59,755 nt of DNA from assembly GCA_944358895.1 (NCBI GenBank), contig CALVSB010000008.1:1-59755 (forward strand), in the 5' to 3' direction. Origin of the DNA: an uncultured Bacilli bacterium. Lineage in GTDB: Bacteria > Bacillota_I > Bacilli_A > RFN20 > CAG-826. A program made the position numbers and the translations under genes. Shown here in pieces: positions 1 to 59,755 of the stretch (within the stretch, counting starts at the first letter, position 1; every line of letters begins with the position of its first letter). Under the pieces are notes generated by a model. The model was given only the letters and a program-made list of their open reading frames with translations. It was not told the origin of the DNA and did no database searches.

Positions 1-104
1 GGATATGGCTATTTTAATGGATTCTGGAATTGGGTTCTTGGAGGGACGAATTCTGGAGCTGGCTATTTTATTCAAGACTCACGCTTCCCGCTTGCGCTCT
101 CTTC

Positions 105-133
105 TTGAAAGGGAAGACGTTTGTCTCTATAAT
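105..133 (+). promoter_or_regulatory. sigma-A promoter of tRNA-Ser
   Basis: TTGAAA at 105-110 and a perfect TATAAT at 128-133 are separated by 17 bases. The tRNA begins 12 bases after the -10 box, as expected for a tRNA promoter. Confidence 0.85.
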
Positions 134-145
134 CGCGCTTGCGAC

Positions 146-236
146 GGAGGAATACCCAAGAGGCCGAAGGGGCGGGCTTGGAAAGCTCGTAGGCTCTTAA
201 CCGGGCGCAAGGGTTCGAATCCCTTTTCCTCCGCCA
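146..236 (+). tRNA. tRNA-Ser (GGA)
   Basis: The acceptor stem GGAGGAA (146-152) pairs with TTCCTCC (226-232), followed by G and an encoded CCA. The anticodon loop reads TTGGAAA, giving anticodon GGA for UCC/UCU serine codons. The long variable arm is typical of class II tRNA-Ser. It stands alone with its own promoter and terminator. Confidence 0.93.
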
Positions 237-288
237 TATTTGCGCTGACATTTTGATACGATTCAAAGGTATCGAAATTGCTGAAATT

Positions 289-313
289 TGCCTGATAAAT
301 CGGGCATTTTTTA
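289..313 (+). terminator. rho-independent terminator after tRNA-Ser
   Basis: A hairpin GCCTGAT/ATCGGGC is followed by a run of six T. It closes the tRNA-Ser transcription unit. From here to the antitoxin gene (about 480 bases) the sequence is AT-richer. It holds one 121-codon open frame (347-712) with no credible ribosome site or family, so I call no gene there. Confidence 0.75.
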
Positions 314-797
314 TTTTAGAGATCCTGTTAATAGATAATTCTGGATTTGAAATGGCGATTTTTTAAAATTCGGTTCTATTCATCGCCCTATGGGAAGCGC
401 AAGTGTTGCTCGAGGCGGCAAAGGGAAGCGATGAGCTTCCAAAGTACCTTTGGATGGAAAAGCAAGGGATATGGTTTCGAGGAAATTCCTGCCCCTGTTC
501 CAGACGCGGCTGGATTATCGGGGGGTATAAGGTTCTTACCCTATCCTCAACGCCATAAAATATGTTATTCCCAAAGTCTCGAGCCCTGTTCGATCGGGGA
601 CAAGGATGTCAGTTATGAGTGCCGAAGGCCATTAGCTTACCCAAAATGCTTGTTGTCCTATTGGAAAAGCGCCTGGTCCGGCCCGTGTTGTTGTTCATTG
701 CATTGCAAATAAAACGCACATAATTGTCCTAACATTTTTTTATTTTTCATTCGCTTTGCAGTATATTTTACATACAATTCGAATAGGAGGTATTCTT

Positions 798-1055
798 ATG
801 GCTAACATCAATGTTACGATCCGTATGGATGAACAGCTTAAGGTCCAAGCTGAGGAACTGTTTAGCGATCTCGGGCTTTCTTTAAGTTCTGCCATTACCA
901 TGTTTGCCAAGCAAGCCGTTCGTGAACAGCGCATTCCCTTTGAGATCAAGCGAACAGAACCTAAGATTCAAATGGCAACAGATAGTTCCGTGGAAAAACT
1001 CTCCAACCAGCTCATTGCTAAAAATCGGAAGGCTTATGAGGACTTAGCGAAATGA
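798..1055 (+). CDS. RelB/DinJ-family antitoxin
   Basis: An 85-residue protein with the ribbon-helix-helix start typical of RelB/DinJ antitoxins (NVTIRMDEQLKVQAEELF, then LGLSLSSAITMF and the QRIPFEI motif). It would bind DNA as a dimer and neutralise the toxin with its C-terminal tail. The start is set by AGGAGG at 785-790, seven bases before ATG; an upstream in-frame ATG has no such site. Its stop overlaps the ATG of the next gene (ATGA), so the two are translationally coupled. The partner is a Doc-type toxin rather than RelE/YafQ, which makes this a mixed pair. Base composition is lower in GC than the core genes, suggesting transfer. Confidence 0.88.
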   Translation: MANINVTIRMDEQLKVQAEELFSDLGLSLSSAITMFAKQAVREQRIPFEIKRTEPKIQMATDSSVEKLSNQLIAKNRKAYEDLAK

Positions 1056-1441
1056 TTGTCGTTTCCAAACAGCAAATCATCGCTATGCACCATGCTTTGG
1101 TAATGGAAACAGGCGGTTTGGATGGTTTGCGGGACGAGGGGCTTTTGGATTCGGCTATCGCTGCCCCGTTCCAAACCTTTGATTCAACCGAATTGTTTCA
1201 ATCCGTGCATGAGAAAGCGGCTCGTCTGGCTTGCGGGCTGGTACAAAATCACCCTTTTCTGGATGGCAACAAGCGTATCGGCGCGCACGCAATGCTCGTC
1301 TTCCTCGCATTGAACGGGATTTCCCTTTTCTATACGCAAGATGAACTGGCTTCGGTTTTTCTAAAAACGGCAGCCGGCGAAATTGATTATGACATCCTTT
1401 TGCAATGGGTAATCGACCATGAAGAAAGCGATGGGAATTGA
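1052..1441 (+). CDS. doc: Doc-type toxin (Fic fold)
   Basis: A 129-residue Doc-family protein. The Fic core motif HPFLDGNKR lies at residues 67-75, and the Doc-specific GGxxGLRDxGLLxSAI motif at about 21-36. The known Doc of phage P1 phosphorylates EF-Tu on a threonine and stops translation; the conserved His and motif residues needed for this are all present, so the protein looks active. It overlaps the upstream antitoxin by four bases. Family assignment is firm; substrate is inferred from the family. Confidence 0.9.
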   Translation: MIVVSKQQIIAMHHALVMETGGLDGLRDEGLLDSAIAAPFQTFDSTELFQSVHEKAARLACGLVQNHPFLDGNKRIGAHAMLVFLALNGISLFYTQDELASVFLKTAAGEIDYDILLQWVIDHEESDGN

Positions 1442-1485
1442 CCTCCCCAGTTTTTTCGGGTCTCATAATTTTTCGTATTACTTTT

Positions 1486-1732
1486 GAGCTAAGGTGATCC
1501 TGTACCCCCAAAGGGAGGCGCCAAGCCGCTCGAGAAGGGTATAAAGAACGTGGCCGCGCCACCCGTCCATGAATTTTTGCGGCTTGACCGTTGTACACAT
1601 GATCGGGGCGCGGCCCTCCTTTCACGACCGTTGATCGGTTGCCTGGCGCCAGACGCCTTATCGGCTGCGACGAGACGGCTGGGAGAGCCGGTGCCCATTG
1701 GGGGCGCGGACGGCAAGAAAGGAGCTTTGGAT
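1486..1732 (+). other. structured GC-rich leader, possible cis-regulatory RNA
   Basis: This non-coding stretch has several perfect inverted repeats. CAAGCCGC (1522-1529) pairs with GCGGCTTG (1579-1586), and GGCCGCGCC (1552-1560) pairs with GGCGCGGCC (1607-1615). These two stems interleave, which gives either a pseudoknot or two exclusive folds. Further hairpins are ACCG/CGGT near 1630, CGGCT/AGCCG at about 1676-1690 and GGTGCCC/GGGGGCGC just after. It ends at an AAAGGAG ribosome site and a short ORF. I could not match it to the lysine, M-box, FMN, TPP, SAM or THF aptamer consensus from memory. Confidence 0.4.
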
Positions 1733-1882
1733 ATGGAAGTCAAAGCATTCGCCGTCACCGACGTTGCCGCCTCCCTCGTGCTATTTGCCCGTTTCGAGAA
1801 AAAGAAGCAGCTTCAATGGAAAAACCGCCTGCAAAAAGCCTTTATTTTATGTATTTTTCGTTTGTCATCTCGCCTTTTTTAA
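1733..1882 (+). CDS. short ORF after the structured leader, likely a gene remnant
   Basis: About 49 codons starting at the ATG after AAAGGAG with good spacing. The predicted peptide begins with a mildly hydrophobic stretch (AVTDVAASLVLFARF) and then becomes lysine-rich and ends. The strong ribosome site behind a folded leader suggests this was the start of a regulated gene, perhaps a membrane protein, that was later truncated. No family can be assigned. The 77 bases between it and the next gene hold an A/T-rich GCC...GGC repeat and no other gene. Confidence 0.3.
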   Translation: MEVKAFAVTDVAASLVLFARFEKKKQLQWKNRLQKAFILCIFRLSSRLF

Positions 1883-1959
1883 GGCAAAAAAGGTAATTCC
1901 ACTGCCAGTTCAATCATTTCCTCTTTCGAAAAAGGGAGCCTCAAACCTAAGATTAGGCC

Positions 1960-2961
1960 ATGGACAACATTGCAATCGGAAACTATCTGCTCAAGCTCCG
2001 GACTGAGAAGGGGCTTACCCAAATACAGGCCGCCGAAATCCTCGGGGTCAGCAACAAAGCCGTCTCCAAATGGGAATGTGGAGAGGCTCTTCCATCAGTC
2101 GAGATGCTCATGGCCCTCTCTAAATTATATGGAGTAAGCGTCGACGAGATTCTCCAGGGCAGTAGCAAAGCCGAACCCCAATCGCAACCGCTTCATCGGG
2201 CGAAGGCAAGCTTCGCTTCAAACGGAACAATATTTGCCCTCCTCGACGTTTTCGCGGCTATCACTTCGATTCTCTCAATCTTCCTCGGCTATCTCTTGGC
2301 TTTCTTGCTGAGCCTAGCAGCCGCCCTTTGGGGAAGCCTCATTCCGCTTCTTTTCGCACTCGGCCTTTTGCTGGCTTCCTATTTCCTCGATTCCTCCCGG
2401 AATTCCTCGGCTCTCCGCAAGACGGCTGCCATTTCCTTGACCATCGCGGCTTTTGCCACGCTCTTTGTCATTTACATCGCCATAGCGGCCAGCATCACGG
2501 TCCCCATTTCCATCGAAAGCATCTATATCACGGGGCTAGTCATGGTCCTTATCGCCTTCCTGGCCCTCGTCCCTTCCATTCCTCTTGCCATCGGCATCGG
2601 AAGGGGAAGCATCCAAAAAGCCTTCAGTTCCTTTTCCTCAATCACGGGCCTTACGATCGCTGCCCTCGTCGCCATCACGGCTCTTGAGGCGTCCAACGAG
2701 TGGGTCAAATCCGTCGTCATCGGAGGAGTCGACCTTCTTCTCATCACTGCGGCCATTGTGACCCTGATCAGAAAAAAGTGGCACCTCCTCGAAGGCGTCT
2801 TGGCCCTCATGACCTCCATTCTCGCCATCTGGCTCCACTGCGACTACTCCTCGCTCTTGGGCACAACTTATTCGGTCCTTCTCCTCGTCTTCCTAATCAC
2901 CACGACGATTTTAAAAAAGAAGGGCGCCGCTGCCCTTCATGAATCCAGCTTGAACGAATAG
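1960..2961 (+). CDS. XRE-family regulator with C-terminal membrane domain
   Basis: A 333-residue protein. Residues 1-60 are a helix-turn-helix of the XRE/Cro type (GLTQIQAAEILGVSNKAVSKWE), followed by a polar linker to about residue 85. The rest is a chain of about seven to eight hydrophobic segments. Such membrane-tethered XRE proteins are common in gut Bacillota; the signal they sense is unknown. There is no ribosome site close to ATG. A TAAGAT box lies six bases upstream, so the mRNA may be leaderless. The 3' end overlaps the convergent acetyltransferase gene by 25 bases. Confidence 0.85.
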   Translation: MDNIAIGNYLLKLRTEKGLTQIQAAEILGVSNKAVSKWECGEALPSVEMLMALSKLYGVSVDEILQGSSKAEPQSQPLHRAKASFASNGTIFALLDVFAAITSILSIFLGYLLAFLLSLAAALWGSLIPLLFALGLLLASYFLDSSRNSSALRKTAAISLTIAAFATLFVIYIAIAASITVPISIESIYITGLVMVLIAFLALVPSIPLAIGIGRGSIQKAFSSFSSITGLTIAALVAITALEASNEWVKSVVIGGVDLLLITAAIVTLIRKKWHLLEGVLALMTSILAIWLHCDYSSLLGTTYSVLLLVFLITTTILKKKGAAALHESSLNE

Positions 2962-3416
2962 GCGTGCCCGTCTTTCGTCTTGCCTCCCCGCTTGAAGCCG
3001 CACTTGGTGAAGCAAGCGATTGAAGGAAGATTGAAATCATAGATTTCCTTGACGGCAATCTTCGTATAGCCGAGCTCTTTTGCCCGGTCCTTCATCCGCT
3101 CGATGACCTTCTTTCCGATGCCGCGGCCGCGGTACTCGGGCAGGCCGATCATGATGTTGAAATCGTCGGGACTCATGGCCACGTCTCCGATGAGACGGCC
3201 CCCGCATTCGATGAAGTAAAGTTCTCCGACCCGGGCGAGGAAACGGTACATCCATTCAATCCCGATGAGGTCGTACTCGTTGTCTTCATACTTGTCGAGC
3301 ATCCGCACGATGTCGGGATTTTGGTACCACCGCAACGCAAAAGCATGGTCTCCGCTGACAGTCACGAGGCGGAGCCCTTCTTCGATCGGCAGAAAGTCAG
3401 GCTGCGGCGTCTTCAT
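2937..3416 (-). CDS. GNAT-family N-acetyltransferase
   Basis: A 159-residue GNAT protein. The acetyl-CoA binding motif YRGRGIGKKVIERM lies in the second half, followed by the typical KIAVKEI...N.PSIACFTKCGF pattern of motif B. The substrate cannot be told from sequence. I chose the ATG at 3416: TAAAAT (3423-3428) lies six bases upstream and there is no ribosome site, so the transcript is probably leaderless; an in-frame GTG six bases earlier would lie directly against the -10 box. It converges with and overlaps the XRE gene. Confidence 0.85.
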   Translation of the reverse strand: MKTPQPDFLPIEEGLRLVTVSGDHAFALRWYQNPDIVRMLDKYEDNEYDLIGIEWMYRFLARVGELYFIECGGRLIGDVAMSPDDFNIMIGLPEYRGRGIGKKVIERMKDRAKELGYTKIAVKEIYDFNLPSIACFTKCGFKRGGKTKDGHAYSFKLDS

Positions 3417-3496
3417 GTTCACATTTTAGTACGTAACCGAATGGTTTGTAACAAAAGGGATGATTTTATGGTTTTTTTCATATATGGAAACCTAAT

Positions 3497-3521
3497 AAAA
3501 AGGACCGGTTGCCCGGTCCTT
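3497..3521 (-). terminator. rho-independent terminator
   Basis: On the minus strand AGGACCGG and CCGGTCCT form an 8-bp stem with a GCAA tetraloop, followed by TTTTTA. It ends the three-gene set whose last gene stops at 3537. Confidence 0.88.
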
Positions 3522-3536
3522 AGGTTGTCGTTAGCC

Positions 3537-3947
3537 TTACTTCGCTTCGGGAGCCGGCGGAAGCTCGGAATGAGCTTGGGCTTCGGCTTCCTTTTTGGCC
3601 TCGGCTTCGACCTTTTCGCTTTCGGCGATGATCTTGAGGCGTTGCGCCCGGCGGATGGCCCGTTCGGTGTCGATGTCGCTCCGCTTGGCGAAGTAGTTGA
3701 GGTAGATGCAGGCCACGATGGCATCGAGGACGAGGACGATCGCCCCGAACCAGATGTAAGTGAGGCCCGTAGCCGCCTGGAAGGTCGACTGGCTGGAGAG
3801 AATCCAGTTGTCGTCGTTGAGGACCGGCAGGAAGCTTCCGACCAGGCCGAGGACGAGCATGAAGAGCCCGCCTACTCCGAGGATACCGGTGACGACGATC
3901 CAGAAGATCTCCCAGTTCCCAATTTTCCGCGTTGTTTTCTTGCTCAT
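3537..3947 (-). CDS. membrane protein of unknown function
   Basis: 136 residues. Two clear hydrophobic segments (about residues 15-40 and 62-85) are followed by a charged, Glu/Ala/Lys-rich helical tail of about 45 residues that would face the cytoplasm. No family recognised. It is the last gene of the set 5774-3537, behind a Cof-type phosphatase and a helical protein. A short gap of about 20 bases separates it from the previous gene. Confidence 0.75.
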   Translation of the reverse strand: MSKKTTRKIGNWEIFWIVVTGILGVGGLFMLVLGLVGSFLPVLNDDNWILSSQSTFQAATGLTYIWFGAIVLVLDAIVACIYLNYFAKRSDIDTERAIRRAQRLKIIAESEKVEAEAKKEAEAQAHSELPPAPEAK

Positions 3948-3966
3948 CTTATGCTCCTAGTTTCTA

Positions 3967-4890
3967 TTAGGCTTTGCGGCCGGTTTTCGGGTCGATTTCG
4001 CCTTCGATTTCGACCTCTTGCGGTCCCTTGGCCGCGGCGGGGTCGTCGCCCTTGATGACGTTGCCGTCCTTCTGGGCTTGCTCGGCGAGGGCTTTCATGA
4101 ACGGGATGAAGGCATCGCGGAAGGCCGGCTCGACCGCCCGGACGTAAGCCCCAATCTTTTCCTGGGTGAATTTGATCTCTTCCCCGAAGTTCTTCCCGGC
4201 GGGGAGATCCCGGCGGCCGGTGACAAACTCGACGAGGCGGAAGACCTGGTCTTCCATGTCTTTGTAGGTCTCGTCGGTCAGCGAACGGTTGTTGACCCGG
4301 ATGGTGTTAAGGCCCTTGATGACTTCCTGGATGTCGCTCGAAATGAAGCGGGAAGCGGCGCTTTCCTCGCCCTTGTTCTCCCGGCGGGCTTGGTTGTAGT
4401 CCCCGAAGAGCTTGACGAGGCAGTTGACGAGCGTCATGTAGGAAACGCCGCGGTAGAGGCGTTCCTCGGCGAGGTCGACTTTGCTCGCTTCTTCGACGTC
4501 GGCGCCTTTCTTCTTGGCATCGGCGACGAGGCCGCGGACCATGGCTTCGAGATTCTCGTGGATCGGGAGGACGGCCTTGAAGACCTCGATCTTCTGGGCG
4601 TGATCGACCCGAAGGCCGTCGTCGGCATCTTTCACGATGGTGCTGTTGGCTCCGTAGATGAGCTCGTGCATGTCGCGGATGGCCTTTTCGAGCTTTTCGC
4701 CGTTCTCCTTGCTGTTTTTGATGATTTGGTGGAGCGGCGTGTTCTGGTCGAGCTCGACGAGAATGGCTTTCTGGCGGAGCTCAAAGGCTTTCTTGTTGTA
4801 TTCGTCCTTGTCGAGGGTGTACTCGAGGGTATCGCGGACGATGGCTTTGTAATTGACGAGGGTGGCGATGACTTCTGAAACTTGATTCAT
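3967..4890 (-). CDS. uncharacterised helical soluble protein
   Basis: 307 residues, predicted soluble and almost entirely alpha-helical, with many Glu, Lys and Ala and no signal peptide or membrane segment. The C-terminus ends in a short acidic and then basic tail (EVEIEGEIDPKTGRKA). I recognise no family. ATG overlaps the stop of the upstream phosphatase gene (ATGA), so the two are probably made together. A structural or scaffold role is possible but not shown. Confidence 0.75.
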   Translation of the reverse strand: MNQVSEVIATLVNYKAIVRDTLEYTLDKDEYNKKAFELRQKAILVELDQNTPLHQIIKNSKENGEKLEKAIRDMHELIYGANSTIVKDADDGLRVDHAQKIEVFKAVLPIHENLEAMVRGLVADAKKKGADVEEASKVDLAEERLYRGVSYMTLVNCLVKLFGDYNQARRENKGEESAASRFISSDIQEVIKGLNTIRVNNRSLTDETYKDMEDQVFRLVEFVTGRRDLPAGKNFGEEIKFTQEKIGAYVRAVEPAFRDAFIPFMKALAEQAQKDGNVIKGDDPAAAKGPQEVEIEGEIDPKTGRKA

Positions 4891-5774
4891 TGTTTGGCGG
4901 TGCTTCCTTTCTCTAGAGGTTTGTTTCTCTCCTCCGATGGGTAGAGATACTTTTCGAGGTCGTAGAAGCGCTTCACGACATGCGCGGCGTGCTTTTTCAC
5001 GGCATCGGGGGAGTGTTCCATGCAGAAGCTGTTCTTTTGGTAGGCCTCGAACATCGAGATGTCGTTCCCCGAGTCGCCGACAACGAGCACATTATCCTTG
5101 TCTATCTTGTTGTATTCAAGATAAGAGGCGATGCCGGAGTCTTTGCTGCAGCCCGCCGGCGTGATTTCGATCGCCTGACGGCACCAGCTCCACTCGGCCC
5201 CGGGGTAACGTTCCCGCAGTTCCTTGTTGCAATTCTTGGCTGTTTCGATGGCCGGGCCGGCAATGCCGAAGAAGAACATAATCTTGTAGATCTCGCCCTT
5301 CTCCAGCTCCTCGTAGTAGGCCTTGTCGCTCCGGATAACAGGATCCCGGTAGGCCATTTGGGACAGTTGGTAAACCGAGTAGCAGAACCCGGTCCAGCTT
5401 CCGACGCCGGAAAGCGGCATCACGATATTGCGGTGCTTGGTGAAAAGCATCGTAAGCCGGACCGGGAACTCCCGGCCGACTTCCTTGATGAGGTTCTTCG
5501 CGAATTCCTTCTCGAAGAAGTTCTCCTTCACATAGTGCCCCCCGCTCAGGACAAAAGCCCCGTTACAGCCGATGACATCGATGTCGCGGCCAAGGACTTC
5601 CGCGACCTTCATGGGAGTGTAAAGATTCCTTCCCGAGACGAGGACGAGCCGTCCGCCGTCGTCGAGGAAGCGGTCGATGAATTTTTTGTTGCCGTCGGAA
5701 ATCATCTTCACCCTCCGAGGCGGGTAGAAGAGGGTTCCGTCGAGATCAACGCAAATGACCTTGTCCATTCCCAT
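4887..5774 (-). CDS. Cof-type HAD-superfamily phosphatase
   Basis: 295 residues. HAD motif I is DLDGT at residues 10-14, motif II is the LVSGR segment, and motif IV is VVGDSGNDISMFEA near the C-terminus, with the large C2B-type cap in between. These are all the residues of the Cof/YkrA group, which dephosphorylates sugar phosphates or flavin precursors. I start at the ATG at 5774 because a TTGCTT-17-TATATT promoter (5782-5810) ends seven bases before it and no ribosome site exists, so this mRNA looks leaderless. First gene of a set with 4890 and 3947. Confidence 0.88.
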   Translation of the reverse strand: MGMDKVICVDLDGTLFYPPRRVKMISDGNKKFIDRFLDDGGRLVLVSGRNLYTPMKVAEVLGRDIDVIGCNGAFVLSGGHYVKENFFEKEFAKNLIKEVGREFPVRLTMLFTKHRNIVMPLSGVGSWTGFCYSVYQLSQMAYRDPVIRSDKAYYEELEKGEIYKIMFFFGIAGPAIETAKNCNKELRERYPGAEWSWCRQAIEITPAGCSKDSGIASYLEYNKIDKDNVLVVGDSGNDISMFEAYQKNSFCMEHSPDAVKKHAAHVVKRFYDLEKYLYPSEERNKPLEKGSTAKQ

Positions 5775-5835
5775 GGCCGTAAATATAGACTCTAAAAATG
5801 TCAAAAGCAAAGTTTGTATCTCTTAGAGATACCGT

Positions 5836-6342
5836 TCAGGAGAGGCGGTCAGCCTCGCTTTTGAGGGCCCGGAGGTCGCTCAGGAAGGAAGAAACGTCGC
5901 TCAGGCCCGGCTCATAGGCCGCGACGAACTCGAAGGCCTTGAGGTTGCGGACCAGGAAGAGAAGATCGATTTCCGGATAGATGGCCGCGATGTTCTTGTA
6001 AGTCGCCTCATAGTTCTTCTTTATCGCGGTCTCGTCGAATTTTTCGCCGCTGACGATCGAGCGGAAGCGGCACCGGATCACATTCAGGTTTTTGTTGGCA
6101 ACCAGAAAATAGGCGTTGATTTTGAAGCCCTTCTTCTTGGCTCTTTTGACCAGTTCGAGTTCCTTGGGCAAAAGAAGCGAGGTCTCGTAGGCGAAGGAGC
6201 GGTCCTCGAGAATGCCGTCCTGGAGGTCTTTTGTCGGATAGCCTTGAAGAAAGGCGTTCCGGAAATAGTTCGCAAACGTCGTCTTCCCGCTTCCCATCGC
6301 CCCGATGACGAGAATGAGAACTTTCTCAGGCTTTCTCTCCAC
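5836..6342 (-). CDS. zeta-toxin-like P-loop kinase
   Basis: 168 residues. Walker A is GAMGSGKTTF near residue 14. FAYETSLL and RFRSIVSGEKFDETAIKKNYEATYKNI resemble the conserved segments of zeta-type/AAA_33 kinases (the ET motif and the region with the GG..V....I..RY...L.N pattern). Zeta toxins phosphorylate UDP-GlcNAc; whether this one does is unknown. Its start overlaps the upstream 105-residue gene by 17 bases, a layout like antitoxin-toxin pairs. It could also be a housekeeping nucleoside or peptide kinase. Confidence 0.7.
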   Translation of the reverse strand: MERKPEKVLILVIGAMGSGKTTFANYFRNAFLQGYPTKDLQDGILEDRSFAYETSLLLPKELELVKRAKKKGFKINAYFLVANKNLNVIRCRFRSIVSGEKFDETAIKKNYEATYKNIAAIYPEIDLLFLVRNLKAFEFVAAYEPGLSDVSSFLSDLRALKSEADRLS

Positions 6343-6643
6343 CGCGCCTCACCTCCTTTACGTTGAGTTTCCCGTCAAGGACTTCCTTGCTCCCGTTCCG
6401 GTATTCGAGGATCAGTTCCCCGTTTTCGACATAGGCAGCCGGCACGCCAGCGCTAAAAGCATCGCGCTTGCACTTCTCGAAGGACTCGTTGCCGCCTTCT
6501 TCGATCAATTTAAGCAAATACTTCCGATAGGCAGGCGAAGACGAGGTCCCGAGATATTTGGTCACGAGCCTTCCTTTGACGCGGTACATCAAATAGAAGT
6601 ATTCCCGGCCTCCGATGACTTTGCGGCTAAGGGTCTTTTTCAT
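6326..6643 (-). CDS. small basic protein, possible partner of the zeta-like kinase
   Basis: 105 residues, rich in Lys, Arg and Tyr, with an N-terminal stretch SRKVIGGREYFYLMYRV and KYLGTSS. Family not recognised. I start at ATG 6643: TGC-TATAGT (extended -10, 6650-6655) ends six bases upstream and there is no ribosome site, so it looks leaderless. The stop lies 17 bases inside the next gene, the zeta-like kinase, so both are expressed together. An antitoxin role is an inference from layout only. Confidence 0.65.
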   Translation of the reverse strand: MKKTLSRKVIGGREYFYLMYRVKGRLVTKYLGTSSSPAYRKYLLKLIEEGGNESFEKCKRDAFSAGVPAAYVENGELILEYRNGSKEVLDGKLNVKEVRRGGEKA

Positions 6644-6710
6644 AAAAGAACTATAGCATAAATCCAATTAACTTCGTTTCTATTTGTTGTTATTTTCTAT
6701 TTAATCATTC

Positions 6711-6822
6711 GATGAATGCGAGGAAAACCAAATAATGAAATTGTATAATTCGAATGGTTAATCTATAGCTTATTTAACAACTGGCCAAGCTTCATTAAAT
6801 GGATTGTTTTCACGCATTCATC
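6711..6822. repeat. AT-rich element bounded by inverted repeats, MITE-like
   Basis: GATGAATGCG (6711-6720) is the exact inverse of CGCATTCATC (6813-6822). The match continues imperfectly inward (AGGAAAAC against TGAAAAC). The 90 bases between are AT-rich and non-coding and include a TTGTATAAT stretch. It lies in the gap between the hpf terminator and the 105-residue gene. A decayed miniature transposable element is one reading. Confidence 0.4.
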
Positions 6823-6826
6823 CAAC

Positions 6827-6848
6827 AAAAAACTCCCCTTTCGGGGAG
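6827..6848 (-). terminator. rho-independent terminator of hpf
   Basis: Minus strand CTCCCC-GAAA-GGGGAG stem-loop followed by six T, 20 bases after the hpf stop. Confidence 0.9.
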
Positions 6849-6866
6849 CGAAGGATCGGAAGGGAG

Positions 6867-7427
6867 TTACTTGATCGAGACGTGGTTCTCGGCTTGGATG
6901 ACGCCGAAGCCGTGGTCGAACCGGCGGTAGACGACGGAAATTTCCTCGTCGTCGCTGTCAAGATACATGAAGAAGGTATGCCCGAGGGCTTCCATCCGGG
7001 TGATGGCCTCGTCGAGGGTCATCGGCTCGAGATAGATCGACTTCGTGCGAACGACTTCCTCGGCATCTTCGGCCACCTGTTCTTCCTTGAAATTCTCGAA
7101 AGCAATCGAACGGCCGAGGCCTTGGTCCTGGTTCTTGACCCGCTCCATCCGCGTCTTGAGGCGGCGCATCTGGTCTTCGAGTTTGTCGATGGCAAGGTCA
7201 ACCGCGGCATAGAGGTCGTTGTTCCTGACCTCGGTCCGGAAATCCATTTCCTTCGTGAAGATCGTGATTTCGACTTTGGCGCCGACATCGTAGCTTTGGA
7301 CAACCGCGCGGCAGAGCACCTCGTCATTGATCACGAAATACTTGTCCATCCGGGCAAGCTTTTTCTCGATCGCGGATTTAATGGCATCGGTTACTTCGAT
7401 GTTCTTTCCTTGGATCTGATACTTCAT
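6867..7427 (-). CDS. hpf: ribosome hibernation promoting factor, long form
   Basis: 186 residues, the long HPF/YvyD form. The N-terminal S30AE domain (about 1-100) begins MKYQIQGKNIEVTDAIKSAIEKKL. After a variable linker the C-terminal dimerisation domain (about 125-186) has RTKSIYLEPMTLDEAITRMEALGHTFF and ends in ..VIQAENHVSIK. In Bacillota this form pairs two 70S ribosomes into inactive 100S dimers in slow growth. GGAGG precedes ATG and a TACAAT box lies further upstream. It has its own terminator. Confidence 0.95.
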   Translation of the reverse strand: MKYQIQGKNIEVTDAIKSAIEKKLARMDKYFVINDEVLCRAVVQSYDVGAKVEITIFTKEMDFRTEVRNNDLYAAVDLAIDKLEDQMRRLKTRMERVKNQDQGLGRSIAFENFKEEQVAEDAEEVVRTKSIYLEPMTLDEAITRMEALGHTFFMYLDSDDEEISVVYRRFDHGFGVIQAENHVSIK

Positions 7428-7544
7428 TGTCTATGTCCTCCGTAAGGGCTTTCACCCTATCTATGGCTCTATTGTAGTGTTTATTGGCACCCTTTGGAAT
7501 AACTTCGCCCTGTTTCCTTCGATGGAGCCTAGACAAAAGGGGAT

Positions 7545-8720
7545 TCAAATTCTTTTTTGACCCTTGAAGAATTCCTTAAGTTGCTCAACCTTGTCGAGCC
7601 GCTCCCACGGAAGGTCGATATCCGGCCGTCCGAAACAGCCGTAATTGGTCGTGTCGGCGTACTTGAAGTTCGGATGCTGGAGGTTGAACTGCTCGATGAT
7701 GGCGCCCGGCCGAGCATCGAAGAATTTCTCAATGGCCTCGAGAATGACCTCGTCTTCGTAATGCCGCGTGTGGTAAGTGGTAAGGCCGATCGAAAGCGGC
7801 TTGGCGACGCCGATGGCGTAAGCCAGCTGGATTTCGAGCCTTTCCGCTGCGCCGGCAGCGACGAGGTTCTTGGCCATGTAGCGGGCATAGTAGGCCGCGC
7901 TCCGGTCGACCTTGGTCGGGTCTTTGCCCGAGAAGGCGCCACCGCCGTGGCGGCAGCTGCCGCCGTAGGTGTCGACGACCAGTTTCCGCCCGGTGAGGCC
8001 GGTGTCCCCGGCCGGGCCACCGATGACGAAGCGCCCGGTCGGATTGACGAGGCAGAGGAAGTCGTGGTTGAGATGGAAGCTGTCGACCACCGGAATCATG
8101 ACGTTTTCATAAAGGAATTCCTTGAGTTCTGGGACGGTGATGTCCTCGTCGGTCTGGACCGACATCAGGATCGTATGGATCTTCGGATGGCTCGGATCGC
8201 TATAGTCGATGGTAACCTGGCTCTTCATGTCGGGCCGGGCATGGGGGAACTTTCCCTCGTGGCGGAGGTTGGAGGCAACCCGGACGAGCTTATGGGCGAT
8301 CGAAAGGGGGAGCGGCATGTAGCCGTCGGACTCGGTCGTCGCATAGCCGAACATGAAACCTTGGTCGCCGGCCCCGGTTTCCAGAAGCGATCCCCGGTCG
8401 ACCCCTTGGGCAATGTCCGCCGACTGCCCCCGAAGAAGATTGACGACCTTGCAAGTGTCGCAGCCGATGCCGTCTTCCCGCTTGAGGTAGCCGATCTTCC
8501 GGAGAACTGAGCGGGCGATGCCTTCGGCATCGATGTCCTTGTAGTTGGTGACTTCCCCGCCGATGAGGACGAATTCGTCGCTCACGAAGACCTCGCAAGC
8601 CGAATGGGCGTGGGGATCGAGTTCCAAAGAACGGTCGAGGATGCTATCGGCGATGAGGTCGGCCACCTTGTCGGGATGGCCCTCGGACACCGATTCCGAG
8701 GTGAAGAGCATTTTTTCCAT
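7545..8720 (-). CDS. metK: S-adenosylmethionine synthetase
   Basis: 391 residues, full length. It makes S-adenosylmethionine from methionine and ATP. The N-terminal FTSESVSEGHPDK, the central GAGDQGFMFGYA and the GGxxGDTGLTGRK glycine-rich loop (GGPAGDTGLTGRKLVVD) are all present. SAM feeds the methylthiotransferase MiaB and other methylases. Upstream lies a SAM-binding aptamer with a terminator, so the gene is expected to shut off when SAM is abundant. Confidence 0.97.
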   Translation of the reverse strand: MEKMLFTSESVSEGHPDKVADLIADSILDRSLELDPHAHSACEVFVSDEFVLIGGEVTNYKDIDAEGIARSVLRKIGYLKREDGIGCDTCKVVNLLRGQSADIAQGVDRGSLLETGAGDQGFMFGYATTESDGYMPLPLSIAHKLVRVASNLRHEGKFPHARPDMKSQVTIDYSDPSHPKIHTILMSVQTDEDITVPELKEFLYENVMIPVVDSFHLNHDFLCLVNPTGRFVIGGPAGDTGLTGRKLVVDTYGGSCRHGGGAFSGKDPTKVDRSAAYYARYMAKNLVAAGAAERLEIQLAYAIGVAKPLSIGLTTYHTRHYEDEVILEAIEKFFDARPGAIIEQFNLQHPNFKYADTTNYGCFGRPDIDLPWERLDKVEQLKEFFKGQKRI

Positions 8721-8747
8721 GTGTCTTTGCCTTTCCTTATTGGTAAG

Positions 8748-8770
8748 AAAAACCCGCCCACGGGGGCAGG
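8748..8770 (-). terminator. riboswitch-controlled terminator of metK
   Basis: Minus strand CCTGCCC-CCGT-GGGCGGG followed by TTTTT. It sits between the aptamer and the metK ribosome site. The stretch between (GGCTTAGGAAGCCTCTTCCTGCCC) can also pair with the 3' side of the aptamer stem P1, which offers an antiterminator. Confidence 0.88.
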
Positions 8771-8782
8771 AAGAGGCTTCCT

Positions 8783-8886
8783 AAGCCATCGTTCCGGTCG
8801 TGGGAGCCGGCTGAGGGCAGCACTTACCGGCTATGGCCGGAGTTGCTAGCGTCCTTTGGCCCTCCATGGACGCTTCTTGATGGCTT
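8783..8886 (-). ncRNA. SAM riboswitch (SAM-I clan) upstream of metK
   Basis: On the minus strand P1 is AAGCCATC/GATGGCTT (8 perfect pairs, 8879-8886 with 8783-8790). P2 is AGCGTCC/GGACGCT. P3 has the SAM-I signature AGCAACT-CCGGC...GCCGG-TAAGTGCT. The P2 loop GAGGGC pairs with GCCCTC after P3, the clan's pseudoknot. A small hairpin CCGG/CCGG follows before P1 closes. The short P2 and the extra 3' hairpin look nearer to SAM-IV or SAM-I/IV than to classical SAM-I. A promoter with TGC-TAAACT lies just upstream. Confidence 0.87.
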
Positions 8887-8943
8887 TTTTCGGGGGTTAG
8901 TTTAGCAGGCTCTCGCCTTAAGTAAAGGAAAAAGAGGACGAGC

Positions 8944-9222
8944 TTAGCGCCCGTCCCCTTTCGATGCGAGATAACTCTTGAGCGCGAGGGCCACCTGATT
9001 GGGGCAGGAATCGGTTCCCGTCCGGCTTCCCGGGCAGCGGATTCCCTCCAAAAGGGCGATCACTTCCTCGACCTTCCGCCCCTCGGAGAGCCGGGAGACG
9101 CCTTGCGTATTGCCGGCGCAACCGCCGATGACGACCATCTTCTTGATGATGCCGTCCTCGATCTCGAAGCGGAATTCCCGCGAACAGACGTTCGCGGGAT
9201 GGTAGACGAAGGTTTCGCTCAC
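8944..9222 (-). CDS. TSCPD-domain protein (TIGR03905-like)
   Basis: 92 residues. The conserved core is FVYHPANVCSREFRFEIEDG, VIGGCAGNTQGVS, RCPGSRTGTDSCPNQ, matching the small TSCPD family related to the C-terminal domain of B12-dependent ribonucleotide reductase. The cysteines suggest metal or redox chemistry; the function is not established. The start is GTG at 9222, one base after the pduL stop, so it is coupled to pduL. Confidence 0.85.
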   Translation of the reverse strand: MSETFVYHPANVCSREFRFEIEDGIIKKMVVIGGCAGNTQGVSRLSEGRKVEEVIALLEGIRCPGSRTGTDSCPNQVALALKSYLASKGDGR

Positions 9223-9223
9223 C

Positions 9224-9829
9224 TTACTTGACGATGGTGCCGTAGACGGTACCGCCGGCATTGGCCGCGTTGCTCTCGTCGGTGTCGATGTGCATGGCGA
9301 GGGCATACTTCTCGCTGACGCGGATCACGGTGTCGCCGAAGATGGTCTCGCGGCCGGTCCCTTCGATCTTCACTTTGACGATGTCGCCGTTCTTGACGCC
9401 GAAGGCTTCGGCATCTTTCGGGGTCATGTGGATGTGCCGCTTGGCAACGATGAGTCCCTCCTTCAGGTCGAGGCGCTTCCCATTGAGCGGGTTCACGACG
9501 GCAATCGGGGCGCTCCCGACGGTGTCGCCGCTCTCACGGATCGGGGCCTTGACCCCGAGGGTCCGGCTGTCGGTGAGAGAGATTTCGATCTGGTCGGCCT
9601 TCCGGAACGGCCCGAGGATCGAGACGTTCTTGATGGTCCTTTCCTTGCCCGTCTTCGGGTTGACCGGCCCGACGAGGTCGAGGCGGGTCGTCGAGACATA
9701 TTGGCCCGGCTGGGAAAGCGGGGCCCGGACTTCGAGCTGTCCGCCCTCGGTTCCCATGAGGTAGTCGAAGGACTCCTGGGTGAGGTGAATGTGGCGGGCA
9801 CTCGTTTCAACGATGAATTTAAGTTCCAT
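9224..9829 (-). CDS. pduL: phosphate acyltransferase PduL
   Basis: 201 residues. Both halves of the PduL fold are present, with the metal-binding histidines in SARHIHLT (residue ~10), KRHIHMT (~130) and the C-terminal AMHIDTDESNAA. It exchanges phosphate and CoA on acetyl or propionyl groups. There is no shell-targeting N-terminal extension and no microcompartment gene nearby, so it is most likely the cell's general phosphotransacetylase making acetyl phosphate. GGAGG precedes ATG and a TATAAT box lies at 9851-9856. Confidence 0.93.
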   Translation of the reverse strand: MELKFIVETSARHIHLTQESFDYLMGTEGGQLEVRAPLSQPGQYVSTTRLDLVGPVNPKTGKERTIKNVSILGPFRKADQIEISLTDSRTLGVKAPIRESGDTVGSAPIAVVNPLNGKRLDLKEGLIVAKRHIHMTPKDAEAFGVKNGDIVKVKIEGTGRETIFGDTVIRVSEKYALAMHIDTDESNAANAGGTVYGTIVK

Positions 9830-9900
9830 TGGTGTTTTCCTCCGCTACGGATTATACCCCTTTTTCTTCCCTTTTCGCCTAGGCGAAAGCGCTTAGGGGG

Positions 9901-9929
9901 TTTACCGCTTCCGGGGCCAAGCCTAGACT
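9901..9929 (+). promoter_or_regulatory. sigma-A promoter of mgtE
   Basis: TTTACC (9901-9906), 17-base spacer, TAGACT (9924-9929). The transcript would start about 15-20 bases before the ATG. There is no room for an M-box, so Mg control by riboswitch is not expected. Confidence 0.7.
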
Positions 9930-9951
9930 ACCCGCGAAGGAGGAGATGCCA

Positions 9952-11466
9952 ATGCAAGAAAACGACGAAACCGAGTTCCATGAGAACGACGAGACATCGG
10001 AAGACGTCCTCGACGAAAAGTTCGAGCCGTCCCACCTTAGGGAGGCCATCGAGGGCCACGACCGGGAAAAACTGACGAAGATTTTCGACCTCATTCCGGA
10101 TGCGGACATCGCCGAGGCAGCCGAAGAACTCTCGATTGCCCAGCTGCTTTCCCTTTTCCGGGAGGTTCCTTCCAGCAAGACGGCTCCCGTTTTCGACGAA
10201 CTGAGCCAAAGCAAGAAAGAGGAGCTCGTGAACGCCCTCAAGGACAAGGACCTCGTAAGCCTCATTGCCGCCCAGGAACCGGACGACCTGGCCGATACGG
10301 TTGGGGACATGCCGGCCAACTTGGCCAAGAAAGTCCTCGATGCCGCCCCGAAGGAAATGCGGAAGGACGTCAACCGCCTCCTCAAGTTCAAGGAAGGCAC
10401 GGCCGGGGCCATCATGACGACCGAGTACCTCGAGGTCCGCGATTCGCTGACCGTCAAGGAAACGGCCGACTACGTGCGGGCCCGGGGCCGGGAAGCCGAG
10501 ACCATTTACACCATTTTCGTCCGCGACGCCAAAAACAAGTTCGTCGGCACCCTCGACCTCGACGACCTCATCTTCGCCTCGGGCGAGACCAAGATAGCCG
10601 ACATCATCAACCGCGATGCTCCCTATTGCCATGCCTCGACCGATCAGGAAGAGGTCGCGAACATGTTCCGCCGCTACGACGTGAACGCCATGGCCGTCCT
10701 CAACGACGACGACTGCCTGACCGGTATCGTGACCTTCGACGACGCGATGGACGTCATCGCCGAGGAGGCCAACGAGGATATCGCCAACATGAACGCCGTC
10801 TCCAATCTCGACGACGCCTACCTCGAGACCCACCCGACCAAAATGGCCAAGAAATGCGTCCCTTGGATCATCATTCTCCTCATCCTCGGGACCTTCTCCT
10901 CGATGGTCCTTTCCATTTTCCAAAATGCCCTCTCGGTCGTGCCGGTCCTCGCGGCCTTCATCCCGGTCCTCATGGACACGGGCGGCAATGCCGGGGGCCA
11001 GACGATTGCCCTCATGATCCGCGGGCTCGCCCTCAAGGAATTCGAGCCGAAGCAGTTCTGGAAGATCATCCTCCTCGAACTGAGGAGCGCTCTCCTCATC
11101 TCGGCCTCGATTGCCGTCTTTGCCTTCTTCTGGTTCACCCTCGAGCAGTACACCGGCATCGTCCACAACACGGAAGCCGACATCGCCATCGGCAATGCCG
11201 GGGGTTGGGCCACCATCTGGAACGGACAGTGCTGGAGCTGGGAATTCTTCTTCGAAGTGGCAAAAGTTTCCGGCGTCGTCTCCGGCACCCTCTTCATCAC
11301 GACGATCGTGAGCAAGCTGATCGCCGTCATCCTTCCCCTCGGGACGGCGGCCCTCAAGAAGGACCCGGCCATCGTGAGCCAGCCTTTGCTTACCACCATC
11401 GTCGACGTCACGAGCCTCCTCATCTTCTTCGGGATTGCCCAAGCCGTGATCACAAGCCTCATCTGA
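9952..11466 (+). CDS. mgtE: magnesium transporter MgtE
   Basis: About 504 residues. Order of domains: acidic N-terminus, MgtE_N superhelix (about 40-150, with the DLADTVGDMP repeat), two CBS domains (about 155-280, IMTTEYLEV and VNAMAVLNDDDCLTGIVTFDDAMDVI), a plug helix, and five membrane helices with the pore motif PVLMDTGGNAGGQ. MgtE is a Mg-gated channel for Mg uptake. The ATG at 9952 sits eight bases from AGGAGG; the ATG at 9946 is too close. The acidic N-terminal tail (residues 1-25) is longer than usual. Confidence 0.95.
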   Translation: MQENDETEFHENDETSEDVLDEKFEPSHLREAIEGHDREKLTKIFDLIPDADIAEAAEELSIAQLLSLFREVPSSKTAPVFDELSQSKKEELVNALKDKDLVSLIAAQEPDDLADTVGDMPANLAKKVLDAAPKEMRKDVNRLLKFKEGTAGAIMTTEYLEVRDSLTVKETADYVRARGREAETIYTIFVRDAKNKFVGTLDLDDLIFASGETKIADIINRDAPYCHASTDQEEVANMFRRYDVNAMAVLNDDDCLTGIVTFDDAMDVIAEEANEDIANMNAVSNLDDAYLETHPTKMAKKCVPWIIILLILGTFSSMVLSIFQNALSVVPVLAAFIPVLMDTGGNAGGQTIALMIRGLALKEFEPKQFWKIILLELRSALLISASIAVFAFFWFTLEQYTGIVHNTEADIAIGNAGGWATIWNGQCWSWEFFFEVAKVSGVVSGTLFITTIVSKLIAVILPLGTAALKKDPAIVSQPLLTTIVDVTSLLIFFGIAQAVITSLI

Positions 11467-11477
11467 AATTGGAGTAA

Positions 11478-11504
11478 ACGCCGGCGATTTGCTGGCGTTT
11501 TTTT
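11478..11504 (+). terminator. rho-independent terminator of mgtE
   Basis: ACGCCGGC-GATTT-GCTGGCGT stem followed by seven T. Confidence 0.9.
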
Positions 11505-11522
11505 CATTTGGGTTTTCTCATG

Positions 11523-11550
11523 TTGAAAAAAGCGCCGGCCCTTTTAATAT
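11523..11550 (+). promoter_or_regulatory. promoter of the YfhO gene, leaderless layout
   Basis: TTGAAA (11523-11528), 16-base spacer, TAATAT (11545-11550). The ATG follows nine bases after the -10 box and there is no ribosome site. Confidence 0.65.
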
Positions 11551-11559
11551 AAGGGACGA

Positions 11560-14367
11560 ATGGAAGAAAAACGAAGCGAAATGGCATCGGGTTTGCATCT
11601 GTCCCCGCGCGTTAAAAACGCTCTTCAGACGGCCCTCATGGCGGCCTTGGCTTTTGCTATTCCCTTCCTGGTCCTGATCGTCCTTTTCGCCAGCAATTCG
11701 TTTTACCCCTTCGCGCCCGAAGGAACGACGATGATCATGATCGACGCTCAAAGCCAGTACGTGGCTTTCTTCCGCTATTTCAAATACGTCCTCATGGGCG
11801 AGAAAAGCTGGGTTTACACTCTCTCCAAGACCTATGGCGGCAACTTCATGTCGCTCTATGCTTTCTATCTCGGCTCGCCCTTCAACCTCCTTCTCCCTTT
11901 GATAAGCGATGCCGACATCCCGACCTTCATGCTTTTCACCTCACTCGTGAAAATGGCCTTGGCCGGGCTTTTCTTCTATCTGCTCCTCCGCTTCAAAAGC
12001 GGTCACGACCAACTCCTCTACCTTCTTTTCTCCACGGCTTATGCCCTTTGTTCCTACTCCTTCGTCTATCTTTGCAACCTCATGTGGCTGGATGCCGTCA
12101 TGATCCTTCCGCTCGTGGCCCTCGGCATCTACCAAATCGCGGTGAACAAGCAGTTCCTCGTCTATCCCTTGGCTTTGGCCTACGCGCTTGTCTCCTCGTG
12201 GTATACCGGGTTCATGGTGGCCGTCTTTTCGGTCCTTTTCTTCCTCGTCGTCTTCTTCGCTCAGGGGCGCGAGCACTGGAAATGGCGGCCCGTCCTCTCC
12301 TTTGGGGCCATGTCGCTGGCCGGCGGTTTCCTGGCCGCCTTCAGCTGGCTGGCGGCCTTCCTCCACTTTGCCGGGACCAAAGCGGGAGGGGGAATGAACC
12401 TTCCTTCCTGGGACGAGTTCAATAGCCTGACCGTCGTCCTCGAAGGCTTCTTGACCAACCATTATGTCGGGACCTCGAGCATTTCCCGCTATGGCGGCTT
12501 TGCCACCTATTTCGTTTCGACCCCGGTCCTCGTTTTCCTCCTCATGTACTTCGGGAACAAGGCCCATTCCTGGCGCGAACGCCTCCTGGATCTGGCTTTG
12601 CTCGTCTTCTACCTCCTGGCCATCTGGAACAAGGCCCTCGATACCCTCATGCACGGCGGATCGGTCCCGACGTGGTTCCCGGCCCGCTATTCCTTCGTCA
12701 TTGCTTTCTTTGCCTGCTACGTGGCCGCGAAGGAAGGCGAGAAGCTCAAGGAGACAAGCTACCTCGGGCTGGCCATCCCAGCCGTCGCCTTGCCCGTCGT
12801 CCTTCTCATCGTCGGCCTCAACGAAAACGACATGGGCAACCTTTACGAATACTCGGTCCCCGGCCTCGTCGTTTACCTTTTGACCTGGGCTTTCGCGGTT
12901 GCCGCGGTCGTCTTTTCGAAAATGAAGCCAGCCATCGCCAAAAACATCGTGACGACCGTTTCTCTCGCCGCCTTGCTCATGGGCGTCTATTCCTCGGCCC
13001 TCGGCGGCGACCGCGTCCTCGCGGCCAACGCCGAAAGCGGAGCCCTGCAAACCCAAATGGAATACTTGGCCGACGATGCTTTCCAAAGCGACGTCGACCT
13101 CATCAAGAACCATGACGATTCGTTCTACCGCATGGAGAACACGTTCCTCCGGGACGGCTCCTACAACGGCAACGACAACGACCCGATGTTCTACCGCTTC
13201 CCCGGCGTCAGCCATTTTTCCTCGACCGAAAACAAGGAACTGATGTCCTACGCCCGGAAAATCGGTTTCTATTACAACGGGTTCACCGAAGGCTTCGACG
13301 GCGGCTCGACTCTGGCCATGAACTCCTATCTCGGCATCAAGTACCTCCTCGACGACGGCAACGGACCCGCTTTCCTTTCCTCCTTGACCAATCTCGATTT
13401 TCCTTCGCAAAACGGGACGCTTTTCTACGAAAACCAATACGTTCTTCCCATGGCTTTCCTGACGGAAAGGACGGGTTCCTATTTCGTGAACGAAGGCGTA
13501 CGCTTCGACGAAGAAACGGTCCGCTGGTTCGACCATTTCCAGTATCAGAACGAAATCTACAAAACGATGAACGGGTCCGTCGTCGATGCCGAGGGGAACC
13601 GGGAAGACATCTTCAAGCCGCTCGTGATCACTGGCATTTCGACGAACGGTCTCACCTACGAGGTAGACAAGCTCGGCGACTACTACGTGAGTGGTCCCTC
13701 TGGCAGCAGCATCACCTTCTCTTTCATCGTGCCCGAAGAGGCTTATGACGACAATCTCTACGTCTTCCTCAAGGATATCAACGACGATCTGCGGACCTAT
13801 GTGGACGGCCGCTACGTGGAAATGCTCAGCTATTGGCATAATGGCATCCGGTCGCTCGAGGACAACGCTACCCACGCCCACACCTTGCGCGTTTCCCTCA
13901 CTGCCTCGGCCGATCGCCTTCGCGTGAGCCCGGAACTTTATTACGAGGACCTCGACGTCCTTTCACGCTACGTCGAGGCCATCAAGGAGGGCGGTTCCCT
14001 CGACTTGAAGCTCGAGGGCGGTTCGGGCTTCGCGGCGAAGGGGACGATCGACGTCACCGCCAGCAACAAAGCCCTGCTTTTCACCATTCCTTACGAGGAC
14101 GGGATGGCCATCTACGTCGACGGGAAAAAGATGGAAGCGAAGCGCAAGTTCAACATCTTTACCTCCTGCAACCTCGACGGGGTTTCCCTCGGCAAGCACG
14201 AAATCGAAATCCGCTACCAGGACAACGGCCTCGTCTACGGAGCCATCCTCTCTTTCCTTGGGATCGCCGGGATCACCGGCTACGGCTTCTACTTCTATTG
14301 GTCAAAAAGGAAGCTCAAGCGCGATGGGCATGACGAGACCGAGCCCGAGGAAATCCCGTCGGAATGA
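11560..14367 (+). CDS. YfhO-family multi-pass membrane protein
   Basis: 935 residues. After a short cytoplasmic N-terminus it has about 12-13 membrane helices (to residue ~475), a large extracytoplasmic domain (about 480-890), and one last helix near residue 900 with a basic/acidic tail. It has the YfhO hallmarks: FYPFAPEGTTMIMIDAQSQY after the first helix and a GT-C-like arrangement. In Bacillus and Listeria such proteins take part in glycosylation of wall or lipid polymers. Starts at ATG 11560 just after a -10 box, so probably leaderless. Confidence 0.9.
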   Translation: MEEKRSEMASGLHLSPRVKNALQTALMAALAFAIPFLVLIVLFASNSFYPFAPEGTTMIMIDAQSQYVAFFRYFKYVLMGEKSWVYTLSKTYGGNFMSLYAFYLGSPFNLLLPLISDADIPTFMLFTSLVKMALAGLFFYLLLRFKSGHDQLLYLLFSTAYALCSYSFVYLCNLMWLDAVMILPLVALGIYQIAVNKQFLVYPLALAYALVSSWYTGFMVAVFSVLFFLVVFFAQGREHWKWRPVLSFGAMSLAGGFLAAFSWLAAFLHFAGTKAGGGMNLPSWDEFNSLTVVLEGFLTNHYVGTSSISRYGGFATYFVSTPVLVFLLMYFGNKAHSWRERLLDLALLVFYLLAIWNKALDTLMHGGSVPTWFPARYSFVIAFFACYVAAKEGEKLKETSYLGLAIPAVALPVVLLIVGLNENDMGNLYEYSVPGLVVYLLTWAFAVAAVVFSKMKPAIAKNIVTTVSLAALLMGVYSSALGGDRVLAANAESGALQTQMEYLADDAFQSDVDLIKNHDDSFYRMENTFLRDGSYNGNDNDPMFYRFPGVSHFSSTENKELMSYARKIGFYYNGFTEGFDGGSTLAMNSYLGIKYLLDDGNGPAFLSSLTNLDFPSQNGTLFYENQYVLPMAFLTERTGSYFVNEGVRFDEETVRWFDHFQYQNEIYKTMNGSVVDAEGNREDIFKPLVITGISTNGLTYEVDKLGDYYVSGPSGSSITFSFIVPEEAYDDNLYVFLKDINDDLRTYVDGRYVEMLSYWHNGIRSLEDNATHAHTLRVSLTASADRLRVSPELYYEDLDVLSRYVEAIKEGGSLDLKLEGGSGFAAKGTIDVTASNKALLFTIPYEDGMAIYVDGKKMEAKRKFNIFTSCNLDGVSLGKHEIEIRYQDNGLVYGAILSFLGIAGITGYGFYFYWSKRKLKRDGHDETEPEEIPSE

Positions 14368-14408
14368 TCGCAGGCCGGCGGCCAAGCCAAGGAAAAATCC
14401 ATTGAGTC

Positions 14409-14437
14409 TTGCAGCCGGTTAAGAGGCTGACTATAAT
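14409..14437 (+). promoter_or_regulatory. promoter of tRNA-Leu
   Basis: TTGCAG (14409-14414), 17-base spacer, perfect TATAAT (14432-14437), 14 bases before the tRNA. Confidence 0.85.
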
Positions 14438-14450
14438 ACGCCTTGCCGCT

Positions 14451-14535
14451 GCGGGAATGGCGGAAATGGTAGACGCGTACGTTTGAGGGGCGTATGGGGC
14501 AACCCATGCCAGTTCGATTCTGGTTTCCCGCACCA
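14451..14535 (+). tRNA. tRNA-Leu (GAG)
   Basis: Acceptor GCGGGAA (14451-14457) pairs with TTCCCGC (14525-14531), then A and an encoded CCA. The anticodon loop TTTGAGG gives anticodon GAG. The long variable arm (TATGGGGCAACCCATGC) is that of a class II tRNA. Confidence 0.93.
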
Positions 14536-14547
14536 ATGTGCAGATCA

Positions 14548-14570
14548 CCTCGGCTCGGCCGAGGTTTTCT
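14548..14570 (+). terminator. terminator after tRNA-Leu
   Basis: CCTCGGC-TC-GGCCGAGG hairpin followed by TTTTCTTTTT. Confidence 0.87.
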
Positions 14571-14620
14571 TTTTCCTCTTTTCCTATCCCCTTAGAAGGG
14601 GATGTGCGATAATCCGCCCC

Positions 14621-16144
14621 GTGGCAGTCCTGACAGTGGAAAACCTCGCCTTTGCCTACGCGGACAAAGAGCTCTACGACAACGTCTCCTTCCAGCTTAA
14701 CGAGGGCGAACACGCCGTCCTCGTCGGCCATAACGGCTCCGGGAAGAGCACTCTTTTGAGGCTCTTGACCGGGAAGCTCATCCCCGACCAGGGCAAGATC
14801 AGCTGGACCGGCGGGGTTTCCTATTCTTATCTCGACCAGGAACTCAAAGAAGGGGCCGACCAGACGGTCATTGATTACCTCTACGGGGTCTTCCAGCCCC
14901 TTTTCGAAAAGGAAAAAGAGATGGAACGTCTCTACGAAGAAGGGGCAAACGGGAACGAAAAAGCCCTGAACCGGGCCTCCCGCCTCCAAGAAGAGCTCTT
15001 GGATAGTGGCTTCTATGCCCTTCAGGAGAAAGTCGGCGACCTGGTCGACGGCCTCGCCTTCCCCAAGGACAAGCTCAGCAGCCCCCTCTCCAAGCTTTCA
15101 TCGGGCCAGCGGGAAAAGGCGTTCCTCGCCAAGATGCTCCTCGAGGAAAAGGATGTCCTCCTCCTCGACGAGCCGACCAACTACCTCGACCAGAACCAGG
15201 TCAAATGGCTGATCGACCGTCTCAATGGCTATCCCCATGCCTTCCTCTGCGTCTCCCACGACGAGGCCTTCCTAAGGCAAATCGCCCAGATCGTTTTCAT
15301 CCTCGAGAACCGGCGGATCGACCGCTACCGGGGAAGCTACGAGCATTTCGAGGAACAGCGGCTTCTCGACATGGAACAATACGAGAAGAACTACGAGGCC
15401 CAGCAACGCTACATCAAGAAGGAAGAGGAGTTCATCAAGACCCATATCGTCCGGGCGACCTCGGCCATGGCGGCCAAGAGCCACCGGGCCCGCCTCTCCC
15501 ATCTCGTCAGGATGGCTCCCCCGAGCAGCGACGTCGTCAAGAGCCATTTCCACTTCCCCTTCTCCCACGACGTCGGGGAACGTCCCTTGACCGTCGATGC
15601 TTTGGAAATCGGGTACGAGACGCCTCTCCTCGAGCCGATTTCCTTCGTCCTCAAAAAAGGGGAGAAGATTGCCATCATCGGGCAAAACGGGGTTGGCAAG
15701 ACGACCTTCCTCAAAACGATCCTCGGTCTCCTTCCGCCCCTCGGCGGCTCATATAAATGGCTGGAGGGGACGACCCCTTCCTATTTCGACAGCGATATCG
15801 ACCACGACCTCGAGCTGACGCCGTTCGAGCTTCTCCACAATGCCTATCCGAATCTCGACAACACGACCATCCGCTCGGCCTTAGGCGAAGCCGGGGTCCA
15901 AAAAGAAAAGGCCCTCCGGCCTCTAAGCGAGCTATCGGGCGGGGAAAGAACCAAGTCCCGCTTGGCCCTCATGAGTCTTAAGAAGAGCAACTCCCTCATC
16001 TTTGACGAGCCGAGCAACCACCTCGACCAGAAGGCCAAGGAAGCCCTTTACGAAGCCATTGCCGCCTTCCCGGGAGCCGTCATCCTCGTCAGCCACGAGA
16101 AAGATTTCTACGACGGGCTCGTCGACTACGAGCTTTACTTCTAG
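14621..16144 (+). CDS. ABC-F family ATPase
   Basis: 507 residues with two ABC domains and no membrane part. First site: Walker A GHNGSGKST, signature LSSGQREKAFLAKML, Walker B LLLDEPTNYLD. Second: GQNGVGKTT, LSGGERTKSRLALM, LIFDEPSNHLD. The linker between them (about 240-320) is charged and helical, as in ribosome-binding ABC-F proteins (Uup/YkpA/antibiotic-protection types). I place the start at GTG 14621: TGC-GATAAT (14608-14613, extended -10) ends seven bases before it, with no ribosome site. Confidence 0.92.
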   Translation: MAVLTVENLAFAYADKELYDNVSFQLNEGEHAVLVGHNGSGKSTLLRLLTGKLIPDQGKISWTGGVSYSYLDQELKEGADQTVIDYLYGVFQPLFEKEKEMERLYEEGANGNEKALNRASRLQEELLDSGFYALQEKVGDLVDGLAFPKDKLSSPLSKLSSGQREKAFLAKMLLEEKDVLLLDEPTNYLDQNQVKWLIDRLNGYPHAFLCVSHDEAFLRQIAQIVFILENRRIDRYRGSYEHFEEQRLLDMEQYEKNYEAQQRYIKKEEEFIKTHIVRATSAMAAKSHRARLSHLVRMAPPSSDVVKSHFHFPFSHDVGERPLTVDALEIGYETPLLEPISFVLKKGEKIAIIGQNGVGKTTFLKTILGLLPPLGGSYKWLEGTTPSYFDSDIDHDLELTPFELLHNAYPNLDNTTIRSALGEAGVQKEKALRPLSELSGGERTKSRLALMSLKKSNSLIFDEPSNHLDQKAKEALYEAIAAFPGAVILVSHEKDFYDGLVDYELYF

Positions 16145-16683
16145 ACGATCCGTTCCTTCTTGGTGAAGCCGAAGAGGAAGCTAAGCCAGCGGTAAAGGAA
16201 AAGCTTCCGCCAGTACATGTAGCCGGCCACGTCGGCGTTGTAGACATTCACGATGCGCCGGTAGGAGGCATCGACATCCTTGAGAGTCGCGATGAGGGTC
16301 ATCAGCTCCTCGCTCCTTTTGATGTATGGTTCGTTCTCGCTGATGAGGGTAAGGCGCTTTTCGAGCCCGGAAAGAATCTCGGAGATCGGAACGACGTCCT
16401 TTTCCTTCACGACCTCGGTCTTGAGCCAGCGCACGCGCGAGCAATGTTCGCGGTCGCTTTCCTCAAGGGGCAGCTTGGCCTCGTCGTACAGTTGGAAGAT
16501 CGAAAGGAGGAGATCCTTCTTCTCGGCGAAGAGGATGGACAAGGCCACGATTTTCTTTCGAAGGCGGTTCTTGAAATAAAAGAGGGCCCCAATGACATAA
16601 ACGGCCCCGACGGCATAGACGAGGAAGAGGGAGACCAGCACGATGAGAAGGGTGACGGCCGCTTGCGTCGTGATAAGGAACAT
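16141..16683 (-). CDS. LemA-like membrane protein
   Basis: 180 residues. One N-terminal membrane helix (about residues 10-38, N-out) is followed by a helical cytoplasmic domain. The end has the LemA-like pattern SYRRIVNVYNADVAGYM...WLSFLFGF. LemA proteins are of unknown role. ATG at 16683 follows TATAAT (16691-16696) by seven bases with no ribosome site, so it looks leaderless; the track of codons continues upstream but would cross the promoter. Its 3' end overlaps the convergent ABC-F stop. Confidence 0.65.
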   Translation of the reverse strand: MFLITTQAAVTLLIVLVSLFLVYAVGAVYVIGALFYFKNRLRKKIVALSILFAEKKDLLLSIFQLYDEAKLPLEESDREHCSRVRWLKTEVVKEKDVVPISEILSGLEKRLTLISENEPYIKRSEELMTLIATLKDVDASYRRIVNVYNADVAGYMYWRKLFLYRWLSFLFGFTKKERIV

Positions 16684-16885
16684 CGGGGTAATTATAAGGT
16701 TAGGAGCCACGCTTTGCTCGAAATCTTTCGAGCCTGGCGAAAAGCCCCGCAAAAGCCCGTTATTTTATTCAAAAGGCACATTAGACTAGCGAAAAAGGGC
16801 GCAATTTAAGCCTGAAATGGAATGGGATGACCGCAAATTAGGGGTCAATTTGCAGGTTTTAGCGATTGCTTTATAATAAATTGCA

Positions 16886-17707
16886 ATGAAAAAGCCTATC
16901 GCGGCCATTCTTTACGACTTCGACTCGACCCTTGCGAAGAGCGACATGCAGAATTTCGGCTTCATCCCGGCTCTCGGCCTCACCCCGGCCGAGTTTTGGT
17001 CTTCCACTACCCGCTTCGCCGAGGAAAGCGGGGTCGAGCGGACTCTTTCCTATCTTTACATGATGGTGAAGATGACGAAGGAACGCGGCATCAAGATGAC
17101 CCGCGAGTGGCTGGCCGAGATGGGCAAGAAGATCGAATTCTTCCCCGGCGTCCACACTTGGTTCAAGCGAATCAACGAATTCGGCAAAGCCCACGGGGTC
17201 AACGTTGAACACTACCTCATTTCCTCCGGGAACATGGAAATTCTCGCCGGCTGCGACATCGCGAAGGAATTCAAGAAGATCTACGCTTGCGAGTTCCTCT
17301 TCGATCCGGTTAGCAAGGAACCGGTCTGGCCGAAGCTGGCCATCAATTTCACCCAGAAGACCCAGTACTTCTTCCGCATCTCGAAGGGCGTCTATGACGC
17401 CAACGACGATGCCGGTGTCAACGAGAAGCGGCCCGACCGCCGAATCCCCTACACCAACATCATCTACATCGGTGACGGGATGACCGACATCCCAGCCATG
17501 ATCGTGGCCAAGAACAACGGGGGCAAATCGATTGCCGTCTACCCCCAAGGGAAGCGTGAGAAAGTCGAGCAGCTTTACCAAGACGGCCGTGTCAACTATG
17601 TCTGCCAAGCCGATTACAGCCAGGGCCGCGAACTCGAAAAGGTGATGCAGCTCATCATCCAAGGCATTGCCATCAACGAATCCCTCGGCAACCGGGAAGC
17701 TCATTAA
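16886..17707 (+). CDS. HAD-family hydrolase
   Basis: 273 residues. Motif I is YDFDSTL at residues 10-16 and the late motif is YIGDGMTDIPAM (about 198). SSGN supplies the motif II serine. The cap is helical, as in the phosphoserine-phosphatase branch. The substrate is unknown. TATAAT (16872-16877) lies eight bases before ATG and no ribosome site exists, so leaderless initiation is likely. A terminator follows the stop. Confidence 0.85.
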   Translation: MKKPIAAILYDFDSTLAKSDMQNFGFIPALGLTPAEFWSSTTRFAEESGVERTLSYLYMMVKMTKERGIKMTREWLAEMGKKIEFFPGVHTWFKRINEFGKAHGVNVEHYLISSGNMEILAGCDIAKEFKKIYACEFLFDPVSKEPVWPKLAINFTQKTQYFFRISKGVYDANDDAGVNEKRPDRRIPYTNIIYIGDGMTDIPAMIVAKNNGGKSIAVYPQGKREKVEQLYQDGRVNYVCQADYSQGRELEKVMQLIIQGIAINESLGNREAH

Positions 17708-17727
17708 TAGGGACTTTGTCCCTATGT

Positions 17728-17752
17728 GGGAGGCGACAGGCCTCCCCTTTTT
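17728..17752 (+). terminator. terminator of the HAD gene
   Basis: GGGAGGC-GACAG-GCCTCCC stem followed by TTTTT. The T-run lies directly against the -10 box of ispD (TACAAT, 17756-17761), so terminator and next promoter are packed together. Confidence 0.87.
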
Positions 17753-17768
17753 GTATACAATACTCGGC

Positions 17769-18407
17769 GTGGAAAAAGCCTCAGCCGTCCTTCTCCTCGG
17801 GGGAAGGGCCTCGCGTTATCAAAAGGAAAAAGCCTTCGAAGAAGTGGAAGGCGAAGCGATGTTTGTCCGCGCTTCCCGCCCCTTCGTCGAAAGCGGCGTC
17901 GTCTCGCGCCTCGTTTTCGTGGCCCGGAAGGACCTGATTGACGAGGTCGAGGCCATCCTTTCGAAAGCGAATCTCGGTCTCCCCTACGACATCGTCCAAG
18001 GCGGGGACAGCCGCGAGGAAAGCGCCAAGCAGGGTCTCTCCCTCGTCTGGCACGACGTCCCGGCCCTCGTCCATGACGCCTGCCGTCCCTACCTCAGCAA
18101 AGAGCTCGTCCGCCGGGTCTACGAGAAAATGACCCCCGGGACCATCGTCGTCCCCGCCATCCATCCGCGGGAAGCGGTTTACTCCTCAGCTGAAGGAGAC
18201 TACCTCGACAAAAACGACCTCTATATCATCGAGACGCCGGAAGGACTTTTCCCCTCGGATTTCTTCAAGGCCAAGGAGAAGCTCGGCGACGCTTATCTTT
18301 CCTTCCCCGACGAAGGATCGATGTTCGTCCGGGCCGGTTTGGCCCTCAAGATCGTCGAGGGCGAGCCACATAACGAGAAAGTAACCTTTCCGGGTGATCT
18401 CCGATGA
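17769..18407 (+). CDS. ispD: 2-C-methyl-D-erythritol 4-phosphate cytidylyltransferase
   Basis: 212 residues. It joins CTP and MEP in the third step of the MEP isoprenoid route; IspF of the same route is at 30065. The nucleotide-binding start is LLLGGRASRYQKEKAF (a variant of the usual AAGxGxRM), followed by IVQGGDSREESAKQGL and VHDACRPYLS, all typical of IspD. GTG at 17769 lies seven bases after TACAAT without a ribosome site. ATG of the S1 gene overlaps its stop (ATGA). Confidence 0.85.
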   Translation: MEKASAVLLLGGRASRYQKEKAFEEVEGEAMFVRASRPFVESGVVSRLVFVARKDLIDEVEAILSKANLGLPYDIVQGGDSREESAKQGLSLVWHDVPALVHDACRPYLSKELVRRVYEKMTPGTIVVPAIHPREAVYSSAEGDYLDKNDLYIIETPEGLFPSDFFKAKEKLGDAYLSFPDEGSMFVRAGLALKIVEGEPHNEKVTFPGDLR

Positions 18408-18760
18408 AGAAATTCGAAGTCGGCGACATCGTCATCGGCACGGTCGTGAGGGTTTATCCGTCCTACGCGATCATGCTTTTCGACAACGACAAGACCGGGC
18501 TTCTCCACATCTCGGAGCTGAGCGAGCACTTCGTGAGGAGTTTCACCGGCTACGTCCAAACGGGTAATATATACAAGGTCCGCATCGTCGAAATCGATCC
18601 GGACAAGGACGAAATGAAAGTCTCTCTCAAGCGGGTCGGGCGGGACGAGCGGCATCGGCCGATCCCCCACCAGGAGATCGCTGAGGAGGACATATCCTTC
18701 GATGGGCTGAAGGCCCATCTTGGGGAATGGAAGGAAGCATATGGAAGAAAAGACGATTAA
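18404..18760 (+). CDS. S1 RNA-binding domain protein, CvfD/YugI type
   Basis: 118 residues. A single S1 domain fills residues 1-75 (VGDIVIGTVVRVYPSYAIMLF, GLLHISELSEHFVRS, VRIVEIDPDKDEMKVSLKR). A short charged tail follows. CvfD-type proteins bind RNA or the ribosome and influence translation in Bacillota. Coupled to ispD by a four-base overlap, and its last 20 bases overlap the start of pgi. Confidence 0.88.
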   Translation: MKKFEVGDIVIGTVVRVYPSYAIMLFDNDKTGLLHISELSEHFVRSFTGYVQTGNIYKVRIVEIDPDKDEMKVSLKRVGRDERHRPIPHQEIAEEDISFDGLKAHLGEWKEAYGRKDD

Positions 18761-20033
18761 GCTCGATCTCGGCCACACCACGCTCAAGATCGACGAAGCG
18801 GCCCATCAGGAAGAAGTGACCGCGATTGACCAAAGCATGAAAGACAAGACCGGGCGGGGAAGCGACTTCCTCGGCTGGCTCGACTATCCTCTGAACTACG
18901 ACAAGAAGGAGCACGAGCTTCTCAAGAAAACGGCCGACTACATCCGTTCCAACTACGACGTCCTCGTCGTGGCCGGGATCGGCGGCTCCTATCTCGGGGC
19001 CCGGGCAGCCATCGATGCCTTGAAGGGCCTTTTCCACGAAGAAGGTCCGGAAATCGTTTACCTCGGGCAGACCCTCGACCCTGACTATGTCCACGGGGCC
19101 CTCAATCACATCAAGAACAAGAAGTTCGCGGTCAATGTCATCTCGAAGTCGGGCACGACGACCGAGACGAGCGTTGCCTTCCGCCTCCTCCGCGAAATGG
19201 CGGAGGCCAAGTACGGCAAGGAAGGAGCCTCCAAGGCCATCGTCGCCACGACCGACGCCCATAGCGGCGCCCTTCTCAAGCTCAGCCAAGAAGAAGGCTA
19301 CGTCCGCTTCGTCCTCCCGGGCGATATCGGCGGCCGCTACTCCGTCCAGACCCCGGTCGGCCTCTTCCCGATCGCGGTCGCCGGGATTGACCCGACCCTC
19401 ATTCTCGAAGGCAGCGCCAAGGCCCGCGAGGACCTGAGCGATCCGACCCTTTCGAAGAATGATGCTTACCGCTATGCTCTCGCCCGCCACCTCCTCTACA
19501 AAGCCGGCAACGCGAGCGAGCTCCTCGTCACCTACAAGCCGCAGCTCGTCCAGCTCGGCGAATGGTGGAAGCAGCTCTTCGGGGAAAGCGAAGGCAAGGA
19601 AGGCAAGAGCCTCTTCCCGACCTCTTGCACCTTCACGACCGACCTCCACTCGCTCGGGCAGTTCATCCAGGAAGGAAGCAAGACCTTCTTCGAGACGATC
19701 ATAGATATTAAGAACCCGACGATCGACGTCGAGATTCCATATGACGAGGCCAACCTCGACGGGCTCAACTTCCTAGCCAACAAGAAGATGTCCTTCGTCC
19801 AGGAAAAGGCTTACGAAGGAACCCTTGAAGCCCACTCTAAGAAGGCGGGACGCGAAAACATCGTCCTCCACATGGACAAGCTCGGGGCCTTCGAGCTCGG
19901 TTATCTCTTCTACTTCTTCGAGCGCGCCTGCGCGATGAGCGCCTATCTCAACGGCGTAAACCCCTTCGATCAGCCGGGGGTCGAGGTTTACAAGAAGAAC
20001 ATGTTCCATCTTCTTGGCAAGCCGGGCTATTGA
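18741..20033 (+). CDS. pgi: glucose-6-phosphate isomerase
   Basis: 430 residues. Interconverts glucose 6-phosphate and fructose 6-phosphate in glycolysis. Signatures: VVAGIGGSYLGARAAIDAL, VISKSGTTTETSVAFRLLR, LPGDIGGRYSVQTPVGLFP and the C-terminal QPGVEVYKKNMF with the catalytic Lys region. It is the short Bacillota form. GGAAG precedes ATG 18741. Last gene of the ispD-S1-pgi group, closed by a terminator. Confidence 0.96.
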   Translation: MEEKTIKLDLGHTTLKIDEAAHQEEVTAIDQSMKDKTGRGSDFLGWLDYPLNYDKKEHELLKKTADYIRSNYDVLVVAGIGGSYLGARAAIDALKGLFHEEGPEIVYLGQTLDPDYVHGALNHIKNKKFAVNVISKSGTTTETSVAFRLLREMAEAKYGKEGASKAIVATTDAHSGALLKLSQEEGYVRFVLPGDIGGRYSVQTPVGLFPIAVAGIDPTLILEGSAKAREDLSDPTLSKNDAYRYALARHLLYKAGNASELLVTYKPQLVQLGEWWKQLFGESEGKEGKSLFPTSCTFTTDLHSLGQFIQEGSKTFFETIIDIKNPTIDVEIPYDEANLDGLNFLANKKMSFVQEKAYEGTLEAHSKKAGRENIVLHMDKLGAFELGYLFYFFERACAMSAYLNGVNPFDQPGVEVYKKNMFHLLGKPGY

Positions 20034-20051
20034 TCGGAAGCCAATTTAGGA

Positions 20052-20077
20052 GGAGCCGGGCAACCGGCTCCTTTTTT
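20052..20077 (+). terminator. terminator of pgi
   Basis: GGAGCCGG-GCAA-CCGGCTCC followed by six T. Confidence 0.92.
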
Positions 20078-20104
20078 CAAAGCAAGATTCCCTCTTTTAT
20101 GCGG

Positions 20105-20132
20105 TTGACCGCGGCTTTAAGCGTGCTATACT
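20105..20132 (+). promoter_or_regulatory. promoter of the five-tRNA cluster
   Basis: TTGACC (20105-20110), 16-base spacer, TGC-TATACT (20127-20132). It lies 20 bases before tRNA-Val. Confidence 0.85.
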
Positions 20133-20152
20133 TACCGGGCACGTCGAAAGGC

Positions 20153-20227
20153 GGATGCTTAGCTCAGCGGGAGAGCATCGCCCTTACAAGGCGGGGGTCA
20201 TGGGTTCGAATCCCTTAGCATCCACCA
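20153..20227 (+). tRNA. tRNA-Val (TAC)
   Basis: GGATGCT pairs with AGCATCC; anticodon loop CTTACAA gives TAC; T-loop GGGTTCGAATCCC; encoded ACCA end. First of five tRNAs in one transcript. Confidence 0.94.
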
Positions 20228-20253
20228 CCTTGGTTACGTGCAAATCTCCACGT

Positions 20254-20337
20254 GGGCGAATAGCGAAGTGGCCAAACGCGGCTGACTGTAAATCAGCTCC
20301 TTCGGGTTCGGTGGTTCAAATCCATCTTCGCCCACCA
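20254..20337 (+). tRNA. tRNA-Tyr (GTA)
   Basis: GGGCGAA pairs with TTCGCCC; anticodon loop CTGTAAA gives GTA; long variable arm (CTCCTTCGGGTTCGG) as in bacterial tRNA-Tyr; encoded CCA. Confidence 0.94.
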
Positions 20338-20348
20338 CCTTCTTTTGT

Positions 20349-20423
20349 AGGGGTGTAGCCAAGTGGTAAGGCAACAGACTTTGACTCTGTGATGCACTGG
20401 TCCGATCCCAGTCACCCCTGCCA
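20349..20423 (+). tRNA. tRNA-Gln (TTG)
   Basis: AGGGGTG pairs with CACCCCT; anticodon loop CTTTGAC gives TTG; encoded GCCA end. Confidence 0.93.
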
Positions 20424-20429
20424 CGAGCC

Positions 20430-20504
20430 GTCCCGTTAGCTCAGCGGTAGAGCACTTGACTTTTAATCAAGGGGTCGAGAGTTCGAAACTCTCACGGGAC
20501 ACCA
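20430..20504 (+). tRNA. tRNA-Lys (TTT)
   Basis: GTCCCGT pairs with ACGGGAC; anticodon loop CTTTTAA gives TTT; encoded ACCA end. Confidence 0.94.
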
Positions 20505-20531
20505 AGTCAAAGCCAAGAGCGCACCCTAAAA

Positions 20532-20619
20532 GGCCTCTTGTTGGAATCGGTAGACAAACGGGACTTAAAATCCTGGGGAGCGATCCTCCGTGCGGGTTCA
20601 AGTCCCGCAGAGGCCACCA
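20532..20619 (+). tRNA. tRNA-Leu (TAA)
   Basis: GGCCTCT pairs with AGAGGCC; anticodon loop CTTAAAA gives TAA; long variable arm with TGGGGAGCGATCCTCC; encoded ACCA end. Last tRNA of the cluster. Confidence 0.93.
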
Positions 20620-20626
20620 TAATGAC

Positions 20627-20651
20627 AACGGCATCTAGGATGCCGTTTTTT
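20627..20651 (+). terminator. terminator of the tRNA cluster
   Basis: ACGGCATC-TAG-GATGCCGT stem followed by six T. Confidence 0.92.
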
Positions 20652-20665
20652 GTTGTTTCTCATGC

Positions 20666-20699
20666 AAAAAGCCGGTCTTCGGATCGAAAACCGGCTTTC
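20666..20699 (-). terminator. terminator of the DUF368 gene, possibly bidirectional
   Basis: AAAGCCGGT/ACCGGCTTT stem with A-rich and T-rich flanks on both sides. It serves the minus-strand DUF368 gene and may back up the tRNA terminator. Confidence 0.8.
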
Positions 20700-20714
20700 T
20701 TATGAAGGAAGAAT

Positions 20715-21689
20715 TCAAGCGTTCGCGGCTTCCTTGGCCTTCTTATGGCTTTCGTAGAAGTAGAAGAGGAAAGCCAAGGCGACGCCGAGGACGAAGAGGC
20801 CGAGGCCGAGGCCGAGATCGAGCCAGTCGATCGACCCGTTCGACCATTCCCGGTAGCAAGCGAAGGCTTCGGGAGAAATGACCATCGAGACGATGGAGCC
20901 AAGGGAAAGGCCCCCGATGAGATGGAAGGTGGCTCCCCTCCATTTCTTGAGGAGGAAGCCCACCACTTTCGAAATGAGGACGAGGCCCACAAGGAAGCCG
21001 ACAGCGAGGAGGCCATAGACAAGGAAGACCATCGGGTTTTCCTTCCAATAGGTCAACGAGACGGATTCGACAAGAGGGGTATAGGTCCCGCAGGCCATGA
21101 GGAAGGCCGTCGCCGAAAGCCCCGGGACCAGCTGGGTGATAGCCATGACGAAGCCGAGGACCAAATAAAGGACGTAGTGATACCACTGAAGGTTCGAAAG
21201 ATCGATCGATCCCTCGCTAAGAAGTGACGAGCAAAGGGAAATGGCGACCGGAATGGCGATTCCCAAGACGAGGAGAACGATTCGAAGGGGCGTGTGTTTC
21301 TCCTTTTTGTATTCGTCGTAGATGGAAGGATAGGCCCCGAGCATCAGCCCGGCGAAGAAAAGGATGATGGCGAAGGGGATCAGTTCCAATAGCTGCTGGA
21401 CGGCTAGGAAGCCGAGAGCGAAGCCGACAATCCCGCCGGCCGCGATCGGAAGGAGGAAGAGGATGGCTGCCTTGAACTTCTTGATGATGTTCGCGATGGC
21501 ATAAAGAAGACGTTCGTAGAGCTTCATCATGATGGCCACGGCCGAGCCGGAAACGCCCGGCACGATGACGGCGAGCCCGATGAAGAAGCCAAGAATGGCG
21601 GCTTTCAGCCCTTCTTTTTTGTCGCGGTACTTTAAGGAAACGGTTTCCTCTTCCCCGCTTTGCGGGGCAATTGGTCTATTCTCTTGCAC
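20715..21689 (-). CDS. DUF368 (PopT-type) membrane protein
   Basis: 324 residues with about eight to nine membrane helices. The family mark is GFFIGLAVIVPGVSGSAVAIMM near residue 35 and a second LVPGLSATAFLMACGTY in the C-terminal half, the inverted-repeat motif of DUF368. Members of this family have been linked to C55 (undecaprenyl) phosphate flipping. GTG at 21689 lies seven bases after TATATA (21697-21702), with TTGCCT 17 bases further up and no ribosome site, so it is a clear leaderless candidate. Confidence 0.9.
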   Translation of the reverse strand: MQENRPIAPQSGEEETVSLKYRDKKEGLKAAILGFFIGLAVIVPGVSGSAVAIMMKLYERLLYAIANIIKKFKAAILFLLPIAAGGIVGFALGFLAVQQLLELIPFAIILFFAGLMLGAYPSIYDEYKKEKHTPLRIVLLVLGIAIPVAISLCSSLLSEGSIDLSNLQWYHYVLYLVLGFVMAITQLVPGLSATAFLMACGTYTPLVESVSLTYWKENPMVFLVYGLLAVGFLVGLVLISKVVGFLLKKWRGATFHLIGGLSLGSIVSMVISPEAFACYREWSNGSIDWLDLGLGLGLFVLGVALAFLFYFYESHKKAKEAANA

Positions 21690-21696
21690 GGCGGTT

Positions 21697-21725
21697 TATA
21701 TAGCACGGATGGCGATATCAGGCAA
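21697..21725 (-). promoter_or_regulatory. promoter of the DUF368 gene, leaderless layout
   Basis: On the minus strand TTGCCT (21720-21725), 17-base spacer, TATATA (21697-21702), then seven bases to GTG. Transcription is expected to begin at or next to the start codon. Confidence 0.75.
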
Positions 21726-21890
21726 ATTGAGGGGTCGAAAAAGGATGCAGCTGAAAATAATCGGCCGCAAAACCCCATCGAAGTTCCGGAAATAGGTTTT
21801 GGCCGTCGATATTCCTGATTCTCGGTTCTTTTCCTTTCAAAGCGCTTTCCTCCTTCGCTAGTGAGAAGACACGGCTACACTTCGCTTGCC

Positions 21891-23375
21891 ATGAAAGCAC
21901 GTCTCAAAGAACTCTTCGCCCCGATCGATCTCACGAAAGGAAACATCTTCAAGGTGATCATCGTCTTCATGATCCCAATCATGATTTCCTATTTCTTCCA
22001 GCAGATTTACACCCTGACCGATGCCATCATCGTCGGGCAGAATCTCTCGGGAAGCGAAGTCAACGGGGTCAACGACGTCGGCAGTTTGACCTACATCGTT
22101 CTTCAGTTTGCCTTCGGCTGCGCGGCTGGCTTCTCGGTCGTGAGCTCGGAAAAGGAAGGGCAGAAAGACCTCCGGGGCGTCCGGCAATCCTTCTTCGTCC
22201 AAGTCGTCCTTTCATTTTTCATCTCGGTCGTCCTCACCGTCTTGGCCGTCCTTCTCATCGATCCCCTGCTTTCCCTCGTCGGCCTCCGTCCCGGCGATGG
22301 CGGGCTCACCTACGAAGCGGCCAAGACTTATATCTTCATCATCTTCCTCGGGACCATCTGCCAAGTCGCCTACAACCAGATTTGCTCCCTCCTCCGCTCG
22401 ATCGGCGATAGCCTCACCCCGCTTCTTTTCCTCATCGGCTCGACCGTCCTCAACATCGGACTCGACCTTCTCTTCATTGTTGTCATACCTTGGGGCGCGG
22501 CCGGGGCGGCTATCGCGACCGTCGTGGCCCAAGGCCTTTCGGCCGTCCTTTGCTACGTCTATACCTTCGTCAAATATCCGTGGCTTCGCTTCAAGAAAGA
22601 GGATTTCCGTATCGCCGGGAAGGAATACGGCCGCCACCTCAAACTCGGCCTTCCCTTGGCTTTCCAGTTCTCCATCCTGGCCATCGGGCTCATCACCCTC
22701 CAGTCGACCATCGTCAAATTCGACACGACGCCCGAAGGCTTGGTCGTGGCCGCCGGGGCGGCCGAACTGGCCTACGGAGCGGTGAACAAGCTCTCCAATT
22801 TCATGATGTGCCCTCTCAACGCCCTCGGGACGGCCATCCTTTCCTACGAAGGCCAAAACAAGGGGGCCGGGGAAGGGGCACGGGTCAAGAAAGGCTTCCG
22901 GGCCGCGGTTCTCATCATGCTCGGGATGTATGCCATCATCTTGGCAATTACCTTGCTTCTACTTATAGACGACGCCTTCCTCAAACTCTTCTACAGTCCT
23001 TCCTCGATTAGCGAAAACACGGTCTACCTCGGGCGGATCAACCTCCTCATGAACATTCCTTTCTTCCCTTTGGTCGGAATGGTCTTCGTCTTCCGGGGAA
23101 CTCTTCAGGGCGTCGGAAAGCCCCTTTGGCCGCTTCTCGCCGGCTGCGCCGAACTCCTCGCCCGCACCCTCCTTTGTCTTTATGGCCCGTATATCTTCAC
23201 GAGCTTCATCTCGACGGAACTCGACCTCTATCAAAATCCTTGGCCCTTCGTCGTGACGGTCTTGGCCGACGCCTTCGCCTGGCTCATGGCCGATCTTACC
23301 TTCCTCGTCGGCTTCGCGGTGGTTTTCCATCATCCAACGAAGAAAGCCGAAGGACTTCAAGAAGCGGGCAAATGA
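21891..23375 (+). CDS. MATE-family efflux transporter
   Basis: 494 residues and 12 predicted membrane helices in two similar halves. N-terminal KGNIFKVIIVFMIPIMISYFFQQIYTLTDAIIVGQ is the MATE signature; a matching GTAILSYEGQNKGAG lies at the second-half equivalent. It probably exports drugs or metabolites with a Na or H gradient. I prefer ATG 21891; an upstream GTG at 21861 would add ten unconserved residues. TACACT ends nine bases before the ATG and no ribosome site is seen. Confidence 0.92.
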   Translation: MKARLKELFAPIDLTKGNIFKVIIVFMIPIMISYFFQQIYTLTDAIIVGQNLSGSEVNGVNDVGSLTYIVLQFAFGCAAGFSVVSSEKEGQKDLRGVRQSFFVQVVLSFFISVVLTVLAVLLIDPLLSLVGLRPGDGGLTYEAAKTYIFIIFLGTICQVAYNQICSLLRSIGDSLTPLLFLIGSTVLNIGLDLLFIVVIPWGAAGAAIATVVAQGLSAVLCYVYTFVKYPWLRFKKEDFRIAGKEYGRHLKLGLPLAFQFSILAIGLITLQSTIVKFDTTPEGLVVAAGAAELAYGAVNKLSNFMMCPLNALGTAILSYEGQNKGAGEGARVKKGFRAAVLIMLGMYAIILAITLLLLIDDAFLKLFYSPSSISENTVYLGRINLLMNIPFFPLVGMVFVFRGTLQGVGKPLWPLLAGCAELLARTLLCLYGPYIFTSFISTELDLYQNPWPFVVTVLADAFAWLMADLTFLVGFAVVFHHPTKKAEGLQEAGK

Positions 23376-23377
23376 AA

Positions 23378-23410
23378 ACCGGCTGGCCGCCTGGCCAACC
23401 GGTCCTTTTT
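23378..23410. terminator. bidirectional terminator between MATE gene and pepF
   Basis: ACCGGCTGGCCG-CCTGGCCAACCGGT forms a long stem; TTTTT follows on plus and TTTTC on minus, so it can serve both converging genes. Confidence 0.82.
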
Positions 23411-23415
23411 AAGGT

Positions 23416-25137
23416 TTACTGACCCCGATAAGCCTTTTCTTCCTCTTCTTTGAGGATCTTCTTGACCGGGGACATGACTTTCTTGAGGGCGCCTTCCTTG
23501 AGCGGAGAGACGAGCCCGGCTTTCGTCACGAGGTGCTGGAACGGATACTTGCCGCCCATCTTGCAGAGCTTCGCATATTTCTTCCATGCCTTCTCGTGGT
23601 TCTTCCGGTCGAGGGCGAGGAACTCGAAGGCCACGACTTGGGCCAAGGTGTAGTCGATGTAATAGAAAGGCGAGCTGAAGATGTGCCCTTGCATCACCCA
23701 GCGGAGTCCGTCGCCGAGATAGCCGGCTCCTTCGTAGGCCTTGCTCTTGTAAGGCGTGTACTTGGCCTCGATTTCCTTCCAGGCCGCCCGGCGGTCTTCC
23801 TTGCTAGCTTCTGGATGGTCATAGACCCAGTGCTGGAACTCGTCGACGGTGACCCCATAGGGGAGGAAGACGATGGCCGAAGCGAGGTGTTGATAACGGT
23901 ACTTGTCCGGCTCGTCGAAGAAGAGATCCATGTAGGGCCAGGCGAAGAATTCCATCGACATCGAGTCGATCTCGGCCCCGTCCATCGTCGGGCAGCGGTA
24001 TTCCGGGATCTTGATGTTCCGGGCCAGATAGCTTTGGAAGGCGTGGCCGAACTCGTGGGTGAGGACGTCGACGTCGCCCGAGGTGCCGTTGAAGTTCGAG
24101 AAGATAATCGGGCACTTCTTGACCGGGAAGTAGTTCATGTAGCCGCCGAGGGCCTTGCCCGGCTTGGCATCGAGGAAGAGAAGGTGCTTGGCCACCATGA
24201 AGCGGAAGAAGGAACCGGTCTCTTCTCCCATCCGATCGTACATTTCCTGGGCGCGGGCCACCTTTTCCTCGGTCGTCCCGTGGGGGAGCGGGCTCCCTTC
24301 GGGGTAATAGACCTCGAGGTCTTCGTAGGAGAGAGCCTTGAGACCGAGGGCCTTGGCTTCGTCCTTGGCGATTTTCTCGACGAGCGGGGTCACGATCTCG
24401 TGGATCTGCTCCCGGTAGCCTTCGACCTCCTTCCGGTCGTAGTCGTAGCGGCCCATGATGAAGTAAGAAAGGTCGCTATAAGACGAGAATCCGAGCTTAT
24501 GGGCTTTCTCGTTCCGGATCTTGACCAGCTGGTCATAGATGTCCTCAAGCTCCGGAGCGATGGCATTGACGGCCTCGATGGCCGCGTCGTGGGCGGCTTT
24601 CCGACGGTTCCGGTCCTTGTCGCCATAGAAGGCCCCGATCTGGCCGAGGCCGTATTCCTTCCCTTCGAAATGGACGACGGCCTGCGACTTCAAGGCATCG
24701 TATTTGCTCGTGAGGTCGTTTTCCTTTTGGGCCAGCTCGACTAGCTCGGGCGAGAAGCTCTTGACCTGGTACTCGAGCATCGTGAGGTAAAGGCTCCCGA
24801 ATTTCTTTTCGATTTCCGCCCGGAAGGGGGAAGAAAGGACCGCTTCGGCATAGGGAAGGGTCGCCGCTTGGACCTCCGGCATCGCCTTATCGATGGCTTC
24901 CTGGTTCTTGATGTTCTTCTTGTCGCGGGTGTCGAGGGTATAGTTGAGGGCGATGGTCGCGAAGTTGTCGGTGATCTTGTCGCCGTACTTCTCATAGGCC
25001 TTCATGGCCTTGATGGCCTCTTCGGCCGTGGTCGCGCCTTTCAGCTCCTCGATGATTTCCTTGAATTTCTTGACGATGGCCTCGCTTTTGACGGGGTGGA
25101 CTTTCCACTCCTCGTAGGCCGGTGTTTCCTTGCTCAT
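23416..25137 (-). CDS. pepF: M3-family oligoendopeptidase
   Basis: 573 residues. Zinc site HEFGHAFQSYLA (HExxH form HEFGH) in the C-terminal third with the downstream Glu region MDGAEIDSMSMEFFAWPY. It cuts short peptides in the cytoplasm. AAAGGAG precedes ATG by normal spacing and TATAAT lies further up, so this gene has a standard leader. It diverges from the NifU-like gene. Confidence 0.92.
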   Translation of the reverse strand: MSKETPAYEEWKVHPVKSEAIVKKFKEIIEELKGATTAEEAIKAMKAYEKYGDKITDNFATIALNYTLDTRDKKNIKNQEAIDKAMPEVQAATLPYAEAVLSSPFRAEIEKKFGSLYLTMLEYQVKSFSPELVELAQKENDLTSKYDALKSQAVVHFEGKEYGLGQIGAFYGDKDRNRRKAAHDAAIEAVNAIAPELEDIYDQLVKIRNEKAHKLGFSSYSDLSYFIMGRYDYDRKEVEGYREQIHEIVTPLVEKIAKDEAKALGLKALSYEDLEVYYPEGSPLPHGTTEEKVARAQEMYDRMGEETGSFFRFMVAKHLLFLDAKPGKALGGYMNYFPVKKCPIIFSNFNGTSGDVDVLTHEFGHAFQSYLARNIKIPEYRCPTMDGAEIDSMSMEFFAWPYMDLFFDEPDKYRYQHLASAIVFLPYGVTVDEFQHWVYDHPEASKEDRRAAWKEIEAKYTPYKSKAYEGAGYLGDGLRWVMQGHIFSSPFYYIDYTLAQVVAFEFLALDRKNHEKAWKKYAKLCKMGGKYPFQHLVTKAGLVSPLKEGALKKVMSPVKKILKEEEEKAYRGQ

Positions 25138-25191
25138 GACTAGCTCCTTTCGCTACGTTCCGGATTATAAACCACCAGGCAATCACTTTTC

Positions 25192-25220
25192 TTGTGAAGC
25201 GCGGGAACCCTCACTAAAAT
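25192..25220 (+). promoter_or_regulatory. promoter of the NifU-like gene, leaderless layout
   Basis: TTGTGA (25192-25197), 17-base spacer, TAAAAT (25215-25220), nine bases before ATG with no ribosome site. Confidence 0.65.
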
Positions 25221-25229
25221 AACGCCCGT

Positions 25230-25532
25230 ATGAGCGAAGAATTGGATCGCCAAATCGAAGCTGTCCTCGACAAGATCCGTCCCTTCATGCAAAGGGAAGG
25301 CGGGGACATCACCTATATCGGGGAAAAGGACGGCACCGTCTATGTCGAGATGGCCGGGGCCTGCTCCGGCTGCATGTATGCGGACGCGGACATCTCGGCC
25401 GGGGTCGAAATCATCCTGATGGAAGAGGTCCCGGGCATCGTAAGGGTCGTCAACGCGACGAACGTCCCCCAAGACGTCATGGACCAATACCGGGCCCGGA
25501 AAGAAAAGGCCGAGGCGGCGAAAAAACAATAA
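25230..25532 (+). CDS. NifU C-terminal domain Fe-S scaffold protein
   Basis: 100 residues made of one NifU_C domain: RPFMQREGGDITYIG at the start, the CSGCMYA Fe-S ligand motif (CxxC) near residue 47, and EVPGIVRVVNA at the end. Such proteins carry and deliver Fe-S clusters. Clients in this window include MiaB, Nth and ferredoxin. Basic tail KEKAEAAKKQ. Confidence 0.9.
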   Translation: MSEELDRQIEAVLDKIRPFMQREGGDITYIGEKDGTVYVEMAGACSGCMYADADISAGVEIILMEEVPGIVRVVNATNVPQDVMDQYRARKEKAEAAKKQ

Positions 25533-25539
25533 AAGAAGG

Positions 25540-25570
25540 GCGATTTGCGGTAGCAATCGCTCGTTTTCTT
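25540..25570 (+). terminator. terminator of the NifU-like gene
   Basis: GCGATT and AATCGC form a stem followed by TCGTTTTCTT. Confidence 0.65.
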
Positions 25571-25583
25571 GCGCGTTTGCATG

Positions 25584-25610
25584 AAAAAGGCAGGCCCTTC
25601 GACCTGCCTT
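25584..25610 (-). terminator. terminator of the small membrane-protein pair
   Basis: AGGCAGG-CCCTTCGA-CCTGCCT; on the minus strand it is followed by TTTTTC. It lies 12 bases after the stop at 25622. Confidence 0.82.
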
Positions 25611-25621
25611 GGAAGAGGAAA

Positions 25622-25930
25622 CTAGTTCCGTTCCTTTTCGGTGAACTGCGCGTCGATGGCGTCCTTTTTCCCGCCGTTATCGTCCGGCGGCATGAGGTCG
25701 GCAATCGAGAACCAGCGGCCCCGTATCAGGATGAGAATCAGATCGACGATGAGATTGACCGGGTAGACGAAGAGCCAGACGATGGCGACGAGAAGCGCCA
25801 TCCAGCTCTTCCTAACGGCGGCCTCGACGATCCGGTCGGCCCCGTAGATGACGTCGACGAGGCAAAGGACGATCTTGACCCAAAGGGGCAAACCCAAAAG
25901 GGCCTGGTGGAGGGGATTGTCTTTAGCCAT
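25622..25930 (-). CDS. small membrane protein
   Basis: 102 residues with two hydrophobic segments (about 14-32 and 44-68) and a charged C-terminal tail. It resembles the upstream 74-residue protein in layout (short polar start, L..WVK/LLQIIL helix, loop with R/E, second helix ending in a D and I/L-rich stretch), so the two may be paralogues. Family not recognised. Confidence 0.7.
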   Translation of the reverse strand: MAKDNPLHQALLGLPLWVKIVLCLVDVIYGADRIVEAAVRKSWMALLVAIVWLFVYPVNLIVDLILILIRGRWFSIADLMPPDDNGGKKDAIDAQFTEKERN

Positions 25931-25933
25931 TGC

Positions 25934-26158
25934 TTACTTGCAAAGGATGAGGTGGTTGAAAAGGAGAACCCAGATGAGGTCGACCCAGCCGAAGGCAAAG
26001 CCAACCAAGACGGCAATGATGAAGCCGAGGAGGTTCCGGAGGCTCGGCTTCTGTAAGAGGCCGGTGAGCCGGACGATGATCTCGGTGATCCAGTTGACGC
26101 CGGGGATGAGGAGAAGGATGATCTGGAGGAGACGCGACTGACGATTAAACCATTTCAT
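25934..26158 (-). CDS. small membrane protein
   Basis: 74 residues, two membrane helices (about 10-28 and 42-68). Starts MKWFNRQSRLLQIILLLIPG. An AAGGAA site precedes ATG and a TATAGT box lies upstream. It is first of a tandem pair with the 102-residue protein three bases downstream. Function unknown. Confidence 0.7.
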   Translation of the reverse strand: MKWFNRQSRLLQIILLLIPGVNWITEIIVRLTGLLQKPSLRNLLGFIIAVLVGFAFGWVDLIWVLLFNHLILCK

Positions 26159-26216
26159 AAACTATGCGGTTCCTTTCTTAACCAAACTATAACCTCTAGA
26201 AGGGAGGAAGAATACT

Positions 26217-26999
26217 CTAGAGCGCAAGATTTTCCGGGCAATTGGCAAGGATGTACCCCTCGCGGTTGTAGACGTCTTCCCGGTTGTAGGAATAGCGGCT
26301 CCCGTCGGGTTTCACCATGATGCCGCCGGCTTCTTCGAGGATGAGGTTCCCCGGGGCGACGTCCCATTCCTTGGTGCCGCCGGAGAAACGATAGGAAATC
26401 TCGGCGCTTCCCTCGGCGATCTTGGCAAACTTGAGAGCCGCGCCCATCGGGACGATCTCGCTGAAGTGCGAGCGGCGGGCCTCGATGTAGGCCTTTTCCT
26501 TTTCGTTGAAGTGGCTCCGCGAGACGAGGCAGCGGAGATCTTTGCCCACCCGGGAGGAAACGTGGAGGCGGACCGGGGTGTCCCCGTCGAGCCGATAGGC
26601 CCCCTCGCCTTTGATCGCATAGTAGAAGAGATTCTGGTTGGGGGCATAGATGACCCCGACGACCGGCTCATGATAATGGACAAGGGCGATGAGGACGGCA
26701 AACTCGCCGGCGCGCGAAACGAAATCGCTCGTTCCGTCCAAGGGATCGACGACGAAGAGCCATTCCTTGTCGAGGCGCGACCTATCGTCGGTGCTCTCCT
26801 CGGTCAGGAAGGCTGCCTCCGGGAAGGCGGTACCGAGTTCCTTCCGGATGAGGGCATCGCTCCCCTTGTCGGCCGCGGTAACCGGGCTGTCGTCTTGCTT
26901 GATCTCGACCGCGAAATTGGTGTGGTAGACGTCCATGATGAGCTTCCCGGCGTCGAGGGCCGCTTGCTTCATGTGCTCAAAGGCAGCGAACAAATCCAT
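26217..26999 (-). CDS. inositol-monophosphatase-family phosphatase, CysQ-like
   Basis: 260 residues. Metal-site motifs are present: DSPVTAADKGSD, the acidic EES segment, DPLDGTSDF and EWDVAPGNLILEEAGG. By pattern it is nearest to the 3'(2'),5'-bisphosphate nucleotidase CysQ group, though inositol or fructose bisphosphatase activity is possible. It lies after the fba terminator with AGGAG before ATG and no clear own promoter, so it may depend on read-through. Confidence 0.85.
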   Translation of the reverse strand: MDLFAAFEHMKQAALDAGKLIMDVYHTNFAVEIKQDDSPVTAADKGSDALIRKELGTAFPEAAFLTEESTDDRSRLDKEWLFVVDPLDGTSDFVSRAGEFAVLIALVHYHEPVVGVIYAPNQNLFYYAIKGEGAYRLDGDTPVRLHVSSRVGKDLRCLVSRSHFNEKEKAYIEARRSHFSEIVPMGAALKFAKIAEGSAEISYRFSGGTKEWDVAPGNLILEEAGGIMVKPDGSRYSYNREDVYNREGYILANCPENLAL

Positions 27000-27020
27000 T
27001 TTTATCTCCTTGTGGCGCTA

Positions 27021-27047
27021 GAAAAGGCCCGGTCAACGCCGGGCCTA
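27021..27047 (-). terminator. terminator between fba and the phosphatase gene
   Basis: Minus strand AGGCCCGG-CGTTGA-CCGGGCCT followed by TTTTC. Only 20 bases separate it from the next ATG. Confidence 0.8.
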
Positions 27048-27059
27048 ACGTTCCGTCGG

Positions 27060-27938
27060 TTATTCGGCCTTGCCGATGCAGCCGAACACTTCGCAGTGCT
27101 CGCGGACGGTTTGGGCGATGCCTTTCTTCCCCGGGCCGATGATGTGGCGCGGATCGTAGACATCCTTGTCCTTCTCGAGGACTTCGCGGACGACGCGGGT
27201 CCAGTATTGCTGGCACTCGGTATTGACGTTGATCTTGCAGGTTCCGCGATCGATGGCCTTGCGGAGCTGATCGTTCGGGATGCCGCTGCCGCCGTGGAGA
27301 ACGAGCGGGATCTTCACGAGGTTGTGGATTTCCTCCATCTCGTTGAAGCCGAGCTTCGGTTCGCCATGATACGGGCCATGGACCGAGCCGAGGGCCGGAG
27401 CAAGGCAATCGATGTGGGTTTCCTTCACGAGCTCGACGCATTCGCTCGGAACGGCATACATACTTTCGGCAACGACTTCGTCTTCCTGGCCGCCGACCTT
27501 GCCGAGTTCCGCCTCGACGCTAACGCCGCGCGGGTGGGCATAGTCGACTACCTTCTTGACGAGGGCGATGTTCTCTTCGAGCGGGAGCTTGCTGCCGTCG
27601 ATCATGACCGAGCTATAGCCGGCATCGATGGCGGCCTTGCACCACTCGAAGCTGGGGCCGTGGTCGACGTGGATGGCCACCGGGATCGTGATGTTGTTGT
27701 CATGCATGTAGGCGAGGACCATGTCGACGACGACGTGGTGGCCGCCCATGTAAGTGGCCGCGCCTTTGCTGACGCCGAGGATGACCGGGGCCTTGAGTTC
27801 CTGGCAAGTGTCGAGGATGGCGCTCACCCATTCGAGGTTGTTGATGTTGAATTGTCCGACTGCGTAGTGTCCATCTTGGGCCTTCTTGAGCATTTCGGTC
27901 ATGCTCACGTAGTTCGGAAGATTGTACTTATTTTCCAT
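27060..27938 (-). CDS. fba: fructose-bisphosphate aldolase, class II
   Basis: 292 residues. Zinc aldolase of glycolysis. Signatures: [40 protein letters not shown] (both metal His), [14 protein letters not shown], and [24 protein letters not shown] precedes ATG. It follows rpoE in the ychF-ispF-argS-rpoE-fba group and ends at a terminator. Confidence 0.97.
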
Positions 27939-27973
27939 GCTTCTCCTCCTAATATGTGATTTGCTGGAAAAAC

Positions 27974-28417
27974 TTAGTTGTCTTGGCCGACAAGGTGGGC
28001 AAGGTCGCCGTCGGTGCCGTATTCGGCTTCCTTGCGGTCCTCGGCCACGTCGTCGTTGTAGCCGGCGTCCATGCTCTGGTCGTTGTCGGCATCCTCGCCG
28101 CTTCCGCCCTCGGCATCTTCGCCTTCTTCCTTGACGTCCTCGCCTTCTTCGTCGGCACTATAGAGCTCGGCCGTCGAGATGTGGACCTTGTCGTAGGTAT
28201 GGTTCTCGCGAAGGCCCCACTTCGTGTCCTTCATGGCGACGAAGCGGCCGTCGAGGGTCAGGTCGGTGTAAAGGGTGCCGAGACGGGCGGTCTTCTCTTC
28301 TTCGCTCATCTCGAGTTCCGCGGCCACGCGGTTCATGATCTCGGTGAAGGAAAGGTCATTGCCATCCTTCTCGAGGACGTCATAGGCGACGTCAATCATC
28401 GATTTGTCGTTTCTCAT
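27974..28417 (-). CDS. rpoE: RNA polymerase delta subunit
   Basis: 147 residues. An N-terminal HARE-HTH domain (about 1-85, [19 protein letters not shown].. [20 protein letters not shown]) is followed by a disordered tail of mostly Glu and Asp. This is the delta factor found in Bacilli and relatives; it speeds polymerase recycling and open-complex sensitivity. It lies between argS and fba. Confidence 0.93.
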
Positions 28418-28435
28418 CTGTTCTCCTTTGCGATT

Positions 28436-30064
28436 TTACATCTTTTCCGGGGCGCTTACCCCGAGGATCCTGAGGGCTTCCTTGATGACGATGGAACTGG
28501 CCTTGAGAAGAGCCAGCCGCGAGCAAGTCAGCGTTTCCTTTTCCCGGCCGATGATCCGCGTCGACGCATAGTATTCGTGGACGAGGGAAGCGAGCCGGTA
28601 GACGTAGCCGGCCACCTTGTGCGGGGCCCGGGCTTCGCCGGCGGATTCTATCATAGCAGGGAAAGAAGCCAGTTGCTTCAAGATTTCCCCTTCTAGGGGA
28701 AGGACGAGGGTTCCGGCGGTCAGGCGCGGCTCGAGCGGCTCGGCCAGCGTCAGGACGCTATGGCAACGGGCATAGGCGTACTGGGAATAGTAGACCGGGT
28801 TTTCCTTGCTCTTCGAAAGGGCGAGGTCGAGATTGAAGTCGAGGTGGGTATCGCCGCTCCGCTCGGTGAAGAAGTAACGGACGGCATCGACGCCGACTTC
28901 GGCCACGAGGTCGCGGTGGGCCACCGCTTTGCCCGTCCGCTTGCTCATTTTCACTTCCTCGCCGTTTTTGTAGACGCGGACGATCTGGTAGAGCCCGAAC
29001 TCGAGGACGTTTTCCGGGTAGCCCTTCATCATGAGGGCACTCTTCATCCTCGCGAGGTAGCCATGGTGGTCAGCCCCAAGCATGTCGACGAGGAGGTCGA
29101 AGCCCCGGCTCAGCTTATCGTAGTGATAGGCAATGTCCGGCATGAAGTAGGTGTAGGTGCCGTCCTTCTTGACGATCGGCCGATCCTTGTCGTCGAGGTA
29201 GGCGCTCGTCTTGAGGAAGAGGGCTCCGTCTTGCTCGTAGGCCAATCCCTTTTCCTTGAAGAAGGCAATCGCCTCTTCGATCTTGCCGGATTTCCGGATG
29301 TCGCTTTCGTAGGTGAAGACATCGAAGTGGACACCGAAGTCGCTCAGGTCTTTCTTGATCTTGGAAAGCTCGCGGTCGACGCCATAGCGGGAGAAGAAAG
29401 CGAGATCCTCGTCCGTCCCGGCGAGGAGGCTGTCGCCTTTCTGGTCCTTGATTTCCTGAGCGATGGCGATGAGGTCTTCGCCGTGGTAATCGTCGTCCCC
29501 GAGTTCGAGGGGATAGCCGAAGAGTTCCTTGTAACGGGCATAGAGGGAGAGCCCAAGATGGCGCACCTGGTTCCCGCAGTCGTTGACGTAATACTCGCGG
29601 GTGACATCGTAGCCGGCCTTTTGGAGAAGCGAGGCCGTGGCATCGCCGAGGGCCGCGCCCCGGGTATGGCCGAGGTGGAGGTCGCCGGTCGGGTTGGCCG
29701 AAACGAACTCGACGTCGATTTTCCTATTCTTCTTCGCCCCGTCGCCGAAGTGGGGCCCTTCCTCGAAGATCTTTCTAACGACCGATTCGAGGTCTTCCTT
29801 CTTGAGGAAGAAGTTGATGAAGCCCGGGCCGGCGACTTCATAGTGTTCGACAAGGTCGGCCGGGAGGCGGGAGGCGATGTCATTGGCTAGTTCGACCGGA
29901 TTCCGCTTGGCTTCCTTCGCCTTTTTCATGGCAATCGGCGAGGCATAGTCGCCGTGGGCTTTTTCCTTGCTTTCGACCAAGGGGATGCTCTCGGGAGCAA
30001 TTTCGATGCCGATTTCGCCAAAGGCCTTGGCGAGAGCTTCTTTGAGGCGCGTTTGATTGTCCAT
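28436..30064 (-). CDS. argS: arginyl-tRNA synthetase
   Basis: 542 residues, class I synthetase. Arg-specific signatures: VEFVSANPTGDLHLGHTRGA (HIGH form HLGH), the DALR-type anticodon domain at the C-terminus, and KMSKRTGKAV (KMSKS form KMSKR). It begins right after the ispF stop, so the two are coupled. Confidence 0.96.
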   Translation of the reverse strand: MDNQTRLKEALAKAFGEIGIEIAPESIPLVESKEKAHGDYASPIAMKKAKEAKRNPVELANDIASRLPADLVEHYEVAGPGFINFFLKKEDLESVVRKIFEEGPHFGDGAKKNRKIDVEFVSANPTGDLHLGHTRGAALGDATASLLQKAGYDVTREYYVNDCGNQVRHLGLSLYARYKELFGYPLELGDDDYHGEDLIAIAQEIKDQKGDSLLAGTDEDLAFFSRYGVDRELSKIKKDLSDFGVHFDVFTYESDIRKSGKIEEAIAFFKEKGLAYEQDGALFLKTSAYLDDKDRPIVKKDGTYTYFMPDIAYHYDKLSRGFDLLVDMLGADHHGYLARMKSALMMKGYPENVLEFGLYQIVRVYKNGEEVKMSKRTGKAVAHRDLVAEVGVDAVRYFFTERSGDTHLDFNLDLALSKSKENPVYYSQYAYARCHSVLTLAEPLEPRLTAGTLVLPLEGEILKQLASFPAMIESAGEARAPHKVAGYVYRLASLVHEYYASTRIIGREKETLTCSRLALLKASSIVIKEALRILGVSAPEKM

Positions 30065-30550
30065 TTAGCAGTTCCTTTCCAAAAGTACGGTGCACACGCA
30101 TTTGACGGCTTTCCCTTCGCCGATCGGCCCCAACCCCTCGTTGGTTCCGGCCTTGATGGCCACCTCTGAGGCGCTGATCCCGAGGAGCGAAGCGACGTGC
30201 TCTTTCATCGTGATGATGAAGGAGCCGATTTTCGGGCGCTCGAGCAAGATGTACGAATCGAGATTAACGACCGCAAAACCGGCTTCTTTTGCCAGCTCCA
30301 TGGCTTTTTTCACGATGAGGGAGGAATCCATCCCGGCCGTCTTCTTTTCCTCGGGCGGGAAATGATGGCCGATGTCCTCTCCCCCGATGGCGCCGAGGAT
30401 GGCGTCGGCGAGAGCGTGGTAATAGCAGTCGCCGTCGCTATGGGCGACGGGCGAGAAGGCGGTCGTTATCTCCGTTCCGGCCAAGACGAAGCGCCCGCCT
30501 TCTTGGAGACGGTGGATGTCTTCGCCATAGCCGATCCGAAGTGAACTCAT
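30065..30550 (-). CDS. ispF: 2-C-methyl-D-erythritol 2,4-cyclodiphosphate synthase
   Basis: 161 residues, IspF of the MEP pathway. GYGEDIHRL carries the metal-binding Asp and His; HSDGDCYYHALADAILGA is the second signature; the C-terminus has KAGTNEGLGPIGEGKAV. It overlaps the end of ychF by four bases (ATGA). IspD is encoded apart, at 17769. Confidence 0.95.
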   Translation of the reverse strand: MSSLRIGYGEDIHRLQEGGRFVLAGTEITTAFSPVAHSDGDCYYHALADAILGAIGGEDIGHHFPPEEKKTAGMDSSLIVKKAMELAKEAGFAVVNLDSYILLERPKIGSFIITMKEHVASLLGISASEVAIKAGTNEGLGPIGEGKAVKCVCTVLLERNC

Positions 30551-31656
30551 ACGTTGAAGCGGAAGTAGCAAATGTCCCCGTCTTGCATGACGTAGTCTTT
30601 GCCTTCCAACCTTAGCTTCCCGCTTTCCTTCACCGCTTCCTCGCTTCCGAGGGCGTGGAGGTCCTCGTAGGAAGTCACCTCGGCCCGGATGAAGCCTTTC
30701 TCGAAGTCGGTATGGATGATGCCGGCGCATTCCGGCGCCCTCATCCCTTTCTTGAAGGTCCAAGCCCGGCATTCGTCCTTGCCGGTCGTGAAGAAGGTCG
30801 CTAGGTCGAGGAGCGAATAGGAAGCCTTGACCAGGCGGTCAAGGCCGCTCTCCTTGGCCCCGAGACTATCGAGGAAATCCTTGCGCTCCTCTTTCGGAAG
30901 CTGGGAAATCTCGCACTCGATCTCACAGGAGACCGGGATGGCGATCGTCCCTTCCTGCTTGGCAATTTCCTCGACGACCTTGAAGTATTTGTTGTTCTCG
31001 ACGTCGGCATAGCCGTCGTCAGAGACGTTAGCCACGTAAAGAATCGGCTTGAGGGTCAATAGGAAGAGATTCTTCCTCGCATAGGCGAATTGTTCCTCGT
31101 TCAGTCCCTTGGCCCGCCGGCCGGGAATCCCCTGCTCGAGGACTTCCTTGAGGGCCGTAAGGATCGGCATCTCGTAGATGGCTTGCTTGTCCTTGGCGAC
31201 CCGGGCCTTGATTTCCTGTTTGCCGATCCGGTTGTTGACCGTTTCGAGGTCAGCCATCGCGAGCTCGAGATCGATGGTCTCGATGTCGCGTTTCGGATCG
31301 ACGCTTCCCTCCACGTGGACGATGTTCTCGTTTTCGAAGCAGCGGACCACTTCGCAGATGGCGTCGCATTCGCGGATGGCAGCCAGGAACTGGTTGCCGA
31401 GGCCTTCGCCTTTGCTAGCCCCTTTGACCAGGCCGGCGATGTCGTAGAACGTAAAGGTCGCGAACGTCGTCTTATTCGGCTTATAGAGGCTAGAGAGATA
31501 CTCGAGCCTTTCGTCGGGAACCGTGACGATTCCCTCATTCGGCTTGATGGTCGCGAACGGATAGTTCTCAGCCAGGACGTGTGAATTGGTTATGGCATTG
31601 AAGAGGGTCGACTTCCCCACGTTCGGGAGGCCGACGATGCCTGTTTTCATACTCAT
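30547..31656 (-). CDS. ychF: redox-regulated ATPase YchF
   Basis: 369 residues. Obg-like G-domain with NVGKST (Walker A), [20 protein letters not shown], a coiled-coil insert (about 130-200), and the C-terminal TGS-like domain ending in [10 protein letters not shown]. It binds ribosomes and prefers ATP. TATAAT lies 16 bases before ATG 31656 and there is no ribosome site, so the leader is only about ten bases. First gene of the 26-31 kb group. Confidence 0.95.
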
Positions 31657-31980
31657 CGTTTTACCCGGTCGGATTATAGCCCAACGCGCGCACGAAGGAA
31701 ATTGCTTAAAAAGGCCGGAGAACGAGGTCAAGAAAGCCGAGTCTCGCCTGCCTCGCTTGGGCAATGTTAGGGCTGTGTCAGTCTTTACTATGCCAAGCCA
31801 TAACCAAAGTCGGAAAAAAGAAGGTGGTTTTGCGGAGGCTATTCGTCGTTTTGCTCCTCTGGTCAAAACGTGAAACAAGATTTTTTAAACAGATGGATAT
31901 TTGATTCTCATCTCGTAAGCAAAATGGGGTCTTTCTGCTTTACTCTTGCTGCCTGAAGTGCATTCTTGCTATCAAGAAAG
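31657..31980. other. intergenic region without a supported gene
   Basis: About 320 bases between divergent ychF and a lipoprotein gene. It holds the ychF TATAAT box at its left and a TTGCTG..TGC-TATCAA promoter candidate just before the lipoprotein. Open frames through it are extensions or antisense of ychF. The middle is plain sequence with no hairpin I trust. Confidence 0.5.
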
Positions 31981-31988
31981 GAACACGC

Positions 31989-34286
31989 ATGAAAAGAAAG
32001 ATTACCTTCTTGGCCGCCTTGTCGGCGGCTGCGTTGATTCTCGCCGGTTGCGGCGAGACGGGAACAAGCACTACTGGCGACGCTTCTTCCTCAAACGATA
32101 GCCAGGCTCCCTCGACGAGCGTCTCGACGAGCGAAGGCGAAACGTCCGCTTCCTCTTCCAACATCGAAGGCGGCGGCAGCCACACTTCCTCGAGCGAAGA
32201 AGAGTCGCTTCCCCCGGCGAGCAACCCGGACGACAGCAAGCCGGACACGAGCGAGCCAGACGACAGCGAGCCCTCTGTCTCGACCGACATTCCGGCCGAG
32301 GCTCAAGGCGAGGACCATGGAATGTCGCTCATGATGATGGGCGGCCTGAACAAAAATGCCATCCGTTCGGTCTATGCCATCTTCGATGACAAGAGCGCCG
32401 ACGTCGAATTGACCTGGGCCACCGACAATGCGGCCGTGGTCGAAATCTACACCACCTTCGGCGGCTCGATGCCGGAAGCTCTCCTTTCCGCTAGGGGCAT
32501 CGGCACGGCTACCATCTACGCCTACGAAACGGGGAACCCGGCCAACATCCACGCTTCCTATGAGGTGACGGTGGCCGAAGGCACGGCCATGAGCGACGAC
32601 ATCTATGCCCAGCTCATGGGCGGGATCAAGTTCACTACCGACCAAAGCTACTACGCCTATCAGGCTGACTATCAACCGATCGCCCAAGGCGGCTACGACA
32701 TCGTGACCGTCTACGAAGAGTCGCGGGAAAGCGCGGACGCCATCACCGGCATCGAACAGACCGACAAGTACATGTTCACGATGACGGACAAGGACACCGG
32801 GAAATCCGATGAACTGATCCGGGTCCGGAGCAGCGGCGACGACGTCGCGACCGAGTACATCACCAAGGACAACACCATCGGCTACAACCTCATCCGCGAC
32901 GAGGATGGCTACACGATGGATTACGACACCACCCTCTATCCGAACCAGTTCGCGGCCGGTTGGGCTTGCTCCCCGGCGAGCTTCGTAACGACCGACGGCG
33001 GCAAGACCTACCACTTCATCGATAGCGTCTACGGGGCTAGCTACCTCATCTCCTCCCTCTATGGCGACTCGTTCACGGCCGACGACATCTACGTCACCGT
33101 CGAAAACGGCGTGCCGACCGAGCTCACGATGGTCGTCGATCCCTATAACGCCGACGAGGATGCCGGCGTCAAGTATGGCCAGGTCGTCACCTCGACCATC
33201 TCCGACATCGGGACGGCCAAGGTCCCGAGTCCCAAGCCCTATGCCCACGAGGCCTACCACGACAAAATCGGGACGGCCATCGACAACATGGCGGCCCTCG
33301 AAAACTACAAGGCTACCTATACCATTGCTTTCTCCTCGATTGAAAAGAGCACCTACGAGATCACGATGACGGAGGACACGATCGACCAGAAATACACCTC
33401 CACTTCGGCTGCCGGCGCCACAACCTCGGCCCAAAGCGGCGTCCATGCGACGGCCGAGGACTTCTACTTCGAGTACACCATCGTCGGCGGCGAAATCATC
33501 AAGGGCGAGGAGCACCGCTCCTACTGGAACAAGCCAGAAGACGGCATCAGCCGCTACCCGACCTTCGAGTTCGCCCCGGAAATCTTCGAAGAAACGGCGA
33601 CCGAAAACGTCTACGCTGCCCACGAAGGCACCGAGGCCTTCGTCCATTACATGGCTTACTTCCCAGCCAATTCCGGCTACTGGAACGTGACGAGCGCCAC
33701 CATCACCCTCGACGGGAACGGCCACATCGCCTCGGCCTCGTTTGCCGGCGACCTCCTCGAAGACCCCTTCACCTGCGAGATCACCTTCAGCGACTTCGGC
33801 ACGGCTTCGACCGGCCTCGACTTCGACGCGATGGACGACACCGTCCCGACGAGCTGGGCCGAGGATCCGAACGCTTACTTCGTCAGCAACCTCCAGGAGT
33901 GGACGATCGACGGGAAAACCCTCGACCAGATCATCCCCTACACCTACTGCCCGGTCGGCTATAGCGACGGGGTCGGCTGGCTGAGGGACGACCTTGCCAT
34001 CTGCTACTTCGACACCGACTACTTCGAGACGGCCGACGGCGAATACGACGAAGCCTTGGCCAATGCCTTCATCGAGGATTTCACCGCCAACCTCGTCGCG
34101 GCTGGATTCGTCGAGACCGAAGGCAAGGAAGCGCTGAACAACAATGCCACCCAATACACCAAGGACGGCATCTCAATCAGCATCACCCGCTACCACGCCG
34201 ATTGGAGCGGAGCCTACCTCAGCTACCTCCGGGTCATGGTCCGGGTCGATGACGCCGCGCGTCTCGTCGACCATAGCGGCTATTGA
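31989..34286 (+). CDS. large secreted lipoprotein of unknown function
   Basis: 765 residues. Signal peptide MKRKITFLAALSAAALILAGC with lipobox LAGC, so Cys is lipidated and the protein sits on the outer face of the membrane. Residues ~22-100 are a Ser/Thr/Asp/Glu/Pro-rich linker. The rest is rich in Thr, Asp, Tyr and beta-like, with no family recognised. Both halves carry similar FxxxxYxFIDSVYGASY / TEDTIDQKYTS type segments. GAAAGGA precedes ATG. Substrate binding or adhesion are possible. Confidence 0.85.
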   Translation: MKRKITFLAALSAAALILAGCGETGTSTTGDASSSNDSQAPSTSVSTSEGETSASSSNIEGGGSHTSSSEEESLPPASNPDDSKPDTSEPDDSEPSVSTDIPAEAQGEDHGMSLMMMGGLNKNAIRSVYAIFDDKSADVELTWATDNAAVVEIYTTFGGSMPEALLSARGIGTATIYAYETGNPANIHASYEVTVAEGTAMSDDIYAQLMGGIKFTTDQSYYAYQADYQPIAQGGYDIVTVYEESRESADAITGIEQTDKYMFTMTDKDTGKSDELIRVRSSGDDVATEYITKDNTIGYNLIRDEDGYTMDYDTTLYPNQFAAGWACSPASFVTTDGGKTYHFIDSVYGASYLISSLYGDSFTADDIYVTVENGVPTELTMVVDPYNADEDAGVKYGQVVTSTISDIGTAKVPSPKPYAHEAYHDKIGTAIDNMAALENYKATYTIAFSSIEKSTYEITMTEDTIDQKYTSTSAAGATTSAQSGVHATAEDFYFEYTIVGGEIIKGEEHRSYWNKPEDGISRYPTFEFAPEIFEETATENVYAAHEGTEAFVHYMAYFPANSGYWNVTSATITLDGNGHIASASFAGDLLEDPFTCEITFSDFGTASTGLDFDAMDDTVPTSWAEDPNAYFVSNLQEWTIDGKTLDQIIPYTYCPVGYSDGVGWLRDDLAICYFDTDYFETADGEYDEALANAFIEDFTANLVAAGFVETEGKEALNNNATQYTKDGISISITRYHADWSGAYLSYLRVMVRVDDAARLVDHSGY

Positions 34287-34304
34287 TCGCCGCTCAACAA
34301 GAAA

Positions 34305-34335
34305 GGAGCCCCTGCTGATGCGGGCTCCTTTTTTC
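34305..34335 (+). terminator. terminator of the lipoprotein gene
   Basis: GGAGCCCC..GGGCTCC hairpin with six T. Confidence 0.88.
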
Positions 34336-34351
34336 GCTGGAAGAAGGCAAC

Positions 34352-34374
34352 AAAAAATCCCCGTCAAGCGGGGA
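34352..34374 (-). terminator. terminator of cspA
   Basis: Minus strand TCCCCG-CTTGA-CGGGGA followed by TTTTTTG. Confidence 0.88.
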
Positions 34375-34396
34375 AAACCTGGTTCACAAGGAAGAC

Positions 34397-34597
34397 TTAG
34401 TCAACCTTAACGACGTGCTCAGCCCTGGGGCCGCGCTCGCCATTGGTCGCCTCGAATTCGACATGCTCGCCCTTTTCAGCCGTGTGATAGCCTTCCATCA
34501 CAAGCGCCGAGAAGTGGAAGAAGTAGTCGACATTGTCCTCGCCGTGGATAAAGCCGAAGCCCTTGTCCGCGTTGAACATCTTGACGGTTCCCTTCAT
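34397..34597 (-). CDS. cspA: cold-shock protein
   Basis: 66 residues. MKGTVKMFNADKGFGFI (RNP1) and DYFFHFSAL (RNP2) are the cold-shock domain marks; the family binds single-stranded RNA and DNA and keeps mRNA open. GAGGG precedes ATG 34597. A TGC-TATATT box (extended -10) lies about 35 bases upstream. An in-frame ATG next to the -10 box is too close to be used. Confidence 0.95.
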   Translation of the reverse strand: MKGTVKMFNADKGFGFIHGEDNVDYFFHFSALVMEGYHTAEKGEHVEFEATNGERGPRAEHVVKVD

Positions 34598-34664
34598 GGA
34601 GTCCCTCTCTTTCTTGACCCGAAGGTCGGACATAATATAGCACTATAAAGATTTTTCGGTACAA

Positions 34665-37415
34665 CTACTTTCCTTTTCGCGAAAAGTCCCGGACCCGGCC
34701 TTTGATAAAGAAGGCTAGGGCCAAGAGGAAGAGGGCGGCCGCGGCGAATGCCGCGACGAGAAGAAACGGCCTCCCTTCCACGGTGAAGGGGTCAGAGCTT
34801 CCGAAGGTTCTTTGCAGGGCCTCGTGCACGACGATTTCGAGCATTCCGACCGAGAGGCAAGCCAAGGGAAGCGAAAGGAAAAGGGGAAGGGCCAAAGAAA
34901 GGAAATCCCGGGTCGCGACCTCGTCGCGGCTGAAACCGAGGATATACAAAGACCTACTTTCGGTCTTGGCTCGTTCCGCCCCGCTAAGGGCCACGGAAAC
35001 CGTGAATAAAAGGGCCATTGCCCCGAGAAAGGCCACGAGGGCGGACACGACCGCTTCCATGTAGGACATGGCCTCGGCAATCCCGCCGTCGACGAGGCTA
35101 GACGGATCGACGAAGCGAAAGGCGGGATACCGGGCGCTAAGGAAGGAAGAGAGAGCCGAGCTTTCCTCTTCGTCGACCCGGAGGATGACTTGGCTCGGGA
35201 GGAGGGAAAAGGCACTCATCCCGATCCGGTCCCGAAAGAAGTCGATCGGCCAATAGGGCGTGACGACCATGACGTCGCCCTTCCCTCCATAGACTCCGGT
35301 GACGTTCAATGTGGCATAGGCATAGGCATCTTTGACGAGGCCGTCCCCGACGGCTTCAACCCCATATGACCCAGCCGCGTAGACCTTGCTCGGGCGCCCC
35401 AGCCTTTCGTAAAGGGAAGAAGAAAGGCCGACTTCCTCGATCGACATCGGAGGGCGGCCTTCGAGAAGGGTCCCGCCGCTAGAAAGGGTCAATCCTTGGT
35501 TTCGGGGAACGAGGTAGTAGCCAAGGGCATAGCCGTCCCCGCCCTCGGGAACCGGGCGTCCAGAATTGGGATCGTAGGAAGAAAGGCTTTCGGCAAGCGA
35601 CACCGCCCCGTCGAAGGAAGGCGAAAGAAAGAACGGGCTCGCAAAGCCGCTCGCCATCGCCTCGGGAAAGGAAAGATAAGCGCCTTGGGCCAGATATAGG
35701 CAACTCTTTATCTCGTCCCGCCCAGTCACCTCGGATAGGGCCTCTTCGTCGAGAATGGTTCCGCTCAAGGCATATAGATAGAGCCGGTTCAAGGAAGAAA
35801 GGCTCCCGCCATTGAAGGAAAGGGAATGGAGTTCCTTCGTCGTTCGGGAAAGAAGATACCCGTCGAAGGACGGCTCCTCGCGGGCTAATTCGACGTAGGA
35901 GGTAACATCGACCGCCGGCAGGAGATAGGAAACCTTGAGCAGGGCCCAAGGCTCGCCGCTTGCTCCTTCTTCGCCAAAGGAAGGAAGGCGAAGCTGCTTT
36001 TCGAAAATTGTCTCGCTCCAAGTAGGAGAAGAATGAACGAGCGCTACCTTGTCGGTCGGGACCACCGCCACGACGCTTAGGAGAAGCTCAGCATCGTAAC
36101 CCCAGCCTGCGTTTTCGAAGAAAAAGATCAATTCAAGGGGGTTTTGCGCGAGAAATCCGCCAACCGATTCGTAATTGCGCCCGATGCCATAAGCCATGGC
36201 CAAGCCGTTCATCTCCTCGAAAGGGAGACCGAGCACGACCTGGCTCTCTTCGAGGACGGCCGGCTTTTCAGGGTAATAGGGAGCCGCGATTTCCTCGTAG
36301 AGGCAATACTCGTTGAGGCTTCTTAGCGAGAGGCCCGGGACTTTCCATTCCCGGTTCCGGAAGCTGACTCGGGCCTCGTTCCGCTCCGGGAAAAAGCTTT
36401 CCCAGGCGGCTTGGTAGCTCGTGCCGACCAAAATTGTTTCCTCCTCGAGGCTCGAGGCGATTTCCCTGACCCGCTCGATATCCGGAGCATAGGCCGAGAT
36501 CGAAGGAGCGCTGTCGCGGCTCGATAAGTGGATCTCGCCCTTACCGGTAATCGCGCCAAAAGAGGAAGCCATCGCCTTCGGCAGGCTTTCCGAAAGGTAG
36601 GCGGATATTCCTAAGGAGGCCAGCGAGAAAGAGAGAATCATCAGAAAGAAGGAACTTTCGAAGCGATGGGCTTTCATCTTCCGGAAAGCCATCGAAAGGA
36701 AGAGGGAGAAGCCCCGCCTCCGCTTTTCGCTTCGGCGATAAGTTTCTCTTCCTGACCCGCCTTCCTTATGGAAAAGAGGCGCGACCCCGCCCTCGAAAAG
36801 ACGATAGGCTCCATCGAGGAAGGGGGCGGTCCGTTCCTCGTCGTGGCTGACCATAAACACAAGGCGCGTCTTGGAAACTTCCCGAAGCAGGGCGTAGACG
36901 GCGATGGCATTGGCTTCGTCGAGGGCTCCGGTCGGCTCATCGGCCAGGATGACCGGCGGGTCGAGCGCAAGGGCCCGAGCCAAGGCGAGCCGGGCTTTCT
37001 CGCCGCCGGAAAGGTCAGAGGCCTTTCGCTTCTCCTTTCCTTTGAGGCCGAGGCGGCGGAGCAGGCTTTTGGCCCTCGAACGGGCTTGGATGCGGCTCCG
37101 CCCGGCCGCGAGAAGCGGGAGCATCGCATTTTCGAGGGCCGTGTCTTCGAGAAGGAGATCGTATCCCTGGCGCAAATAGCCCATATCGAGCAGGCGGTCC
37201 GGATAGGAGCCCTCAACGCGGCGCCCCAAAAGGTAGACGGAGCCGCCATCGGGACACTCAAGCCCGGTCAAGAGGTCGAGGATCGTGCTTTTCCCTGAAC
37301 CCGAGGGCCCATAGAGGGCGTAAAAGCCGACACTAGGGACTTCGAAAGATATTCCATCGAAAAGGGGGCGGCCCGGGTAGGCCTTGCGAACCGATTCGAA
37401 ACGGATGCCGTTCAT
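34665..37415 (-). CDS. MacB-like ABC transporter, fused ATPase and FtsX permease
   Basis: 916 residues. N-terminal ABC domain (1-225): Walker A GPSGSGKST, signature LSGGEKARLALARAL, Walker B VILADEPTGALDE. Residues 230-900 are a permease of FtsX type: one helix near 250, a large extracytoplasmic domain (about 280-760) and three helices at the end. It overlaps the upstream partner by four bases (ATGA). The two may form a heterodimer. Cargo unknown; MacB-type systems move peptides or lipids or pull on the outer face. Confidence 0.88.
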   Translation of the reverse strand: MNGIRFESVRKAYPGRPLFDGISFEVPSVGFYALYGPSGSGKSTILDLLTGLECPDGGSVYLLGRRVEGSYPDRLLDMGYLRQGYDLLLEDTALENAMLPLLAAGRSRIQARSRAKSLLRRLGLKGKEKRKASDLSGGEKARLALARALALDPPVILADEPTGALDEANAIAVYALLREVSKTRLVFMVSHDEERTAPFLDGAYRLFEGGVAPLFHKEGGSGRETYRRSEKRRRGFSLFLSMAFRKMKAHRFESSFFLMILSFSLASLGISAYLSESLPKAMASSFGAITGKGEIHLSSRDSAPSISAYAPDIERVREIASSLEEETILVGTSYQAAWESFFPERNEARVSFRNREWKVPGLSLRSLNEYCLYEEIAAPYYPEKPAVLEESQVVLGLPFEEMNGLAMAYGIGRNYESVGGFLAQNPLELIFFFENAGWGYDAELLLSVVAVVPTDKVALVHSSPTWSETIFEKQLRLPSFGEEGASGEPWALLKVSYLLPAVDVTSYVELAREEPSFDGYLLSRTTKELHSLSFNGGSLSSLNRLYLYALSGTILDEEALSEVTGRDEIKSCLYLAQGAYLSFPEAMASGFASPFFLSPSFDGAVSLAESLSSYDPNSGRPVPEGGDGYALGYYLVPRNQGLTLSSGGTLLEGRPPMSIEEVGLSSSLYERLGRPSKVYAAGSYGVEAVGDGLVKDAYAYATLNVTGVYGGKGDVMVVTPYWPIDFFRDRIGMSAFSLLPSQVILRVDEEESSALSSFLSARYPAFRFVDPSSLVDGGIAEAMSYMEAVVSALVAFLGAMALLFTVSVALSGAERAKTESRSLYILGFSRDEVATRDFLSLALPLFLSLPLACLSVGMLEIVVHEALQRTFGSSDPFTVEGRPFLLVAAFAAAALFLLALAFFIKGRVRDFSRKGK

Positions 37416-39421
37416 TCTTCGCTTAGCTCCTCGTGGAGACTTCGGAACGAGCCCCGAAGGAGAGGGATGAGGCTTCCGAAGAGGGGGATGAAGAAAAAGG
37501 ACGCGGCCAAGACGAGATAGACCAAAAGAGGGAGGGAAGGAGCAAGGAGGGTGAGGCCGGCCTTCGCGGCGAAATAAGCCCTCCCTCCGGATAGGAGAAG
37601 AGGCGAAAGCCCCGTGGCCAGGAGGGACGATAGAAAAGAGACGAGCGCCGGCCCGAGCGACGTGAGAAGGAGCAGGTCGCCCTGCCGGGCCCCGAGGGAA
37701 GAAAGAATGGCAAATTCGCGGCGACGGCTCAAAAAGGACGCATAGGCTAGTGAGAAAAGAAGGAAGAAACCCGCCCCGACGACTAGAAGGAGAAAGGGCT
37801 CGATCAAAAGGAGGAAAGCCGCGGAAAGCTCGGACAGCGAGGCGGAAGCGGCCACCGCTTCCGAAGAAAGGGAAAAACCTTCGAAGAGGGGGTCGAGGTT
37901 AGCCAGCCGTTCGACGGAGTAGGGAGACGAAGCAAAGACCAAGGAACGGTAAGAGGAAACCGGACTGTCGTCCGGGGCTTCCTCCACGTAGGAGCAAGGA
38001 TTTCCGGCCAGGGTCAGGAACTCGACGTTCCGGAGATACCCGGCTAGGGCCTGATAAGAAAAATAAACGCGTGGGATGCTCATGAAGGAAAACTCGTCGA
38101 CGACCGCGCTGACGACGAAAGAGAGGTCGATTTGAAAGTCCTCGGTCAAATCGTCAGCCTCCAGATGGATGTCCCGCTTGATGCGGATTGTCTTCCCGAC
38201 GGCCTCTTCCCCAAGTTCTTCCTCGAAAGCTTTATTGACCGCGCAGTAGCCAAGGGGATTGCCGCTCAGTTCTTCCCCTTTGACCCGGCCCGACCACGAA
38301 GGGTGAAGGAGATAGGAAAAATCCCAGACCGGCACGAGGCTCGTCTCGTCTTTGGGAAAGCCGTTCACCGTAATCGGGTAGGAAGAAGGAAGGTAGTAGG
38401 AAAAGTCGGGCACGACGCGGACGGAACTATCTTCAAGAAGAAGACGCTCCCTTTCCTCCGCCGTGGGCCGTCTCGTCCGCGACAAGGTAAGAAGGCCCGT
38501 CTCTTCTTTCTTTTCGACGACCGAATAGGAAAGCGAGAGGTAAGAAAGGGAAAGGCGGCTCTCTTCTTCCACCGCTTGCTTAGCCCCGAGGGCGTAGGAA
38601 GCGGCAAAGATAATCAAAGAAGAGGCTACGAGTGAGGAAAGGAACGTCAGGGCCAGCTTCCCCCGGTCGGTTTTGAGGGAGCGGAAAAAGGTCCCGGATA
38701 GATAAGAGAAGCCCCGCGCTTTCTTCCCGCTGATGGGAGAGCCAGCCTCGCCCGGCGGAAGAACTGCCTCGACGATCCGCCCGTCGCGGAGGCGGAGATA
38801 GCCGTCGACATATTCTTTCGACAGACTTTCGTCGTGGGAAACGACGATGACGAGGCGAGAGGCGCTTTCCTTCTTGAGAAGGCCCATGATGGCCCTAGAG
38901 GAAGCTAGATCAAGGTTGCCCGTCGGCTCGTCCGCCAATAAGAGGGGCGGCTTCTTGATCGAGGACCGGACGAAGGCGAGCCGGGCTTTCTCGCCGCCGG
39001 AAAGAAGCGCGGCCTGGCGGTTGGCGGCTTCCTGAAGCCCGACGGCCTTAAGGCCTTCAAGGGCCGCCTTTTCGGCTTCCCGCTTCTTCCATCCGGCCAT
39101 CCGGAGCGGAAGGGAGGCGTTGAAAAGGGCCGTTCGGTCTTCGAGGAGATGAAAGCCCTGGGGCAAAAGGCCGACGGTCCTCAATAGATAATCCTCCCTT
39201 CCCCGCCTCGAAAGCTTCTCGAGGCGCTTTCCATTTACCTCGATTGTTCCCTTTTGGACCTTAAGGGAGCCGCTCAAAAGGGATAGAAGGGTGCTTTTGC
39301 CCGATCCCGATGGGCCATAAATGGCAAAGAGCCCTTTCGAAGGCAGGCTAAAGGAAATCCCATGGAGGATTTCCGTCCGGCCTCCGCGGCCGTATCCAAA
39401 GGTCAGGTTTGTGACTTTCAA
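37412..39421 (-). CDS. MacB-like ABC transporter, fused ATPase and FtsX permease
   Basis: 669 residues. ABC domain (1-220) with GPSGSGKST, LSGGEKARLAFVRSS and LLLADEPTGNLDLASS, then an FtsX-type permease: first helix at ~260, an extracytoplasmic domain of about 230 residues, and three C-terminal helices. It is shorter than its partner because of a smaller outer domain. I choose TTG 39421 as start because GGAGAG sits just upstream; an earlier TTG would give unconserved residues. Upstream partner of the 916-residue gene. Confidence 0.85.
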   Translation of the reverse strand: MKVTNLTFGYGRGGRTEILHGISFSLPSKGLFAIYGPSGSGKSTLLSLLSGSLKVQKGTIEVNGKRLEKLSRRGREDYLLRTVGLLPQGFHLLEDRTALFNASLPLRMAGWKKREAEKAALEGLKAVGLQEAANRQAALLSGGEKARLAFVRSSIKKPPLLLADEPTGNLDLASSRAIMGLLKKESASRLVIVVSHDESLSKEYVDGYLRLRDGRIVEAVLPPGEAGSPISGKKARGFSYLSGTFFRSLKTDRGKLALTFLSSLVASSLIIFAASYALGAKQAVEEESRLSLSYLSLSYSVVEKKEETGLLTLSRTRRPTAEERERLLLEDSSVRVVPDFSYYLPSSYPITVNGFPKDETSLVPVWDFSYLLHPSWSGRVKGEELSGNPLGYCAVNKAFEEELGEEAVGKTIRIKRDIHLEADDLTEDFQIDLSFVVSAVVDEFSFMSIPRVYFSYQALAGYLRNVEFLTLAGNPCSYVEEAPDDSPVSSYRSLVFASSPYSVERLANLDPLFEGFSLSSEAVAASASLSELSAAFLLLIEPFLLLVVGAGFFLLFSLAYASFLSRRREFAILSSLGARQGDLLLLTSLGPALVSFLSSLLATGLSPLLLSGGRAYFAAKAGLTLLAPSLPLLVYLVLAASFFFIPLFGSLIPLLRGSFRSLHEELSEE

Positions 39422-39457
39422 AAAAACTCTCCACTTACTAGTAGAGAGCAAAGGGGC

Positions 39458-39685
39458 TCATTGGCCCTCGATTTTGAGCAGGACTTCGTTCCCGGCCACC
39501 TTTTTGCGGACGGCCGAATCGAAGTGGTCGCGGTCCATCATGATCGTCCGGCCGCAGGCGAGGCAGCGGATCTTGACATCGGCCCCAAGGCGCACGATCT
39601 GAAAGAGCTTGTTTTTCTTTCCGCAGGGATGGGCTTTCTTCATCTCGACGGTATCGTAGAGGGAATAGACCTCCCCTTTTACCAT
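39458..39685 (-). CDS. DUF951 protein (YyzM-like)
   Basis: 75 residues. KKAHPCGKKN, IVRLGADVKIRCLACGR and DRDHFDSAVRKKV are the marks of DUF951, with four Cys forming a probable zinc site. This small family is often near chromosome partition or ychF genes in Bacillota; the function is unknown. It overlaps the end of fhs by seven bases. Confidence 0.9.
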   Translation of the reverse strand: MVKGEVYSLYDTVEMKKAHPCGKKNKLFQIVRLGADVKIRCLACGRTIMMDRDHFDSAVRKKVAGNEVLLKIEGQ

Positions 39686-41295
39686 GGCTCATCCTCCATC
39701 TTGATGGCAGCCGGCACCTTGGGCAAGCCAGGCATCCGGAGAATATTTCCGGCCAGGGGGATGACGAAGCGGGCTCCCTTGGCGAGCTCGACTTCCCGGA
39801 TGTGGACGATATGGTGTTCGGGCACCCCGAGGAGCTTCGGGTCGTCGCTGAGCGAATTCGGGGTCTTGGCCATGCAAACGTAGAAATTGCCATAGCCGCG
39901 CGCCTCGTAGTCGGCCAACTGCTTCTCGGCTAGCTCGCTATATTCGACGCCGTCGGCCCGGTAGATTTCCTTGGCAATCGTCTCGATCTTCTCCTTGAGC
40001 GGCCGCTCAAGGTCATAAAGAGGACGATAGGCCGAACGATTGGCTCCGAGGGCCTCGATGACCTTGTGGGCCAGGCCGACCCCGCCTTTGGCTCCGCGTT
40101 CATAGGCATCGACGAAGGCGAAGCGAATGTTCTTTTCCCGGAGGAAATCCTCGAGCGAAGCCGTTTCTTCCGGGGCGTCGGTAACGAAGTGATTGATGGC
40201 TACGATCGAATCCATGCCGAATTTGCGGATGTTTTCAAGATGGACCAAGAGGTTGGGGATGCCTTTCATCATGGCTTCGACGTTCGGCTTGTCGAGGTCT
40301 TCAAACTTGACGCCGCCATGGAGCTTGAGAGCCCGGATCGTCGCGACGACGACCACGAGGTCCGGCTTGAAGCCGCCTTCCCGGCAAGCGATGTCGAGGA
40401 ACTTCTCAGCCCCGAGGTCAGCCGCGAAGCCGGCTTCGGTAATGACGAGCGGCGAAAGCTTGAGGGCGAGCTTGGTCGCGATGAGGGAATTGCAGCCGTG
40501 GGCGATATTGGCAAAGGGTCCGCCGTGGATGAAGACGGGATCGCCATAAAGCGTCTGGGCAAGATTCGGCCGAAGAGCCTTCTTCATTAGGCGCATGACG
40601 GCATGGGAGCACTTGAGGTCGGCGACCGTCACTTCCTTGCCCGCACGAGTATAGGCAACGACGATCGACCGAAGGCGTTCATAGAAGTCGTTCTCGTCCC
40701 TGGCCAGGCACATGATGGCCATCAGTTCGCTCGCGACCGTGATGATGAAGCCGTCCTTCCGGGGAATGCCGTTCTTCGGCCCGTTGGCCACGTCGATTTC
40801 CCTTAAGGCCCGATCGTTCATGTCCATGGCCCGCTTCCAGACGACCCGTTCGGGATCGATGTCGAGGTCGAGGGTCCCATGGAAGAGTTCGTTGTCGATC
40901 ATGGCCGAGATGAGGTTGATCGAAGAGGTCAAGGCATGCATGTCGCCAGTGAAATGGAGATTGATGTCCTCGGCTGGATAGATCGAGGCCTTGCCGGCGC
41001 CCGTCGCCCCGCCTTTGATGCCGAAAACGGGGCCGAGAGCCGGCTCCCGGAGGCAAAGGATGGCGTTTTGGTGCATTTCGCCGAAGCCTTCGGCTAGGGC
41101 GATCGAGGTTGTCGTCTTGCCTTCCCCGGCCTTCGTCGGGGTAATCGCCGTGACGAGGATCAGCTTCCCGTCATGCCGCCCATCGGCTTTCTCGAAGATA
41201 GACGAAAGGATCTTGGCCTTGTCGCGGCCATACAGTTCTAGGTGTTTTTCTTCGATGCCAGCCTTTTTGGCAACCTCGACAATATCCAAAATCAT
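39679..41295 (-). CDS. fhs: formate-tetrahydrofolate ligase
   Basis: 538 residues. ATP-driven ligation of formate to tetrahydrofolate, giving 10-formyl-THF for purine and fMet-tRNA synthesis. Signatures: TPTKAGEGKTTTSIALAEG, REPALGPVFGIKGGATG, VTIRALKLHGG form VATIRALKLHGG. Slightly shorter than the usual ~555 residues. AAAGGAG is eight bases before ATG 41295; the TTG six bases earlier is less likely. A TATTAT box lies about 30 bases further up. Confidence 0.95.
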   Translation of the reverse strand: MILDIVEVAKKAGIEEKHLELYGRDKAKILSSIFEKADGRHDGKLILVTAITPTKAGEGKTTTSIALAEGFGEMHQNAILCLREPALGPVFGIKGGATGAGKASIYPAEDINLHFTGDMHALTSSINLISAMIDNELFHGTLDLDIDPERVVWKRAMDMNDRALREIDVANGPKNGIPRKDGFIITVASELMAIMCLARDENDFYERLRSIVVAYTRAGKEVTVADLKCSHAVMRLMKKALRPNLAQTLYGDPVFIHGGPFANIAHGCNSLIATKLALKLSPLVITEAGFAADLGAEKFLDIACREGGFKPDLVVVVATIRALKLHGGVKFEDLDKPNVEAMMKGIPNLLVHLENIRKFGMDSIVAINHFVTDAPEETASLEDFLREKNIRFAFVDAYERGAKGGVGLAHKVIEALGANRSAYRPLYDLERPLKEKIETIAKEIYRADGVEYSELAEKQLADYEARGYGNFYVCMAKTPNSLSDDPKLLGVPEHHIVHIREVELAKGARFVIPLAGNILRMPGLPKVPAAIKMEDEPW

Positions 41296-41602
41296 GGCCA
41301 AAGCTCCTTTCGCGTGTTAACTGATTTTTATAATATGACTTTGGAATGGATTCTTCTAGGCAGCATCAGTGAAAATGCGCATTTTGCAAAATCGCCGAAT
41401 GTTCCAATTAGGTGACCGGCATCGTGGCTCGGGGAAAGCAGGCAATTATTCAACTGATATGCAAAATACGTAAACGCGCATGCGCTGTCACGGCAGCCAA
41501 ACTTGTTTTCGCTTTAACAATGTTGATTTGAAAGACAGGAAAACCAACGGAAGTTAAATAAAAGAAGGGTATTTTGCCGGCGAATTAAGTCTATCCAATT
41601 GC
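41296..41602. other. intergenic region with palindromes, no gene seen
   Basis: About 300 bases, AT-richer than its flanks, between tcdA and fhs, which both read leftward. It holds two perfect palindromes: AAAATGCGCATTTT (41372-41385) and GCGCATGCGC (41476-41485). No ORF, tRNA or THF-aptamer pattern is visible. The right part must carry the fhs promoter. Confidence 0.5.
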
Positions 41603-42325
41603 CTAGGGCTGACGTTTTTGCTTTGAAAGCTTCTTTTTCAAAAGAATCGAAATGGCCCCATAAGCCAAAGCCAAGCCGGCGGCCGAAGGAACCATCATCA
41701 TCGAGGCAATCGTTTCCCCTTTCATGGCCGGAAGTTCTTCGCTATGGGCAAAAAGAACGCCCGAAAGGGAGACGCCGCTCTTCTTGGCCCGCTCCTTGAG
41801 GGCCCGCCCCAAAGGATCGCCGATCACGAACTCGATCGGGGAAAGGCGGACCTTGGTCGGGTTGAGGCGGAAGCCCATCCCGAGGGAAGAAAGGACGGGG
41901 ATGTTCCGCTCCTTCGCCGCCCGGATGAGGCCGAGCTTCCCCCGGACGTCGTCGATGCAGTCGATGACGACGTCGACCCCGTCGAGGAGCAGGCCGTCGA
42001 AGGAGGCATCGACTTTCATGAAGAGACCGTCGACATTGACGTCGGGATTGATAAGGGCCGCCCGCTCGTAGGCGGCATCGATTTTCTTCTTGCCGAGATC
42101 CTCGGTGTCGAAAAGGAGCTGGCGATTGAGGTTGCTCGGCTCGACTTTGTCCGCGTCGACGACAAGAAAGGAAACAACCCCGGATCGGACGAGAACTTCG
42201 AAGCAAGTTCCGCCGACGCCGCCGAGGCCGGCGACCAAAACGCGGCTCGAAGAGAGGGCCGCAGCCCCTTCCGGGCCGAGGAGAAGCGACGTCCTATCGC
42301 GAAAGGAAGGAGCAGACTCGTTCAT
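41603..42325 (-). CDS. tcdA: tRNA threonylcarbamoyladenosine dehydratase
   Basis: 240 residues, ThiF/E1-like fold. VLVAGLGGVGGTCFEVLVRSG is the nucleotide site; VDADKVEPSNLNRQLLF and VVIDCIDDVRGKLGLI follow, as in TcdA (YgdL/CsdL). It closes t6A37 to its cyclic form in tRNA. The ATG at 42325 follows AGGA inside the end of miaA; overlap about 30 bases. It sits with miaA and miaB, so the group modifies position 37 of tRNAs. Confidence 0.92.
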   Translation of the reverse strand: MNESAPSFRDRTSLLLGPEGAAALSSSRVLVAGLGGVGGTCFEVLVRSGVVSFLVVDADKVEPSNLNRQLLFDTEDLGKKKIDAAYERAALINPDVNVDGLFMKVDASFDGLLLDGVDVVIDCIDDVRGKLGLIRAAKERNIPVLSSLGMGFRLNPTKVRLSPIEFVIGDPLGRALKERAKKSGVSLSGVLFAHSEELPAMKGETIASMMMVPSAAGLALAYGAISILLKKKLSKQKRQP

Positions 42326-43175
42326 AAGCTTCGTCCTCATTATGGACCTCTACATAGGGAAATTGATGAAGAAAGAAGGTCTCCTGCCGCTTCACGTAAT
42401 GCCGGGTGGCCTTTTTGAGGTTCAGGAGGCATTCCTCGAGCGCGAGTTCGCCCTTTAAGTAGGGAAAAAGTTCCTTGGCCCCGATGGCTTTGAGGCCCGG
42501 GGCCCCGTAGCCATAACGGCTTACGAGACTTTTGACTTCCTCGACGAGACCCGAGGCTGCCATCTTGTCCACCCGCTGATCAATCCGTTCGTAGATGGTT
42601 TCCCGGGGGAGGCGGAGCCAAAGGAAAAGGGTCGGTTCGATCGGCTCCGGCTTCTTGGCGAAGAGGTCACTCTTCTTCTCGCCGGTCGAAAGAATGAGTT
42701 CGATGGCCCGGAGGACCCGCACCCGGTTGTTTTGGTGGATTTTCCGAGCTTCCTCGGGATCGAGTTTTTCTAAAACCCCATGCAAATCCCCGTCGGATAA
42801 TTCCGAATACGGGGTCATGTCGACTGCTTCCTTGGCTTTCGGGAGCTCATAGGTGAAAGTCGCGGCCCGCATGTAAAGCCCGCTTCCCCCGACGAGGAGG
42901 GGGACCCGCCCGGCGGCCTGGACTTCCCTTATGGCCTTCCTGGCATCGAGCTGGTAGGCAGCGATGTCATAGGGGACATCCGGGTCCTGGAAGCCGTAAA
43001 GGAGATGGGGAACTTCTTTCTTTTCCTCCTCGCTCGGGGCGGCCGAAAGGATGTCCATCCCGCGGTAGGTTTGGAAGGGATCGGCGTTGACGATGCTCAT
43101 CGGAAAGCGCTTGGCCAGAGCAATCGCGAGGGCGCTTTTGCCGGACGCCGTCGCCCCGAGGAGAGAAACAATCAT
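42294..43175 (-). CDS. miaA: tRNA dimethylallyltransferase
   Basis: 293 residues. Adds the dimethylallyl group to A37, the substrate for MiaB. Walker A GATASGKSALAIALAKRF, VNADPFQTYRGMDI, LVGGSGLYMRA and NRVRVLRAIE are family marks. DPFQTYR replaces the usual DSMQVYR. ATG overlaps the end of miaB (ATGA). Confidence 0.95.
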   Translation of the reverse strand: MIVSLLGATASGKSALAIALAKRFPMSIVNADPFQTYRGMDILSAAPSEEEKKEVPHLLYGFQDPDVPYDIAAYQLDARKAIREVQAAGRVPLLVGGSGLYMRAATFTYELPKAKEAVDMTPYSELSDGDLHGVLEKLDPEEARKIHQNNRVRVLRAIELILSTGEKKSDLFAKKPEPIEPTLFLWLRLPRETIYERIDQRVDKMAASGLVEEVKSLVSRYGYGAPGLKAIGAKELFPYLKGELALEECLLNLKKATRHYVKRQETFFLHQFPYVEVHNEDEAYERVCSFLSR

Positions 43176-44902
43176 CGTTCTAAGATGCCCCTTATCGTCG
43201 CGAGTTCGTCCGCGAGGTAGGCGTGCTCCCGGCGGTAGTTCACAGCCAAGGGGTCGCTTTCGATCGAGGCGAGAAGGAGTTCGTATTCCTCCTTCGCTTT
43301 CTTATGGGCCTCGGCATTTCCCATCGCGAGGGCCAGCTTCTTCTGGGCCGCTTTGAGCTGAGTATCGATTTCCCGGAGGTGGGCGAGGCTAGAAGGATCG
43401 GCGATCTTCGCCTTGGCCAGCTTCGTATCTTCCTCGAGGGAAAGGAGGTAGGAAACGTCGCGGGCCTTGGCCGCGAGGGGATCTTCCGCGAGCTCGCCTT
43501 TCAGGTGGAAGGTCTTGCTTTCGAGGATCTTCACGTTCGCGAGGCATCCCTTGAGGTAGGCCGGCCCCGGGAAGTTGACGAGTTTCCCCTCGACCGTGTA
43601 GCCGGAAAGGATGTCGCTATCTTTTTTCGAGGGCCCGTCGACTAAGACCTCGACCGTCTTCCCGACGAACGTCGCGGCATATTCGGAGGTCGAGCGCTCC
43701 ACCGCGTCTTTGAGGCGGAGGAACCGCTTATGGCTCACTTCGGAGGGAACCTGTTCCATCTTAGCGGCCGGGGTGCCGGGACGCGGCGAGTAGATGAAAG
43801 TGAAGGCCGAGGCGTATTTGGCTTCCTCGACCAGGGAAAGGGTATCCTCGAATTCTTCCTCGGTCTCGCCCGGGAAGCCGACGATAATGTCGGTCGAGAC
43901 GGCGAGTCTCGGGACGATCGAACGGATTTCCCTTAGCCGCTCGAGATACTCTTCCCGGGTATACCGCCGGCCCATCCGCCTCAAGCAGGAGGTCGAGCCG
44001 CTTTGGACCGGGAAGTGGAGAGCCGGGCAGATATTGGGGCATTCCGCCATCGCCTCGGCCATCTCCTTATTGAAGACGCTCGGGTAGGAAGTGAGGAAGC
44101 GGAGGCGCGGGATTCCCGTCTTCGCGACGTCGCGGAGAAGGTCGGCGAAGAGATAGCCGTCCTTCAGGTCGAGGCCGTAGGAATTGACGTTTTGCCCGAG
44201 GAGGGTGATTTCCTTGTAGCCTTCCCTTACGAGCTCCTGGCATTCCTTCAGAATGTCTTCCTTCTTCCGGCTCCGTTCCCGTCCCCGGGCATAGGGGACG
44301 ATGCAATAGGTGCAGAACTTGTCGCAGCCGAAGGAGATGTTCACGTAGGCTTTGTTCTCGTCGAGCCGACGGACCGGCAAGTCCTCGACGATCTCGCTAT
44401 AAAGGGGGCGGACGTTGATCGTCCTTTTCTTCATGGCTTCCGCGAGCAGGGAAAGAAGATCTCCCACCTCATGGGTCGAGATGACGAGCCGCACCCAGGG
44501 GTAGCGTTCCATGATGTCTTCCCCAAGGCCATCGATCGCCATGGCGCATCCGGCAATAACGAGCGCAAAATCCTTGTCTTTTTGGTAGTTTTCCTTGTAG
44601 AGGCCGATTTCGCCGTAGATTTTCTCCTCGGCGTTTTCCCTGACCGCGCAGGTATTGATGATGGCAATCGAGGCTTCTTTTTCGTCTTTGGCCTCGTGCA
44701 TCCCAAGAAGGCTCAATAAGCCAGCCATCGCCTCGCCGTCGCGGATGTTTCCCTGGCAGCCGTAAGTCTTGACGAAATAGGCCTTGCCCGCGAATTTCTC
44801 TTTGAGGATCGGGGGCACTTCCCCGTCGAAGCGCGTCCGCTTAACTTCGGCCCGCTTGGCCGCCAGGGTCTCGCAGGCTACCGATAGCCGATTGATGCTC
44901 AT
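43172..44902 (-). CDS. miaB: MiaB methylthiotransferase fused to a YlbF/YmcA-like domain
   Basis: 576 residues, about 100 longer than usual MiaB. Residues 40-165 are the UPF0004 domain (TYGCQGN, NTCAVRENAEEK, AGCAMA), 190-400 the radical-SAM core with CDKFCTYC, and about 405-470 the TRAM domain. Residues ~474-576 are an added all-helical domain (ARDVSYLLSLEEDTKLAKAK..., EYELLLASIESDPLAVNY) like the Com_YlbF family of YlbF/YmcA. It adds a methylthio group to i6A37 of tRNA. ymcA stands next to miaB in B. subtilis, so this is probably a fusion of neighbours. The stop overlaps miaA and the start overlaps ymdB. Confidence 0.93.
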   Translation of the reverse strand: MSINRLSVACETLAAKRAEVKRTRFDGEVPPILKEKFAGKAYFVKTYGCQGNIRDGEAMAGLLSLLGMHEAKDEKEASIAIINTCAVRENAEEKIYGEIGLYKENYQKDKDFALVIAGCAMAIDGLGEDIMERYPWVRLVISTHEVGDLLSLLAEAMKKRTINVRPLYSEIVEDLPVRRLDENKAYVNISFGCDKFCTYCIVPYARGRERSRKKEDILKECQELVREGYKEITLLGQNVNSYGLDLKDGYLFADLLRDVAKTGIPRLRFLTSYPSVFNKEMAEAMAECPNICPALHFPVQSGSTSCLRRMGRRYTREEYLERLREIRSIVPRLAVSTDIIVGFPGETEEEFEDTLSLVEEAKYASAFTFIYSPRPGTPAAKMEQVPSEVSHKRFLRLKDAVERSTSEYAATFVGKTVEVLVDGPSKKDSDILSGYTVEGKLVNFPGPAYLKGCLANVKILESKTFHLKGELAEDPLAAKARDVSYLLSLEEDTKLAKAKIADPSSLAHLREIDTQLKAAQKKLALAMGNAEAHKKAKEEYELLLASIESDPLAVNYRREHAYLADELATIRGILER

Positions 44903-45687
44903 AGTGTTTCCTTTCGATTGATCCGTTCGATCTTCCTGGCCGCCCCGCTATGCTCGTCGATGTCGACGAGGACGGCGTTTGCCATCAAGGTCTTCCCGCT
45001 TCCCGGGCGGAGGGAGAGACGCTTGCCGCGGACGAATTTGTCGACGGTCGTCTCGGCATCGAAGCCGATGATGCCATCATAGTCCCCGCACATCCCGACG
45101 TCGCTCATGAAGGCCGTGTGGCCATTAAGAATCCGCTCGTCGGAAGTCTGGACATGGGTGTGGGTCCCGACGACCGCGGACACTTTCCCGGCGAGATAAT
45201 GGGCGAAGATGCCCTTCTCGCTCGTCGACTCGGCGTGGAAATCCACGAAGTGGACGACCTCGTCGCTTTCCCGGAGAATCCGGTCGATTGCCTCGTAGGG
45301 CGAGGCATAGTCGCGGTCCATGAGCCCTTGGCCCATCACGTTGCTGACCCTGATCCGCCCATGCCCGGGAACGAAGTAGGCGCGGGAAGGATAGCCCCGC
45401 TTCTCTTCGCTATAGCCCGCCGGGCGGACGATGCCTTTTTCCTCGTCGAGATGGGAAAGGATGTCGGGCTTCCGGTCGAAATGGTTCCCAAGGGTCACGC
45501 AATCGGCCCCGGCCCCGTAGATTTCCAGGTAGTCGTCATAGGTAAGGCCCCGTCCGTCACTGGCCGCGTTTTCTCCGTTCACGATGACGAAGTCGGCTTT
45601 CGTCTCTTCCTTGAGCGGGCCTAAAAAGAAGGAGAGGGCCTTGAGCCCGCTCCTTCCGACGACGTCCCCGAAAAAGAGAACGCGCAT
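44899..45687 (-). CDS. ymdB: YmdB-family metallophosphoesterase
   Basis: 262 residues, PF13277 fold. MRVLFFGDVVGRSG, NGENAASDGRGLTYDDY, TLGNHFDRKPDI, VDFHAESTSEK and VGTHTHVQTSDERIL supply the di-metal site. In B. subtilis YmdB is a 2',3'-cyclic-AMP phosphodiesterase that affects biofilm and RNase Y-dependent mRNA decay. It follows rny by one base and overlaps miaB by four. Confidence 0.94.
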   Translation of the reverse strand: MRVLFFGDVVGRSGLKALSFFLGPLKEETKADFVIVNGENAASDGRGLTYDDYLEIYGAGADCVTLGNHFDRKPDILSHLDEEKGIVRPAGYSEEKRGYPSRAYFVPGHGRIRVSNVMGQGLMDRDYASPYEAIDRILRESDEVVHFVDFHAESTSEKGIFAHYLAGKVSAVVGTHTHVQTSDERILNGHTAFMSDVGMCGDYDGIIGFDAETTVDKFVRGKRLSLRPGSGKTLMANAVLVDIDEHSGAARKIERINRKETL

Positions 45688-45688
45688 T

Positions 45689-47269
45689 TTACTTGGCCGT
45701 CTCCACCGCCCGGTATTCCCGGATGACATTGACCTTGATCTGGCCGGGATACGTCATCGTCGACTCGATCTTGTCCTTCATCTGGACGGCGAGCTTGACC
45801 GCGTCGCTGTCGGAAACCTTCTCCGGGATGACCATGACGCGGATCTCGCGCCCGGCCTGGACGGCATAGGCTTGCTGGACCCCGTCGAAGCCCTTGGCAA
45901 TCTCTTCGAGCTGGGTGATCCGCTTGACATAGGTTTCCATCGTCTCGCTCCGGGCGCCCGGACGGGCCGCCGAGAGGGTATCGGCCGCCGCCACGAGGTG
46001 GGAGATGACGTACTTGGCCTCGACATCCCCGTGATGGGACTCGATGGCGTTGATGACGACGTCGGGCTCGCCGTACTTCCGGGCCAGTTCGGCCCCGAGG
46101 GCCACGTGGCTGCCCTCGACTTCGAAGTCGACGGCCTTGCCGATGTCGTGGAGGAGGCCGGCCCGCTTGGCGAGGTTCTGGTCAAGCCCGAGCTCGGCCG
46201 CCATGATGCCGGCGAGATGGGCGACCTCGACCGAGTGCATGAGGGCGTTCTGGCCGTAGGAGGTGCGGTACTTGAGCTTGCCAAGCTGGGCGAGGAGCTC
46301 GCGGCGAATCCGCGGGAGACCGAGCTTGTTGGCGGCTTCTTCGCCGGCCTTGGCCGTCTCGGTTTCGACTTCCTTCTTCATCTTGGCCGCGATGTCCTCG
46401 ATCCGCCCCGGCTGGATCCGCCCGTCGCGGACGAGGGCTTCGAGGGTCCGCCGGGCGATTTCCCGGCGGATCGGGTTGAAGCAAGAGATGGTGATGGCTT
46501 CCGGGGTGTCGTCGATGACGAGGTCGACCCCGAGGGTCTGCTCGAGGACCCGGATGTTCCGCCCTTCGCGGCCGATGATCCGTCCCTTCAGCTCGTCGGT
46601 CGGGAGGGCGATGACGGCCACCGTCCGCTCGGTCGTGACTTCCTGGGCATACTTGTCGCAAGCGAGGCTCAATAGATCCTTGGCCTTGGCTTCGGCCGTG
46701 TCGCGGGCCTCGTCTTCGGCATTCTTGATGTAAGAGGCGATTTCGCTGGCCATCCGGCTCTCGACCCGGGCCATGATCTCGTCATGGGCTTCCTTCGTCG
46801 ACATGCCGGAGACTTTCTCGAGTTCGGCGATGATGTCCTGGATCTTCCTATCGAGTTCCTCGGCCTTCCGGTCGTTGGCCTCGATCTTCGAGGTGAGGAC
46901 GTTGTTTTTTTCTTCGAGGGTCTTCTCCCGCTCGAGGAGGGCACGGTCGCGCTGGTCAATCGTCTTTTCCCGCATCGCGAGGTTGCTTTGCTGGGCGAGG
47001 ACTTCGCTCTTCATCTCGCGGATCTCGTTCTGGGTTTCCTGCTTCTTCTCGAAGGCCGCCTGCTTGGCGTCGAGCTCGGCGTTCTTCTTGATCCGTTCGG
47101 CCTTGGTTTCGGCTTCCTTCAGGATCTGCTTGGCCTCGCGGCTCGCGTTCTTCTTGGCGAGTTTCGGCCCGAGGACGAGGAAGAGGACGGCGATAATGGC
47201 CGCCCCGACGACGAAAGCGCCGGCAAGCGAAAGGCCGAGCACTGTTTCGGAAATGTCGAGATAAAACAT
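45689..47269 (-). CDS. rny: ribonuclease Y
   Basis: 526 residues. An N-terminal membrane helix (about 10-33), a long coiled coil (40-200), a KH domain (about 215-280, LKGRIIGREGRNIRVLEQ) and an HD domain (HSVEVAHLAG, LLHDIGKAVDFE, ESHHGD). It is the main membrane-bound endonuclease starting mRNA decay in Bacillota. AAGGAGA precedes ATG. First gene of rny-ymdB-miaB-miaA-tcdA. Confidence 0.97.
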   Translation of the reverse strand: MFYLDISETVLGLSLAGAFVVGAAIIAVLFLVLGPKLAKKNASREAKQILKEAETKAERIKKNAELDAKQAAFEKKQETQNEIREMKSEVLAQQSNLAMREKTIDQRDRALLEREKTLEEKNNVLTSKIEANDRKAEELDRKIQDIIAELEKVSGMSTKEAHDEIMARVESRMASEIASYIKNAEDEARDTAEAKAKDLLSLACDKYAQEVTTERTVAVIALPTDELKGRIIGREGRNIRVLEQTLGVDLVIDDTPEAITISCFNPIRREIARRTLEALVRDGRIQPGRIEDIAAKMKKEVETETAKAGEEAANKLGLPRIRRELLAQLGKLKYRTSYGQNALMHSVEVAHLAGIMAAELGLDQNLAKRAGLLHDIGKAVDFEVEGSHVALGAELARKYGEPDVVINAIESHHGDVEAKYVISHLVAAADTLSAARPGARSETMETYVKRITQLEEIAKGFDGVQQAYAVQAGREIRVMVIPEKVSDSDAVKLAVQMKDKIESTMTYPGQIKVNVIREYRAVETAK

Positions 47270-47430
47270 CGGTGGTTCTCCTTACGAGACCTCCGTTCCG
47301 GGGTTACTTTCAGGCAAAAGATGTCGATTGCGCTCTATTGAAATGGGCAGGGCCCAAGACAGATTGAGATTCCGGGCGGGAAGGCTCGACTACGATTTTA
47401 ATCCCCTTCGCCTTTTTCCGCCATAGGGGG

Positions 47431-49098
47431 CTATGCTTCGAAGCGATAAAGGAAGGTCTTCGTCCCTTCGCCGATTCCCTCGTCGACGTCCATCCGGACA
47501 TAGCCGTGGCCAAGATAGGGATCCTTGTAGGTCGTCTCGATCGAAAGGATGCCGGTCCGACTATCGAGGAGATCGTTCTTGAAGTAGACGTCGAGGCTGG
47601 CGACGATCCCCGCTTCGCTCCGACCGATGAGGGAATAAAGGCCATAGGGGCCGGAGGCTGCCAAGGCGTAGGAGTAGCTTTCGGTGAGGTTTTTCAAAAG
47701 CGTCGGCTCAGACAATGAATAGACGCCTTCCTCGTAAGCGACTTCGTAGGAAACAAGGGTCTCGTTCCCGAGGCAATAGACCAAATCCTCGGCATTGGAA
47801 GGCGTGACGATGGCCTGCTCGGCAAAGGGGATTAGGAAATCCCCGTCCGGGGAGAGGAGGGCTTCCATCGTCCCGCTTTCGAGGAGAATGGCGTCTGGCC
47901 CCGGGAGATAGGTGGCGCTGAGACCGGAAAGATCGTGGGTCAAGATGAGGTTTTCGTCGTAAAGGCTCCTCGTGTCCACGTTGAAATAGGACCCGTTGCC
48001 CATCTTGGCAAAGCCCCAGGGGGTAATGTTGCCGGTCAGTTCGTAGGCAATGCCCCCATCGCAGTCGAGGAGGACATTCACCTCCGAGGTCAGGGCCCGC
48101 TGGCCGCTGATCTTGTAGACGGTCGCCCAGGTTAGGTTGGGCTCCCCGTTCGCGTCGTTGATGGCCGGGCCGCCCATGTCGCCGAGTCTCATTTCCTTGA
48201 TGAGGTAGTCGGGCTCGAAGGACTCGATGGCTCCGCTCAAAAGATCGATCCGATAGCCGATGAGATCGTACTTGGTGCCGTTCAGGAAGTAGGAATAGTC
48301 CGCGGCATCCTCGAGAAGAGGGATCGAGACCTGGCCCACGAGGCGGCCGCCGGTCATGTATTGACGCTCGCTCTGGCCATAGGGGTATTTCGGGAGGGCG
48401 AAGGAGCTTTGGATGTTCCCGCTCCCGTCGATGACATAGCAGTCGCCGCTGCCGTTATTCACCAAGGCGAGCCCCTCGAGGCCATAAGGCGAAAGGTCAT
48501 AGGCCACCGAGGAGTCGCTCGGGAACTGGGTGAGGGTCCAACCAACCTCGACCGGGACCATCTCCCCTTCTTCCGAGGGAACGTAGCAATAGGTCATGTC
48601 GACTTGCTCGCCCGACGCGGAAGTCCCGATGATGCGCACTTCGTGCTGCCGGTTCGCGTAGCCTTCGGTAAAACTCAGGCTAAGGAGAGGATTCCCTTCG
48701 TAAAGCTCATTTCCGAGGCCATCGTAGATATGGGAGGAAGCATCGCTTTCGTAGTAGACGTAGAAGCCGGCTATGCTGCTTTGGTAGAAAGCATAGTTTC
48801 CAGCGAACGATGTTCCGATGAGCCCTCCGACATAAAGGGAGTAGACGCGTTGCTCGCCCACCGACTCCAAAACCACCGCCCCGCGGGTCACGGAAAGGTC
48901 TTCTTCCACCGCATAGCCCGAGCCAAGGGCCAAGGAAAGGTCGAAGCTTTCCTTCGTGGCCGCGGAGTAAGAACGGAGGTCATAACTCACCAAATTGGCA
49001 TCGACCAAAGCCTTGTCGGCCACACTTTGCGGACCTTCGTCGCCGCAGGAGACGAGGAGCAGGGCGAGGGCCATAGGCAGGAAAATGGTTCGTTTCAT
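47431..49098 (-). CDS. lipoprotein of unknown function
   Basis: 555 residues. Signal MKRTIFLPMALALLLVSC with lipobox LVSC. The mature part is rich in Tyr, Gly, Ser and short beta-like repeats (several SY..P.YL, GxxxVYSL segments), suggesting a beta-propeller-like fold, though no family is recognised. GGGAGG is eight bases before ATG. It stands alone between rny and recA, both on the same strand; about 160 bases to rny hold nothing clear. Confidence 0.82.
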   Translation of the reverse strand: MKRTIFLPMALALLLVSCGDEGPQSVADKALVDANLVSYDLRSYSAATKESFDLSLALGSGYAVEEDLSVTRGAVVLESVGEQRVYSLYVGGLIGTSFAGNYAFYQSSIAGFYVYYESDASSHIYDGLGNELYEGNPLLSLSFTEGYANRQHEVRIIGTSASGEQVDMTYCYVPSEEGEMVPVEVGWTLTQFPSDSSVAYDLSPYGLEGLALVNNGSGDCYVIDGSGNIQSSFALPKYPYGQSERQYMTGGRLVGQVSIPLLEDAADYSYFLNGTKYDLIGYRIDLLSGAIESFEPDYLIKEMRLGDMGGPAINDANGEPNLTWATVYKISGQRALTSEVNVLLDCDGGIAYELTGNITPWGFAKMGNGSYFNVDTRSLYDENLILTHDLSGLSATYLPGPDAILLESGTMEALLSPDGDFLIPFAEQAIVTPSNAEDLVYCLGNETLVSYEVAYEEGVYSLSEPTLLKNLTESYSYALAASGPYGLYSLIGRSEAGIVASLDVYFKNDLLDSRTGILSIETTYKDPYLGHGYVRMDVDEGIGEGTKTFLYRFEA

Positions 49099-49195
49099 AG
49101 GAAAATCCTCCCCAAATCGCCCTTATTTTGGACGATTTGTATCATTATTCCTAGTCAGCCCCGGGAAATCGAGTGGTAACTGAAACGCAAGATAT

Positions 49196-49222
49196 AAAAA
49201 AGAAGGGGGTTGGCCCCCCTTC
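49196..49222 (-). terminator. terminator of recA
   Basis: Minus strand AAGGGGGG-CCAA-CCCCCTT followed by CTTTTTT, directly after the recA stop. Confidence 0.88.
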
Positions 49223-49224
49223 CC

Positions 49225-50223
49225 TTATTCGCCTTTGAGCTTCAGGACGATTTCGTCCTCGAGCTTCTTCATAGCCTCGGGATTAGCCTCGAGGTAGCCT
49301 TTGGCCGCCTCTTTGCCGTTGCCGATCTTGTCCTCGCCGAGCTGGTACCAGTTGCCGCTCTTCTTGAGGAGGCCATACTCGACGCCGAGGTCGACGATCT
49401 CGCCGCTCTTGGAGATGCCTTTGCCGTAGATGATCTCGATGGTGCAGCTCTTGAAAGGCGGCGCCACCTTGTTCTTGACCACTTTGACCCGGACGGAGTT
49501 GCCGACGATTTCCGAGCCGTTCTTGATGGCTTCCGCCCGCCGGATGTCGAGGCGGATCGAGGCATAGAACTTGAGGGCCCGGCCGCCGGTCGTCGTCTCG
49601 GGGTTCCCGTAGACGACCCCGACCTTTTCCCGGAGCTGGTTGATGAAGATGACGAGGCACTGGCTCTTGGCCAAGATGCCGGCCAGCTTCCGCATGCCCT
49701 TGGACATGAGGCGGGCCTGGAGGCCGACCTGGTTGTCGGACATGACCCCGTCGAGTTCAGCCTGCGGCACGAGAGCCGCGACCGAGTCGACGACGATGAT
49801 GTCGATGGCGCCCGAGGAGGCCAGCATGTCGACGATTTCGAGGGCCTGCTCGCCGCTATCGGGCTGGGAAAGGATGAGTTCGTCGATGTCGACGCCGAGA
49901 TGGGCCGCGTATTCGGGATCGATGGCGTGTTCGGCATCGATGTAGGCCGCGCGTCCGCCCGCCTTCTGGGCTTCGCTCACCGCCTCGAGGGCCAGGGTCG
50001 TCTTGCCCGAGCTTTCGGGTCCGTAGATCTCGACGATCCGCCCGCGCGGGTAGCCGCCCACCCCCAGGGCCTGGTTGAGGAGAAGGGAGCCGCTCGGGAT
50101 GACGTTCACGTCAACGTGGGGCTGCTCGCCCATCTTCATGACGGCCCCGCGGCCGTAGGCTTTCTCGATGGCCTTGAGGGCCGCGTCGAGAGCTTCGTCT
50201 TTGTCAGTTGGTTTTTCTACCAT
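49225..50223 (-). CDS. recA: recombinase RecA
   Basis: 332 residues. Walker [10 protein letters not shown], the [14 protein letters not shown] and [15 protein letters not shown] segments, and the DNA-loop region [17 protein letters not shown] are all complete. Drives homologous recombination and the SOS response. AGGAGG is seven bases before ATG 50223. It follows cinA by under 50 bases; the C-terminal tail is short with few acidic residues. Confidence 0.98.
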
Positions 50224-50270
50224 GCAGGTACCTCCTCTTACATATAGAGGACAAAATGGCATCTTGGCCC

Positions 50271-50747
50271 TCAGGCGTAAATGGAAATGAGGGCATCGAG
50301 CATCATCTCGACGGCTTTTTCCCGGATTTCGTTCCGCGTGCCGGAGAAATCCTGGCCCATCGAGACGTGGCCTTTCTTGGTCGCGATGCACATCTCGACC
50401 CGCCCGACCGGCGCTTCGCCTGGCTCGGCGGTCGGGCCGGCGTTGCCCGTGAAGGAAACGGCAACGTCCACCTTGAGGCGGCGGAGTCCGCCGACGGCCA
50501 TCTCGGTCGCGACTTTTTCGCTCACGACGCCGAGGCGGTCGATGTCGGTGAGGGATACCCCGACCAATTCGTGCTTAGCCTCGGGGGTATAGGTAACGAA
50601 GCCGCCCTTGAGAACCTTGCTGGCTCCCGGGACCGAGCAAAGGCTCGAGGCAAAGAGCCCGCCGGTGAGCGACTCGACCGAGCCGATGGTGAGGTGGCGC
50701 TCCGTCAGGGCCTGGATGACTTTGTAGGCTTTCTCAATGCTGACCAT
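50271..50747 (-). CDS. CinA C-terminal family protein (NMN amidase type)
   Basis: 158 residues, only the C-terminal amidohydrolase domain of CinA (PncC). Marks: [32 protein letters not shown] and SFTGNAGP. It would turn nicotinamide mononucleotide into nicotinic-acid mononucleotide in NAD recycling. The N-terminal COG1058 half of full CinA is absent. cinA-recA linkage is a known Bacillota pattern. Its start overlaps the end of pgsA by 14 bases. Confidence 0.92.
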
Positions 50748-51366
50748 TTTCGACCTTTCCTCCTTTAAGGACCGAACGGTTCTTGACCAGGTAATCGATC
50801 ATCGAAAGAAGGGAGACGGCCGTCGCGAGATAGACGAACCACGAAACGATCCGCAGGGCCGGGTCCCATCCCGCATCGAAATAGGAGAAGGGCCAGCCGT
50901 TCAGGAAAACGAGGACCAAAGCCGCCATCTGGAGGACGGTCTTGGCCTTCCCGAAATAGGAAGCGGCCAGCACCGTTCCCCGGGTCGCCGCGACCTGGCG
51001 GAAGGCATCGATCACGAGATCGCGGGCAATCATGAGGATGACGCAGATCAAGCTGATCGAAATGTTCCCGTAACGGGGGAACGCGAGATAGATGAGCATC
51101 GAGTCGACGAGAAGTTTGTCGGCAATCGGGTCGAGGAACTTCCCGAGGTCGGTCACTTCGCGGCGCTTCCTGGCCAGATATCCATCAAGGAAGTCGCTTA
51201 AGCTCGCGACGAGGAAAACGGCGCAGGCGATGAGATAGGTCAAGTTGATGCCGCTATTGCCAAGGATGAGGTTGCTATTCGGAATGGCTTCCATCGCGAA
51301 GAGGAAAACCCAAAGCAAAACGACGAGGACGATCCGGGTGAAGGTGATTTTCGTCGGAAGGTTCAT
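50734..51366 (-). CDS. pgsA: CDP-diacylglycerol-glycerol-3-phosphate 3-phosphatidyltransferase
   Basis: 210 residues. Makes phosphatidylglycerol phosphate. The CDP-alcohol phosphotransferase motif DFLDGYLARKRREVTDLGKFLDPIADK (DGx2ARx8Gx3Dx3D) is complete, with about five to six membrane helices. GGAG precedes ATG 51366. It begins 14 bases after the rnpB 3' end with no terminator or promoter between. Confidence 0.95.
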   Translation of the reverse strand: MNLPTKITFTRIVLVVLLWVFLFAMEAIPNSNLILGNSGINLTYLIACAVFLVASLSDFLDGYLARKRREVTDLGKFLDPIADKLLVDSMLIYLAFPRYGNISISLICVILMIARDLVIDAFRQVAATRGTVLAASYFGKAKTVLQMAALVLVFLNGWPFSYFDAGWDPALRIVSWFVYLATAVSLLSMIDYLVKNRSVLKGGKVENGQH

Positions 51367-51379
51367 AGCGCTCCAATCT

Positions 51380-51716
51380 AGTGAGTGCCCGGCCCGGTAA
51401 GCCATGTTCTGTCGAGGGCGGCAATTAATCTCGGATTGCTCCGAGGCTCGGCGCTTCGTTTCGCGCTTCGCCTTTCCCCTACCAAATTTGGGTTTCTCGC
51501 TTGCGGGGTTTGCCTCGTTTCATCCTGCCCTCGCGAGCAGGCTCGTCTCTGTGGCACCTTAGGGACTCCTGTCTCAGGGAGACATTCGTCCGCCGTTACG
51601 CGCTCCCGCGTACCTAGGCTTATCGCTTCGCCTAGCACAAACGTTACGGCCGTCGCAGGCCGTGCGAGCATGGACTTTCCTCTGCCCGGAGGCAGCTGCC
51701 GCCTGGGCCGGGGGTA
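51380..51716 (-). ncRNA. rnpB: RNase P RNA
   Basis: Minus strand. Terminal stem P1 is CCCGGCCC/GGGCCGGG (51705-51712 with 51388-51395). The universal GAGGAAAGTCC..TGCTCGCACGG, the GCCACAGAGACGA block, GAAACCCAAATTTGGTAGGGG and ACAGAA...GGCTTACC end are all present. It processes tRNA 5' ends. It follows the gpsB stop directly and precedes pgsA; ends are uncertain by a few bases. Confidence 0.95.
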
Positions 51717-51717
51717 C

Positions 51718-52107
51718 TTACTTCCTCTTTTCGAGGGTCGTCGGATCGTATCCCAGCTCGTGGACGAAGGCCGAGAGACGGTTCAACTGGTTGATGAGCC
51801 CGATGTTCTCGGCCGTCGGGGCATCCCCGGGCCGGATATGGTCGAGCTTGTTATGGAGGGAAGCGTTTTCGGCCTCGAGCGCCCGAATCCGATCGCTCGT
51901 CTTGGGGTCGAGGCTCCGCTTCGCGAGCTCATTTCTGAGCGAGGCGATGTATTCCTCGCTTTCCTTGCGGTAGGCGAGGAAGGACTGGTAGTCGAGGATG
52001 ACCTTGTCGAGGAAGGCATCGACCTCGTCCGGGTCATAGCCGCGGACGTTCTTCGTGAACTTCTCGGCAAGGATTTCCTTGGGGCTTAGTTCCAGCTTGT
52101 GTTCCAT
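51718..52107 (-). CDS. gpsB: GpsB/DivIVA-family cell-division protein
   Basis: 129 residues. The N-terminal lipid/peptide-binding part has LSPKEILAEKFTKNVRGYDPDEVDAFLDKVILDY, followed by a coiled coil (about 45-100). In Bacillota GpsB links PBPs and the division machinery, and gpsB stands next to rnpB as here. TTGAAG-17-TATAAT (52119-52147) ends 11 bases before ATG, so the leader is about four bases and has no ribosome site. Confidence 0.93.
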   Translation of the reverse strand: MEHKLELSPKEILAEKFTKNVRGYDPDEVDAFLDKVILDYQSFLAYRKESEEYIASLRNELAKRSLDPKTSDRIRALEAENASLHNKLDHIRPGDAPTAENIGLINQLNRLSAFVHELGYDPTTLEKRK

Positions 52108-52118
52108 AACGCTTAGCG

Positions 52119-52147
52119 ATTATACCGAAACGCCCCTTTCCCTTCAA
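52119..52147 (-). promoter_or_regulatory. promoter of gpsB-rnpB
   Basis: Minus strand TTGAAG (52142-52147), 17-base spacer, perfect TATAAT (52119-52124). It would drive gpsB, rnpB and probably pgsA-cinA-recA. Confidence 0.8.
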
Positions 52148-52155
52148 CGAAGGCA

Positions 52156-52182
52156 AAAGAAAAGGAGCCCAAAGGGCTCCTC
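52156..52182 (-). terminator. terminator of the flavin-reductase-like gene
   Basis: Minus strand AGGAGCCC-TTT-GGGCTCCT followed by TTTCTTTT. Confidence 0.85.
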
Positions 52183-52195
52183 GCTTCTTTTCGGC

Positions 52196-53119
52196 TTACC
52201 GCTTGCCTTTCTCGGCCTTCCGCTTGTCGTTGATGTCCTTCATGACCTTCTCGTCGATGGTCGTGATCCCGTGCTCCTTCGCATACTTGACGCAGCCGTT
52301 GAGCACCGTCTTCAGGAAGACGCGCGGGACTTTGACGAGCATCGCGCAGGCTTCGTCGGTGAAATGGATGTTCGGGTCGGTCCGGTCGGCCGCGAAGCGG
52401 ACGGAGCCGAGGCTGTTGGACTGGACGTTCGGGATTGGGCATTTGAGGCCGCGGCGGAACTTGGTGTACCAGAAGTAGGTGCTGTCCCGGTAGCCGAAGT
52501 CGATCGGCACTTTCGGGAAAGAGGAAGCCTTAACTCCATTGACGATGGCGTTGTAGAACTTCTCCTTCATGAGGATCTTGTCGATCTTGAGGATGAAGTG
52601 GCAGCCGAACTTCGAGGTGATGCCGTTGAAGTTCCGGTACGGGGGTTCGACCCCGTCGAGCTGCCCGACCCGTTCCTTGTCCTTGTAGGCGTCCTCGAGG
52701 GTGTCGTCCCATGTGCATTCGAAGACTTGGTAGGCTTTCTTGATGACGAGCGGCCTCTCCCCTTCGGCTAGGCCCTTCTCGAGTTCCCACGGGCAGTTCT
52801 TCATCTTCTCGGCCGGGGTTTGGCCCGGGAAGCCGAGCTTGACGGTCGCTTGGAAATCCTTGTAGGAATCCTCGAGGAAGTTGAGGGCGCACTTCCCCCG
52901 CTTCAGGATGTTTTGGGCGGTGTTCGAGGAATTGCGGGCCTCGAGGATCATCGCGTAATAATCCTTCCCGGCAATGTAGTACGGGAAAATGAGGCTATAG
53001 GCCCCGATGGTTGTCTTTCCTTCGTCGTCGAGAGTCGAGATGAGAACGGTCGGCATCGGGAAGAAAGCGGAGGATTGGTAGAAATTGTCAACGATTCTTA
53101 GATCTTTGAAACTAGACAC
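52196..53119 (-). CDS. flavin-reductase-like FMN-binding protein
   Basis: 307 residues. The first 200 residues fit the split-barrel FMN-binding fold (FFPMPTVLISTLDDEGKTTIGAYS, NSSNTAQNILKRGKCALNF). The last 100 residues are a separate helical/basic part with no match. Likely an NADH-flavin or electron-transfer protein. GTG 53119 follows AAAGGAG by nine bases. Confidence 0.7.
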   Translation of the reverse strand: MSSFKDLRIVDNFYQSSAFFPMPTVLISTLDDEGKTTIGAYSLIFPYYIAGKDYYAMILEARNSSNTAQNILKRGKCALNFLEDSYKDFQATVKLGFPGQTPAEKMKNCPWELEKGLAEGERPLVIKKAYQVFECTWDDTLEDAYKDKERVGQLDGVEPPYRNFNGITSKFGCHFILKIDKILMKEKFYNAIVNGVKASSFPKVPIDFGYRDSTYFWYTKFRRGLKCPIPNVQSNSLGSVRFAADRTDPNIHFTDEACAMLVKVPRVFLKTVLNGCVKYAKEHGITTIDEKVMKDINDKRKAEKGKR

Positions 53120-53196
53120 TTCAGAACGCTCCTTTGATTGTAATGTAGACCCAAAGGGACTCATTGAGTAGGAGCAACTATGTTACGATAGGGCGA

Positions 53197-53922
53197 ATGA
53201 AAATCATCGAACGAGCCCTCCGGGGCGCTCCGACTTTGGTCTTCCTGGACCTCGAAGCCACGCAAATCAGCCACGAAACGATCGAAATCGGGGCCATCAT
53301 GGTCGACGTCGAAGAGGGCGGCAGGATCAGGAAGAAGCACCAGCCTTTCACCTGCTACGTCCAACCCAAAAACCCGATCGGCCGGGTCGTGAGGAACATG
53401 ACGGGCATCGACGAGAAGCTCCTCCGGGAAAAAGGCGTGCCTTTCAAGACGGCCCTCGAGCTTTTCCGCTCCTACCTAGGCCACCGGGTCAAAAGCTGCC
53501 TCTATCTGACGTGGGGACCAAGCGACATCTCGATCCTCGAGCACTCGCTCAATTACTCGCCCGACGGCGACGAGCTCTTCATCCAAAGCGTGAAGCGCCA
53601 CCACCTCGACTTCCAGGCCTTCCTCAAGACCTATGTCCAGGACGCGAACGGGAATCCTCTTTCCCTTCATAACGCCATGGCCGTCTTCGGCTTGACGGCC
53701 GAAGGCCACGAGCACGACGCCAGCACCGATGCCATGTCCCTCGAGCGGCTCTATGAAGCTGCCATCGCTTCCCCCGCCATCCTCGAGCGGGAATATGCCA
53801 AGACGCTTTCCCACTTCCGGAAGCTCCCCCTCCCGCTTCTAAGGGTCCTCAATGCCATCCACGAAGGCGAGACGGTCGACCGGGAAAAGTGGATCTCCTA
53901 CATCCGGGAGACCTTCAAATGA
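53197..53922 (+). CDS. DEDDh-type 3'-5' exonuclease
   Basis: 241 residues. ExoI LDLEATQISHETIEIG, ExoII GPSDISILEHSL and ExoIII HEHDASTDAMSL complete the catalytic DEDDh set. A helical C-terminal part of about 60 residues follows. It may trim RNA or DNA 3' ends. ATG 53197 is seven bases after TACGAT (53184-53189), with TG one base upstream of the box (extended -10) and no ribosome site. Its stop overlaps recU (ATGA). Confidence 0.87.
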   Translation: MKIIERALRGAPTLVFLDLEATQISHETIEIGAIMVDVEEGGRIRKKHQPFTCYVQPKNPIGRVVRNMTGIDEKLLREKGVPFKTALELFRSYLGHRVKSCLYLTWGPSDISILEHSLNYSPDGDELFIQSVKRHHLDFQAFLKTYVQDANGNPLSLHNAMAVFGLTAEGHEHDASTDAMSLERLYEAAIASPAILEREYAKTLSHFRKLPLPLLRVLNAIHEGETVDREKWISYIRETFK

Positions 53923-54515
53923 GCGACATCCATTACCCGATGGGCTTCAAGCCACTCCCGAGCAAGGAAAAGCCCGCTCCTCTCCCCCGGGCCAAGAACA
54001 AAGGGGCCGCCAACCGCGGCATGGACTTCGAAGCCGAGATCAACGAAAGCAATGCCTACTACCGGGAAAAGGACCTTTGCGTCATGTACAAGCGCCCGAC
54101 GCCCATCAAGATCGTGAAGGTCGACTATTCGAAGGGGGCGACTATCAAGGAAGCCTATTTCGAAACCCAGTCGACCACCGATTACAATGGCGTCTACAAA
54201 GGGCACTACGTCGACTTCGAGGCCAAAGAGTGCCGCTCCAAGACTTCTTTCCCGCTCCATAACGTCCCCCCGCAGCAAATCGATCACCTCAAGGCCGTCA
54301 TCCGTCACGGGGGCATCGCTTTCTTTCTCATCCGCTTTGCCCTCCTCGACGCGACCTACTTCCTCCCGGCCAGTTACCTCATCGCCTTCCTCGAAAGCGG
54401 AAAGCGCCAGTCGATCCCGGTCGCGGACATCAAGGCCCATGGCAAAAAAGTACCGGAAGGCTTCCGCCCCCGGTACGACTATCTCCCCTTGATCGACGAA
54501 GTCTTCTTGAAGTGA
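53919..54515 (+). CDS. recU: Holliday-junction resolvase RecU
   Basis: 198 residues. NRGMDFEAEINESNAYY, YFETQSTTDYNGVYKGHYVDFEAKECRSKTSFPLHN (catalytic Asp/Glu/Lys) and HLKAVIRHGGIAFF are RecU marks. Resolves recombination crossovers in Bacillota in place of RuvC. It overlaps the upstream exonuclease, so the two may act in the same repair step. Its last 37 bases overlap the convergent nth gene. Confidence 0.94.
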   Translation: MSDIHYPMGFKPLPSKEKPAPLPRAKNKGAANRGMDFEAEINESNAYYREKDLCVMYKRPTPIKIVKVDYSKGATIKEAYFETQSTTDYNGVYKGHYVDFEAKECRSKTSFPLHNVPPQQIDHLKAVIRHGGIAFFLIRFALLDATYFLPASYLIAFLESGKRQSIPVADIKAHGKKVPEGFRPRYDYLPLIDEVFLK

Positions 54516-55135
54516 GGGCAGACGCCGCTTAGGCCGCACTCCTCGCAGAGAGGATGGGCTGCCTTGCAAAGGACCCGCCCGTGGGTAATGAGGGCCAAAT
54601 GGACGAAGTGCCAGTCCTCTTTCGGGAAAAGATGCTCGAGTTTCCGCTGGACTTCCAGCAGGGAGTCCTTTTCTTTGGCTAGTCCTAGCCGGACGGAAAG
54701 GCGATGGACATGGGTATCGACCGGGATGGCCGGGATGGATAGCCGTTCGAGGCGGTAAACGTTGGCCGTCTTCCATCCGATGCCCGGAAGGGAGGTCAAA
54801 TCTTCAATTTCGGTTGGGATTTGCGAGTGAAAGCGCTCGACGATGGCCTTAGAGGCCGCGACGAGATTCTTGGCTTTCGTGCCCGATAAGCCGAGGGAAG
54901 CAATGTAGGGACGGACCTCTTCCGGGGTAGCCTTAGCCATCGCCTCGACGTCGGGATAGGCTGCAAAGAGGGCCGGGGTCGCCCGGTTGACCGAGGCATC
55001 GGTCGTCTGGGCCGAGAGGGCGATGGCGAAAAGGCACTCGTAGTCGTTTCGAAAATCAAGGGCGCAATGCGCATCGGGATAGCTCGCCCGAAGAAAGGCA
55101 AGGACGGCCGCTGAGCGTTCCTTTAAGGTGCTCAT
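54479..55135 (-). CDS. nth: endonuclease III
   Basis: 218 residues. Base-excision glycosylase/AP lyase. Helix-hairpin-helix LPGIGWKTANVY, catalytic Asp in VDTHVHRLSVRLGL, and the Fe-S motif C-x6-C-x2-C-x5-C (CKAAHPLCEECGLSGVC) are complete. Its start overlaps dnaD by four bases. It converges with recU. Confidence 0.95.
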   Translation of the reverse strand: MSTLKERSAAVLAFLRASYPDAHCALDFRNDYECLFAIALSAQTTDASVNRATPALFAAYPDVEAMAKATPEEVRPYIASLGLSGTKAKNLVAASKAIVERFHSQIPTEIEDLTSLPGIGWKTANVYRLERLSIPAIPVDTHVHRLSVRLGLAKEKDSLLEVQRKLEHLFPKEDWHFVHLALITHGRVLCKAAHPLCEECGLSGVCPHFKKTSSIKGR

Positions 55136-55770
55136 TTGCCGTCGAGGGCCTTCTTGATCGAGGCGAGGTGCTCGTCGATCGGGGTGGCGTCGATCGAGCT
55201 GACGGCCGAGGCCCCTTCCTTCTTGATGTCGTCGCTCCGTCGCCTAGCCACGAGGGTCCGTTCCACCGCTTTGAGGGAAGGATGATTCTCGCGGAGGCAG
55301 TCAAGGAGGGCGTTTTTGATTTCGTCGTCGTCGAAGCCCTGCTGGACGAAGCGGCTGATCGAATTCCGTTCCAGCGGGGTCAAGGTCCGGTTCATCTTGT
55401 CTTCGTAGAAGGAATAGAGTCCTTCGAGACGGGCCTCCCCGACGCTCACGCCTTCGCTGGTTTCGATGGCTTTCTGGAAGCGTTCGTAGGCCCGCTCCTT
55501 GACCGGCTCGGCGGAAAGGGAATTGTTTTCGTAGGAAATGAACTTCCGGGAGAAGAGAGAAGCGAGGAGTTGGTCGATTTCCTCGGACGGGAGACTCATC
55601 TTGAGCGACAAGGCATCACTTCCGAGGACCTTGTTCCCGAGCTCGGTCAAATGGTCGAGCATGAGGAGGAGGCAGACTTCGCTTTCCTTGAGTCCAAGGT
55701 CCCGGTAAGTCTCCATCAACACGTACTCGAAGGGGACGAACGTCCTTACCGCTTTATTGATTTTGGCCAT
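55132..55770 (-). CDS. dnaD: DnaD-family replication protein
   Basis: 212 residues. DnaD N-terminal winged-helix part (about 1-100) and the DnaD/DnaB2 C-terminal motif FYEDKMNRTLTPLERNSISRFVQQGFDDDEIKNALLDCL. It helps load the helicase at restart sites and origin in Bacillota. ATG 55770 follows AAAGG. dnaD-nth is the same pair as in B. subtilis. Confidence 0.93.
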   Translation of the reverse strand: MAKINKAVRTFVPFEYVLMETYRDLGLKESEVCLLLMLDHLTELGNKVLGSDALSLKMSLPSEEIDQLLASLFSRKFISYENNSLSAEPVKERAYERFQKAIETSEGVSVGEARLEGLYSFYEDKMNRTLTPLERNSISRFVQQGFDDDEIKNALLDCLRENHPSLKAVERTLVARRRSDDIKKEGASAVSSIDATPIDEHLASIKKALDGK

Positions 55771-56381
55771 GTCCAACCTTTCCTTTCTTCCTCTAGGAGC
55801 TTCGCCGGATTTAGCTCGGCAAGAAGAGGATAGCATGCCTTGAGAGCTTCCATCGTTTTTTGCTCAATAGCAAAGCCCAGCCGGGCAGCCAGTCGCTCGG
55901 CCCGGGGGATGCGGAGAGGGTCTTCCTTGAAGCGGGCATAAGGATCGCCGATCGTCCGGATGATGCGTCTTTCGAGGTCCCCGAGACCATCATGAAAATC
56001 GATCGGGGTGTAATTCTTGTCGAGATAGATCGCGTTGACGGTGAAGTCGCGCCGGTAAGAATCGGTTTTCAAGTCTTTGACGAACCTCAAGTAGGATGGA
56101 TGGCGATGGTCGAGATAAGGCCCTTCTTCCCGGAGGGTGGTGATTTCCATCTTCCCGAAAGCCTTGCTCATCTTGACCCGTCCGAAGCGCTTGAAGGAAA
56201 GGTCGACGTCGGATGGCAAAAAAGCCACCGCTTCCTCGACTCTCGCGTCGGTGCAGGCGTCGAGGTCGTCGGGATGGAGGCCGAGCAATAGATCCCGACT
56301 CGTGCCCCCGACGAGGTAAAGGGCGTAGCCGTGCTCCTCATAGAGGGCGGCAAGGCGATCGAAGGCCGGAATTCTGTCCAC
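55746..56381 (-). CDS. cca: short CCA tRNA nucleotidyltransferase / poly(A) polymerase-like
   Basis: 211 residues, about half the usual class II CCA enzyme. The head domain is present: LVGGTSRDLLLGLHPDDLDACTDA with the metal-binding Asp pair, SYRRDFTVNAIYLD, DLERRIIRTIGDPYARFKEDPLRIPRAERLAARLGF (neck). The body and tail that hold the tRNA are missing. Because every tRNA in the window already encodes CCA, it may repair ends or add A residues. GTG 56381 lies seven bases after TATAAT (56389-56394); no ribosome site. Confidence 0.82.
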   Translation of the reverse strand: MDRIPAFDRLAALYEEHGYALYLVGGTSRDLLLGLHPDDLDACTDARVEEAVAFLPSDVDLSFKRFGRVKMSKAFGKMEITTLREEGPYLDHRHPSYLRFVKDLKTDSYRRDFTVNAIYLDKNYTPIDFHDGLGDLERRIIRTIGDPYARFKEDPLRIPRAERLAARLGFAIEQKTMEALKACYPLLAELNPAKLLEEERKGWTWPKSIKR

Positions 56382-56394
56382 GGAAGGAATTATA

Positions 56395-56421
56395 CAAAAA
56401 GCCCGCCGTAACGGCGGGCCT
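56395..56421 (-). terminator. terminator of hup
   Basis: Minus strand GGCCCGCC-GTTAC-GGCGGGC followed by TTTTT. The T-run runs directly into the TATAAT box of cca, so one 35-base stretch ends hup and starts cca. Confidence 0.88.
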
Positions 56422-56437
56422 TGGAAGAAGCAAACCC

Positions 56438-56710
56438 TTAGTTGAGCTTTTCTTTGAGGGCCTTGGAAACCTTGAAGGTCGCGGTGGCCGAAGCCGGGAT
56501 CGTGATCTTCTCTTGGCTGGCCGGGTTGGTGCCTTCGCGTTCGGCCCGCATCTTCTTGGAGAAAATGCCAAAGCCGGAGAGCTTGACTTCCTTGCCGCCG
56601 ACAAGGGCTTCGGTGATGACGTCGATGACAGCGTCGACCGCAGCTTCCGCATCCTTCTTCGTGAGGTTGCTCTTGAGAGCGACTTCTTCGATGAGTTCAG
56701 CCTTGTTCAT
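56438..56710 (-). CDS. hup: DNA-binding protein HU
   Basis: 90 residues. MNKAELIEEVALKSNLTKKDA, VKLSGFGIFSKKMRAEREGTNP (DNA-clasping arm) and a C-terminal FKVSKALKEKLN are the HU pattern. Major nucleoid protein. AAAGGAG is spaced normally before ATG 56710, and a TTGCAT-17-TGC-TATCGT promoter (56739-56767) lies upstream. Confidence 0.96.
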   Translation of the reverse strand: MNKAELIEEVALKSNLTKKDAEAAVDAVIDVITEALVGGKEVKLSGFGIFSKKMRAEREGTNPASQEKITIPASATATFKVSKALKEKLN

Positions 56711-56738
56711 GGTAATGACTCCTTTCATTAGTAGCCAT

Positions 56739-56767
56739 ACGATAGCAACGAAAAATGGCGAATGCAA
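56739..56767 (-). promoter_or_regulatory. promoter of hup
   Basis: Minus strand TTGCAT (56762-56767), 17-base spacer, TGC-TATCGT (56739-56744). Confidence 0.7.
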
Positions 56768-56926
56768 CAAATTACAAGTTAAAAAAGATTAGACACCACC
56801 GAATATATTTGACTTTTAGACATCTAAAATGACGTGGTTTTTCATTAATTTGTAAGATAAGTAACCGGCGAAAATCGGTAAAAAGTGCCGGAATTGCGTG
56901 GTTTTTGGCCAATGATCAAAGTGTCA

Positions 56927-56941
56927 ATGTAAACGCTTCCA
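56927..56941 (+). promoter_or_regulatory. candidate cre (CcpA-type) site
   Basis: ATGTAAACGCTTCCA fits the catabolite-responsive consensus WTGNAANCGNWNNCW at every fixed position. It lies in the 270-base AT-rich gap between der and hup, about 160 bases upstream of the hup promoter and just after the der stop. No other gene is seen in that gap. The match may be chance; no ccpA is visible in this window. Confidence 0.35.
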
Positions 56942-56983
56942 AAGTTTTCATTGACCGGCTGGAACGTTTCTTTAATTAAGTAA

Positions 56984-58288
56984 CTATTTTCGCTCGCGGT
57001 AGATGATTTTTATCGGCGTGCCGTCGAAATCGAAGGCTTCGCGGAACCTATTCTCGAGATAGCGGGTATAGGAGAAATGGGCGTGTTTGGGGTCGTTGCA
57101 GAACATGACGAAGGTCGGAGGAGCGACCCGCGGCTGGGAGGCAAAGTAAATCTTGAGGCGTCCGTGATGGAAGTCCGGGGTCGGGTTGATTTCCTGGGCA
57201 TCGCGGACGATGTCGTTCAAGATGGCCGTCGAGACCCGGCGGTTATAGGCTTCGTGGGCCGTCTTGCAGGCCTCGAGGACCTTTTGGCATCCTTCCCCCG
57301 TAAGAGCCGATAGGAAGATGATGGGAGCAAAGTCCAAAAACTTGAAGGCTGTACGGATTTCCTTCGTAAAACCCTCCTTTGTTTTCCCCATTTTCTTGGC
57401 GAGGTCCCATTTGTTCACGACGATTCCCATCGCCTTGTTGGCCTCGAAGGCATAGCCAGCGACGTGCTTGTCCTGCTCGCGGATACCTTCGGAGGCATCG
57501 ATGAGGATGAAAGAAACCTCGGAGCGGTCGATGGCGCTCAAAGCCCGAAGGGCGGCATATTTGTCAATCGATTCGTAGATCTTCCCCCGCTTCAGGAGGC
57601 CGGCCGTGTCGATGGCCACGTACTTCGTCCCGTCCCGCTCGAAGGGGGTATCGGTCGAGTCGCGGGTCGTTCCCTCGATCGAGGCGACGATGCTCCGTTC
57701 CTGCCCGATGAGGCGGTTGACGAGCGAACTCTTGCCGACATTCGGGCGGCCGATGAGGGAAAAGGAAATGGCCCCCTGATAATCGGGGACTTCCCGTTCG
57801 GGAAGCTCTTTCACGATGCGGTCGAGCAAGTCGCCGATGCCGATGCCATGGACGCCGGAAACAGCCATCGGCTCGCCGAAGCCGAGGCGATAGTATTCGG
57901 CCATGTCGCCGATCGACTCGATGTTGTCGATTTTGTTGGCGACGAGGATCGTCTTCTTCTTTTTCTGGTGGAGCATCCGGGCGATGAGACGATCATCGTC
58001 GGTCAAAATGCCATGGGCATCGGTGACGAAAACGACGAGATCGGCTTCTTCCATCGCAATCTCGCACTGGGCCCGGATTTCCGTCTGGAACGGGGCATCC
58101 TTGAGCTGGATGCCGCCGGTATCGATGACGGTGAACTGCTTGGTCAGCCATTCGGCATGGGCGTAGAGCCGGTCCCGGGTGACGCCCGGGGTTTCCTCGA
58201 CGATCGAGCGGCGTTCGCCGACGATCCGGTTGAAGATGGTGCTCTTCCCGGCCGAGGGCCGGCCGACGAGGGCGACAGTTCCTAGCAT
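56984..58288 (-). CDS. der: ribosome-assembly GTPase Der
   Basis: 434 residues. Two G domains in series: GRPSAGKST / DTGG / NKID and GRPNVGKSS / DTAG / NKWD, then a KH-like domain (about 350-434, NDIVRDAQEINPTP..GRLKIYFASQ). Needed for 50S assembly. The first G1 reads SAGKST rather than NVGKST. It overlaps cmk by seven bases, the usual cmk-der pair of Bacillota. Confidence 0.97.
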   Translation of the reverse strand: MLGTVALVGRPSAGKSTIFNRIVGERRSIVEETPGVTRDRLYAHAEWLTKQFTVIDTGGIQLKDAPFQTEIRAQCEIAMEEADLVVFVTDAHGILTDDDRLIARMLHQKKKKTILVANKIDNIESIGDMAEYYRLGFGEPMAVSGVHGIGIGDLLDRIVKELPEREVPDYQGAISFSLIGRPNVGKSSLVNRLIGQERSIVASIEGTTRDSTDTPFERDGTKYVAIDTAGLLKRGKIYESIDKYAALRALSAIDRSEVSFILIDASEGIREQDKHVAGYAFEANKAMGIVVNKWDLAKKMGKTKEGFTKEIRTAFKFLDFAPIIFLSALTGEGCQKVLEACKTAHEAYNRRVSTAILNDIVRDAQEINPTPDFHHGRLKIYFASQPRVAPPTFVMFCNDPKHAHFSYTRYLENRFREAFDFDGTPIKIIYRERK

Positions 58289-58965
58289 GTCGGGAGACCT
58301 CCGAGTTTCTTCTTCACCGCTTGAAGGACGGCGTCCACCGCTTGGTCGATGCTGAAGAACGAGGTATCGATGAGAATCGAGTCGACCGCCGGCTTGAGCG
58401 GAGCGAAATCCCGGTGGGAGTCGATGTAGTCGCGCTTGCGAAGGTCGGCCTTAACGTCCTCGAGCGAGGTCGGGATGCCTTTCTGCATGTTTTCCTCATA
58501 GCGGCGGATGGCTCTCGTCTCGACCGAGGCCGTCTGGAAGATCTTCACGTCGGCATTGGGGAGAACGTAGGTTCCGATGTCGCGGCCGTCCATGACGACC
58601 GAATGCTTGGTCGCGATGGCACGCTGCATGTCGACAAGGGCCAAGCGAACCGGCTTCATGGCAGCGATGTAGGAAACGTTACCCGAAATAAGAGGCTCGC
58701 GGATGACCTTGGTGACATCCTCGCCGTTGCAGATGACGCGCCCGTCCTCGAGGAGGTCGATTTCCATTCCCGGGATCAAGGTCACGGCCTGCTGCTCATC
58801 GTGGGGATCGAGTCCCTTCTTGATGACGGCATTGGTAAAAGCCCGGTACATGGCACCGGTATCGACGTAAGTGAAGCCGAGGGCTTGGGCGACTCGTTTG
58901 GCGATCGTGCTCTTCCCGGCCGCGGCCGGACCATCGATCGCGATGGCGTAGTGCTTGTTTTCCAT
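58282..58965 (-). CDS. cmk: cytidylate kinase
   Basis: 227 residues. Walker A DGPAAAGKSTIAKR, VDTGAMYRAFT, VMDGRDIGTYVLPNADVKIF and the RDYIDSHRDFAPLKPA lid segment are the Cmk marks. Phosphorylates CMP and dCMP. AAAGGAA precedes ATG. Followed by der. Confidence 0.97.
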   Translation of the reverse strand: MENKHYAIAIDGPAAAGKSTIAKRVAQALGFTYVDTGAMYRAFTNAVIKKGLDPHDEQQAVTLIPGMEIDLLEDGRVICNGEDVTKVIREPLISGNVSYIAAMKPVRLALVDMQRAIATKHSVVMDGRDIGTYVLPNADVKIFQTASVETRAIRRYEENMQKGIPTSLEDVKADLRKRDYIDSHRDFAPLKPAVDSILIDTSFFSIDQAVDAVLQAVKKKLGGLPTC

Positions 58966-58979
58966 GGAAGTTCCTTTTG

Positions 58980-59264
58980 CTATTTGACGAGGATGAAATA
59001 GGCGAGGACAAAAACGAGGATCGTGACGAGGAGGGAGCCGACCTTGACGAGGAGGTTCCGCCGCTTCTTGGCCAAGAACGCTTTGTAGGGCGTCGTCTGG
59101 AGCCGCGGTTCGTAGCTAGGGGAAAGCGATCCCTCCAACCGGTCGCGGTCGACCTTGCTGAAAGAAATGGCATTTTCCTTCTTTTCCTCGAAGGCGCCTT
59201 CGGGAAGCGAGCGGATCTTCGCCCGATACTTCTTCCACTTGTCCATCCGGGTGCGCGTTTTCAT
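58980..59264 (-). CDS. small membrane protein upstream of cmk
   Basis: 94 residues, a charged N-terminal two-thirds and a single C-terminal membrane helix (about 72-92, VGSLLVTILVFVLAYFIL), so tail-anchored in type. No family recognised. ATG 59264 lies seven bases after TAGAAT (59272-59277) with no ribosome site, a leaderless layout. It precedes cmk by about 15 bases. Confidence 0.7.
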   Translation of the reverse strand: MKTRTRMDKWKKYRAKIRSLPEGAFEEKKENAISFSKVDRDRLEGSLSPSYEPRLQTTPYKAFLAKKRRNLLVKVGSLLVTILVFVLAYFILVK

Positions 59265-59316
59265 CTCGTTTATTCTACCCGCAAGTCTATTTCCCTTCAG
59301 CATGAAAAAGATGAAA

Positions 59317-59332
59317 AGGCCGTATACGGCCT
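59317..59332. repeat. perfect 16-bp palindrome
   Basis: AGGCCGTATACGGCCT is its own reverse complement. On the minus strand it is followed by TTTTCATCTTTTTC, so it could act as a minus-strand terminator, but no minus gene lies to its right in the window; it could also be an operator for the divergent genes on either side. Confidence 0.5.
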
Positions 59333-59370
59333 AAAGGGGGCAAGAAGCAACCCGTCCGAAGGTTTATCGA

Positions 59371-59399
59371 TTGAAGAGCAAAGGTTCCTCACCTATAAT
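59371..59399 (+). promoter_or_regulatory. promoter of the ferredoxin gene
   Basis: TTGAAG (59371-59376), 17-base spacer, perfect TATAAT (59394-59399). Ordinary leader with AGGAGG at 59411-59416. Confidence 0.85.
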
Positions 59400-59424
59400 C
59401 GGGGCGGTTTAGGAGGACATGGAA

Positions 59425-59613
59425 ATGGCCAAGAAACTCAAAGTCAATGCGGATGCTTGCATCGGATGCGGGCTCTGCGTCTCGACCGCTCCGGACGTCT
59501 TCGCCTTCACCGATGATGGCAAGAGCGAAGTCATCGGCGACCTCGAAGACGAAAGCAGGCTCGACGAAGTCATCGCCGCTTGCCCGGTCGGCGCTATCGA
59601 AGAAGACAACTAA
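59425..59613 (+). CDS. ferredoxin, single 4Fe-4S type
   Basis: 62 residues. CIGCGLCVSTAPDVF and the distant ACPVGAI give four Cys for one 4Fe-4S cluster. A small electron carrier common in Bacillota. ATG 59425 is eight bases from AGGAGG; the ATG at 59419 is too close. Confidence 0.93.
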   Translation: MAKKLKVNADACIGCGLCVSTAPDVFAFTDDGKSEVIGDLEDESRLDEVIAACPVGAIEEDN

Positions 59614-59683
59614 TCGCTTCGAACGTGCCTAAGCGGTGGCTCGACTACACTACCATTGCTTAAATAAGCGGCCTCAACTGAGA

Positions 59684-59755
59684 TGAGACCCAAAAGTTGG
59701 ACTTCCAACTGGAGGGTCTCTTTTCTATGAGGTTTACAAAGGAATTCAAATTGGA
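59684..59755 (+). mobile_element. left end of an IS3/IS150-type insertion sequence, cut by the window edge
   Basis: TGAGACCCAAAAGTTGGAC has the (A)CCCAAAAGTTGGAC motif common at the ends of IS150-group elements. GAGACCC/GGGTCTC and AGTTGG/CCAACT form nested stems in this terminal region. An ORF then begins at ATG 59727 (MRFTKEFKL...), the usual start of OrfA in the group. The remainder is beyond the window. Confidence 0.75.
59727..59755 (+). CDS. transposase OrfA, N-terminal fragment
   Basis: Nine complete codons reading MRFTKEFKL before the window ends. This matches the (K)Y(S/T)KEFKL start of IS150-type OrfA, a helix-turn-helix DNA-binding protein. Partial only because of the window edge. 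Confidence 0.65.

What the first reader, a model, noticed from the sequence alone, without database searches (positions are those of the whole stretch)
1486..1882. Orphan structured leader with interleaved stems before a truncated ORF
Two perfect stems (1522-1529/1579-1586 and 1552-1560/1607-1615) cross each other, and further hairpins follow up to an AAAGGAG site and a 49-codon ORF. Interleaved perfect stems are rare by chance and fit a pseudoknotted cis-regulatory RNA. The downstream gene seems truncated, so this may be a stranded riboswitch. I could not match it to known classes.
Basis: partly seen in the sequence, partly recalled or inferred. Interest (0 to 1): 0.58.

Follow-up and report, generated by a model that had tools for sequence, protein, structure and literature searches.

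The report
Stranded guide RNA of a jumping gene
The stretch is the left end of a broken IS110-family jumping gene, carrying the folded "bridge RNA" that would have told its enzyme where to insert; relatives still carry the whole gene, and this lineage's guides appear aimed at the ends of another kind of transposon.

Summary
The stems, AAAGGAG site and 49-codon ORF are real, but this is not a riboswitch. Window 1474-1732 is the non-coding left end of an IS110-family insertion sequence; the ORF is the stub of its recombinase gene. In a same-genus genome the leader (96% identical) precedes an intact 397-aa recombinase (PF01548, PF02371). A covariance model from 30 relatives, none of the window's subtype, finds window 1553-1692 at 69 bits, E 6.6e-12, its only hit in 59,755 bases. 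The structure is that of a bridge RNA: target-binding loop, then donor-binding loop; 15 of 16 consensus pairs show compensatory changes. All four guide segments fit their own target or donor better than other elements' (permutation tests across relatives). Guides of this subtype fit IS256-family terminal repeats, and 6 of 9 copies sit in one such repeat. New member of a known kind (bridge RNA, 2024); no Rfam match. By-product: relatives whose guides address Shine-Dalgarno sites or -10/start-codon junctions, for which I found no report in the library searched.

The parts
1465..1473 (+). Left target flank (LT, 7 nt) and core dinucleotide TT next to the element
   Evidence: Nine copies of the subtype share sequence only from CGTATTAC (1474) on; ATAATTTTT fits the left guide ATGAATTTT at 7.5 of 9, a score reached at 0.04% of window positions
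1474..1732 (+). IS110 left end (LE), non-coding, 259 nt up to the recombinase start codon
   Evidence: Copies and relatives with intact recombinase
1540..1545 (+). TATAAA, -10-like box of the guide RNA
   Evidence: Aligned with TATAAT-like boxes at the same place in relatives; promoter function inferred
1552..1693 (+). Bridge RNA: target-binding plus donor-binding loop
   Evidence: Model R1, built without any copy of this subtype, matches 1553-1692 at 69 bits, E 6.6e-12; start and end of the real transcript are inferred
1552..1560 (+).
   Evidence: Exact complement of 1607-1615; helix 1 of A2, 100% of cells paired
1569..1577 (+). Left target guide ATGAATTTT
   Evidence: Register as in IS621; cognate left flanks of copies score 8.5 (L004), 7.5 (window), 6.5 (L002, L005), 6.0 (L003) of 9; L010 only 5.0 with its own guide
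1580..1590 (+). Stem-loop CGGCTTGACCG inside the target-binding loop
   Evidence: Helix 3 of A2, all four pairs with compensatory changes
1594..1600 (+). Right target guide TACACAT (predicts AT-GTGTA)
   Evidence: 6 of 7 against the right flanks of L010 and L014; GTGTA is present in uninterrupted IS256-type repeats
1607..1615 (+). 3' arm of the outer stem of the target-binding loop
1612..1619 (+). 5' arm of the donor-binding-loop stem (GGCCCTCC; overlaps the end of the target-loop stem)
   Evidence: Pairs with 1682-1689; predicted in the folds only in part; inferred by analogy with relatives
1633..1643 (+). Left donor guide region GATCGGTTGCC
   Evidence: Identical to that of L010, whose right end reads GGTTGTC; family test n=23, 0 of 20,000 permutations
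1645..1657 (+). Stem-loop GGCGCCAGACGCC inside the donor-binding loop
   Evidence: Helix 4 of A2, all four pairs with compensatory changes
1667..1674 (+). Right donor guide region GCGACGAG (L010: GCGATGAG)
   Evidence: family test n=29, 0 of 20,000; the window's own score is 4.5 of 6
1682..1689 (+). 3' arm of the donor-binding-loop stem; base 1686 (A) breaks a pair kept in L010 and L002
1718..1724 (+). AAAGGAG, ribosome-binding site of the recombinase gene
   Evidence: same place before the intact gene in L010
1733..1882 (+). 49-codon ORF: stub of the IS110 recombinase gene, homologous only to about 1754-1764
1522..1529 (+).
   Evidence: Upstream of the -10-like box

Best explanation
A decayed copy of an IS110-family insertion sequence. 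Its left end survives whole: target flank and core, element start at 1474, a promoter-like box, and a bridge RNA with target- and donor-binding loops. Its recombinase gene is cut off after about 7-10 codons and the right end is lost. In an intact copy the RNA would bind the recombinase, pair through its first loop with both strands of the target and through its second with the junction of the two ends in the excised circle, and so direct recombination at a core dinucleotide that ends in T. This subtype's guides (AUGAAUUUU; UACACAU) most resemble the conserved part of IS256-family terminal repeats (AATCTT|GTGTAAA and relatives), so IS256 ends are its likely target. Shown here: homology, conserved structure, guide-target and guide-donor matches across relatives, copies lying in an IS256-type repeat. 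Inferred: transcription, recombinase binding, activity, the IS256 preference as a rule.
For: Same leader before an intact PF01548+PF02371 recombinase, similar to the solved ISCro4 and IS621 proteins with the four DEDD residues aligned. Model R1 finds 1553-1692 at E 6.6e-12. Structure in 30 relatives: 96.0% of cells paired, 15 of 16 pairs with double changes, covariation 0.579 against 0.243 in shuffles and at most 0.158 when slid. Permutation tests: left target guide 0 of 20,000 in group A (n=15) and in group B (n=21); right target guide 0 of 20,000 in A (n=16) and 120 of 20,000 in B (n=19); left donor guide 0 of 20,000 (n=23); right donor guide 0 of 20,000 (n=29). Six of nine copies have the left flank GGGAGTAACC..AATCTT, which without insertion continues TTGTGTAA in nine loci of the genus; GTGTA is what the right guide predicts.
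Against: No transcript or protein was measured. Folding energy of the window RNA is ordinary (z -1.00). The window copy has lost its right end, so its right target and donor match cannot be tested. L010's left flank fits its own guide poorly (5.0 of 9), L021 likewise (4.5 of 8). Many A/T-rich sites that are not IS256 ends score as high in the motif scan. The promoter box is inside the left end, not across the junction as in IS621. Donor-guide tests are confounded by relatedness.
Confidence: 0.93

Rival explanations
1. A pseudoknotted cis-regulatory RNA or orphan riboswitch that controls the downstream gene.
For: Two crossing perfect stems, found in 10 of 1000 shuffles; a ribosome-binding site and ORF follow; a third perfect stem, 1616-1623 with 1717-1724, would cover the ribosome-binding site.
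Against: No Rfam aptamer; the RNA goes with IS110 recombinases in relatives; its internal loops vary and match insertion flanks; stem 1 lies partly upstream of the -10-like box.
Confidence: 0.02
2. The window copy is not dead weight: an intact sister copy, not assembled, supplies recombinase in trans and this RNA still guides it.
For: Contigs C14 and C18 stop at the same base inside this left end, as assemblies do at repeats; the RNA differs from that of intact L010 at only 4 positions between 1552 and 1732.
Against: No recombinase match in the 94.5%-complete genome; the window has changes in the right donor guide (1671) and in the donor-loop stem (1686) that L010 and L002 lack.
Confidence: 0.15
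3. The left part (1472-1555) is the end of an IS256 element and the IS110 begins only at 1556.
For: L003 carries this stretch fused to an IS256-type transposase piece; the left flank of several copies is an IS256-type repeat.
Against: Uninterrupted repeats continue TTGTGTAA and part from the inserted copies exactly at CGTATTAC; relatives' left ends begin with the same kind of sequence at the same distance from the RNA.
Confidence: 0.04

Closest known systems
IS621 and its bridge RNA (IS110 group; Durrant et al. 2024, PMC11208160: abstract, sections 5, 6, 7, 12 and part 1 of the extended-data legends read; Hiraizumi et al. 2024, PMC11208158: passages read)
   Same: Recombinase domains PF01548 and PF02371; long non-coding left end before the gene; two internal loops in the order target then donor; left and right guides in each loop; core dinucleotide ending in T; roughly 140-177 nt RNA.
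   Different: Core AT, TT or CT in these relatives, not mainly CT; -10-like box well inside the left end; no separate 5' stem-loop recognised downstream of that box; recombinase about 397 aa with weak similarity to IS621 (8.4e-14); different targets.
ISEc21 and seekRNA (Siddiquee et al. 2024, PMC11187229: abstract, sections 12 and 13 read)
   Same: IS110-type element with upstream non-coding region and guide RNA; its target lies in other insertion sequences (IS3 family), as this subtype's seems to lie in IS256 ends.
   Different: Target there is inside a transposase gene, here a terminal repeat; shorter abundant seekRNA (74 nt) reported there, RNA lengths unknown here.
ISCro4 transposase (PDB 9t56, title only)
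   Same: Closest solved protein by sequence (1.7e-16); DEDD residues align.
   Different: Only 63.8 bits; its RNA and target were not compared.

Membership tests
[quoted passage not shown]
   Intact relative L010: 6.6e-33, D, E, D, D aligned with ISCro4. The window itself keeps only the first codons.
IS110 family element | C-terminal domain PF02371 with conserved catalytic serine | tested here: inconclusive
   Domain met in L010, 9.5e-21; a serine aligns, but I did not verify that it is the catalytic one.
IS110 group (not IS1111) | Left non-coding end longer than the right, RNA in the left end | tested here: met
   L010: 259 nt left of the ATG, about 90 nt right of the stop codon; RNA in the left end.
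Bridge RNA | Conserved RNA with two stem-loops bearing internal loops | tested here: met
Bridge RNA | First loop complementary to both strands of the target around the core | tested here: met
   Across relatives; in the window only the left half can be tested, 7.5 of 9.
Bridge RNA | Second loop complementary to the donor (right end, core, left end) | tested here: met
   Across relatives, with relatedness as a confounder; the window has no right end, and its right donor guide scores 4.5 of 6.
Bridge RNA | Promoter restored across the junction of the two ends in the circle | tested here: inconclusive
   The -10-like box lies inside the left end, 66 nt from its start; no junction was available.
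Bridge RNA | Expressed RNA that binds the recombinase and is needed for recombination | not testable with these tools
   Needs RNA-seq and biochemistry.
Riboswitch or other Rfam family | Score at or above an Rfam gathering threshold | tested here: not met
   Nothing over this region; one chance hit at E<=10.

The most novel reading that the evidence does not exclude
The window RNA belongs to a radiation of Bacilli IS110 elements whose bridge RNAs are programmed to generic landing pads and not to single sites. One clade (B) cuts inside Shine-Dalgarno sequences (AAGG^AGG) upstream of a start codon; another (A) cuts at the junction of a -10 box with an abutting ATG, and its right end places GATAAT-like sequence before that ATG; the window's subtype, close to A, has moved to the ends of IS256-family transposons. 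Such sites occur throughout the host and may cost it little, since the element re-supplies part of the signal.
Probability: 0.6. Interest if true: 0.7.

Novelty: new member of a known kind. Interest (0 to 1): 0.48.

Why it matters
It shows that an unexplained structured leader with no Rfam match is the relic of an RNA-guided recombination system, and gives a covariance model that finds such RNAs in 53 of 279 genomes of the order. The set includes near-identical elements whose guides differ and mostly match different sites, a natural record of retargeting. If the gene-start targeting of the relatives holds, it makes testable how RNA-guided mobile elements choose sites that spare the host.

Tried and rejected
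(1) I first placed the left end of the IS110 at 1556 and read 1472-1555 as an IS256 left end, because L003 carries that stretch fused to an IS256 transposase piece. Dropped when relatives showed the same kind of element start (TTCGTATTAY) and uninterrupted IS256-type repeats parted from the copies exactly at CGTATTAC. (2) T-box and lysine-riboswitch resemblances, recalled while reading, have no support. (3) Viral-contig scans for the recombinase and for a 20-base leader word found nothing. (4) genome contigs gave only two records, those of G029 and G121. (5) Folding energy was not informative (the reverse strand, z -2.13, was not pursued). (6) The query for the 49-codon ORF began at 1734, one base out of frame (the ATG is at 1733), so its lack of a hit, and that row of alignment A1, say nothing.

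Limits of the tests. Element ends were set by regular expressions written after looking at the sequences, L026 by hand; the right-end patterns require AT before G, or CT (TC or AC in two forms), so the first bases of the right target are partly fixed by definition. Of the 60 rows the tests used n = 15, 21, 16, 19, 23 and 29; rows without a recognised end, and duplicates in the donor tests, were left out. Scores take the best offset, for cognate and non-cognate pairs alike. Donor-guide tests are confounded by relatedness; left-target tests within near-identical elements are much less so. The group A left-target test set L010 and L014 aside; they fit poorly (about 5 of 9; L010, L014 by eye). Alignment A2 used 30 of the 50 aligned sequences: it omits the window, L002, L010, similar sequences and the divergent L095, L100-L102, L104, L105.

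Full report
What was claimed and what is there. The stems, the AAAGGAG site and the 49-codon ORF exist as described.

Identity. The stretch is repeated: window 1472-1754 is 97% identical to a second copy in the same genome (L002), and shorter pieces occur on contigs C17, C18 and C14. In a same-genus genome (G029; named record CALVUI010000004.1, 'uncultured Bacilli bacterium') the copy L010 matches window 1540-1764 at 96%, and there the leader is followed by an intact 397-aa ORF that matches PF01548 and PF02371 and the solved ISCro4 and IS621 proteins. The window ORF shares only its start: identity to L010 and L002 collapses after 1754. So the 'truncated gene' is an IS110 recombinase stub and the 'leader' is the element's left end.

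Left boundary. Nine copies of this subtype share their sequence from CGTATTAC onward (window 1474), while the window, L004 and L010 differ from the other six to the left of it. My first placement of the boundary at 1556 was wrong (see Tried and rejected).

The RNA. 43 of 279 genomes of the order encode relatives of the recombinase at E<=1e-30. Their upstream regions align with the window's. On 30 of them, with no window, L002 or L010, the consensus structure has 16 pairs in four helices: 96.0% of cells pair, 15 pairs have changes on both sides, and the covariation score is 0.579 against 0.243 for shuffles and 0.158 at most when partners are slid. A model of that alignment finds the window at 1553-1692 with 69 bits, E 6.6e-12, and nothing else in the window at E<=10; in the whole genome it finds this copy and L002 only, and in the order 53 of 279 genomes at E<=1e-6. 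The anatomy matches the published bridge RNA: a target-binding loop (outer stem, left guide, stem-loop, right guide), then a donor-binding loop (PMC11208160 sections 6 and 7; PMC11208158 passages). The 5' arm of stem 1 lies upstream of the TATAAA box.

Guides. Elements with a recognised end give a direct test: does the guide fit its own flank better than other elements' flanks? Left target guide: group A cognate mean 6.97 of 8 against 5.79 (n=15), group B 6.40 against 5.58 (n=21), 0 of 20,000 permutations each. Right target guide: A 6.06 of 7 against 5.19 (n=16, 0 of 20,000), B 5.66 against 5.29 (n=19, 120 of 20,000). Left donor guide: 6.50 of 7 against 5.90 (n=23, 0 of 20,000). Right donor guide: 5.34 of 6 against 4.43 (n=29, 0 of 20,000). 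L016-L023 are closely related elements (the five compared in one orientation share 88-97% protein identity) with different left guides that mostly match different flanks; L021 is a clear exception (4.5 of 8). L026 shows a 13-nt identity between guide and flank (read). Confounders are listed in Tried and rejected.

Target of this subtype. The left guide reads AUGAAUUUU and the right guide predicts AT-GTGTA. Six of nine copies have the left flank GGGAGTAACC..AATCTT. Without an insertion that sequence occurs in the genus as a repeat continuing TTGTGTAA in nine loci (L063, L064, L066, L068, L069, L071, L073, L076, L077), with a partner GAGAGTGT.CGGAATCTTGTGTAAA in L066, L068 and L077, as expected of IS256-type terminal repeats. 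The predicted right half GTGTA is present in them, although no copy in that repeat kept its right junction. IS256-family relatives on viral contigs, fetched by transposase similarity, end in AATAATTTT|GTGTAAA and AAATATTTT|GTGTAAA; the first scores 12.0 of 14 in a scan of all loci held, where 29 of 1,019,692 overlapping positions reach 12. Against: many A/T-rich sites that are not IS256 ends score as high, L010's flank fits poorly, and the window's right side is gone. I put IS256 ends as the target at about 0.7.

State of the window copy. Between 1552 and 1732 it differs from intact L010 at 1571, 1578, 1671 and 1686; 1671 lies in the right donor guide and 1686 in the donor-loop stem, where L002 still agrees with L010. 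No recombinase domain was found in the genome (no protein match at 1e-30 either), but contigs C14 and C18 end at one base inside this left end, so an unassembled intact copy is possible. L002 and L003 fuse the IS110 left end to later parts of an IS256-type transposase gene, as expected if deletions followed insertion into an IS256 end.

By-product. In group B the empty site, read toward the neighbouring gene, is typically AAGG^AGG-n-ATG: an SD-like tetramer spans the cut in 15 of 19 elements with both sides known, against 3.6% of 139 control windows, and 19 of 22 have a start codon within about 20 nt that opens an ORF of at least 98 aa or open to the end of the sequence (one starts at GTG and one at TTG). 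Elements from other families of the class look the same by eye. In group A the right flank begins with ATG; among 18 with at least 100 nt of flank, 14 have an ORF of 150 aa or more, or one open to the end; L010, L014, L019 and L022 do not. The left flank holds a TATAAT-like box (at least 5 of 6) in 13 of 15, against 22% of 115 control windows; L020's best box is close to the core, where it does not fit the usual spacing. Searches of the PMC library for IS110 or bridge RNA with Shine-Dalgarno, ribosome binding site, start codon, leaderless or IS256 listed no paper that reports this by title or start of abstract; in the two I opened (passages only) IS110 and Shine-Dalgarno are unrelated. Subscription papers and preprints were not searched.

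Verdict. A new member of a known kind: the bridge-RNA-bearing left end of a decayed IS110 element in an uncultured Bacilli genome.

Noticed in passing
L030-L042, L081-L104 (group B IS110 relatives); also L110-L122: IS110 elements inserted inside the Shine-Dalgarno sequence of a neighbouring gene (AAGG^AGG-n-ATG), with right guides that carry AAGGAGG-like sequence; 15 of 19 against 3.6% of control windows.
   Followed up: partly
L015-L028, L078-L096 (group A IS110 relatives): IS110 elements inserted between a -10-like box and an abutting ATG of a gene; the right end brings GATAAT-like sequence to about the same distance from that ATG.
   Followed up: partly
window 1616-1623 / 1717-1724: A third perfect 8-bp stem pairs CTCCTTTC of the donor-loop region with GAAAGGAG at the recombinase's ribosome-binding site; it might hide that site in a read-through transcript.
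   Followed up: no
window 798-1441: RelB-type antitoxin and Fic/Doc-type toxin genes, overlapping by a few bases (Pfam), end 32 bases left of the IS110 left end.
   Followed up: no
L002 and L003 (G000 contigs C5 and C17): IS110 left-end sequence fused at different points to the 3' part of an IS256-type transposase gene.
   Followed up: partly
G000 contigs C14 (right end, L005) and C18 (left end, L004): Both contigs stop at the same base inside the IS110 left end, which suggests unassembled copies.
   Followed up: no
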